Shown here piece by piece: positions 1 through 36,057 of a stretch of DNA of 36,057 nucleotides. This DNA comes from Desulfurococcales archaeon (GTDB lineage: Archaea > Thermoproteota > Thermoprotei_A > Sulfolobales > NBVN01), in the NCBI GenBank assembly GCA_023255955.1, contig JAGDWD010000003.1:71001-107057 (forward strand). Reading direction: 5' to 3'. The stretch's first letter is position 1. Every line of letters starts with the position of its first letter. The notes under the pieces were generated by a model. That model searched no databases and was not told the DNA's origin. It saw only the letters and a list, made by a program, of their open reading frames with translations. Position numbers and translations under genes: made by a program.

Positions 1-114
1 TCCTGTCTCTACTGTAGCACTTATTTTCAGTGTATCTGACCACATAGCTAGTGCTGACGCTGTAACGACTAGAAGGAGGAGGATGGAGGAAAAAGATATT
101 ACTGTTCTATTCAC
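1..114 (-). CDS. TasA/camelysin-like secreted fibre protein, partial (N-terminus only)
   Basis: The first 38 codons of a gene running off the left edge. It starts with GTG at 114..112, behind a strong ribosome binding site GAGGTGAGG (rc of 119..127). The N-terminus is a signal peptide: MNRT, a hydrophobic stretch, then ALAMWSDTL, the SipW-type cleavage context of TasA/camelysin-family proteins. It is a paralogue of the gene just upstream (147..707). Positions 1-55 are identical to 597-651, while the signal-peptide cores differ. The gap to the upstream stop is only 32 bases, so the two are probably one operon. Family knowledge: archaeal members of this fold build bundling pili or matrix threads. 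The fibre role here is inferred. Confidence 0.75.
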   Translation of the reverse strand, partial: MNRTVISFSSILLLLVVTASALAMWSDTLKISATVETG

Positions 115-146
115 GTATCCTCACCTCATACTCTTAGTTTAAGCTC

Positions 147-707
147 TTACTGAGGACCGGGAATGGGGGTTGGAGAGACCTCATTCCATTGTGCGAATGT
201 TAAGTGTATCTGGAACATGTACGTCGTGCTCTCCATAGCTTCCTGAAGTATCTCTATATGCAGTTCGTACTCACTACTTTCGCCTGGCTCTATCTGCGTA
301 TCTTCAGGTATCACTAACAATACTTCCAGAGCATCATCGTCTATACCTTCGAACCTATACTCAAGAAGCTTTACCGGTATTGTGCCGACGTTTACGACTG
401 TGAATTTAACTACGCAGCTATAGCCTGGATATGCGTTAGAAATTGTTACGATGAGGTCTAGGTCGTTATTACCTGTAGGGTTATTCGGGTCCTCGTCCTC
501 AACTTCATCTAGAGTGACGGAGCAGTCTGCTACCCAGGGCTTACCGTACTCGTCACCCTCGATACATGAGTAGTCTCCGAACTCTACATCAACTTCTCCT
601 GTCTCTACTGTAGCACTTATTTTCAGTGTATCTGACCACATAGCTAGTGCTCCAGCAGTTACTGTTATTAGGAGTAGTACTGGTATGAGGGTTCTTATAC
701 TATACAC
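147..707 (-). CDS. TasA/camelysin-like secreted fibre protein (bundling pilus type)
   Basis: 186 aa. Residues 1-22 form a signal peptide ending GALAMWSDT. The mature part begins with the pattern LKISATVETGEVDVEFG, typical of SipW-dependent camelysin/TasA proteins, and continues as a beta-rich domain with acidic loops (DEVEDEDPNNP) and four cysteines (SCI, DCS, SCV region). Start is GTG at 707, preceded by GAGGTG (715-720, rc) at 7-nt spacing. A TATA-like box (rc of 774-781, TTTTTAAG) would place the transcript start about 40 nt upstream. The family is a donor-strand beta-sandwich that polymerises outside the cell (TasA in Bacillus, bundling pili in Pyrobaculum). I infer the same here. It could instead be a non-polymerising surface protein. 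Confidence 0.72.
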   Translation of the reverse strand: MYSIRTLIPVLLLITVTAGALAMWSDTLKISATVETGEVDVEFGDYSCIEGDEYGKPWVADCSVTLDEVEDEDPNNPTGNNDLDLIVTISNAYPGYSCVVKFTVVNVGTIPVKLLEYRFEGIDDDALEVLLVIPEDTQIEPGESSEYELHIEILQEAMESTTYMFQIHLTFAQWNEVSPTPIPGPQ

Positions 708-973
708 CTATTTACACCTCACATATCAAATCCCTACATAGTAGATGTGCAGATGTAGCAAACGCAACAAAAACTTAAAAACAGAACCACCATCACCACT
801 TAATTCGGTAAGGTATTGAGCGTGTGATTAGCCACGGGAATTTGAGGATTTAAGTAAGATGTTGTAGCCGGTGAGGATCTGATATTAAAAGTACTTAAGA
901 GGGGTATGAACCCGTTCATGTGTTTCCGTATTTGCATGATATGCTGTGTGTCCTCACTATAAGATAGGGGTTT

Positions 974-1031
974 CTGTCAGTTGATGGCGTAGTCATCAGT
1001 ACTTATCAGCAGCGCCGGTCTTCATCAGCCA
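974..1031 (-). ncRNA. C/D box guide sRNA (dual guide)
   Basis: Read on the minus strand: box C CTGATGA (1028..1022), 12-nt guide AGACCGGCGCTG (1021..1010), box D' CTGA (1009..1006), 6-nt spacer TAAGTA, box C' CTGATGA (999..993), 12-nt guide CTACGCCATCAA (992..981), box D CTGA (980..977). CTG just before box C can pair with CAG just after box D to form the terminal stem. The symmetric 12/12 guide spacing is that of archaeal C/D sRNAs, which direct 2'-O-methylation with L7Ae, Nop5 and fibrillarin at the nucleotide pairing with the fifth guide base upstream of D or D'. It lies downstream of csl4 on the same strand and may be processed from that transcript. Boundaries are approximate. Confidence 0.85.
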
Positions 1032-1125
1032 GTACCATAATGTAGAGTTAGAAAATAACATTTTCGCTGAGGTCTTCTTTGCTGTCGGTGGGTACGTATA
1101 ACGGTCCTGTCTTAATTATCCTTGG

Positions 1126-1686
1126 CTAAAGTTTTCCATATCCCTGAGCTATCTTCCTCTTCTCGGTGTTTCCGCATTGAGGGCAGGTGAGCTTGTCTCC
1201 GGAGGGTTTGAGGGTTGCTCCGCACTTACTGCAGCTAGCTAGTACCACACCTAGCTTAGGGTCTCGGATGGTTAGTAGGTATGGGGGTGTCCGGTTAAGT
1301 ACTCTAGCTCTCACGAAATCCCCTATCCTCAGGTGCTCGTAGATTTGCTTTACCTCACCGGTTTTCTCTGCTATCTGCGTCGCATGGAGTATACCTGTGA
1401 AGGGGTACTTGAGGGGTAAGTTGTTCACGATGTATATTTTGGATCTAGCGATGTCCTCACGTACCTCGGTGATCACGGCTATGACTATAGCTCCTTGCTG
1501 AGGTAGTGTTACGGCCTTAAACGGCCTCACTGACACGACCTTGTTTATACGGTCCCTCAATACCTGCCCGATTACTGCTGCCCTCAACCTGTAGTCGGAC
1601 TCGTAGGCTCCGGGGCCGGGAAGAAATTCCTCAGCTACACCTAGATACTCTCCCGGAACTGCGACCTCTCGCAACTCTCTACTCAT
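1126..1686 (-). CDS. csl4: Exosome RNA-binding cap protein Csl4
   Basis: 186 aa, the usual length. The N-terminal beta domain contains VAVPGEYLGVAEEFLPGPGAY, typical of Csl4. A central S1-type RNA-binding domain (about residues 60-140, ending RIGDFVRARVLNRTPPYLLTI) follows. The C-terminus is a zinc ribbon with paired cysteines: CSKCG at about 152-156 and CPQCG at about 168-172. Csl4 sits on the archaeal exosome (Rrp41/Rrp42 core) and recruits RNA substrates. It overlaps the upstream methyltransferase by 8 bases and is the last gene of the rpl10e-dph2-methyltransferase-csl4 operon. ATG start. Confidence 0.95.
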   Translation of the reverse strand: MSRELREVAVPGEYLGVAEEFLPGPGAYESDYRLRAAVIGQVLRDRINKVVSVRPFKAVTLPQQGAIVIAVITEVREDIARSKIYIVNNLPLKYPFTGILHATQIAEKTGEVKQIYEHLRIGDFVRARVLNRTPPYLLTIRDPKLGVVLASCSKCGATLKPSGDKLTCPQCGNTEKRKIAQGYGKL

Positions 1687-2341
1687 CTCCTTCTTCCTCC
1701 GCCTGTACAGTCCTCACAAACCTAAATAACACAACTTTAAACCTGTGTACCCTCCTCCTATGGTGCCTCAATCTCTGCTTAATGACCATGGAGGCCTCGG
1801 CCACTACGAGCGGTAGATATCCCTCCTCCTCAGCTACACGCGTAATGACCTCCACACCTCCCGGGGAGTACTTGTGGATTGAGTAGACCTTACCGCAGAC
1901 CTGGAGAGCACTCCGCAGGAATACTACATCAGCTCCCCGCTTCTTAACACCGAACGGGGGGTTCATGACGACTACGCAGTTACTGCTGGACCTAAGAGGG
2001 AGGGTACTCACGTCACCTGCAACAAGGTCGTACATCCCTCTAAATGTGCTTAAGTTCTCCCTAGCGGTGTTGAGGGCTGACCAGTCAATGTCTACGCAGA
2101 TAGCTGTGGAGGCCCCGAGTAGGAGAGAGCCGTATGCTAGGATACCCGTACCACAACCGAGATCCACGACGGTGGCACCATCTATATCACCCCTCAGGTA
2201 AGCATCCCACAGAATGAGAGCTGCTACGTCCCCCGGTGTTCTGTACTGCTCAAGATCCTCACTAGGTTCCTCGAAATCCCTCAACCTATCTAGAGCAACC
2301 TCCAGATCGTGCTTATGCCTAACCTTCCTAACCTTCGTCAC
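1679..2341 (-). CDS. METTL5-like SAM-dependent RNA/DNA N6-adenine methyltransferase
   Basis: 220 aa, class I methyltransferase. Motif I VVDLGCGTGILAYG (about residues 59-72) binds SAM, the acidic VDID ends motif II, and the catalytic NPPF motif (about 127-130) marks amino-group methylation of adenine. SIHK follows, as in the archaeal COG2263/METTL5 group. METTL5 relatives modify small-subunit rRNA. An rRNA target is inferred here from family and from the translation operon. It starts with GTG, overlapping the dph2 stop by 4 bases (GTGA), so translation is probably coupled. The C-terminus is rich in basic and hydrophobic residues (RLRHHRRRVHRFKVVLFRF), plausible for RNA contact. Confidence 0.85.
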   Translation of the reverse strand: MTKVRKVRHKHDLEVALDRLRDFEEPSEDLEQYRTPGDVAALILWDAYLRGDIDGATVVDLGCGTGILAYGSLLLGASTAICVDIDWSALNTARENLSTFRGMYDLVAGDVSTLPLRSSSNCVVVMNPPFGVKKRGADVVFLRSALQVCGKVYSIHKYSPGGVEVITRVAEEEGYLPLVVAEASMVIKQRLRHHRRRVHRFKVVLFRFVRTVQAEEEGDE

Positions 2342-3348
2342 CTCATCGAGGGTAGGAAGTCGCGGGGGTAACTTGTGAGAGCTCCTTCCCTAAGTACTAC
2401 CATCGCCTCGGACGGTGTTAGTACGGGCTTCTCGAAGTAGTGGAGGTCGTCGATAGCTATCCTAGGACATGAGGTCACAACGTAAGCCTCTATGCCCGGG
2501 CTGTCAATATTCCTCAGTACCTCTATGTTAAGTACAGGTGCTACGTAGATGTAGTAGCTTAACCCCCTCCTCTCTAGAAGCTCTTTGAGGGCCGCAATCA
2601 GGGCCGGCCTGTACTGCCCAGCTACACCTACTACCAGGCCCCAGCTCCTAGCATCAACAGCTCTACGCATTTTCTCCAGCCTTACCTTCAGTAACTTATA
2701 GACCTCCCCCGCTACGTCCTCCACTACTCCAGTGTAGGGATCTACCCTAAAGACTCTACCCCTCCCTACCGCTAGCCCGACCCCGAGTGAGTGGAATCTA
2801 CCACCAGATACTACGAGAACAGCATCAACCTCTCCAAGTCCCCCAGGTATGTAGCAACCTAACACTAGTAGAGGACCTACCTCAACTGTGAACCCCCTCT
2901 CCTCAAGTCCCTCCTTAATGAGCTTCGACAACTTCTTGTGCTGGTTTGTAGTGACTATAGCTAACCTACCTACCCCGACACCCCGAAGAGCTTTCTCAGC
3001 GTTCTCCAGGAGCTTACCTAGGTTAGTGGATGTGTACTCGAGGTCTAGGAAAAGTATTTTGGTTGGGTAGGTAGCTAGAGGGTACGGGTCGTGCCCCACA
3101 TGCAGGACTAGATCGTACTCCCCGACCCTGCCGGAGTCCAGTAAGCAGGACCCGTAGGTCGGTCCAGCGTCCAGGTAAACCTCTACCTGAAACCTCTCTC
3201 TGAGGTACTCAGCGAGCTTCGGGTAGTACCTTTTAAGACCTTCGGGTAACTGGATGAGGACCTTCCTTACCTTCCTACTCGACAACTCTCTCTGGATGCT
3301 CCCAAGGTCTAGCTCGTAGTCTCCTAGTAGGAGAACTTCCCCGGTCAA
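2338..3348 (-). CDS. dph2: Diphthamide synthase, radical SAM-like Dph2
   Basis: 336 aa. Archaeal Dph2 transfers the 3-amino-3-carboxypropyl group of SAM to the modified histidine of EF-2, using a [4Fe-4S] cluster held by three cysteines, one per domain. All three are visible: Cys68 (TYGSCLLD), Cys165 (VLGCYIPGG) and Cys294 (VTSCPRIAIDD). The N-terminal IQLPEGLKR is also family-typical. Start is TTG, overlapping the rpl10e stop (TTGA, 4 bases), consistent with coupling to ribosomal protein synthesis. The substrate EF-2 is not in this window. Confidence 0.95.
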   Translation of the reverse strand: MTGEVLLLGDYELDLGSIQRELSSRKVRKVLIQLPEGLKRYYPKLAEYLRERFQVEVYLDAGPTYGSCLLDSGRVGEYDLVLHVGHDPYPLATYPTKILFLDLEYTSTNLGKLLENAEKALRGVGVGRLAIVTTNQHKKLSKLIKEGLEERGFTVEVGPLLVLGCYIPGGLGEVDAVLVVSGGRFHSLGVGLAVGRGRVFRVDPYTGVVEDVAGEVYKLLKVRLEKMRRAVDARSWGLVVGVAGQYRPALIAALKELLERRGLSYYIYVAPVLNIEVLRNIDSPGIEAYVVTSCPRIAIDDLHYFEKPVLTPSEAMVVLREGALTSYPRDFLPSMR

Positions 3349-3863
3349 GAGGGAACCTTAGATATTTCTACGATTTCTACTGTAGCAGGTATACCTATCT
3401 TGTCCTTAAATCTCCTCATAGCTTCCTTAGCTGCTTCTATGTGTTGCTTACCTACTCTTACCTCCGCTACTATGGAGCCTGGGTATAGCCTAGCTGCTAA
3501 CCCTATCGGCTTCCCGAAAGCCCTCCTCATGCCTTCCTGTAACCTATCTGCACCAGCGAAAGCCATCATCTTATTCTCTCGGAGTACCTGGTGTGGATAT
3601 ACACGAACTATGAGTAGGAACTTATCCTCACCGACTACCTTACTCAGGTACTTGTGAGACGCTATTCTAGCTGCCTCGAGGGCGTTATGCCTTACCTGAG
3701 CAGCTTCGAGAGCCTTTAGCAGGACCCTATACTCGTACTCACCCTTAACGTTCCCCATCACGAACTTAGTTATCTTAGGTTGGGGAACACCATCTATGTA
3801 CTCGTTCCTAGTGTACGCTGGCTTATCCACACCTTTATAGCATCTAGCAGGCCTCACGGGCAT
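3345..3863 (-). CDS. rpl10e: Large ribosomal subunit protein L10e (uL16 family)
   Basis: 172 aa, full length. The N-terminus MPVRPARCYKGVDKPAYTR and the central GKPIGLAARLYPGSIVA are diagnostic for archaeal L10e. The protein sits near the A and P sites of the 50S subunit. ATG at 3863 follows a GGTG-containing leader. An A/T-rich TATA candidate (rc of about 3900-3912) would serve the operon down to csl4. This promoter and the first 10 codons recur in decayed form at 9988-10104, marking an old duplication. The intact copy shows no damage. Confidence 0.97.
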   Translation of the reverse strand: MPVRPARCYKGVDKPAYTRNEYIDGVPQPKITKFVMGNVKGEYEYRVLLKALEAAQVRHNALEAARIASHKYLSKVVGEDKFLLIVRVYPHQVLRENKMMAFAGADRLQEGMRRAFGKPIGLAARLYPGSIVAEVRVGKQHIEAAKEAMRRFKDKIGIPATVEIVEISKVPS

Positions 3864-3947
3864 TCCTTAGCACCTGCAAGGAGATATGGGAAAGGCCTAA
3901 TAAGTTTATTTGGTTACCTACTGAGGCCGCTAGCAGAGCGGTTAATA

Positions 3948-4026
3948 ATGAGGAGGGAAATTGATTCTAGGGCTTGACCCGCTAACAGCGAACATAACCT
4001 GCGAGGGAGCTAGATCCGTAAGTGAG
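3948..4026 (+). pseudogene. Fossil 5' end of an MFS transporter gene (duplicate of 10105..11256)
   Basis: ATG AGG AGG GAA at 3948 matches the start of the intact MFS gene. From 3961 the frame reads LILGLDPLTANITCEGARSVS against LILGLVSLTADMAYEGARSVS in the intact gene. Over 22 codons 15 residues match, and 45 of 66 bases are identical, with most changes at third positions. An 11-base deletion between 3960 and 3961 breaks the frame and nothing recognisable remains after about 4026. The fossil is divergent from rpl10e exactly as the intact MFS gene is divergent from the rpl10e fossil at 9988-10030. Mostly silent changes suggest it was functional for some time before it decayed. Confidence 0.8.
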
Positions 4027-4049
4027 ATTGGGTAAACTAAAAAATGTTT

Positions 4050-5120
4050 TTACGGGAGGGGTTTGGGTGTTGCGACTTCTACTGCGAATGTGTCCACGTT
4101 AGCTTTAGTTACGATAACTGTAGGTGTGGGTATCCACCCTACCGTTGGCTTCCAGTTGAAGTAGCATCTGTAGAACCCTGCGTAAACGGCCCAGTAGCCC
4201 TGTAGGAATGGTGACTGAGCTATGGTTGCGTACATCTTACCTGCCCGCACAGCTTCGACAGCGTCGGATATAGCGTCGTAGCCTACTACAATTACATCTA
4301 CACCGGGCTTCAGTCCAGCACCCTCTATAGCCTGTATAGCTCCTAAAGCCATCTCGTCGTTAGCTGCTATCAGGGCGTCGAACTTCCCCTTAGCTAGTAT
4401 GGACTCGGTAACGCTGAGGCCCTGATCCCTCCTGAAGTTAGCTACCTCCTCAGCTACTATGACTATACTCCCGTCCCTAACTAGTGGATCTAGAACGTTG
4501 TGGAACCCCTTTTTCCTGTCCTCAGCTGCTGTGGTTCCCGGTATGCCGTTTAGTATCACTACCTTCCAGGGCTTAGGCTTCCCACTTGCTTGAAGAGCCT
4601 CTATGAGTTTTTGAGCAGCTTGCTCCGCACCCTTAACGTTATCTGTACCTATGAAGACCAGCCTTAAAGCTGGGTTCGCTACATCCCTATCTGTAGTAAT
4701 GACCGGTATACCTGCCTTAACTGCCTTCTCAAGAGCTGGCTGTACAGCCTCCGCGTGGACTGGGTTGATGAGTATGGCACTCACCTTTAAACCTATTACG
4801 GTCTCGATCTGGCTTGTCTGGATTGCTGGGTCGTCCTTAGCGTCATGGACTAGGAGCTCTACGTCAACTCCCTTAGCCTTAAGCTCCTCCACAGCCTTCA
4901 GAGCACCGTCCCTAAGAGCTACGAAGTACGGGTTACCTAGGTTACTTACTAGAAGTGCTAGAGTTAGCTTAGCTGGTGTAGCTGGAACTGTAGATACTAC
5001 TGTAACTGTTGTGGGGGCCGCTGAGGGGGCTGGAGCTAGGGGGGATGGTATCAGTACACCAATTACGAGACCTACTATGAAGAGGATTACTGCTATAGTA
5101 AGTGGGGATGTTTTCGGCAG
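4050..5120 (-). CDS. rbsB: Ribose-type sugar ABC transporter, membrane-anchored substrate-binding protein (start unresolved)
   Basis: Periplasmic-binding-protein-like I fold: NLGNPYFVALRDGA near the N-terminus, then NPVHAEAVQPALEKA, PVITTDRDV, the hinge region around AANDEMALGAIQAI, and VVGYDA. This is the RbsB/XylF-type sugar binder. Before the domain lies a hydrophobic helix (IAVILFIVGLVIGVLI) and an A/P/T/V-rich linker, the usual crenarchaeal anchor. The last gene of the kinase-ATPase-permease-binding protein operon, 48 bases after the permease. The frame is open from a TAA at about 5163 but has no ATG, GTG or TTG before an internal GTG at 4892, which would cut into the folded domain. CTG at 5120 is given as a placeholder. 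A TTG at 5133 is out of frame by one base. Sugar specificity is not determined. Confidence 0.85.
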   Translation of the reverse strand: MPKTSPLTIAVILFIVGLVIGVLIPSPLAPAPSAAPTTVTVVSTVPATPAKLTLALLVSNLGNPYFVALRDGALKAVEELKAKGVDVELLVHDAKDDPAIQTSQIETVIGLKVSAILINPVHAEAVQPALEKAVKAGIPVITTDRDVANPALRLVFIGTDNVKGAEQAAQKLIEALQASGKPKPWKVVILNGIPGTTAAEDRKKGFHNVLDPLVRDGSIVIVAEEVANFRRDQGLSVTESILAKGKFDALIAANDEMALGAIQAIEGAGLKPGVDVIVVGYDAISDAVEAVRAGKMYATIAQSPFLQGYWAVYAGFYRCYFNWKPTVGWIPTPTVIVTKANVDTFAVEVATPKPLP

Positions 5121-5151
5121 TTTAGATACCCAACTTAATTCTATACTACAG

Positions 5152-5167
5152 CTTAAAATATTTTATA
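5152..5167 (-). promoter_or_regulatory. TATA box before the sugar-binding protein gene
   Basis: Minus strand TATAAAATATTTTAAG directly after the permease stop. A TATA centre here puts the transcript start at about 5137-5144, next to the 5' end of the binding-protein frame. The binding protein would thus get extra, nearly leaderless transcription independent of the operon promoter, as is common because binding proteins are needed in excess. Confidence 0.55.
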
Positions 5168-5168
5168 G

Positions 5169-6152
5169 CTACTTAACGTACCTAACTCCTCTAGTAAGAG
5201 CTGCGGCCGCCGCTACCAGGATGAAGCCCTTCACTACCCACTGGAAGTAGGGATTGACACCTAGAAGTATCAGAATGTTAGTTAGTAGGGTGAGCATGTA
5301 CGCACCTACAACCGGGCCTAGAGGACTACCAACACCCCCTGAGAGTGTGATCCCGCCTAGGACGCAGGAAGCTATCGCGTCCAGCTCATAGCCCCACCCA
5401 GTCCACGGGTAGGCAACCTCAAGTCTAGCATTCATCATGAGGCCTGCTACGGCGTAGTAGCCTCCAGCTAGGATGAAGTTAAATAGCTTAACAGCATCCA
5501 CCCTAACACCGGAGTACCTGACAGCCTCTTCATTACCTCCTATAGCGTAGGTTACTAGCCCAACGGAGGTTCTCTTGAGTAGGAAGTAGTTGAGGACTCC
5601 GAAAGCTATGAAGAGCCACACCATTGTCGGTAGCCCAGCTACCTCCTCGGTAATTACTCTGTACTGTGAGAGACCTACGATAGGTTGGCCCTCAGTTAGT
5701 ACTAGCACCATACCCCTACCTGCTACTAGGGATGCTAGGGTAGCTACGAAGGAGGGTATCTTAGCTTTAGTTACTAGTAACCCGTTAACTAGACCTATAG
5801 CTAGTCCAACCAGTACCCCTACTAGGATGGACACACTTAGAGGGTGACCGAAACGTGTGAAGGTCATGGCTGAGATGGTCCCAGCTAAGGCCATTGTGGA
5901 GCCTGGTGAGAGGTCTATGCTACCCATTAGGATGACCATAGACTCCCCGAGACCTAGGAGAGCTAGTGGGGCTGTCTGAAGTAGTAGGATCCTCTGGTTG
6001 TAGGGTTCTAGAAAGCGTGGTGAGAGAATGCTGGACGCAGTGATTAGGGCCATGAGAGCTACTAGAGGTCCTCCCAGCTCATACCTTAGAAGCTCCCGAA
6101 GAGGCCTCCCCAACTTACTGAGTGAGAGGGATAGCTTACGAGCCATGTCCAC
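5169..6152 (-). CDS. rbsC: Ribose-type sugar ABC transporter, permease
   Basis: 327 aa, about eight to ten hydrophobic segments, RbsC/BPD_transp_2 family. Family-typical stretches are GESMVILMGSIDLSPGSTMALAG, NGLLVTKAKIPSFVATLA, and the C-terminal AIASCVLGGITLSGGVGSPLGPVVGA (the loop contacting the ATPase). It forms the membrane channel, partnered with the double-domain ATPase upstream (17-base overlap) and the binding protein downstream. GTG start at 6152 behind a G-rich leader. An ATG two codons in (6146) is an alternative. Confidence 0.93.
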   Translation of the reverse strand: MDMARKLSLSLSKLGRPLRELLRYELGGPLVALMALITASSILSPRFLEPYNQRILLLQTAPLALLGLGESMVILMGSIDLSPGSTMALAGTISAMTFTRFGHPLSVSILVGVLVGLAIGLVNGLLVTKAKIPSFVATLASLVAGRGMVLVLTEGQPIVGLSQYRVITEEVAGLPTMVWLFIAFGVLNYFLLKRTSVGLVTYAIGGNEEAVRYSGVRVDAVKLFNFILAGGYYAVAGLMMNARLEVAYPWTGWGYELDAIASCVLGGITLSGGVGSPLGPVVGAYMLTLLTNILILLGVNPYFQWVVKGFILVAAAAALTRGVRYVK

Positions 6153-7683
6153 GTCCCCCCAGTAACTCTACTAGAAAATCACGGCTTATCTCTGAGGTCC
6201 GGTAGGTCCCGACAACCCTACCGTTCACTAGTACCGCAATCCTATCACACAGAGCTAGCGCTTCATCTACATCACTCGTAAGGAGTAGTACTGAGTAACC
6301 TTCATCAGCTAGACTCCTAATGAGCTTCCTGATCTCCACTTTAGCCCCAACATCTACACCGAAAGTAGGTTCATCAAGTATTAAGACCTTAGTACGTGCC
6401 TTCAATGCCTTCGCTATGACGACCTTCTGCTGGTTACCACCACTAAGGTACATGACCTTGAAGTTAGGCTCCGGTGGTACTACCTTAAGGAACTCTATCC
6501 ACTTTCTAGCTACGGAGACCTCCCTCCTAGGTACTCTGATGAGCCCTAGCTCAGAGGTTTCCCAGACCTTAGGTAGGATTATGTTCTCAGCTATACTCAT
6601 GATCCCCACTAAACCCTCGCGCCTCCTATCTTCAGGTACGTAGAATATCCCTAGTTTTAGAGCTTCCACAGGGCTCCTAACCCTGACCCTAACACCGTCT
6701 AGGTATACCTCCCCCTTCACTATCTTATTCATACCGATTAGGGCCTTACCGAGCTCGGTCTTACCTGAACCTAGGAGACCTACAACTCCTAGAACCTCAC
6801 CTGGGTATACCTCTAGGGAGATATCCCTCAGGATAACCCCCTTACCATCCTGTGAGGTTGTTAGACCCACTACCTTAAGTCTAGGCACGCCCGCGTTCCC
6901 ACCTTCAGCACCTTTCTTAGCTGGGTAGAACCTCTCAATTTCTCTACCGAGCATGTGCTTCACTACCTCACTAGGGTCTGTTTTACTAACCTCAGATGAG
7001 AAGACCTTGTAGCCATCTCTAAGTACTGTGACTCTATCAGCTACGGCGAAAACCTCCTCAACTCTGTGAGTAACGAAGATCATGGACTTCCCCCTAGCTT
7101 TAAGCTCCTTCATGACTTCGAAGAGTCTTTCAGCTTCTACAGCTGTCAAGGGGCTGGTCGGCTCATCTAAGCACACTACGCTAGCGTCCTCCGCTAAGGC
7201 TCTAGCTACCTGTACGAGCTGTTTCTCTCCGATACCGAGGACACCTACCTTAGTCCTCGGGTCGATGCTCAGCCCGACGATCTCCAGGTACTTCCTCGCT
7301 ATTTCCAGGATATCACTAGTCTTGAGTGGTGCTAGGACTCCCCCATTCTTACCTAGGGTGCCCAGTACTATGTTCTCAGCTACTGTTAGGTTAGGTGCTA
7401 GGGTAGCTTCCTGGTGTACTAGGGTTATACCGAGCTTCTTCGCGTCCCGCACGTTCCTTATGCTTACCCTAACCCCCTTGAAGTAAATCTCCCCCCTCGT
7501 CGGGCTGTAAACCCCTGCTAATACCTTCACGAAGGTGGACTTACCGGCCCCGTTCTGACCTACTAGTGCGTGTATCTCGGAGTACCTCAGGTCGAAGTCA
7601 ACACCCTTAAGGGCTACCACACCCGGGAACTCCTTAACTAGTCCTCTAGTAGCTAGTAACTCAGAGCTCACGTACCTCACCAC
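6136..7683 (-). CDS. rbsA: Ribose-type sugar ABC transporter, double ATPase
   Basis: 515 aa with two ABC cassettes in tandem, as in RbsA/MglA. Domain 1: Walker A GQNGAGKST (about residue 42), signature LGIGEKQLVQVARALA, Walker B VVCLDEPTSPL, H-loop VTHR. Domain 2: Walker A-like GLLGSGKTE (about residue 302), signature LSGGNQQKVVIAKAL, Walker B VLILDEPTFGVD. In this family the second site is often degenerate. It energises import through the permease. It overlaps the sugar kinase upstream by 23 bases and the permease downstream by 17, so the genes are co-translated. GTG start. Confidence 0.95.
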   Translation of the reverse strand: MVRYVSSELLATRGLVKEFPGVVALKGVDFDLRYSEIHALVGQNGAGKSTFVKVLAGVYSPTRGEIYFKGVRVSIRNVRDAKKLGITLVHQEATLAPNLTVAENIVLGTLGKNGGVLAPLKTSDILEIARKYLEIVGLSIDPRTKVGVLGIGEKQLVQVARALAEDASVVCLDEPTSPLTAVEAERLFEVMKELKARGKSMIFVTHRVEEVFAVADRVTVLRDGYKVFSSEVSKTDPSEVVKHMLGREIERFYPAKKGAEGGNAGVPRLKVVGLTTSQDGKGVILRDISLEVYPGEVLGVVGLLGSGKTELGKALIGMNKIVKGEVYLDGVRVRVRSPVEALKLGIFYVPEDRRREGLVGIMSIAENIILPKVWETSELGLIRVPRREVSVARKWIEFLKVVPPEPNFKVMYLSGGNQQKVVIAKALKARTKVLILDEPTFGVDVGAKVEIRKLIRSLADEGYSVLLLTSDVDEALALCDRIAVLVNGRVVGTYRTSEISRDFLVELLGGRGHGS

Positions 7684-8596
7684 GACCTACTAGGAACTCC
7701 TCGACCTCCTGCCTAGCGGGGACGCTCTGAGCCCCGACCCTGGTGATCTTCAGAGCTGCTACAGCGTTAGCGAAGAGGACCGCTCTCTCCAGATCCATAC
7801 CTTCGTAGATAGCTACCGCTAGACCGGCATTGAAGGCGTCCCCAGCACCCACAGTATCAACTACCCTAACCTTAAATGCCGGTACGTGCTTAACCCTCCC
7901 TCTAGTTACTAGGAGAGCTCCGTCAGCACCTAGAGTCACCACTACGGCCTTAAGCCCCAGCTCAATAAGCTTCTCACTAGCTCTGAGAACTCCATCCAGG
8001 CTCGAGCTATCCACCCCAGTTAGCTGTGATAGCTCAACCCTATTAGGGGTCAACACATCAACGTATTCAAAGACCTCGGTTTCCAACCTCCGAGCAGGTG
8101 CTGGGTTCAACACCGTCACCAGACCCAGCTCCTTACACCTACGTAGAGCATAGAAAACAGTATCTAAGGGTACCTCAAGCTGAGTTAGGAGCACCCTAAC
8201 CCCACTCTGGAGGTCTGCTAAAGCTTTCTCAACATGCTCCGGCCTCAGAGAGTCATCAGCACCTGGAGCAACAACTATCATATTCTCCCCAGTACCCTCA
8301 TTTAACAATATGAAGGCCACCCCCGTATGAGTACCCACATCCACGTAGGTGTAGCCTACATTAACCCCCTTAGACTCCACATCTCTGAGCACCAACCTCC
8401 CCAACTCATCCCCACCAACAGCACTCACAAGATAAGTAGGAACCCCCAGCCTAGCACACCCAACAGCTTGATTAGCACCCTTACCACCCGTCAACACAAG
8501 AAACGAAGAACCCCTAACAGTCTCACCTGGAGACGGGAACTTCGCGGTTTTAATGTAGAAATCCGCGTGTATACTCCCAACAACCAGTATACTCAG
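7661..8596 (-). CDS. rbsK: PfkB-family sugar kinase, ribokinase-like (start unresolved)
   Basis: First gene of the sugar operon. The C-terminal ATP site has the PfkB signature VDTVGAGDAFNAGLAVA with catalytic Asp. TGGKGANQAVGCARLG is the N-terminal sugar-binding motif. The conserved upstream part is also present in the same frame: LVVGSIHADFYIKTAKFPSPGETVRGSSFLVL. The first in-frame ATG/GTG/TTG is the GTG at 8497, which would delete that region. The frame is open back to TAG at 8614..8612, so the end given (CTG 8596) is a placeholder. An ATG at 8622 lies in another frame and meets TGA after nine codons. Role: phosphorylation of the imported sugar, ribose or a nucleoside-derived sugar by family. 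Specificity is inferred. Confidence 0.85.
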   Translation of the reverse strand: MSILVVGSIHADFYIKTAKFPSPGETVRGSSFLVLTGGKGANQAVGCARLGVPTYLVSAVGGDELGRLVLRDVESKGVNVGYTYVDVGTHTGVAFILLNEGTGENMIVVAPGADDSLRPEHVEKALADLQSGVRVLLTQLEVPLDTVFYALRRCKELGLVTVLNPAPARRLETEVFEYVDVLTPNRVELSQLTGVDSSSLDGVLRASEKLIELGLKAVVVTLGADGALLVTRGRVKHVPAFKVRVVDTVGAGDAFNAGLAVAIYEGMDLERAVLFANAVAALKITRVGAQSVPARQEVEEFLVGRGEVREL

Positions 8597-8626
8597 TGTA
8601 GCCCTATGAACCTATTACCCATACGA

Positions 8627-8634
8627 TATTTATA
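8627..8634 (-). promoter_or_regulatory. TATA box of the sugar uptake operon
   Basis: Minus strand TATAAATA, preceded by a purine-rich BRE-like AAGG. It puts the transcript start near 8605, a few bases from the possible start of the kinase frame, so the operon transcript is nearly leaderless. The 200 bases further upstream (8641-8838) hold no gene I can recognise. Confidence 0.65.
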
Positions 8635-8839
8635 CCTTAGAACTTAAGACATTTACTCAGATCCGACTAAAGAAACTGAACCCAAAAGAAATTCTATTTC
8701 CTCTAGCTAAAAATACTACGACTTAACTAGAAGTTACTACAGCACTAACTCGATTCAGGCTTAGGAGTCTAGCCCTGCACTTCCACAATTTTGTAAGAGT
8801 CAACTAGAAAACTAACCTTTGGGGTAGCGGGGCCCTCCT

Positions 8840-9427
8840 CTAGAAGCTGTTCTCCAACCTGAAAAGGCCGCACCTACACCTTCCGTACTTTCTAAGCTCC
8901 TCGACATGGTATACGCACGGGCATACTGTTTTCTCGGATATCTCCGTCCTGCAGGGGCAGTAGGGCTTCCCGAAGTCTTCTACTCTCTTTACGAGTAACG
9001 GTATTAGCTTATAGTTCACCTCTACTTTCCTACCTAGTACTTCGGAGAGCTTCCTACTGTACTCCTCGTACTGCTTCCTAAGGGTTTCGTATAGCTCTAT
9101 CCTACTCCTCAGGACCTCCTTAAGCTTTAGGAGAATCTGGATCGGGTCCGGGTCGTCTATCCTTAGCTTGGAGCCGCCGCTCCCGACTACCACTAGGGGT
9201 AGTACGTCAACACCTAACTCAAGAGCTAGAGCTATCGACTCCTCTTCATGTGTAACTACTACCTTAAGGTCTATGAGGTCTTCAAGCCCCTCCACCTTAA
9301 TAAGCTCCTCAAGAACCTCACACTCAGCACAGCCGTAGTCAGCTGTGTAGAGAACTACGTAGAACCTAGACCTCTCAAAAGCCCTCAAAACACCGAGGTT
9401 CTCCCTCCTTAACTCAACGACCTTCAT
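8840..9427 (-). CDS. Thioredoxin-fold protein fused to a ferredoxin:thioredoxin reductase-like cysteine domain
   Basis: 195 aa. Residues 1-100 look like a thioredoxin fold: beta strand FYVVLYTA, then a CxxC site Cys33-Ala-Glu-Cys36, then a Pro77 in VLPLVVV at the cis-proline position. A coiled helix (about 105-130) follows. The C-terminus holds three paired-cysteine motifs, CPC (157-159), CPC (169-171) and CRC (184-186), ending YGRCRCGLF. This matches the CPC...CPC...CHC arrangement of the FTR catalytic chain, which binds a [4Fe-4S] cluster next to an active disulphide. Spacing is x9 and x12, shorter then longer than the plant-type x16/x8. The fusion would join a reductase and its thioredoxin partner in one chain. 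The function is inferred. ATG start with GGAGGGGG leader. Confidence 0.75.
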   Translation of the reverse strand: MKVVELRRENLGVLRAFERSRFYVVLYTADYGCAECEVLEELIKVEGLEDLIDLKVVVTHEEESIALALELGVDVLPLVVVGSGGSKLRIDDPDPIQILLKLKEVLRSRIELYETLRKQYEEYSRKLSEVLGRKVEVNYKLIPLLVKRVEDFGKPYCPCRTEISEKTVCPCVYHVEELRKYGRCRCGLFRLENSF

Positions 9428-9608
9428 CTAGCGACCCCCTCCTACTGACCCCTTAAACACTACACTGTTTCTTCCTTTTGTAAGTCCTTGTGAGCACAGA
9501 TCCCAAAAGCGGGTGAACATCACGTAGGAAATCAGAGGATCTACAAGCAGAGTTCATAAAGAAATACCACAAAACACTATTATCGTTAATAGGTTCGTTA
9601 GTTGGGCT

Positions 9609-9788
9609 ATGGATAGATCTAAGAAAGCGGGTGAATTAAGCGAAAACGATGTAGAGGAATTCCTGGAATCCTATTTGAAGGATAGGCAGATATCGGGAAA
9701 ATCTATTTATGATTACTGGCGTGCCTTAATGAAGTTCCTAGAGCATATTAGAGAATATTGCCAAGAATACCGAGAATGTCGTAGATAG
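9609..9788 (+). pseudogene. Tyrosine-recombinase (integrase) N-terminal-like fragment
   Basis: A 59-codon frame from ATG 9609 to TAG 9788. The segment NDVEEFLESYLKDRQIS, then GKSIYDYWRALMKFLEHI, resembles the SAM-like core-binding domain at the N-terminus of tyrosine recombinases (short helix, 'S..T/I..Y...L..FL' helix). The catalytic domain with the R-H-R-Y residues is absent. The frame uses GAA, AAA and TCT codons more freely than its neighbours and is more A/T-rich, suggesting foreign origin. It lies at the right edge of the inserted sugar cassette, next to the surE and rpl10e fossils. It could instead be an unrelated small helical protein. Confidence 0.5.
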
Positions 9789-9878
9789 GATACTACTACC
9801 TCTTATGCCTCCTCTTAGCCTCGGTAAGGCTTCTCCGGCAGCTTCCTATTAGCTAGTACCGCCTTCGTTATAGTTGCT

Positions 9879-9975
9879 GAGTATAAGCACACTTCAGAAG
9901 TTGAAGAGGCACTTACGTTCTCGACGGAGAACCCTAGATCGGTTATAGGGCACACTATCTATGTATCTTGTTTCT
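9879..9975 (+). pseudogene. Fossil surE fragment (duplicate of 11338..11415)
   Basis: From 9882 the frame reads YKHTSEVEEALTFSTENPRS and then VIGHTI, against YRIASEVGEALTFSTESPRS and VIGHTI in the intact surE gene. Over the 21 codons from SEV to HTI, 55 of 63 bases match and most differences are silent. It ends in TAG at 9973-9975 after unrelated residues. Sequence before 9879 shows no clear surE N-terminus; a hydrophobic reading of 9789-9878 might be the end of the lost MFS copy, but this is weak. It abuts the rpl10e fossil. Confidence 0.82.
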
Positions 9976-9987
9976 AGTATATGCTGA

Positions 9988-10030
9988 TTTATCCATAGCT
10001 TTTATAGCATCTAGTAGGTCTTACAAAAAT
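9988..10030 (-). pseudogene. Fossil 5' end of rpl10e with its promoter region
   Basis: The minus strand reads ATT TTT GTA AGA CCT ACT AGA TGC TAT AAA (10030..10001), i.e. IFVRPTRCYK, against MPVRPARCYK in intact rpl10e. The start codon is lost, a one-base insertion follows (10000), then a GVDK-like remnant. The region to its right (10031-10104) also resembles the rpl10e upstream region (3864-3947), including the T-rich TATA area and the stretch around ATATG. The intact MFS gene starts at the same relative place as the MFS fossil beside intact rpl10e. Confidence 0.8.
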
Positions 10031-10104
10031 TCTTTAGTACCTGCTAGTAGATATGAGGAGGGTCCGATATTTATTTGGTTTAAGTAATAGGTTGGTGGAG
10101 TTAG

Positions 10105-11256
10105 ATGATGAGGAGGGAGATGCTTGTCTTCCTGATTTTGGGGCTTGTTTCGCTGACTGCTGATATGGCTTATGAGGGGGCTAGGTCTGTGAGTGGGGCG
10201 TTTTTGGAGAGTCTTAGGGCTGTGCCTGTAGCTGCTGCTGTAGTGGGTTCTGGTGAGCTTGTGAGTTACTTGATGAGGTTTGTTGGGGGGTTGGTAGCTA
10301 CTGCGTTCAGGTCTTCCAGGGTTTTGTGGGCTACGATAGTCCTTGGTTACGGTGTTAACTTAGTGGCTATACCGGCGCTTGCCTTCGTGGGTAGGTGGGA
10401 TCTTGCTGTAGTTCTGTACCTGGTGGAGAGGGTGGGTAAGGGTTTGAGGGCCCCGGCACGGGATACTGTTCTTGCTGAGGTAACTTCCGGGATTGGTAGG
10501 GGTAAGGGCTTCGGCATACATGAGATAATGGATCAGGCAGGTGCTGTTGCCGGGCCTCTCATAGTGTCCTGGGGGATACTTCACGGTGGGTACGGACTGG
10601 CCTTCCTCTCCCTAGCTTTCCCAGCAGCTATATCGGTGCTACTGGTGTGTCTAGCAGCTATTCTGTACCCTAGGCTCAGGTCAGTCCCCGAGGGTCCTGG
10701 GATCGGGGTTGCTGTTAGGGGCCTACCCAGGCGTTTCTGGCTCTACACAGCCTCCATGTCGTTACTCCTAGCTGGCTACGCTCAGTGGTCGATAGTCTCC
10801 TACTACATGGCCTCCACAGCCCTCACTGCCGTGGAGATAGGCTTGGTGTACTCGGTGGCCATGCTGGTCGATGCCTTAGTAGCTCTCCCTGTTGGGGTAG
10901 CTTACGATAGGTACGGACTCTCATCCCTACTAATGACCCCGCCAATAGCGGTAGCCATACCTGTCCTACTACTTAGCGGGACTAGGTACGCCCACTACTC
11001 CGTCGGTGCTCTGTGGGGCCTCGTGATGGGTGTTTACGAGACTAACATGAGGGCTGCTGTCGCTGATATAGTGGATCCCCGGGATAGGGCTATGGCTTAC
11101 GGGACCTTCGGCATGGTCACGGGCCTGGCCTGGACTGTCGGGGGCTTCATCATCTCCCTTCTGATGCAGAACTATGTAGCACTAACGCTTTACGTGTTCT
11201 CGGTTGAGGCCCTCTCTCTAGTCCTCCTCATCTTGACACTTAAAAGCCTTGCCTAA
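10105..11256 (+). CDS. Major facilitator superfamily transporter
   Basis: 383 aa, about 11-12 hydrophobic segments in two halves. The loop after TM2 region and the cytoplasmic segment RVGKGLRAPARDTVLAEV are typical of archaeal MFS exporters of the COG0477 type, as is GVAYDRYGLSSLL in the second half (the repeated D-R-x-G motif). Substrate cannot be told. Two ATGs are in tandem (10105, 10108). The fossil copy at 3948 conserves only the second, favouring 10108. GGTTGGTGGAG upstream may act as ribosome binding site. surE follows after 12 bases, so the two are an operon. A decayed copy of this gene's 5' end lies beside rpl10e. Confidence 0.88.
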   Translation: MMRREMLVFLILGLVSLTADMAYEGARSVSGAFLESLRAVPVAAAVVGSGELVSYLMRFVGGLVATAFRSSRVLWATIVLGYGVNLVAIPALAFVGRWDLAVVLYLVERVGKGLRAPARDTVLAEVTSGIGRGKGFGIHEIMDQAGAVAGPLIVSWGILHGGYGLAFLSLAFPAAISVLLVCLAAILYPRLRSVPEGPGIGVAVRGLPRRFWLYTASMSLLLAGYAQWSIVSYYMASTALTAVEIGLVYSVAMLVDALVALPVGVAYDRYGLSSLLMTPPIAVAIPVLLLSGTRYAHYSVGALWGLVMGVYETNMRAAVADIVDPRDRAMAYGTFGMVTGLAWTVGGFIISLLMQNYVALTLYVFSVEALSLVLLILTLKSLA

Positions 11257-11268
11257 CCCTTACCTCGG

Positions 11269-12051
11269 GTGATTCACATAGTCAGGTTCTTAGTTACGAA
11301 CGACGATAGCTATGCTAGTCCGGGACTTTTACTACTCTACAGGATAGCTTCGGAGGTTGGGGAGGCACTCACGTTCTCGACGGAGAGCCCTAGATCGGTC
11401 ATAGGACACACCATCACCCTCTCAAGACCTCTAAGAGTGTATAGGATGAAGGTAAGCAACGTCGACATGTACCTAACTGACGGCACCCCCGTGGACGTAA
11501 TCCACCTAGCGATCAACGTACTCGGCTATAGACCGGACTTCGTTCTATCCGGGATAAACATCGGAGAAAACCTAACACTCCAACATATATTCTACAGCGG
11601 TACTGTTGCTGCTGCTATAGAGTCGGCTGTAGTAGGTATACCAGCAATAGCCTTCTCCGCTGACGTCGAGAGCTTCGAGGAGATCTCCTCACCTGAGATG
11701 GAGTCCATAGCTGTGAAGTACCTCAAGGAGATCATCAAGAAGATTGCTTCGCGTGGACTCCCAGGGGGAGTGGATCTACTCAGCGTGAACATCCCTAACC
11801 CTAGGAGGTTCAGGAACTGTGTGAGAGTAGCTAGGGCAGCTAGAGTACGCTGGTTCTCTAGCTATGAAGGTAGGAGAGACCCCGCTGGGAGACCCTACTA
11901 CTGGCTATCCATGAGGAAACTAGATGCGGAACCCGGTACCGACGCGTATACCGTGGACGTGGAGGGATGTATCTCCATTACCCCACTAACCATAGACCTA
12001 AACGCTGGGCTACCTAAGCTAGAAGAAGTAAGGAATCTCCTACTCGATTAA
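11269..12051 (+). CDS. surE: 5'-nucleotidase / survival protein SurE
   Basis: 260 aa. The N-terminal metal-binding motif VTNDD (residues 8-12) is followed by SYASPGL instead of the usual G(Y/I)xAPGI. STESPRSVIGHTITL, the TDGTPVDVI core, and the VLSGINIGENLTLQHIFYSGTVAAAIES block with its metal-ligand Asn are all in place. SurE enzymes remove phosphate from nucleoside monophosphates. GTG start at 11269, 12 bases after the MFS gene. A fragment of a second copy lies at 9879-9975. Confidence 0.95.
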   Translation: MIHIVRFLVTNDDSYASPGLLLLYRIASEVGEALTFSTESPRSVIGHTITLSRPLRVYRMKVSNVDMYLTDGTPVDVIHLAINVLGYRPDFVLSGINIGENLTLQHIFYSGTVAAAIESAVVGIPAIAFSADVESFEEISSPEMESIAVKYLKEIIKKIASRGLPGGVDLLSVNIPNPRRFRNCVRVARAARVRWFSSYEGRRDPAGRPYYWLSMRKLDAEPGTDAYTVDVEGCISITPLTIDLNAGLPKLEEVRNLLLD

Positions 12052-12084
12052 TACTGAGGAGCTAAGCCTTGATGTAAAAACTGG

Positions 12085-12124
12085 GTGGGTTGGGGAACAG
12101 CCCTTCAGGGCGGGTAGGAGGTCA
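12085..12124 (+). mobile_element. IS605/TnpB-type right-end-like hairpin remnant
   Basis: The sequence GGGGAACAGCCCTTCAGGGCGGGTAGGAGGTCA contains the perfect hairpin GCCCT-TC-AGGGC, followed by GGGTAGGAG. It resembles the 3' end that follows tnpB in IS200/IS605-type elements and lines up with the end of the TnpB relic at 19577-19602 (GGAACC...CCTTGAG.GGGGAGGAG). No tnpB reading frame lies beside it. A plain transcription-end hairpin between convergent surE and hmgA is the alternative. Confidence 0.4.
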
Positions 12125-13396
12125 CTTCCTAGACCTTATGTTCTGTAGGACCTCCTGCGCTTTCTCCAGCGTTATGACGCCTGACTTAACTACCTCCTCA
12201 GCTACCTTATCTACCTCGTCCGCTCTAGCACCAGCTGCTAGAGCGAGCTGCCTAGCGTGGAGCTTCATATGCCCTCTCTGAATCCCTTCCGTAGCGAGAG
12301 CTCTTAGAGCTGCTAGGTTCTGTGCTAGTCCGACAGCCCCCATCACCTCAGCTAGCTCCTTAGCTGTCTTCACCCCGAGGATCTTGAGGGAGAGTCTCGT
12401 CATGGGGTTGGACTTTATAGATCCTCCCACGGTTCCGACAGCTATTGGTAGCTCGACGTAGCCGATTAGATCTCCTGAGGGGTCCATCTCCCACGTACTG
12501 AGGGGCTCGTACCTACCCCTCCTAGCAGCATAAGCATGCGCTCCTGCCTCAAGAGCTCTAGTATCCTGCCCGGTAGCTAGTGCTACAGCTATCACACCAT
12601 TCATTATTCCCTTGTTGTGTGTGACCGCCCTATAAGGATCGGCTGCTGCGAATGCCCAGGCGTAGACTATGCCCTCAACGACCTCCTCACCTCCTATAAC
12701 GTCCTTAGGTACCCTAGTCCAAGCTCTCACAAGCCTCCTATCAGCTAGGTTCGTAACTATCCTCAGGAGGGCTCTCCCCCCGCTAGCTTCCTCCACGATC
12801 GGTGCTACTGCCTCGGCCATAGTGTTAACTATGTTAGCACCCATAGCGTCCCTCACATCCACAACAAGGTTAACTACAACCATCTTACCGACTGGGCTGT
12901 CAAGTACCTTAACCTCCACGTCCTTAGCTCCTCCACCGAGCTTGACCAGCAACTCGTTAGTGGAGTTAGCTACGTCAAGTATCTCCTTCTTCCTCTCAAG
13001 TATCTTTATGACGGCAGTGTGAGGTGAGGGTACCTTAACTAACTGAATCTGCGAAACCATGATCTGCTCACTAGCAATTGACGTGATGCCACCACCCTCC
13101 CGACACCACTTAGCTGCGTTAGATGCTGCTGCCACTACTGAGGGTTCCTCTATGACCATGGGCACCATGTAGTCACGACCGTTTATTAGGAAGTTAACAG
13201 CTACTGCGTACGGAAGCTCGAAAGTCCCTATAACGTTCTCGATCATCTTATCAGCAACATCTATACTCAACCTCCCGGTCCTCCTCAGTAGCTCTACCTC
13301 CTCATCTGTAAGCCCTGCAAACTCCTTCACTATCTTTACCCTCTCATCAACCGGTAGCTTATAGAATCCCGGTATACGGGAGGTCCTCTCCGTCGC
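12122..13396 (-). CDS. hmgA: Hydroxymethylglutaryl-CoA reductase, class II type (start unresolved)
   Basis: Class II (Pseudomonas mevalonii-like) HMG-CoA reductase, the mevalonate step for isoprenoid lipids. Motifs in order: MIENVIGTFELPYAVAVNF with catalytic Glu, MVPMVIEEPSVVAAASNAAKW, DAMGANIVNT (cofactor), THNKGIMNG with catalytic Lys, DLIGYVELPIAVGTVGG, and the catalytic His in MKLHARQLALAAGA. The first usable codon is GTG at 13330, but family-conserved SRIPGFYKLPVDERVKI is encoded in the same frame before it. The frame is open back to TAA at 13399..13397 and has no ATG/GTG/TTG there. A GTG at 13403, at the predicted transcript start, is out of frame by one base. The end given marks the open frame. 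Confidence 0.9.
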   Translation of the reverse strand, partial: ATERTSRIPGFYKLPVDERVKIVKEFAGLTDEEVELLRRTGRLSIDVADKMIENVIGTFELPYAVAVNFLINGRDYMVPMVIEEPSVVAAASNAAKWCREGGGITSIASEQIMVSQIQLVKVPSPHTAVIKILERKKEILDVANSTNELLVKLGGGAKDVEVKVLDSPVGKMVVVNLVVDVRDAMGANIVNTMAEAVAPIVEEASGGRALLRIVTNLADRRLVRAWTRVPKDVIGGEEVVEGIVYAWAFAAADPYRAVTHNKGIMNGVIAVALATGQDTRALEAGAHAYAARRGRYEPLSTWEMDPSGDLIGYVELPIAVGTVGGSIKSNPMTRLSLKILGVKTAKELAEVMGAVGLAQNLAALRALATEGIQRGHMKLHARQLALAAGARADEVDKVAEEVVKSGVITLEKAQEVLQNIRSRK

Positions 13397-13424
13397 TTAC
13401 CACCTCACCAAATACTCAGACAAG

Positions 13425-13432
13425 ATATATAA
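13425..13432 (-). promoter_or_regulatory. TATA box of the HMG-CoA reductase gene
   Basis: Minus strand TTATATAT, centred about 26 bases before 13403, so the transcript should begin at or next to the GTG at 13403. That implies a leaderless mRNA and makes the frame mismatch between this GTG and the enzyme frame notable. Confidence 0.6.
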
Positions 13433-13583
13433 GCTAGATTAAGACAGGAAATGAAAAGAAAGCATGAGGCTAATTAGAAGCCTTAGCACCTACCCCAGCA
13501 ACTAGCAAGTGCCTGGGTATCCACACTTCATGGTAGGTAATCTAAATAATAACTAGCGAGCCCGGAGACCTGCTTTAGGTGCC

Positions 13584-14564
13584 TTAACTACCTAACGATT
13601 TAAAGTACCTCCTCACTACCTCCTTATACCTGCTTATCGAGATTGTCTCGCGCGGGTCTATCCCTCTAAGCTTTGCGAGGATGGTGGAAGCCATGCCGAC
13701 TATCCAGGAACCGTAGAGTACTGTCTGGATGTAGCTTGACTTCCCGATATCTACGGTCATTACCGGGTATCCGAGCTCCTTTATGTAGCTTGCGGCGAAG
13801 TCTAGTAGCTGGTCGTTCATGTCCCTGAACACTACGAACCTCACCCACTCCCTCGGGCTACCCTCCCACCCGACGATGTCGTTGTGACCGAGTTCCGGTA
13901 GTACCTCAACCTTACTCACTATCTTAGCATTCTCGTTGAACTCGTTCTTAGCCCTCAATCCGAGGGGGTAGATACGGTCGGGTACGACGAATATAGGTAC
14001 TCCCCCCACCAGGAAGTGAGCTAGTTTCTCAGCTACGTCTAAGGCTGTCCTATCCCTGAGAACATCGACGCATTCCTCTATACCGAGCCGTACACCCAGC
14101 AACTCTTCGAGGAGCTTTGAGGTACCTGCGAGTAGAGCTGGTAACGCTGTTCTCGGTAGGTAGCCCTCGTCGACCTTAACGTAGGGTACTCTAAGTTTTC
14201 TCGAGATTTCGATGAGCTCTCCCCCGGATGCTACAGCTGCTACGACCACACCTCTCCTCACAGCTTCCTGGAAAGCCCCCAGAGTTTCGAGGGTGTTTCC
14301 TGAGTAGCTTACTGCTACTGCCAGCCAGTTCCTGTCTACGTACCTCGGCAGCGAGAAGCTCTTTACTGTGATAGTGGGTAGTGTAACTACGTCCTCAACA
14401 TGCCTACCGAGGATGTCCCCAACGACTCCGGAGCCCCCCATCCCGAGGAAAACTAATCCACGTAACGACCTTAAATCAAGCTTAGTAGCGTTAGCCACAA
14501 CACCCCTCAAGGCTCTCTCTAGCTGTGTCGCCCAGTTAAGGTAGTCACCTAGGACACCACTCAT
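13584..14564 (-). CDS. Bifunctional phosphoglucose/phosphomannose isomerase
   Basis: 326 aa, the archaeal PGI/PMI family with two SIS domains. GMGGSGVVGDILG (about residues 42-54) and the sugar-phosphate loop VSYSGNTLET (about 89-98) lie in the first domain. KNEFNENAKI and ELGHNDIVGWE in the second carry the catalytic Glu and His. It interconverts glucose-6-P, fructose-6-P and mannose-6-P. The stop is followed by 187 bases before the hmgA reading frame. The small gene at 14568..14819 ends 3 bases upstream and is probably in the same operon. Confidence 0.95.
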   Translation of the reverse strand: MSGVLGDYLNWATQLERALRGVVANATKLDLRSLRGLVFLGMGGSGVVGDILGRHVEDVVTLPTITVKSFSLPRYVDRNWLAVAVSYSGNTLETLGAFQEAVRRGVVVAAVASGGELIEISRKLRVPYVKVDEGYLPRTALPALLAGTSKLLEELLGVRLGIEECVDVLRDRTALDVAEKLAHFLVGGVPIFVVPDRIYPLGLRAKNEFNENAKIVSKVEVLPELGHNDIVGWEGSPREWVRFVVFRDMNDQLLDFAASYIKELGYPVMTVDIGKSSYIQTVLYGSWIVGMASTILAKLRGIDPRETISISRYKEVVRRYFKSLGS

Positions 14565-14567
14565 AGG

Positions 14568-14819
14568 CTACATCCTTGGTAGGAAGTCTTTAATGTAGAC
14601 ACCAAGAAACTTCGTTAGCGGGTTACTCATAGCCATCGAGTAAAGCTCCTTTATGAAGTCTAGGTACTCCCTCTCCTCGTGGTCTACAAGGAGGAAGTCC
14701 TCTATCTTCTTAAGCAGTAGGTCGAGAGCCTCGAATAGGTCCTCATCCTCAGTGTTTTCCCTGAAGAAGAGGATTATGCTGTATATGTCTTCGAGAGCTG
14801 AGACAAGCTCTGAGTTCAT
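14568..14819 (-). CDS. Small acidic helical protein, function unknown
   Basis: 83 aa, not recognised. It is almost entirely helical and acidic (ENTEDEDLFEALDLLLKKIEDFLL, DHEEREYLDFIKELY) with no cysteine, no signal peptide and no membrane segment. It lies 3 bases upstream of the PGI/PMI gene. A TATA box (GGATATAAGG, rc of about 14846-14856) puts its transcript start within about 10 bases of the ATG, so it begins a near-leaderless operon. A partner or regulatory subunit of the isomerase is possible from position only. Confidence 0.7.
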   Translation of the reverse strand: MNSELVSALEDIYSIILFFRENTEDEDLFEALDLLLKKIEDFLLVDHEEREYLDFIKELYSMAMSNPLTKFLGVYIKDFLPRM

Positions 14820-14933
14820 GTCTGCTACCTGATTATTCTTCTGCTTACTCCCTTATATCCATTTGAGTTAACCAAGTATAGAAGCCGTCCCAGGTTTAAA
14901 CTCTATAAGCCAGCAGAGATGCTGCTATAAATG

Positions 14934-14940
14934 TTTTAAG
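14934..14940 (+). promoter_or_regulatory. TATA box of iorAB (leaderless)
   Basis: TTTTAAG centred 23 bases before the iorA ATG at 14960, so transcription should start on the initiation codon. It is divergent from the promoter of 14568..14819 across 140 bases. Confidence 0.6.
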
Positions 14941-14959
14941 CGAGTACCTCAGGGGACAC

Positions 14960-16855
14960 ATGTCTTTAAGAAGGACTATCGGGCTCTCAAGCGGGGTAGC
15001 TCTCTTACTAGGTAACGAAGCAATCGCTAGAGGAGCCCTCGAGGCAGGGATCGGTGTAGCCGCTGCCTATCCGGGCACCCCGTCATCGGAGATAGTGGGC
15101 TCCCTCTACGAGGTAGCTAGTGATGTAGGTATATACGTCGAGTGGTCCACTAACGAGAAAGTAGCTTTCGAGTTATGCTGGGCAGCAGCACTCTCCGGTG
15201 TTAGGGCGTTGACTGCTATGAAGCATGTGGGTCTGAACGTCGCGTCTGATGCCTTGATGAGTAGTGCGTACACCGGGGTTAGGGAGGGCTTCGTCGTGGT
15301 CAGTGCTGACGACCCGTCGATGTGGAGTAGCCAGAATGAGCAGGATAATAGGTTGTATGGCCTCATCTCATATATACCAGTCTTCGAGCCGGAGAACCCT
15401 GAGGAAGCTAAGGAACTAACTAAGTTCTTGTTCGACTTCAGCTCACAGATGGCACACCCAGTTATACTCAGGACGACCACTAGGCTGAGCCACGTGAGAG
15501 GACCCGTCAACCTCGGTCCGATCCCTAAGTCGAGGACTGTGGGGGAGTTCAAGCCTGAGCCTGGCTACGCTCTCCTCCCAAGTAACTCGAGAGTGCGTAG
15601 GCTGGAGCTACTGAGGAAGTGGGAGAGTATTGAGAGGGAGCTGGTTAAGCTACCATTCAACAAGGTCTACGGGGACGGTAAGACCCTGATAGTAGCTGCC
15701 GGTATCTCACATGCCTACGTATCTGAGCTGTTAACTAAATTAGGTCTCGCAGATCGTGTGAGGATACTTAAGCTTGTTAGTGTTTACCCCGTACCTAAGG
15801 ACCTCCTCTTGAAGGCTGTCGACGGGGTCGATAAGGTCGTTGTTATCGAGGAGCTGGAGCCCGTAGTTGAGCTTCAGGTCAGGTCAGTACTGAGTGCTAG
15901 CAAGATCAACGTGGAGGTAGTTGGTAGGGAACTCCATGAGAGAGCTTATGAGGTCACGTTCGAGAAGGTTGAGTCCGTTTTGAGGAGGGTATTTAACCTA
16001 CCATCAACACCAAGAAAGAAGGATAGCGAAGGAGGTCGGGTTAGCATACCTCCGAGACCACCACTCTTCTGCTCAGGATGTCCGTACAGGCCCCTATTCT
16101 TCGAGTTGAGGAGGACAATAAACCAAGCTAGGATTAAGACAGTGTTTGCTGGTGATATTGGTTGCTACAGCTTAGCTTACTACCCACCGTACAGACTTCA
16201 AGATACGTGTGTTGAGATGGGTGGGAGCATAGGTCTGGGCAACGGTTTCTCGAAGGTGTTGGAGGATACTGTGGTGGTTTCAGTTATTGGTGACTCAACG
16301 TTCTACCATGCTGGAATACCCGCCCTCGTGAACGCAGTGTACAATGAGCACCCGCAGATAGTGATGGTTTTAGACAACATGGTTACAGCTATGACGGGGC
16401 ACCAGCCAAGCCCGTCGACTAGGGTCGACGGGAGGTACGTACCGCTAGAGAACCTAGTCAGGGGGGTGGGTGTAGAGCTGGTCTCGGTAGTAGATCCCTA
16501 TGATATAGGGAAGGTTCGTGAGGAGTTCCTCAAGGCAGTTGAGTACGTTAAGACGTCTAGGAAGCCTGCTGTGCTCATCTTTAGGCGGAAGTGTGCCTTA
16601 GTAGCTCTCGACGAGATGCGTGATGCCGGTGAACTGATAGTCCCGTACATCGTGGATCAACAGAAGTGTACAGGTTGCGGGATATGCTACAACTTCTTTG
16701 CCTGCCCAGCCATAGTTAGCGGTGACGATAAGAAAGCACACATAGATCCAGATCTATGTGTCGGTTGCGGTGCCTGCGTACCGGTATGTCCATTCAAGGC
16801 TATAGCACCGTCTAAGCCTGTAGATCAGGGGAGGTTAGCTAAGTACTGGTTCTAG
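14960..16855 (+). CDS. iorA: Indolepyruvate:ferredoxin oxidoreductase, alpha subunit
   Basis: 631 aa. The N-terminal pyrimidine domain (AYPGTPSSEIV, about residues 37-47) and the C-terminal TPP domain with GDIGCYSL, GGSIGLGNG and the GDS...N pyrophosphate/metal motif (VIGDSTFYHAG ... VLDNMVTAMTGHQPSP) are complete. The last 60 residues carry two cluster motifs: CTGCGICYNFFACP and CVGCGACVPVCP. The enzyme oxidatively decarboxylates aryl pyruvates from Trp, Tyr and Phe to aryl acetyl-CoA, reducing ferredoxin. ATG start with no leader predicted. iorB follows after 9 bases. Confidence 0.97.
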   Translation: MSLRRTIGLSSGVALLLGNEAIARGALEAGIGVAAAYPGTPSSEIVGSLYEVASDVGIYVEWSTNEKVAFELCWAAALSGVRALTAMKHVGLNVASDALMSSAYTGVREGFVVVSADDPSMWSSQNEQDNRLYGLISYIPVFEPENPEEAKELTKFLFDFSSQMAHPVILRTTTRLSHVRGPVNLGPIPKSRTVGEFKPEPGYALLPSNSRVRRLELLRKWESIERELVKLPFNKVYGDGKTLIVAAGISHAYVSELLTKLGLADRVRILKLVSVYPVPKDLLLKAVDGVDKVVVIEELEPVVELQVRSVLSASKINVEVVGRELHERAYEVTFEKVESVLRRVFNLPSTPRKKDSEGGRVSIPPRPPLFCSGCPYRPLFFELRRTINQARIKTVFAGDIGCYSLAYYPPYRLQDTCVEMGGSIGLGNGFSKVLEDTVVVSVIGDSTFYHAGIPALVNAVYNEHPQIVMVLDNMVTAMTGHQPSPSTRVDGRYVPLENLVRGVGVELVSVVDPYDIGKVREEFLKAVEYVKTSRKPAVLIFRRKCALVALDEMRDAGELIVPYIVDQQKCTGCGICYNFFACPAIVSGDDKKAHIDPDLCVGCGACVPVCPFKAIAPSKPVDQGRLAKYWF

Positions 16856-16864
16856 GTGATCTAG

Positions 16865-17503
16865 ATGGGTTCCGTGAAGGAACTTAACATAGTTATCACG
16901 GGTGTCGGAGGTCAGGGACAGCTCTTCCTATCGAGGCTGATTGCTGAGACCTTCCTCAGATATGGGGTCCCGTCAATGATTGCTGAGACACATGGTATGA
17001 GTCAGAGAGGGGGTAGTGTGATAGTTCACGTGAGGGTAGGTAAAGATGTTAGAGCACCGCTAATACCTGAGGGCCGTGCTGACATCATGTTAGGGATGGA
17101 GCTCATCGAAGCAGTTAGATATGTAGGTTACGTCAGGGAGAGAGGGATCGTGCTTGCTAACGATAAGGTGATAGTACCCCCAGGACAGCAAGTAAAGATC
17201 GGTAGGGACGTCCTCATCGACTATCTCTCAAGTAGACCGATCAGACTCTTCCTTATCCCGTCATCAAGCCGCGCGGCAAGCCTGGGAATACCACTATCAG
17301 CTAACATCCACATGTTCGGTGCCTTAGTAGCTGTCCTCGAACTCGCAGGAGTTTTCGACGCTGAAGTAGATTCGTTAGTAGAGACCCTACTACCGAGGAG
17401 ATTCTTAGCTCAAAACACTGCTATATACAGATTAGGGAAGGAAGACCTGAAATCCATAGTAAACCCAGCTAGCTTAGCAGAGATACAAGAACTTTTTAGT
17501 TGA
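16865..17503 (+). CDS. iorB: Indolepyruvate:ferredoxin oxidoreductase, beta subunit
   Basis: 212 aa, gamma domain of the 2-oxoacid oxidoreductases. GVGGQGQLFLSRLIAE near the N-terminus and ETHGMSQRGGSVIVHVR are diagnostic. It pairs with IorA in an alpha2beta2 enzyme of amino-acid fermentation. ATG start 9 bases after iorA. The 195 bases after its stop (17504-17698) hold no gene I recognise. Confidence 0.96.
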   Translation: MGSVKELNIVITGVGGQGQLFLSRLIAETFLRYGVPSMIAETHGMSQRGGSVIVHVRVGKDVRAPLIPEGRADIMLGMELIEAVRYVGYVRERGIVLANDKVIVPPGQQVKIGRDVLIDYLSSRPIRLFLIPSSSRAASLGIPLSANIHMFGALVAVLELAGVFDAEVDSLVETLLPRRFLAQNTAIYRLGKEDLKSIVNPASLAEIQELFS

Positions 17504-17698
17504 CCACTCCCCACCCTTTAGTAAGTTCACTGACTCCCCGCATCTACTCCGGCACACCCTCCATCTACGGAACGACCAAGACGTCGGAGACCTACCCTAA
17601 ATTCTCTGAACCTTCTAATACGAGATATTACTTACACTATTCTACATATTAAGTATTTAAAAACAGCATATGTGAGTATTATTTAAACTTACTGTAGA

Positions 17699-17950
17699 CT
17701 AGCTTTTACCTATAATAGCGTAATCAACTACGATCATCGTAGTAGTGCTTTTTACGTGTGGTATCCTCCGGATCTTGTTTATTATTATATCCCTTATTTC
17801 ATCATGGGATTGAGCCTCAATAATTACTACAATATCGTACACACCATAAGTCTCATAAACATGCCTCACACCCTCTATAGCCTTTAAAGCGTTGAAGACC
17901 TCGGACTCACTACCAATTTCGGTGTTTATAAGTACTATAGCGGTGGGCAC
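17699..17950 (-). CDS. Stand-alone Lrp/AsnC effector-binding (RAM) domain protein
   Basis: 83 aa, only the alpha/beta RAM domain of Lrp/AsnC regulators: TAIVLINTEIGSESEVFNAL, VRHVYETYGVYDIVVIIEA, IINKIRRIPHVKSTTTMIVV. The helix-turn-helix half is absent and the length fits a natural single-domain protein, not a truncation. Such proteins bind amino acids or pair with full-length Lrp proteins. It converges on iorAB, so a sensing role in amino-acid breakdown is plausible but inferred. GTG start with GGGGGTT leader. Confidence 0.88.
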   Translation of the reverse strand: MPTAIVLINTEIGSESEVFNALKAIEGVRHVYETYGVYDIVVIIEAQSHDEIRDIIINKIRRIPHVKSTTTMIVVDYAIIGKS

Positions 17951-18321
17951 TTAACCCCCTATACATTATTCTTGTTAAACTTTAAATATTGTGTTGCTAT
18001 CTTCGAGTCCGAGCATTTAGTTGCTATCTAACTGTCATCCCTCAATGTCCCACCCTCATAGTTTATGTATTTGTTGACTCTAAGAACTCCTTACGTATCG
18101 GTGGTACAACTACCCCTAGAGGGGATTCACCGGTCATATGGCCACGGAGAGCTAGTTAGTTCTAAAACTTCGAATGCACCCCCACCCCAACCGGTAAACC
18201 CGCCGCAACCTACACTAAACAACAAGCAACGAGACAGCTCGCTTGAGAATTCACTTACTGTCGTCTAGGCCGTTAAATAAGCTAGCACTTAATAATCTCT
18301 AGATATTACTGCAGTATTGGG
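17951..18321 (+). other. 371-base stretch without a recognised gene
   Basis: It holds the promoter of the RAM-domain gene at its left (A/T-rich, about 17970-17985) and of tRNA-Leu at its right (CTTAATAAT, about 18287-18295). A 67-codon open frame at 18065..18268 has proline/asparagine-rich low-complexity content, no start signal and no family likeness, so I do not call it. No C/D or H/ACA pattern was found. Confidence 0.5.
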
Positions 18322-18430
18322 GCGGGGGTGCCCGAGCCAGGTCAAAGGGGGCGGGCTCAAGACCTTCCAGCACGGGTGTGGAGAGACCCGCTGGCGTAGG
18401 CCTGCGTGGGTTCGAATCCCACCCCCCGCA
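18322..18430 (+). tRNA. tRNA-Leu(CAA) with a 24-nt intron
   Basis: Acceptor GCGGGGG (18322-18328) pairs with CCCCCGC (18423-18429), discriminator A18430. Anticodon stem GCGGG (18351-18355) pairs with CCCGC (18387-18391). The loop reads C-U-CAA-G-[intron]-A, giving anticodon CAA (18358-18360). The intron is 18362-18385, between positions 37 and 38, the canonical archaeal site cut by the splicing endonuclease. The long variable arm (CTGGCGTAGGCCTGC region) fits a class II leucine tRNA. The T arm is GTGGG-TTCGAAT-CCCAC. CCA is not encoded. Confidence 0.95.
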
Positions 18431-18435
18431 CTACC

Positions 18436-18813
18436 CTACTTCTTCTCCTCTCTAGCTACTTGCTTGAGTCTTCTAGCTCTCTCAAGTACTTCAAGCCATT
18501 TCTCTAGGTATGTTAGTAACTTAATCTCGTCGTCTTCTAGGTCTTCCTTGCTTACAGCATCCAAGATCTTATTTATTCTATCTGTAGCTAACAGCTCTAA
18601 CCTGTCTAGCACAAACTGAGAACGTACCTCCACAGCTTCTGAGTCAGATCTAACTACCCTAACACTCCCATGTACCGGACAGACTATCTCCCCTGATCTC
18701 AACTTGAATAGGGGTGTACTACATATGGGACAAGCAATATCCAGCATGACAGCCCCACTCCTCATCAGCTCCGACATCTTCTTAACGACCTCATCTCTTC
18801 TCAACATCTTCAC
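18436..18813 (-). CDS. UPF0148 / autoantigen p27-like zinc protein
   Basis: 125 aa. MSELMRSGAVMLDIACPICSTPLFKLRSGEIVCPVHG is the family signature: a helix, then a zinc ribbon with CPIC (about 28-31) and CPVHG (about 46-50). A long charged helix to the C-terminus ends in REEKK. Conserved in archaea and related to the eukaryotic Sjogren/scleroderma autoantigen p27 (ZNRD2). The biochemical role is unknown. It runs towards tRNA-Leu, with 5 bases between. Confidence 0.9.
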   Translation of the reverse strand: MKMLRRDEVVKKMSELMRSGAVMLDIACPICSTPLFKLRSGEIVCPVHGSVRVVRSDSEAVEVRSQFVLDRLELLATDRINKILDAVSKEDLEDDEIKLLTYLEKWLEVLERARRLKQVAREEKK

Positions 18814-19000
18814 CCCCTAAGCACGCCTTAAAGAGTTAATTAAGTTTACCCGAAATGTAGGTAAAGACGATTAGAACATGCTACATTAGCTGTTCGTTGG
18901 GGTATCTATGTTGTAGATAGAACTCCTCATCGATTACCGGGCAGTAGCAGTTAACTAGTGGAGGTCGAGCTTCCTGGTAAGCATATAAGTTGCTAGCTCA

Positions 19001-19336
19001 TTGAAAGTTGGTGAGAGTTTGGAGCCGTCTCTTACTGATATACTTTCTAATACCAAGGTCTTAGCAACTATCGCGATACAGCTCCTGCTTGGATTGGGTC
19101 TAGGCTATATATCGGTGAAAGCCCTCAAGTACATCCTAGCATTCATAGCGATACTAGTTCTAGGCTCCTTCCTATCAGTTTGGTCTTTAGGAGGCTCGAT
19201 AGAGGAAACCTTGGGCATCTTCGGTGAGCTTGCTGGTACCATGAAGAACCTCCTACTACTCCTCGGTATAATGGCTGTGGGGCCTGTATCTGTGGGGTTC
19301 ATAGTGGGGGTTCTGCTAGGGATCTTAAGAAAGTAA
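19001..19336 (+). CDS. Small membrane protein, possibly FUN14-like
   Basis: 111 aa with two or three hydrophobic helices: TIAIQLLLGLGLGYISVKALKYILAFIAILVLGSFLSVW, then NLLLLLGIMAVGPVSVGFIVGVLLG. Glycine-rich helices and a closing GFIVGVLLG recall the FUN14 family, which is frequent in archaea, but the match is by eye and weak. TTG at 19001 is the first start. TTG at 19019 suits a leaderless transcript better, given the TATA box CATATAAG at about 18982-18989. Function is unknown. Confidence 0.65.
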   Translation: MKVGESLEPSLTDILSNTKVLATIAIQLLLGLGLGYISVKALKYILAFIAILVLGSFLSVWSLGGSIEETLGIFGELAGTMKNLLLLLGIMAVGPVSVGFIVGVLLGILRK

Positions 19337-19385
19337 GTTACGTAGGGGATTTCCTTAAAATAAGTATGTTTTATTATATGTTTGA

Positions 19386-19602
19386 CTGGCATCTACAGCC
19401 TCTACGAGTTCGGGGTTTGCTGTTGCTGGTAGTGATTTCGAGGAGCGTGGTTGTGTCGGGGCTAGGATTTCCGCGGTATATACATTCCTGGCCCTACGCA
19501 GGGTAGGGGTGGCGGTTCGGGGACAGGCCGCGGCTAAGCCCCTAGGAGGGGATGTAGCTATAATCCCTCGCAAGGAACCCCACCCTTGAGCGGGGAGGAG
19601 TT
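19386..19602 (+). pseudogene. TnpB (IS605 family) C-terminal relic with right-end hairpin
   Basis: One open frame without a start codon (after TGA 19383-19385, to TGA 19587-19589) reads SSGFAVAGSDFEERGCVGARISAVY and then a long R/G/A tail ending PRKEPHP. SDFEERGCVGARI lines up with the TnpB pattern CGFEEDRDxVGARNI, with the zinc-ribbon cysteines and the RuvC Asp lost. It runs directly into AAGGAACCCCACCCTTGAGCGGGGAGGAG (19572-19600), the usual right end of such elements. GC content is much higher than in the flanks. The upstream two-thirds of the gene is gone. No TnpA is present. Confidence 0.65.
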
Positions 19603-19654
19603 AGACACTGAATTTCTCCTATCCGAGCTTATTAGTTCTTAACTCCTTCTTAGG

Positions 19655-21157
19655 TTGGGTGCTGGAGGTAAGTTGAGGGAGGCTGCTGAGGTGCGAGTGC
19701 TGTGGAGTAACCTCTACAAAGTTAGGACGATATTTGCGGCATACCACGATGTTAGTGAGAGCTATAAGACCTACAGGTTTCTCTCTATTTTAGCTAAGTA
19801 CTCGTCAGACATCTACGAGCTGATGCTTGATCCACATGAGAGGAACTCAGGGCTTTTCTTAAGGATAAAGTACAACAAGAAGATCAACCCCGGTATCTTA
19901 GCGCATGTAAACCTCCTCGCAGCTATGGATATCATCTCCGAGCTCGTGGACAATATAAGCCAGACCGGAGAATTCACGTCAGTTCTTTTAGCAACCTACA
20001 GATCTCCCAACCCAGAGGACCTAGTGTCATGCTCACTTACGTTCAGTCGTGGTGCGGCTCCTGGTACTAGGCTTAAGCCAGCCGGTATAGTGATAGTTAA
20101 CGGATACATACCGGACTCGCAGAAAGCTGTAAAGGTATCGAGGTCCTTAGTCAAGGAGGCTCAGAAAGCTCTCGAAGAGACTGTCAGCATATATAAGAGA
20201 GACTACCTGGAAGTTGTTAGGAACGTGGGGCTTCTAGGGGCGAAGCCCATAGCCTTCATAGCAGTGCAGAGCAGGGCTGTAAACGTTGAGGAGATAAGGG
20301 CTGTGGTAAGTGATGGTAATGAGTATAGGGAAATTAAGATACCTGTCAGAAATCCTGCGTGGTCAGTTAACGACCTCCCACCAAAGATAGTTGAGGAAAT
20401 TAAGCTGATCCTCATAGATCCGTTTAAGAACGGGCTGTCGTTCGCGGCTAAGGGTACCTTCATCACCGGACCTCCAGGAGTTGGGAAATCTGTGATGGCT
20501 GAGGCTATAGCTAACGCTCTAGGGCTTAGGGTCGTCGAGCTCAAGCCATTCACATATAGATCTATGTGGTACGGAGCTACTGAGAAGATGTTGAACGCCA
20601 TCCTCAACCAGGTCTATAAGAGGAAGAAGGAGGTTGCGATAGTGATAGATGATGCTGAGTTCCTCTCATCTAGGAAGTACACAATACATGAGGCACACCT
20701 AAGTGAGCTATCAACGATTCTATACCACCTCCAGAGGGTTGATAGACCTTTCACTATCCTCACAGCAAATAACCCAGACTTGATAGACCCGGCCCTACTG
20801 AGACCTGGTAGGGTCGACGTAGCTATAGTTGTTGGATATCCCGATAAGGAAATGCGGAGGAAGGCGGCCGTGAGAAACATAGAGAGGTATAAGGTGAGGC
20901 TATCTAGTAGTAACGTAGTTGACTACATAGTGAAGACTTCATCGTGGTATTCACTAGCTGAGCTCGACGCTTTGATTAGACTAGCTGCTAGTAAGGGCGG
21001 CGGGTTGATAGGGGTAGACGAGGTCGAGTGGGCGAGGAAGAGGATAGTTGTCTCGCCATCGGAGAGGAGGAACATACAGGAGTACCTGAAGTGGTGGTCA
21101 ACTAAGATTCAGGGAATAGTAATCACCTACATACCTACCGAGCAGGAGATAGAGTAG
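19655..21157 (+). CDS. AAA family ATPase with an unrecognised N-terminal domain
   Basis: 500 aa. The N-terminal 250 residues are not recognised. The AAA module has Walker A GPPGVGKS (about residue 272), Walker B IVIDDAE (about 328), sensor 1 ILTANN, and arginine-finger/sensor region ALLRPGRVDVAIVVGYPD, then a helical lid. The single module and the LLRPGRVD motif place it among classical AAA unfoldases or remodelling ATPases (proteasomal ATPase/Vps4 neighbourhood). I cannot assign a substrate. The C-terminal YLKWWSTKIQGIVITYIPTEQ follows the lid. TTG start at 19655, about 25 bases after a TATA-like CTTATTAG (leaderless). marC follows 8 bases later. Confidence 0.85.
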   Translation: MGAGGKLREAAEVRVLWSNLYKVRTIFAAYHDVSESYKTYRFLSILAKYSSDIYELMLDPHERNSGLFLRIKYNKKINPGILAHVNLLAAMDIISELVDNISQTGEFTSVLLATYRSPNPEDLVSCSLTFSRGAAPGTRLKPAGIVIVNGYIPDSQKAVKVSRSLVKEAQKALEETVSIYKRDYLEVVRNVGLLGAKPIAFIAVQSRAVNVEEIRAVVSDGNEYREIKIPVRNPAWSVNDLPPKIVEEIKLILIDPFKNGLSFAAKGTFITGPPGVGKSVMAEAIANALGLRVVELKPFTYRSMWYGATEKMLNAILNQVYKRKKEVAIVIDDAEFLSSRKYTIHEAHLSELSTILYHLQRVDRPFTILTANNPDLIDPALLRPGRVDVAIVVGYPDKEMRRKAAVRNIERYKVRLSSSNVVDYIVKTSSWYSLAELDALIRLAASKGGGLIGVDEVEWARKRIVVSPSERRNIQEYLKWWSTKIQGIVITYIPTEQEIE

Positions 21158-21276
21158 GCACTAACATGTCCCTATCTGACCTCATACCTTTCAGGGAGTA
21201 TGTCTCCATATCCATATCGTTATTCGCCATAATGGACCCGCTTGCTGCTATACCGACTCTGATCTCCTACATAGGG

Positions 21277-21592
21277 GCTGTTCTGTTTTTGATTAGTGGG
21301 TGTTGGGTTATGTTTTTGTGATTGGTTGTTTTATGCCGCTGTGTTCTGGGGTTACATGTTAAACTTATTAACTTCATTCCTATAAGTAGCTTGGACACCC
21401 CGCTGAGTGATGGGAGCAATGCTCCGAGCTCTGCGGGGTTAAGCGTAGATGTGTCCCGCGTTCCGTTCGGGACGAACGCCACCCATGACCCGTAGGGATA
21501 GGTAGATCCCTGCGAGTGAGGTGGAAGTCCCTAGATGTGATGAATAAACATAAACCCACATCAGCGAGCATCTAGGGACAAACGGTAGCGCA
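21277..21592 (-). mobile_element. 316-bp non-coding element inserted in marC
   Basis: Bounded precisely by the restored marC frame. It has no transposase gene, no obvious target-site duplication and no terminal inverted repeats. It is strongly structured: a hairpin ACCCCGC (21397-21403) / GCGGGGT (21433-21439) enclosing further paired arms; two mutually exclusive stems GTCCC/GGGAC (21453-21457/21469-21473) and GCGTTC/GAACGC (21458-21463/21474-21479); and an 11-bp inverted repeat GTCCCTAGATG/CATCTAGGGAC (21527-21537/21569-21579). The last 90 bases on the left are T/G-rich. A small, coding-free, hairpin-rich insertion resembles a MITE or IS605-derived non-autonomous element. The strand given is the one favoured by wobble-pair evidence. 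Confidence 0.72.
21507..21583 (-). repeat. Hairpin repeat, copy 1 (inside the marC insertion)
   Basis: About 77 bases shared with 22199-22275: CCTGCG, GTGGAAG, CCCTAGA, GATGA, TAAACATAAAC, then GAGCATCTAGGGACAAAC. The 11-bp arms are perfectly complementary in this copy. Confidence 0.8.
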
Positions 21593-22198
21593 GATCTGGG
21601 AGGTAGGAATCTTGACACCGTGATCAGGCAGGCTGTGAATAAGGCTTCCGTGGCTATGGTTATCCTCGTCACGCTCTTCTCCCTCGCTGGAGAGCTCATC
21701 CTCCGAGCATTTAACGTAAGCATCGAGTCTCTGAAAGTAGCTGGTGGGATATTACTCATCGTGCTGGCAATCAACATGCTTATGGCTAAAGAGAAGGAGG
21801 AAGTTGAGAAAGGGGACTTCGCGATAGTCCCGATCGCGACACCCCTCATAATAGGTCCCGGAACGATGAGTACCCTGATAGTATACTCGAGAGTATATGG
21901 GCCACTCACAACACTTATAGGAGCTTACATAGCTATAGGACTGACCTACCTCATTCTTAGATATTCATACGTAATGTTCAAGTACCTAGGCACCTCAGTA
22001 CTTAAGGGTCTAGGTAAGTTCATGTCGATAATAGTGGCTGCCATAGCAGTTGAATTAATGGTAGGCGGCCTCAAAGATCTAGGTCTTCTCCTAGTAGGTG
22101 GGTAGCTCTAGAAGCTGTGTAAGTCTCTACGTACTCGAACATTGATCTAACAAGTTCTAGCATCCTAACTATAACTGTAGTGGTGTACTTAGATGAAA

Positions 22199-22275
22199 TT
22201 CCTGCGGACGATGTGGAAGCCCCTAGACGCGATGAGTAAACATAAACTAATGTTAATGAGCATCTAGGGACAAAC
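22199..22275 (-). repeat. Hairpin repeat, copy 2 (after marC)
   Basis: It shares most bases with copy 1 but without the rest of the 316-bp element. Arms are GCCCCTAGACG (22219-22229) and CATCTAGGGAC (22261-22271). The two changed bases leave A-C mismatches on the plus strand but G-U wobble pairs if the minus strand is the RNA. Otherwise the 252-base gap 22106-22357 holds only the promoter of the next gene (T/A-rich, about 22305-22335). Confidence 0.75.
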
Positions 22276-22360
22276 TGAAAGTCAGGCGGGAAATTTTCCA
22301 TAAATTTTCCATATAGATTTAAAAACTCCATAAATAGGGATGCTTTAGAGGTAGGTATTG

Positions 22361-22669
22361 GTGAAAATTAATGTATCTCGTCTCCTAGCAGTGTTTTCGA
22401 TAGCCCTTGCCCTCTTAAACCTTGCGATGCTCGCGTGCTTTATCTCCGAGAACGCTAGGCTTAGGGAGGCTATTGAGGCGGAGCGCTCACTTTATGAGGA
22501 AACCTCTCGGCTTTGTGCGGAGGAGCGGAGCAGATATGAGGAACTGTATAAGGTTCTTATGGTGATCCTCGAAGAGAATGAAGAGATTAAAGAGATCTTC
22601 ATGAGCTTAAACGGCAATGTAGTTGTCCCGCAGAATTACACAGCTATTTTAGAGCGTGAAGGGCCGTGA
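22361..22669 (+). CDS. Single-pass membrane protein with extracytoplasmic coiled coil, unknown
   Basis: 102 aa from GTG 22361 (8 bases after GAGGT at 22348-22352). TTG at 22358 is an alternative. One N-terminal membrane helix (LLAVFSIALALLNLAMLACFI), then about 55 residues of charged heptad-like helix rich in Glu and Arg (ENARLREAIEAERSLYEETSRL, LEENEEIKEIF), then a short tail with an N-x-T site (NYTAI). The stop overlaps the next gene's start (GTGA). The next protein has the same N-terminal plan, so the two probably pair through their coiled coils. No family recognised. Confidence 0.75.
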   Translation: MKINVSRLLAVFSIALALLNLAMLACFISENARLREAIEAERSLYEETSRLCAEERSRYEELYKVLMVILEENEEIKEIFMSLNGNVVVPQNYTAILEREGP

Positions 22670-23655
22670 GAACTGCTGCCCTGGCATTATTTGTTGCCCT
22701 ACTGATAGCGTCAAACATCTACACCTACATATATTTTACGAGCTTGAACGGCTACCTAAGGTTTACCCTCCAGCAGTTAGCTCTTGAGAGAAAGAGATAT
22801 TTCGGGGAATACTCGATTCTCATGAAATATGCGGATGAGCTCCAAGATAGCTACTTAAGGGTAGTTAAAGCAAACAAGCAGTTAGAGGAGTTTTTAAACA
22901 GCCTCCAAAGGGATCTTAGAAGCATTCCTTACAACTACACTACTATGCCGTACTTCGAATTTGTGGGTAGGTATATGTTCGCGTACACCAATGAGATGAG
23001 GAATTTCGTGCTCAATGTGACTGGTGGGTGGGATGGGACTGATGAAGACTTCATGTCCGACCTCTACAAGATACATAGGGAGTGGCGGAGCATGTTCGTG
23101 CCAACGGAGGAGGCCCCGCCACCCACCAGGGAATTTCTCTTCATCCACATCGGGGGATTCGATTTCGGAAGGGTTGAAGTGTACTCTCTCAAGGAGGGGA
23201 GGTGGATCATCCTAGACTATCTCAAGGAGCTCCCGTTTAGCTATGAGATAAAGTCAATAACTGTGAGCGGGGCCTCTGAGGTTTTCCGTAGTAGGCGCGG
23301 CCTATGCTGGGACTACGCGATCACGTTGGTGTCCTTATACAACGCCTACTATGATACCTCCGGTAGGAGCCTGCCAACGGTTTACTTATCGATTGAGGGA
23401 AGGGATCTCCACCACGCAGTAGTCTTAATAAAGCTGGAAGGGGATAGAGTCGCGATAATAGACTGGGACGTCATAACCCCTGTAAGTAATGGCAGGATGG
23501 GGTTCGTGCCCTTCGAAGAAGCCAAGAGACTTCACGAAGAGTATTGGGGTCGTAGCCTATTCTACAAGGGCTACATGAGGAGTAGGCCGTATAGGACCGG
23601 ACTCTTCAACTCAACCGAGAAATTCTATGAGTGGCTCCTCAATGAGCTAAATTAA
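22666..23655 (+). CDS. Membrane-anchored transglutaminase-like cysteine protein
   Basis: 329 aa. N-terminal membrane helix (about residues 4-28), coiled coil (about 33-90), then a globular domain. The transglutaminase-like core has Cys in GLCWDYAITLVSLYNAYY (about 214), His in GRDLHHAVVLI (about 249) and Asp in AIIDWDVI (about 267), the C-H-D triad of this superfamily. Several N-x-S/T sites (NYTT, NVTGG, NSTE) suit an external, glycosylated protein. Archaeal members are thought to act as proteases or amide-cleaving enzymes on surface proteins. The target is unknown. Coupled to the upstream coiled-coil gene by a 4-base overlap. Confidence 0.8.
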   Translation: MRTAALALFVALLIASNIYTYIYFTSLNGYLRFTLQQLALERKRYFGEYSILMKYADELQDSYLRVVKANKQLEEFLNSLQRDLRSIPYNYTTMPYFEFVGRYMFAYTNEMRNFVLNVTGGWDGTDEDFMSDLYKIHREWRSMFVPTEEAPPPTREFLFIHIGGFDFGRVEVYSLKEGRWIILDYLKELPFSYEIKSITVSGASEVFRSRRGLCWDYAITLVSLYNAYYDTSGRSLPTVYLSIEGRDLHHAVVLIKLEGDRVAIIDWDVITPVSNGRMGFVPFEEAKRLHEEYWGRSLFYKGYMRSRPYRTGLFNSTEKFYEWLLNELN

Positions 23656-23749
23656 GCTAACCTATTGCTAATCTCTTAGGGAACTAGTCTTAGTAGTGTA
23701 CGTACCTAATGCAATTTAAGGTAGCTTATAGTACCTTAGTCGGGGGAGC

Positions 23750-25363
23750 TTGAGGAGTACCTCACCACGTTATAGGATGTATGTATGTTACGCTAGGGAG
23801 ATAAAGGAGATTGATAGGAAGGCCGAGGAGAATTACGGGATAGGTAGTTCTATCCTGATGGAGGATGCTGGGAGCGCTATATATTCCCTAGTCATCAAGG
23901 AGTACGGATGTTTCGGGAGGAAGATCGCGGTTGTTGCTGGAACCGGGAATAACGGGGGTGATGCCCTAGTTACTGCTAGGAGGTTGTTTTCCTGTGGGGC
24001 TGGTGTGGAGATTTTTGTTGTGGGGGATCCTGAGAGATATCCTGAGCCAGCTAGGAGGAACTACGATACCGTCGTGAAGATGGGGATCCCCCTAACACAC
24101 GTGAGGGATTCTGATGGTGTCCAAGTACTGAGAAGTAGGTTAAGGGAGTTCAACATAATAATCGTAGGGCTTATAGGGATAGGGCTTAAGGGGGAGGTTA
24201 AGGGTGTCTATAGGGACGTCATAGAAGCTGTGAATAGTAGTGGTAGGGATGTTATTAGTGTCGACATACCGTCCGGGATTAACGCTGATAACGGGAAGGT
24301 CTGCGGTGTAGCTGTGAAGTCTAGGTATACGGTCACCTTTGGTCTACCTAAGATAGGGAACATTCTCTATCCAGGCTACTATTACTGTGGGAAGCTCTTT
24401 GTGTCGATGCTCTCATACCCGCGCGAGCTCATACTCTCCGATGAGATGAAGATAGAGCTGAACATACCTGAGCCGGTACCTGAGAGAGTGAGGTGGGGTC
24501 ATAAAGGAACCTTCGGGAAGCTCCTAGCTGTGGCTGGTGCTAGATACTACTATGGAGCACCATACTATGTCGCCTACTCGTTCCTTAGAGCTGGAGGTGG
24601 TTACTCCAGGCTAGCAGCACCTAAGTCCGTCATACCCTACATAGCTGCCCGCTGTAGTGAGGTGGTTTACATACCTCTAGATGAGACCGAGGAGGGCACG
24701 CTATCCCTGAGGAACCTGGACATCATCATCAAGCTAATTGATTCCTTCGACATAGATATAGTTGCCTTAGGCTCAGGGGTATCTCTAAACCCGGAGACCC
24801 AGGACCTCGTTAGAGGGCTTGTTGAGCAGATAAGAAAACCGGTAATAATTGATGGTGACGGAATAACAGCTATAGCTCGGAGCCCTGAGATAGTAAGATC
24901 TAGGAAGGCTCCTACAGTAATAACCCCGCACCTAGCAGAATTCTCGCGCCTCACTAACATGAAGATAGCTGAGATAGAGGAAGATCCTGTCGGTGCCCTA
25001 AGGAAGGCTACCTCAGAGCTTAACGCCTACATAGTTCTTAAAGGAGCGCATAGCCTCGTAGGCTACCCAGACGGGAGAGTTTACGTGAACATGACGGGTA
25101 ATCCGGGAATGGCTAAGGCTGGTACCGGTGATGTCTTGACAGGAACCATAGCAGCTATGTACGGGATCGGCTTCAGAGACGTAGGTGTAGCAACTAGGAT
25201 GGGTGTCCTAGTCCACGGACTTGCTGGAGACCTAGCTGCTGAGAAGCTCGGTGAGGATGGTGTGACCCCGGACGAAATAATCAACGAGTTACCGCACTCC
25301 ATGAAGATCCTGAGAGAGAAACCGGAGATAATAGTAGCTAAATACATGCCGGAGCTTATCTAA
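23750..25363 (+). CDS. nnr: Bifunctional NAD(P)H-hydrate epimerase / ADP-dependent dehydratase
   Basis: 537 aa. N-terminal YjeF domain (about residues 10-225: VCYAREIKEIDRKA, VAGTGNNGGDALVTARRL, SVDIPSGINADNG) epimerises damaged NAD(P)HX. C-terminal ribokinase-like domain (about 240-520: HKGTFGKLLAVAGA, DGDGITAI, VITPHLAEFSRL, NPGMAKAGTGDVLTG with catalytic Asp) dehydrates the S form using ADP. It is a metabolite repair enzyme. TTG at 23750 lies about 25 bases after the TATA-like CTTATAGT (leaderless). ATG 23777 would also leave a complete epimerase domain. Confidence 0.96.
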   Translation: MRSTSPRYRMYVCYAREIKEIDRKAEENYGIGSSILMEDAGSAIYSLVIKEYGCFGRKIAVVAGTGNNGGDALVTARRLFSCGAGVEIFVVGDPERYPEPARRNYDTVVKMGIPLTHVRDSDGVQVLRSRLREFNIIIVGLIGIGLKGEVKGVYRDVIEAVNSSGRDVISVDIPSGINADNGKVCGVAVKSRYTVTFGLPKIGNILYPGYYYCGKLFVSMLSYPRELILSDEMKIELNIPEPVPERVRWGHKGTFGKLLAVAGARYYYGAPYYVAYSFLRAGGGYSRLAAPKSVIPYIAARCSEVVYIPLDETEEGTLSLRNLDIIIKLIDSFDIDIVALGSGVSLNPETQDLVRGLVEQIRKPVIIDGDGITAIARSPEIVRSRKAPTVITPHLAEFSRLTNMKIAEIEEDPVGALRKATSELNAYIVLKGAHSLVGYPDGRVYVNMTGNPGMAKAGTGDVLTGTIAAMYGIGFRDVGVATRMGVLVHGLAGDLAAEKLGEDGVTPDEIINELPHSMKILREKPEIIVAKYMPELI

Positions 25364-25516
25364 CCCGTAATAATCACCTGGACACTGAAGGAGGTATTTC
25401 GGGTAGTACGGTCGACGTAGTTCCTGGATAATGGAATTGCAAGTTATTTGATATTTTGTCTAGCTACTCCACTAAAAATTTTTTATCTAGAGTGGAGGGT
25501 TAGGTTTGGTGAGATC

Positions 25517-26452
25517 GTGCGCGGTCTTAAAGGTAGGGACTACATCTCCGTGGTTGACTTCAGCCCGGAGGAACTGTGGAAGGTTCTGGAGCTATCTAAG
25601 GAGCTTAAGCTGAGGACGTACGGAGGTGAGAGAGTTATACCGGTACTTCAGGGGAAGACCCTGATGCTGATATTCCAGAAGCCCAGCACGAGGACTAGGG
25701 TTAGCTTCGAGGTAGCTATGAAACAGCTTGGTGGTTTCACAGTTACTGCGAACTGGACGGAGCTTCAGTTAGGTAGGGGGGAGACCATAGCTGACACAGC
25801 GAGGACTTTAAGTAGGTATGTAGACGGCATAGCTGCCCGTGTGTTTAGTCATAGGGACCTCACCGAGCTCGCGGAGTACGCATCGGTACCAGTCATTAAC
25901 GCGCTGAGTGATACTGAGCACCCAGTCCAGGCACTAGCTGACTTCTTCACCATATGGGAGAAGAAAGGTCGGGTAGCAGGGGTTAGAGTAGCGTTTCTAG
26001 GGGATGGTTCCGACAATGTTGCGCATTCCCTCATGCTGATGGCTGCGTCTCTTGGGGCTAGTATACGTATTGCGGCTCCTAAGGGATACGATCCGAACCC
26101 GAGGATACTCAGCTTAGCTGAGGAGAGGGCTAGGTTTACCGGAGCTACTGTGGAGGTTGTGAGGGATGTTGAGGAAGCTGTCCGCGGAGCTGACGTGGTC
26201 TACACTGATGTCTGGGTGAGTATGGGTCAGGAGGCTGAAGCTGAGAGGAGGTTGAAGGATCTATCTCCCTATAGGGTAACTAAGGAGGTTATGGCTATGG
26301 CTAAGCCTGACGCGATATTCATGCACTGCCTCCCAGCGAAGAGGGGTTACGAGGTCGTGGACGAGGTTATAGATGGCCCTCAGTCAGTTGTGTGGGATCA
26401 GGCCGAGAACAGGCTACATACTCAGAAGGCTTTACTAGCCCTCCTTCTCTAA
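25517..26452 (+). CDS. argF: Ornithine carbamoyltransferase
   Basis: 311 aa from GTG 25517. The frame extends upstream to 25448, but that part lacks family likeness and includes the TATA region (TTTTTTATC, about 25480-25488). The carbamoyl-phosphate loop KPSTRTRVSFE (STRTR), HPVQALADFFT, and MHCLPAKRGYEV (HCLP, ornithine side) are all intact. It makes citrulline from ornithine and carbamoyl phosphate, for arginine synthesis or, in reverse, the deiminase route. No other arg gene is adjacent. It is convergent with the next gene, with a 4-base overlap of the stop codons. The 153 bases upstream carry no gene. Confidence 0.96.
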   Translation: MRGLKGRDYISVVDFSPEELWKVLELSKELKLRTYGGERVIPVLQGKTLMLIFQKPSTRTRVSFEVAMKQLGGFTVTANWTELQLGRGETIADTARTLSRYVDGIAARVFSHRDLTELAEYASVPVINALSDTEHPVQALADFFTIWEKKGRVAGVRVAFLGDGSDNVAHSLMLMAASLGASIRIAAPKGYDPNPRILSLAEERARFTGATVEVVRDVEEAVRGADVVYTDVWVSMGQEAEAERRLKDLSPYRVTKEVMAMAKPDAIFMHCLPAKRGYEVVDEVIDGPQSVVWDQAENRLHTQKALLALLL

Positions 26453-27081
26453 CTCTTTTTCTTTCTTCTCCTCCTAGCCCTCCTCTTCCTAGACTTTCTT
26501 TTCCTCACTACGCGTGGTTCCTCCTTAGCGTACGTATCCTTCAACTCGGTAGCTAGGATAGTCCTGTAACCTGATTCTAGGAGCTCCACACCTACAGCAA
26601 CGATACCTGGGTCCGTGACCTCACCAACAACGCATGGAGTGTATAGCTCAGCATCTAGCTGTTGAGACCTTCTCGTGAGGATGTTCCTCTGAAGAAAGTC
26701 TAGCTCCGGCACCCCGTTGTTAGAGCTCCTAGGGAATACCTCAACGAATTTTACAGCATCTGGGGAGGGGGCTACCGGGACACACCTCAATCTCTTTCTG
26801 CTGATGACTGCCGAGTACCTGGCTCCACCTACTGGTATGTCCAGGGATATGAGGTCGCACTCAGACTTGAACTTCGTTAAGTTAGGGAGTTTCCTGAGGA
26901 ACCTCAAGAAGTTGTCGGAGTCTAGCGGGCCCTCAGCTAAGGATTTAAGTTCCTCGAGCGGTATCTCAGCTATCTCCAATAAACTTCTTAGTCTATATAG
27001 GAGTAGCCTGACCCCGCTGAAGTCTACCCAAGCCTCCTCGAAGCACCTTGCTCTAACTACGTTCTCTATTCTAATCACCAC
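26449..27081 (-). CDS. Unknown protein with a long Lys/Arg tail
   Basis: 210 aa, not recognised. The first 185 residues are a mixed alpha/beta soluble domain with no obvious enzyme motif. The last 22 residues are almost all Arg and Lys (RKRKSRKRR and ARRRRKKKS blocks), which suggests binding to RNA or DNA. GTG start. Upstream lies the adenosine-specific kinase gene on the same strand (52 bases between), so they may be co-transcribed. Nucleic-acid binding is inferred from composition only. Confidence 0.7.
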   Translation of the reverse strand: MVIRIENVVRARCFEEAWVDFSGVRLLLYRLRSLLEIAEIPLEELKSLAEGPLDSDNFLRFLRKLPNLTKFKSECDLISLDIPVGGARYSAVISRKRLRCVPVAPSPDAVKFVEVFPRSSNNGVPELDFLQRNILTRRSQQLDAELYTPCVVGEVTDPGIVAVGVELLESGYRTILATELKDTYAKEEPRVVRKRKSRKRRARRRRKKKS

Positions 27082-27133
27082 ACCTAGTTATTAGCACTGG
27101 TGATGATCCCTGTTGATGCGTTATATCTGTAAC

Positions 27134-27640
27134 TTAACGTTTATACCCTATCTTCCTGAGGAATTCATGCCTTTCTTTCTTGTCTTCCGCACCCTCCACG
27201 CCTAGAGGTGTACCGCCATCTACCACTCCTAGGACACTACGGCCTAGGTCCGTCTCGGCGACTATTACCTGCATGGGATTAGCAGATGCTGCGTAGAGTG
27301 TTACGATCTCACTTACATGCTTTAAAGCATTGGATATGTTTATAGGCCAAGCGTTCCTGATGTAGATAACGAAGAAGTGTCCAGCACCTACTTTGCTAGC
27401 TGCCTCTATAGCTAGTGACACTAGCTCGTCATCATTACCATCGTACCGTATCAACCTCTTACCGCTTGACTCACAGAAAGCTATGCCGAACTTTATGCCC
27501 GGAACTGAAGTCACTAGGGCCTCGTAGATATCCTCAACAGTCTTTATGAAGTGGGACTGGCCGAGAACTACGTTAACTCCCTCCCTACTTGGTAGGTCAA
27601 CTACCTCTATCTTCTTAAGCTCCCCCAAAGATCCCACCAT
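27134..27640 (-). CDS. Adenosine-specific kinase (COG1839 family)
   Basis: 168 aa, full length for the family studied in Pyrobaculum. [39 protein letters not shown] and the C-terminal [28 protein letters not shown] are diagnostic. The family binds adenosine and related nucleosides. The exact reaction in vivo is not settled. A TATA box (rc CTTATAAG, about 27658-27667) is about 25 bases before the ATG at 27640, so the mRNA is probably leaderless. Nucleoside salvage links it loosely to the ribokinase operon and mtnA. Confidence 0.92.
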
Positions 27641-27794
27641 TAAACATTATGTTCCCTGTCTTATAAGAACGCGCAAATAGTTTCTAGCTAGCCCTATTCA
27701 ATGGATCTCTAGAAGTTTCTTTATTTAAGTGGATCCTACCTTTACCTAATATACTGTTTTAAGCGGTGGGACATAAATAATAAAGGGGTGGAAC

Positions 27795-28160
27795 TTGAGT
27801 ATCGAGGTAAAGAAAGCGGGTGGGGTGTTCTACATAAAGTTCGATGACGGAGAGAAAGCCTATGTCTATACTGAGACGGAGGGAGGAGTTCTCAAGATCT
27901 TAGAGACTTACGTCCCGGAAAAACATCGAGGCAGAGGCCATGCCAGGATATTAATAGAAAAAGTGGTTGAGTACGCTAAGAGCAATAACCTGAGGATTCT
28001 ACCGATCTGTAGCTACTCCATATACTACTTCGCTAGGAATAAGGAGCTTAGGGATCTCCTTGTAGAGGACTTCAGGAACTTGTCAGACGAGGAGTGGGAG
28101 CAGCTCTATAGAAAGAGGCTGGAGGAAGAGGCAGTCAAGTCTGGGAGACAGAGCAAGTAG
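27795..28160 (+). CDS. GNAT-family N-acetyltransferase (YjdJ/COG2388-like)
   Basis: 121 aa, short GNAT fold. The acetyl-CoA loop is VPEKHRGRGHARILIEKVVEYA (R-x-x-G-x-G/A pattern), followed by PICSYSIYYFARNKE, typical of the small COG2388 enzymes. The C-terminal helix is charged (EEWEQLYRKRLEEEAVKSGRQ). TTG start at 27795 with GGGGTGG 6 bases upstream. The substrate is unknown. Stands alone, divergent from the adenosine kinase gene. Confidence 0.9.
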   Translation: MSIEVKKAGGVFYIKFDDGEKAYVYTETEGGVLKILETYVPEKHRGRGHARILIEKVVEYAKSNNLRILPICSYSIYYFARNKELRDLLVEDFRNLSDEEWEQLYRKRLEEEAVKSGRQSK

Positions 28161-28243
28161 GGATAAATTATTTACTAGGGCTTAGCTCTAGACCCTACGG
28201 AGTCGATGGCTAGAATCGTGCCGTATCCTGAGAGCCGGGGAGT

Positions 28244-28465
28244 TTAGGTCCCTATCTTTAAAGCATACCTTCCGGGTTTTTCTATTCCTAGGAGCTTAGC
28301 GAGCTCGGACTTCTCTGCGTCTACTATTATTACTACACCGGACCACGCGTCGGTAAAGCTTGTTGAGCCGCATGATGGGCATATGTTAACCTCGTGAGGA
28401 ACTAACATCCGGCACTTTGTGCAGGCTTTGAAGGGTTTCCTAGTACTTCTACTCACTTGAGACAC
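28244..28465 (-). CDS. spt4: Transcription elongation factor Spt4 (RpoE'')
   Basis: 73 aa. Zinc ribbon with CTKC (about residues 15-18) and CPSCG (about 29-33), then WSGVVIIVDAEKSELAKLLGI, the Spt5 (NusG) interaction strand. It forms the Spt4/5 clamp on RNA polymerase. It overlaps the rpo7 3' end by 17 bases, the usual archaeal order rpo7-spt4. Confidence 0.95.
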   Translation of the reverse strand: MSQVSRSTRKPFKACTKCRMLVPHEVNICPSCGSTSFTDAWSGVVIIVDAEKSELAKLLGIEKPGRYALKIGT

Positions 28466-28985
28466 CTGAGGAAATCTTACCTAGGCCGGCCTGCCTCATC
28501 GTCATAGCTATCCTAATAGTTGACGGTCTAGCTATAGATACAGCAGTCACCCTCCCGCGGACTACGTCACCCTTACTAAACCTAATCTTTGTTTCCTCCC
28601 CCTCTAGGATACCTAACTCCTCGTGGTATACCATCCTATCGTCAGCTACCTGGGATACGTGGACTAGCGCGTCTACCGGGCCTATGTTAACGAATAGCCC
28701 TATCCTCTTAACGTCGACAACAACACCCTCAACAACTTCGTTTACTGCTGGGTAGAAAGATATGAGCTCTATTTCGGCTCTGTGGTACGTAGCTCCATCG
28801 CCAGGAATTATAGTCCCCTCGGGCTCGACGTTGATGTTGGTTATAGCTAGGATAAGCCCTAGGTCAGGGTGTAAGCTCCCCACGTACTTCTCTGTCAAGA
28901 CCTCGTTAGCTACCTTAACCAGGTCCTCACCGAACTGGGTGGGAGGAATCCGAACTATATCTACAGCCTTCACCAACCTGAACAT
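28449..28985 (-). CDS. rpo7: DNA-directed RNA polymerase subunit Rpo7 (RpoE')
   Basis: 178 aa. N-terminal RNP-like domain (MFRLVKAVDIVRIPP, KYVGSLHPDLGLILAI, HRAEIELISFYP) followed by an S1-type OB domain (VVEGVVVDVKRIGLFVNIGPVDALVHVSQV). With Rpo4 it forms the polymerase stalk that binds emerging RNA. ATG start, about 20 bases after the predicted transcript start. The upstream TATA region is shared with the divergent alba gene. Confidence 0.97.
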   Translation of the reverse strand: MFRLVKAVDIVRIPPTQFGEDLVKVANEVLTEKYVGSLHPDLGLILAITNINVEPEGTIIPGDGATYHRAEIELISFYPAVNEVVEGVVVDVKRIGLFVNIGPVDALVHVSQVADDRMVYHEELGILEGEETKIRFSKGDVVRGRVTAVSIARPSTIRIAMTMRQAGLGKISSGVSSE

Positions 28986-29026
28986 CTCAGGTCACTCAGC
29001 TCTTTCTGTATATGTTCTTAGAGAAT

Positions 29027-29037
29027 AGGATATATAA
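29027..29037. promoter_or_regulatory. Shared TATA region between rpo7 and alba
   Basis: GGATATATAAG reads as TATATAAG on the plus strand and CTTATATAT on the minus strand. Transcript starts would fall near 29060 (alba, leader about 50 nt) and near 29007 (rpo7, leader about 20 nt). The two directions may compete for TBP. Confidence 0.55.
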
Positions 29038-29110
29038 GAACAGTTTTAGCCCGCATTGTGGGGGATGCTCGCAAACCCTCCTCTCAAGCACTAAACACCA
29101 GGTGAAGTAT

Positions 29111-29458
29111 GTGGTAGGCACTGAACACAGCTTCCGTAAGCCCACACCAGCCCAGAGTAACGAGCTGGGTAGGTCAGAGGAGACTTCGGAGAGCTGTACT
29201 GTCTATATAGGTAGGAAGTTCTTTATACGGTACCTACTCGCAATCCTGTTTAAGCTAAACATCCTAAGCTGTAGAGAGGTTAGAGTAGAGGCTCTCGGGA
29301 GAAACATATATAGAGCTGTGATGGTGGTGGAATCCGCTAAGTATATTACTGGTAGGTTGAAGGTTAAGAGTATTTTAATAGGGAGCGTAGTGCTGGTCGG
29401 TAGGTCTGCGCAGAATGTTAGGAGGAGTAAGATAACGATAACTCTTGAGAGACTGTAG
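29111..29458 (+). CDS. alba: Alba chromatin protein
   Basis: 115 aa from GTG 29111, chosen because GGTGA lies 5 bases upstream. A longer frame back to 29012 would cover the shared promoter. The core VYIGRKFFIRYLLAILFKLN matches the Alba YIGxKPxMxYVLA strand-helix, followed by VRVEALGRNIYRAVMVVE, LKVKSILIGSVVLVGRS and the terminal strand KITITLE. The usual acetylatable/essential Lys16-Lys17 pair before the first strand is not obvious. It has an unusual 25-residue polar N-terminal tail. Alba dimers coat DNA and RNA. It may be the divergent Alba2-type paralogue. mtnA follows after 22 bases. Confidence 0.85.
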   Translation: MVGTEHSFRKPTPAQSNELGRSEETSESCTVYIGRKFFIRYLLAILFKLNILSCREVRVEALGRNIYRAVMVVESAKYITGRLKVKSILIGSVVLVGRSAQNVRRSKITITLERL

Positions 29459-29480
29459 TGGAGGTCTTGACTAGTCTTCC

Positions 29481-30563
29481 TTGGAGGAGAATATTAGTCC
29501 AGTGTTGAGAGCTTTAGTGGTGTCATACCTGATTAGATCAATCGAGTGGTCTGAGGGTAGGGTTAGGTGGGTCAACACCCTTAAACTACCGTGGGAGGAG
29601 GAGATAGTTGAGACCGATGACCCTGAAAGGGTGGCTGTAGCTATTGAGAGGATGGAGATTAGAGGAGCTCCAGCTATAGGTGTCGCAGCAGCTCTTGCTG
29701 TAGCTCTAGCAGCCACGAAACTCGAGGAGGACGATGTCCGCAGGCTACAGCAGAAGCTAGTGGGGGTTGTGGAGAGGTTGAGGAAGACCAGACCCACCGC
29801 AGTGAACCTCTTCTGGGCTCTAAGAAGGGTTGAGGCCGTAATACGGAGGGAGTACTCGAGCGCGGATGAGTTGAGGAAGTACGTTATTGCGGAGGCCCTC
29901 AAGATCTACGAAGAAGATATAGAGATGAACCGGAAGATCGGGGAGGTAGGTTCTAGATTGATAGATGATGGTGATACCATCCTAACTCACTGTAATGCCG
30001 GTGCCCTAGCTACGGTAGCTTTCGGGACGGCTTTAGGTGTTATAAGGGCTGCGTGGTACTCCGGGAAGAAGATTAAGGTCATAGCAACCGAGACTAGGCC
30101 AATGCTGCAGGGTGCTAGGCTGACAGTCTGGGAACTTATGAAGGAGGGCATACCGGTGAGGTTGATAACCGACAACATGGTTGGGTACGTCATGAGCCGG
30201 GGTCTCGTCAGTAAGGTGATAGTGGGAGCAGACCGGATTCTGATCCCTGGCTACGTAATTAATAAGATCGGGACGTATACTATAGCTGTGCTAGCTAACT
30301 ACCATAAGGTTCCGTTCTATGTAGCGGCTCCCACATCCACCATAGACTACGAGAGTAAGGTGGAGGACGTGGTTATCGAGGAGAGAAACCCGGATGAGGT
30401 CAGGACAGTGCTGATGAGGACCTACATCACGGTACCCACAGTCGACGTCATGAACCCTGCCTTCGATATCACACCACCTGAACTTGTAACAGCCATAATT
30501 ACTGAGAAGGGTATAGCTACAAAGCCGTATGATTCGAGCCTAGCTAGGTTCAGAAATTCTTAG
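29481..30563 (+). CDS. mtnA: 5-methylthioribose-1-phosphate isomerase (aIF-2B-like)
   Basis: 360 aa. RSIEWSEGRVRWVNTLKLPWEE, the MTRGAPAIGV-like MEIRGAPAIGVAAALA, catalytic Cys in ILTHCNAGALATVAFGTALG, TRPMLQGARLTVWEL, and catalytic Asp in VIVGADRILIPG with NKIGTYTIAVLA are all those of MtnA. It isomerises methylthioribose-1-phosphate in methionine salvage. Closely related eIF2B and ribose-1,5-bisphosphate isomerases lack the N-terminal WVNTLKLPW pattern. TTG start. Probably in one operon with alba. Confidence 0.94.
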   Translation: MEENISPVLRALVVSYLIRSIEWSEGRVRWVNTLKLPWEEEIVETDDPERVAVAIERMEIRGAPAIGVAAALAVALAATKLEEDDVRRLQQKLVGVVERLRKTRPTAVNLFWALRRVEAVIRREYSSADELRKYVIAEALKIYEEDIEMNRKIGEVGSRLIDDGDTILTHCNAGALATVAFGTALGVIRAAWYSGKKIKVIATETRPMLQGARLTVWELMKEGIPVRLITDNMVGYVMSRGLVSKVIVGADRILIPGYVINKIGTYTIAVLANYHKVPFYVAAPTSTIDYESKVEDVVIEERNPDEVRTVLMRTYITVPTVDVMNPAFDITPPELVTAIITEKGIATKPYDSSLARFRNS

Positions 30564-30598
30564 CAGGTACAGCAGTTCTCGTAGGCCGTAATAGTAAG

Positions 30599-30608
30599 CT
30601 TTTAAAAC
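30599..30608 (+). promoter_or_regulatory. TATA box of the EF-1 alpha gene
   Basis: CTTTTAAAAC, about 25 bases before a short leader that contains GGTGTGAT just ahead of the ATG at 30651. This is one of the few leadered genes here with a clear Shine-Dalgarno site, fitting high expression. Confidence 0.65.
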
Positions 30609-30650
30609 TTTAGTGGTGATAAAATGGAGGATAAGCACAGGGTGTGATGT

Positions 30651-31973
30651 ATGAGCAGGAGACCTGGAAAGCCCCACATGAACCTAGTGGTCATAGGCCA
30701 TGTAGACCACGGGAAGAGCACTTTAGTAGGACATACTCTCTTATTACTGGGAGCTATAGACCCGAAGACAGCTAAGGAGGTTGAGGAAGCAGCTAAGAAA
30801 GCTGGTAAGGAGACTGAGAAGTTTGCTTGGTTCCTGGACAAGTTGAAGGAGGAGAGGGAGAGAGGTCTAACAATAGCTTTATCGTTCATGAAGTTCGAGA
30901 CCCCTAAGTACTACTGGACCATCATAGATGCTCCAGGCCATAGAGACTTCGTTAAGAACATGATTACCGGGACTAGCCAGGCTGACGCAGCTCTCCTCGT
31001 GGTTTCAGCTAAGACAGGTGAGTTCGAGGCCGGTATGAGCCCTGAGGGACAGACAAGGGAGCACCTAATATTAGCGAGGACCATGGGTGTTGAGAACCTC
31101 ATAGTGGCTGTCACTAAGATGGACATTACCGACCCGCCGTGGAGTGAGGCTAGGTATAAGCAGGTAGTGGATGTGTTGAAGAAGTTCATGAGGACCTTAG
31201 GCTATAAGGTAGATGAAATACCTTTCGTCCCGGTATCGGGTTGGTTAGGTGATAACATCCTACAGCCATCAGCTAACATGCCGTGGTATAAAGGTCCTAC
31301 ACTAGTTCAGGCCCTTGACAACTGTAAGGAGCCTCAGAAACCGATAGACAAGCCACTCAGGATCCCGATACAGGAGGTGTATTCCATCTCCGGTGTCGGT
31401 ACTGTCCCTGTAGGTAGGGTCGAAACCGGTAAGCTGAAGGTCGGAGATAAAGTTGTGTTCATGCCGCCAGGTGTGGTAGGGGAGGTTAGGTCAATAGAGA
31501 TGCACTACGAGAAGCTGGATGAGGCCATCCCCGGAGACAACATAGGTTTCAACGTCAGAGGCGTCTCCAAGGAGCAGATTAAGAGAGGTGACGTAGTCGG
31601 CCACCCTGAGAACCCGCCTACAGTTGTAGAGGAGTTCACAGCAAGGATATTCGTTATGTGGCATCCATCAGCTATTCACGTAGGTTACACACCAGTTATA
31701 CATGCCCACACAGCATCGGTAGCTGCTAAGATAGTTGAGATAATTGGTAGGCTAGACCCTAGGACTGGCCAGATAGCGGAGAAGAACCCGCAGTTCATAA
31801 AGGCTGGAGAATCCGCTCTAGTGAAGTTCAAGCCGATTAAGCCTATGGTTGTAGAGAGGTACAGCGACTTCCCACAACTTGGCAGGTTCGCAATGAGGGA
31901 TATGGGCAAGACTGTTGGTATAGGTACAGTAATAGACGTTGTCCCAGCTAAAACTGAGATAAAAGCTAAGTAG
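30651..31973 (+). CDS. tuf: Translation elongation factor 1-alpha (aEF1A)
   Basis: 440 aa, full length. G1 GHVDHGKST (about 17-25), G2 ERERGLTIALSFMKF (the Thr of switch I replaced in context by the archaeal form), G3 DAPGHRDF, G4 TKMD, G5 VPVSGW. Domains II and III follow (GVGTVPVGRVETG, RFAMRDMGKTVGIG). It brings aminoacyl-tRNA to the ribosome. S10 follows after 29 bases, the standard archaeal tuf-rps10 pair. Confidence 0.98.
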   Translation: MSRRPGKPHMNLVVIGHVDHGKSTLVGHTLLLLGAIDPKTAKEVEEAAKKAGKETEKFAWFLDKLKEERERGLTIALSFMKFETPKYYWTIIDAPGHRDFVKNMITGTSQADAALLVVSAKTGEFEAGMSPEGQTREHLILARTMGVENLIVAVTKMDITDPPWSEARYKQVVDVLKKFMRTLGYKVDEIPFVPVSGWLGDNILQPSANMPWYKGPTLVQALDNCKEPQKPIDKPLRIPIQEVYSISGVGTVPVGRVETGKLKVGDKVVFMPPGVVGEVRSIEMHYEKLDEAIPGDNIGFNVRGVSKEQIKRGDVVGHPENPPTVVEEFTARIFVMWHPSAIHVGYTPVIHAHTASVAAKIVEIIGRLDPRTGQIAEKNPQFIKAGESALVKFKPIKPMVVERYSDFPQLGRFAMRDMGKTVGIGTVIDVVPAKTEIKAK

Positions 31974-32002
31974 CCTATCTCTAGTAGGCAGGGACATAGC
32001 TA

Positions 32003-32311
32003 ATGACGAAAGTAAGGATAAGGCTCTGGAGTGTGAACGTAGAGCACCTCAACCAGGTAGTAGAGCAGATAGTAGATCACGCTAAGAAGCTGGGGGTTAA
32101 GATCTCCGGCCCTGTACCAATGCCGACAAAGAGACTGGTAGTACCTGTCCTGGTCCCACCACACGGAGAGGGAACTAAAGTCTACGAGAAGTGGGAGATG
32201 AGGATACATAAGAGGTTAATAGACGTAGATGCTGACGATAAGTTCATGAGGCAGATCATGAGGATAAGAGTACCGGACGATGTTTTCATCGAGATAGAGG
32301 TTCTAAAATAA
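32003..32311 (+). CDS. rps10: Small ribosomal subunit protein S10
   Basis: 102 aa. RIRLWSVNVEHLNQVVEQIVDHAKKLGVKISGPVPMPTKRLVVPVL and the C-terminal KRLIDVDADDKFMRQIMRIRVPDDVFIEIEV are S10 throughout. ATG start. Co-transcribed with aEF1A. Its stop is 63 bases before the tRNA-Ser gene, which has its own TATA box (ATTTTTAAGC, about 32342-32351). Confidence 0.98.
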   Translation: MTKVRIRLWSVNVEHLNQVVEQIVDHAKKLGVKISGPVPMPTKRLVVPVLVPPHGEGTKVYEKWEMRIHKRLIDVDADDKFMRQIMRIRVPDDVFIEIEVLK

Positions 32312-32374
32312 TATTTGCTGTATGCTCTCAAGGCAACCACTATTTTTAAGCATTGTCGACATTTAATCACTGGT

Positions 32375-32462
32375 GCCGGGGTGCCCGAGCGGTCTAAGGG
32401 GCCGGCCTGGAGAGCCGGTGCGGTATATCCGCGCGCGGGTTCGAATCCCGCCCCCGGCGCCA
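32375..32462 (+). tRNA. tRNA-Ser(GGA), CCA encoded
   Basis: Acceptor GCCGGGG (32375-32381) pairs with CCCCGGC (32452-32458), discriminator G32459, followed by genomic CCA (32460-32462). The anticodon loop CTGGAGA between CCGGC and GCCGG gives anticodon GGA. The long variable arm (TGCGGTATATCCGCG) is class II serine. T arm GCGGG-TTCGAAT-CCCGC. No intron. Confidence 0.97.
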
Positions 32463-32586
32463 CCCACATTAAATCACTATACTCTCAAGTGGATTTGATA
32501 TCCCCACGTATGAGCTCACTGTAAGATCTCTAGGAACGTGGAGGATGAAGGTTAGATGGTGCAGATCTCTCTAAGTCTTGCTGTTC

Positions 32587-33546
32587 TTAGAAGAAAGGTT
32601 TTCTAGAGAGTACGGCTTCTTTAAATAGCTCAGCTAGAGCTTCCTCATCTCTCCGCTTAACTGCTTCAACTACGTTGAAGGTTGGCTTCTCTAAGTACAG
32701 ACATGTCTTGAAGCTACCGTCCGGAGTTAACCTCATTCGTGTACAGGCAGCGCAGAGGAACTTATTCCCATAGCCTATCACTACCTCTACCCTTATACCA
32801 CTTCTAAGTACGTAGACTGGTCTGTTCTGAAACTCCCTGATCTCAACCTTAACGCTCCTCCCCTCTATGAGGTTCAACACTGTTGGTGTCGGTACGTGCT
32901 CTCTTGAGTAGACCCCTGCTGGAACACCTAGTGGAACTAGCTCTATGACGTTGACGTCCAGCCCTTTAGACTCTGCGTAATCTAGGATACGCGGTAGCTC
33001 GTCTATGTTGGACTTCATCAGCAGGAAGTTCACCTTAACCTTAATACCGTAGTCAAGGGCCTTATCTATCCCCTCAAGGACTCTACTAAGTAGCTTCGAC
33101 CCGCCGGTAATGTACTCGTAGACCTCACTCCTCAGTGAGTGTAGACTCACATTCAGCCTGTCTAGGCCGGCCTCAGCTAGAGGTCCCGCCTTCTCCGGGA
33201 GGAGTGATCCGTTAGTTACTAGGGAGACCTCCTCCGCATGCTTCTTCATGTTCAACACTATTTCGCAGATGTCGTCCCTGACGAGGGGTTCTCCCCCGGT
33301 GAGCTTATAGTATTTAACCCCATACTTCCTGAGGACGTATGCTATGAAGCCGTAGTCCTCGGCGTTTAATGCCTCAGCAACCGGGTCAACCCTCGAGATT
33401 CCTTCGGAGTGGCAGAATACGCATCTGTAGTTACATCTATTTGTGACACTAATCCTCAACCTATCAACAGGTCTCCCGTAGCTATCTCTTAGAGGTAAGT
33501 ATGTAGACACTCCACTATTCCTCAATAATAATGTTCCCGTAAACAA
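32587..33546 (-). CDS. moaA: GTP 3',8-cyclase MoaA (molybdopterin synthesis)
   Basis: 319 aa. Radical SAM cluster motif CNYRCVFC (CxxxCxxC, about residues 38-45), KLTGGEPLVRDD, NVSLHSL, and the C-terminal second cluster FLCAACTRMRLTPDGSFKTCLY (C-x2-C-x13-C). It converts GTP to the cyclic precursor of molybdopterin or tungstopterin, which fits tungsten enzymes of hyperthermophiles. The start given (ATG 33546) leaves a 24-residue lead before GRPVDRLRISVT. It is separated from glnA by 26 bases and may be co-transcribed. Confidence 0.95.
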   Translation of the reverse strand: MFTGTLLLRNSGVSTYLPLRDSYGRPVDRLRISVTNRCNYRCVFCHSEGISRVDPVAEALNAEDYGFIAYVLRKYGVKYYKLTGGEPLVRDDICEIVLNMKKHAEEVSLVTNGSLLPEKAGPLAEAGLDRLNVSLHSLRSEVYEYITGGSKLLSRVLEGIDKALDYGIKVKVNFLLMKSNIDELPRILDYAESKGLDVNVIELVPLGVPAGVYSREHVPTPTVLNLIEGRSVKVEIREFQNRPVYVLRSGIRVEVVIGYGNKFLCAACTRMRLTPDGSFKTCLYLEKPTFNVVEAVKRRDEEALAELFKEAVLSRKPFF

Positions 33547-33572
33547 TAAATATCAGGTGTTGGAGGACCGGT

Positions 33573-34904
33573 CTACATATCGCAGTAAGCTAGGAACTCC
33601 GCGGGTGATGGGGAAGATGAGACCTCCAATACCTCCCTCCTCTTAATCTCTACGTACCTATCTATCAGCTCGTTACTGAAGATGGGTTTGAGGAAGTCCC
33701 TGTTCTGGTCTAGCTCGTCTAGAGCCTCACTTAGTGAGGTAGGTAATTTCCTCTCCTTAGGTAGTCTACTTAATTCGTATACGTTCATGTTTGAGGGGTC
33801 TCCAGGATCTATGGACTTCCTTATTCCCTCAAGTCCAGCAGCTACTATGGCTGCTATAGCTAGGTACGGGTTAGCTGAGGGATCCGGAGGCCGGAACTCG
33901 ACCCTAACCTCCCGCTCACTCACTGCTATCGGTACTCTGATAGCCGCACTCCTATTTCTAAAGCCCCAGATAGCGTAGATAGGTGCCTCAAATCCCGGGA
34001 CGAGCCTCCTGTAGCTGTTCACAGTTGGAGCAACTAGCGCTGCTAGAGCCCTCATATGGTGGAGTAACCCTCCTATGAAGTACCTAGCTAGCTGGCTGAG
34101 TCTGTGGGGGTCCTCAGGATCGTAGAAGAGGTTCCTGGAGTTCCTCCAGAGACTTACATGTATGTGCATCCCGGACCCGTTCTCCCCGTGTAGTGGTTTA
34201 GGCATGAACACCGCCTTCAACCCCATTTTCTTAGCTACCATCCTCGCTACGTACTTAGTTGTCTGGATGTTGTCGGAGGTTCTAGTAGGTTTACTAGCTC
34301 CTAGGCTTAGCTCCAGCTGACTTGAGGCAACTTCGTGGTGGTGGGTGACGACCTTGATGTCAAAGAATTTCATCAGGCTCTCCGTAAGTATTTCTCGATA
34401 CTCTACCAGCTCATCACCAGCGAGGTGGTAGTTGGAGAGGATACCTCTCTGAGATCTATCAACGAGCTTAATGATGTATCCTGCTGTAGTAGGTGTGGAG
34501 TAGACTACCTTAACGTCCCTGAATAGGAAGAACTCCATCTCTACCCCGGTGAACACATCCAGACCTCTCTCCCTGAGGTACTCCTCGAGCCTCTGTGTGC
34601 AGAACCTCGGGTCTAGCGGGTGCTTAGTGCTCTCATCAGTGTAGAGGTTACTGATAGCTCTCCACCAGCCATCACGCCAAGGAATACGTGAGAAGGTATC
34701 GGTATCTGCTACGAGAATTAGATCACTATCACCTATGTCAGCCAGACCTACATTACTACCATCTACTCTAGCCACTACTTTCGATCCTTCTCCGTTGAAG
34801 GGGACTCCAACCCCTCTGAGTCTTCCAACTATATCTGTATACTGTAGCTCGACCCACTCAGTGGTTGTTATCTGAACGTCTTTACCTACCGTCAATGACT
34901 TCAC
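33573..34904 (-). CDS. glnA: Glutamine synthetase, type I
   Basis: 443 aa. GVEMEFFLFRD (metal ligands), HHEVASSQLELSL, GENGSGMHIHVSLW (the ammonia/ATP site), RLVPGFEAPIYAIWGFRNRSAAIRVP, and VEFRPPDPSANPYLAIAAIVAAGLEG show a complete enzyme. The tyrosine adenylation loop of bacterial GS is not evident. GTG start at 34904, about 25 bases after a TATA-like sequence (rc of about 34925-34932), so leaderless. That promoter carries the half-site TATAGTGT (34927-34934), also found in the Lrp operator, so control by the divergent Lrp protein is likely. Confidence 0.96.
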   Translation of the reverse strand: MKSLTVGKDVQITTTEWVELQYTDIVGRLRGVGVPFNGEGSKVVARVDGSNVGLADIGDSDLILVADTDTFSRIPWRDGWWRAISNLYTDESTKHPLDPRFCTQRLEEYLRERGLDVFTGVEMEFFLFRDVKVVYSTPTTAGYIIKLVDRSQRGILSNYHLAGDELVEYREILTESLMKFFDIKVVTHHHEVASSQLELSLGASKPTRTSDNIQTTKYVARMVAKKMGLKAVFMPKPLHGENGSGMHIHVSLWRNSRNLFYDPEDPHRLSQLARYFIGGLLHHMRALAALVAPTVNSYRRLVPGFEAPIYAIWGFRNRSAAIRVPIAVSEREVRVEFRPPDPSANPYLAIAAIVAAGLEGIRKSIDPGDPSNMNVYELSRLPKERKLPTSLSEALDELDQNRDFLKPIFSNELIDRYVEIKRREVLEVSSSPSPAEFLAYCDM

Positions 34905-34971
34905 CTAACATTTTACACATAGTAAGTATAGTGTCTGAACAGGATAAAACAACAGTATACGGGATTCCTTG

Positions 34972-34988
34972 AACACTTATATAGTGTT
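34972..34988. promoter_or_regulatory. Palindromic operator over the lrp promoter
   Basis: AACACT-TATAT-AGTGTT is a perfect 6-5-6 palindrome of 17 bases. Its centre is itself the TATA box, about 26 bases before the expected transcript start of the Lrp gene (about 35006). A bound regulator would block TBP. The 8-mer TATAGTGT in its right half recurs at 34927-34934 near the glnA promoter. Confidence 0.75.
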
Positions 34989-35016
34989 TACTCCAGAAAC
35001 GATGTGGTAGTAGAAC

Positions 35017-35526
35017 ATGTGTTCCACCCCATACTCGGGGTCTGTAGACGAAGTAGATGTGAAGATATTGGAGGTATTGAAGGCTAATGCGAGAGCAAGT
35101 TTGCGGGACATAGCGAAAGCTATTGGGAAATCCCCCTCACTAATACATAGCAGACTTAGACGGCTGGAGAAGATCGGGGTGGTAAAGGGCTATACGGTAC
35201 TCGTGGATTACCGGATGCTCGGTTACGAGGTCTACGCTCTAACACTGCTCCAGGTCGAGGGAGGCCACATAGCTGACGTAGAGAAGCTACTAGCCACTGA
35301 ACCTAACGTAAGAGCAGTATTCGATATAACTGGTGAGTACGACGTAGCCATCCTAGCAGTTTTCAGCTCAGTATCAGAGCTGGACAAATTCATAAAGAAG
35401 ATGCTTAAGGTTCCCTACATCAAGAGATCCGTAACCAACTTAATACTGAGAGTAGTAAAGGACAGTCCACACATAGATAGCCCTCTCCACATCACCCGCA
35501 AATCCTTAGGTACCCACTCTCACTGA
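35017..35526 (+). CDS. Lrp/AsnC family transcription regulator
   Basis: 169 aa. Helix-turn-helix (residues 7-60: VDVKILEVLKANARASLRDIAKAIGKSPSLIHSRLRRLEKIGVVKGY) followed by a RAM effector domain (about 75-150: YALTLLQVEGGHIADVEKLL, VFDITGEYDVAILAVF). The C-terminal 20 residues are a His-rich extension (SPHIDSPLHITRKSLGTHSH). Divergent from glnA with a palindromic operator in between, so it probably controls itself and glnA in response to an amino acid, glutamine being the natural guess. ATG start. Confidence 0.94.
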   Translation: MCSTPYSGSVDEVDVKILEVLKANARASLRDIAKAIGKSPSLIHSRLRRLEKIGVVKGYTVLVDYRMLGYEVYALTLLQVEGGHIADVEKLLATEPNVRAVFDITGEYDVAILAVFSSVSELDKFIKKMLKVPYIKRSVTNLILRVVKDSPHIDSPLHITRKSLGTHSH

Positions 35527-36003
35527 TTCTCACACCAGTCTATCCTATACAGAGACCCCCTCTTTGTTACCGCCTTAGTAGGTAGCGAACTCTTCAGTTC
35601 AACTGCTTCTAGCTTTAACTACGTAGACCTTTCTGAGCTTTACTTCGGAGACATTTAACTAAACCTCTAAAGTCTGGATAGCCGCTGAAAGCTACGTACC
35701 GGGCTCTACCTGAGATCCTCTTGATCGGCTACTGAATTCCCGATTGGTTAGCTATGCTGGTACTAGTAGACCGCTTTAGGGGATGACCGATGTAGGGTCG
35801 GCGAGGTAGAATCGTGTTAAACATGTCTCCGAGTAGCAGAAAGGATAGATCTGGATTGGGGGACTCATACATGTCAGGAGGAGCGGAGATGAGCGGGGAT
35901 ACTCTACCACTTGGATAGGAAGAAGTGCTGAGCGGTAGAACCATGAAGACTCTACTATCATGGGGATGTGGACGTTAATGTTTAGATAATGTTTAGAGGA
36001 AGG
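35527..36003 (+). other. 477-base stretch without a recognised gene
   Basis: Open frames of 61-71 codons on the minus strand (about 35729-35961) have no start signal, hydrophobic/serine-rich low-likeness content and no family match. No TGATGA/CTGA guide-RNA pattern was seen on either strand. The left part follows the Lrp gene and the right part follows tRNA-Gly (which reads leftwards into it), so it is a convergent gap. Its size is large for this genome, and a non-coding RNA cannot be excluded. Confidence 0.45.
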
Positions 36004-36057
36004 TGCGGCGGCCGGGATTTGAACCCGGGATCTCCGGCGTGGCAGGCCGGCGTCCTA
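36004..36057 (-). tRNA. tRNA-Gly(GCC), partial (5' part outside the window)
   Basis: Minus strand: anticodon stem-loop CCGGC-CTGCCAC-GCCGG gives anticodon GCC, variable AGATC, T arm CCGGG-TTCAAAT-CCCGG, acceptor 3' strand CCGCCGC (36011..36005), discriminator A (36004). CCA is not encoded. No intron at 37/38. Confidence 0.92.

Follow-up and report, generated by a model that had tools for sequence, protein, structure and literature searches.

A multicopy, IS607-related miniature element with an omegaRNA-like module interrupts marC in a Desulfurococcales archaeon

A marC gene split by DNA that carries no transposase gene raises the question of what the intervening sequence is and how it came to lie there. 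The gene spans positions 21166-22105 of the window, the 36,057-nt stretch analysed here (C6:71001-107057 of the 13-contig, 1.64-Mb genome G000 of a Desulfurococcales archaeon), and is divided in two by the insert. Its N-terminal frame opens at 21166 and stops within the insert, giving a 51-aa ORF (21166-21321). The marC 5' part (21166-21277, + strand), delimited by this ORF and by alignment with same-genus MarC, comprises about 37 N-terminal codons up to YIG, and the 3' part (21586-22105, +) is intact in a single frame, matches PF01914 (E=2.2e-28) and aligns with its homologues. The insert is absent from all of about 20 aligned MarC homologues, of which six come from the same genus; in these uninterrupted proteins a short loop connects YIG to the NKA.. 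helix, and the same YIG-side and NKA..-side pieces flank the insert in the window. The first-pass annotation had described a marC disrupted by a structured element, with a downstream half that looked undamaged, and both descriptions hold; the insertion into marC may be recent. Elsewhere in the window, two tRNA matches were found, at 18322-18430 (109 nt) and 32375-32459 (85 nt), and the length of the former suggests an intron.

The insert is not single-copy, which, with the insert-free orthologues and the parent family described below, favours that first description. Used as a query against its own genome, it returned 42 matches: 23 span it almost completely, and another two have internal deletions. 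About 24 full-length copies are present, most of them 80-97% alike, with nearest-neighbour identities of 87 to 97%. Boundaries were set from 25 copies aligned in one orientation, which share a conserved block running from GGGCTGT to GACAAACGG, beyond which the flanks diverge; in the window this block occupies 21275-21585. The copies start with GGGCTGTTCTGTTTTTGATT, with small variations, and finish with GGGACAAACGG between flanks that are unrelated from copy to copy, the ends common to all being GGG/CTGTTC...AAAC/GG. The genome holds about 25 end-to-end copies of an element of 259-320 bp with defined ends and no transposase gene. We refer to such copies as MITEs, using the term loosely for a miniature non-autonomous derivative.

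At the left junction (GGG, 21275-21277, +), the last two bases form a GG recombination core, and GGG precedes CTGT in 25 of 25 copies. The element ends on a second GG core (21584-21585, +), which closes the sequence AAACGG in nearly all copies; the base beyond this right end is a T in 20 of 37 cases, interpreted as a weak target preference. The left GGGCTGTTC and the right GACAAACGG are not inverted repeats of each other, and the absence of terminal inverted repeats is expected, since IS607 has none (PMC6188088). A same-genus genome (L158) provides the uninserted counterpart of the site occupied by another copy, L010. This site reads GAGCTGGGGTAGTAC; the L010 flanks, when fused at the core, yield AAATAGCTGGGGTAGTAC, which matches it without any duplication. 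Together with the GG core, this comparison places the marC element at 21278-21585 (+; 308 bp) when the core is counted a single time, or at 21276-21585 when both cores are included, and by analogy with L010 the GG at the left junction of marC was probably contributed by the target. The limits first proposed, 21277-21592 (316 bp), were incorrect: their last seven bases (21586-21592, TAGCGCA) are marC sequence and lie outside the element. The lack of a clear target duplication that had been noted is confirmed both at marC and at L010. These junctions agree with the described behaviour of IS607, which inserts at GG, prefers (G)GG, exchanges strands over an identical 2-bp core and generates no duplication (PMC6188088, in excerpt).

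The copies fall into more than one type. A second subfamily (L024, L027, L028, L063, L073-L075 and L077) has the left end GGGC.GAAAAGTTTATTAGGG, which is also that of an intact IS607 element on contig C2, and two of its members, L073 and L074, finish in AAACAG rather than AAACGG. In addition, a right-end-only relic of the same family (22198-22275, +; 79% identity, ending in AAACTG) begins 92 bp behind marC and is judged to be older than the marC insert.

The analysis of the ends and of the remaining coding potential identified an IS607-family parent in the same genome. The left end (LE) of the marC copy (GGGCTGTTCTGTTTTTGATTAGTGGGTGTT..., 21275-21310, +) shares about 88% identity across 35 bp with an LE that directly precedes a tnpA gene at C10:90463 (frameshifted as assembled, and cut off by the contig end), and it also closely resembles the LE of L131, an IS607 element of Desulfurococcaceae KUA_Bin13. 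On C2, an intact pair of genes encodes a 218-aa serine recombinase (Resolvase and MerR-type HTH domains) and, overlapping it, a 437-aa TnpB. The 3' end of this tnpB is overlapped by the same right-hand module as that of the marC insert, ending in GACAAACGG; the C2 element carries the second left-end type, GGGACAGAAAGTTTATTAGGG, found also in the short copies L024, L027, L028, L074, L075 and L077. The TnpBs of C2 and of its relatives retain the D, E and D residues of the RuvC motif, and a TnpB search of the assembly detected one complete tnpB of the C2 type. Contigs C3, C8 and C11 each break off within a similar element, either in tnpB or in its right end, and marC-type right ends lie at contig ends; these breaks would fit near-identical full elements disrupting the assembly. 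The marC insert itself had been described as containing no gene, which is accurate insofar as neither transposon gene is present; nevertheless, a relic of the TnpB C-terminus, SDGSNAPSSAGLSVDVSRVPFGTNATHDP, is encoded at 21406-21501 (+), with 75% identity to C2 TnpB residues 381-412 (E=3e-9). Other Desulfurococcales also contain complete IS607 elements whose ends are of the same kind. Separate IS200/IS605 elements with a Y1 transposase and TnpB are located at C9:6733-8240, C12:353205-354712 and C5:114759-115907, two of them complete and one cut by a contig end.

The hairpins of the insert had first led us to consider an IS200/IS605 origin, with the insert as a PATE, a derivative moved by a Y1 transposase through single-strand transposition beside a short target, leaving no duplication and bearing hairpins near its ends. 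PATEs are similar in appearance (PMC3119063, in excerpt), and IS605 elements encoding Y1 TnpA and TnpB exist in this genome, but we dropped this origin, which we regard as extremely improbable, once the parent genes had been read: the elements that share both the LE and the right-hand module encode a serine recombinase, not Y1. Furthermore, the IS607 TnpB and the IS605 TnpBs found in this genome are only distantly similar (27% identity over about 200 residues), the module has no match at the ends of its IS605 elements, and GG at both ends fits IS607. The marC insert is thus very probably a non-autonomous miniature derivative of an IS607-family transposon, presumably mobilised in trans. Through an internal deletion the element would have lost tnpA and almost the whole of tnpB, so that the LE, the remnant of the TnpB C-terminus and the module-bearing right end persist. 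The TnpA serine recombinase of intact IS607 copies would then excise such units as circles and insert them at (G)GG, with exchange over the 2-bp GG core, which would explain the GGG and GG junctions and the missing target duplication. That TnpA acts in trans on the mini-elements is suggested by the ends that they share with tnpA-bearing elements.

Besides marC, six other loci (L002, L010, L011, L015, L020 and L027) present apparently interrupted genes, and in all of them both halves are free of stops. From reading their sequences, we take the hosts at L002, L010 and L011 to be ComB-like, sodium-symporter-like and glycosyltransferase-like genes, and those at L015, L020 and L027 to be MFS-like, CaiB-like CoA transferase and AstE/AspA-like genes, respectively. 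In three of the seven gene insertions (L010, L002 and L015), the host frame is recovered without deficit once the flanks are joined at the core. In the other four one nucleotide is missing: the deficit lies exactly at the junction in marC, L020 and L027, and L011 is also 1 nt short, at a place where its homologues are too divergent to name the base. In marC, as at the other short junctions, the missing nucleotide is probably a G of the G run. The earlier statement that removal of the insert exactly restores the MarC frame does not survive the corrected limits, since removing the true 308 bp leaves this 1-nt deficit, and the 316-bp segment restored the frame simply because 316 is 1 mod 3, the length class that the frame requires. 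A shifted recombination core was rejected as the cause of the deficit, as no one register accounts for the seven gene insertions together. In-frame read-through of the L011 element ('open frame 776') was likewise discarded, its translation having stops within the element. The 1-nt deficit at four junctions, together with the fact that the closest relative of the marC copy is only 89% identical, with no very recent donor among the copies within the genome, counts against derivation as an IS607 MITE.

The stop-free halves of all seven interrupted genes, in spite of copies that differ by about 10%, could also be taken as a sign that the insert is removed from the mRNA, as an intron or an IStron-like element, with marC and the other host genes still working, and bacterial chimeras of IS607 and group I introns (IStrons) do exist (PMC4227781). 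We nevertheless consider such removal very unlikely. The intron families of Rfam returned no match to the insert, intact halves are explained by recent insertion, and one pair of splice sites cannot repair both frame classes (L010, L002 and L015 versus L001, L020, L027 and L011), which rules out intron-like removal as a general rule.

The insert folds with an MFE of -71.2 kcal/mol (z = -4.2), in line with the several strong hairpins reported in the first-pass annotation, and its right end (21408-21585, +) forms a 178-nt omegaRNA-like module with 34 consensus pairs, scoring 193 bits with covariance model R1. In an alignment (A1) of 50 right ends from this genome and its relatives, 96.4% of the cells in these pairs are paired, and double-changed cells number 72, against 21 +/- 3 in shuffled alignments and at most 16 with slid partners. 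A helix at 21453-21473 (+), in which GTCCCG (21453-21458) pairs with CGGGAC (21468-21473), contains three covarying pairs, each with 10-14 double-changed sequences (for example AU to UA, GC to CG, CG to GC), and a terminal 11-bp hairpin (21527-21579, +), with arms GTCCCTAGATG (21527-21537) and CATCTAGGGAC (21569-21579), is paired in 97.6% of cells across the 50 loci. As in omegaRNAs and reRNAs, this conserved structured RNA overlaps the 3' end of tnpB and stops at the transposon boundary. No RNA family in Rfam, RAGATH-18 included, matched the insert at the gathering threshold or at E<=10.

A search with a covariance model located 49 module loci in G000 and, in three of the 40 other genomes searched, 38 (G002), 33 (G003) and 45 (G037), counts that include tnpB-joined and degraded loci. 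The module was absent from the sister species G001, G004 and G005, and G006 presented eight weaker loci; G006 aside, same-genus genomes hold either 33-49 loci or none, a patchy distribution. Outside G000, the right-end pattern was found in 31 GTDB genome stretches, nearly all of them from Desulfurococcales MAGs, including complete LE-tnpA-tnpB-RE elements and further short derivatives; the viral contigs searched returned no match to this pattern.

The position of the module points to a possible role for TnpB. Beyond the last conserved base the sequence varies from copy to copy, and from TnpB biology the guide of the marC copy would start with TAGCGCAGATCTGGGAGGTA (21586-21605, +), which is marC sequence. 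Guides of this kind direct the TnpB of IS200/IS605 elements to cleave uninserted sites, resulting in retention or drive (PMC11870625, in excerpt). By analogy, and with less confidence than we attach to mobilisation by TnpA, the module, if transcribed, would carry marC sequence from 21586 as its guide, and TnpB supplied in trans would cut the uninserted allele, helping the MITE to persist. The gene-less copies might then be living, TnpB-dependent guide-RNA elements, with dozens of omegaRNAs, all transcribed, served by one or a few TnpBs in a form of RNA-guided drive, a proposal to which we give somewhat less than even chances. If it is true, each mini-element would use its own insertion site as guide, and would be kept and spread even at the cost of damage to genes.

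The chance that the module is instead dead weight, its fold merely inherited by an IS607 MITE from tnpB-bearing ancestors and without present guide function, we put only just short of even. Part of the covariation may be inherited, because in the parent the module and the coding sequence of tnpB overlap. Among the 21 MITE copies alone, four pairs covary, no more than in shuffles, and in two mosaic copies, L010 and L016, the 5' arm belongs to one sequence type and the 3' arm to the other, which breaks the covarying helix (columns 46-51/61-66 of alignment A2) and suggests recombination or gene conversion between copies. Against mere inheritance, the helices are retained in 96.8% of cells even among the MITE copies, in which double-changed cells number 25 versus 9.7 +/- 2.4 in shuffles; furthermore, the closest copies are 97% identical, and intact tnpA and tnpB genes are present in the genome. 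With about 49 TnpB-type modules for one complete IS607 tnpB, this genome offers a natural setting for testing the use of TnpB in trans, and for asking whether RNA-guided retention keeps elements that break host genes. The corrected ends can also be used to annotate such repeats, which are otherwise read as split genes.

Staphylothermus marinus is a crenarchaeote of the order Desulfurococcales. Its IS607-related MITEs, of about 260 nt and in 14 copies, disrupt two ORFs (PMC2678158, in excerpt), and the marC element resembles them in being short, multicopy, IS607-related and gene-disrupting in a crenarchaeal host. The S. marinus MITEs have been likened to the region upstream of transposase ORFs, whereas here the right end and its fold are kept, with about 49 module loci in one genome; the excerpted parts of that account do not discuss a guide-RNA module. 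IS607 elements with TnpB have a RAGATH-18-derived reRNA, a structured RNA at the 3' end of tnpB (PMC11061315, in excerpt), and a reported target motif of GAGGG (PMC11061315, PMC6188088, both in excerpt). The family described here shares with them the serine recombinase and tnpB, the GG core and the (G)GG target (PMC11061315; PMC6188088), but the marC insert lacks both genes and its RNA is not recognised as RAGATH-18 by Rfam. The PATEs of Haloquadratum are likewise gene-less derivatives of TnpB transposons that have palindromes close to their termini and lack a target duplication, and related deletion products keep short C-terminal remnants (PMC3119063, in excerpt), as the marC insert does; PATEs derive from IS200/IS605, with its Y1 transposase, and the marC element from IS607. 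In the part of the literature covered, we found no account of gene-less IS607 copies that retain a guide-RNA module. Gene-disrupting IS607 MITEs are therefore already known, and the less familiar feature of the present family is the retention, in high copy number, of a module with a putative guide-RNA function.
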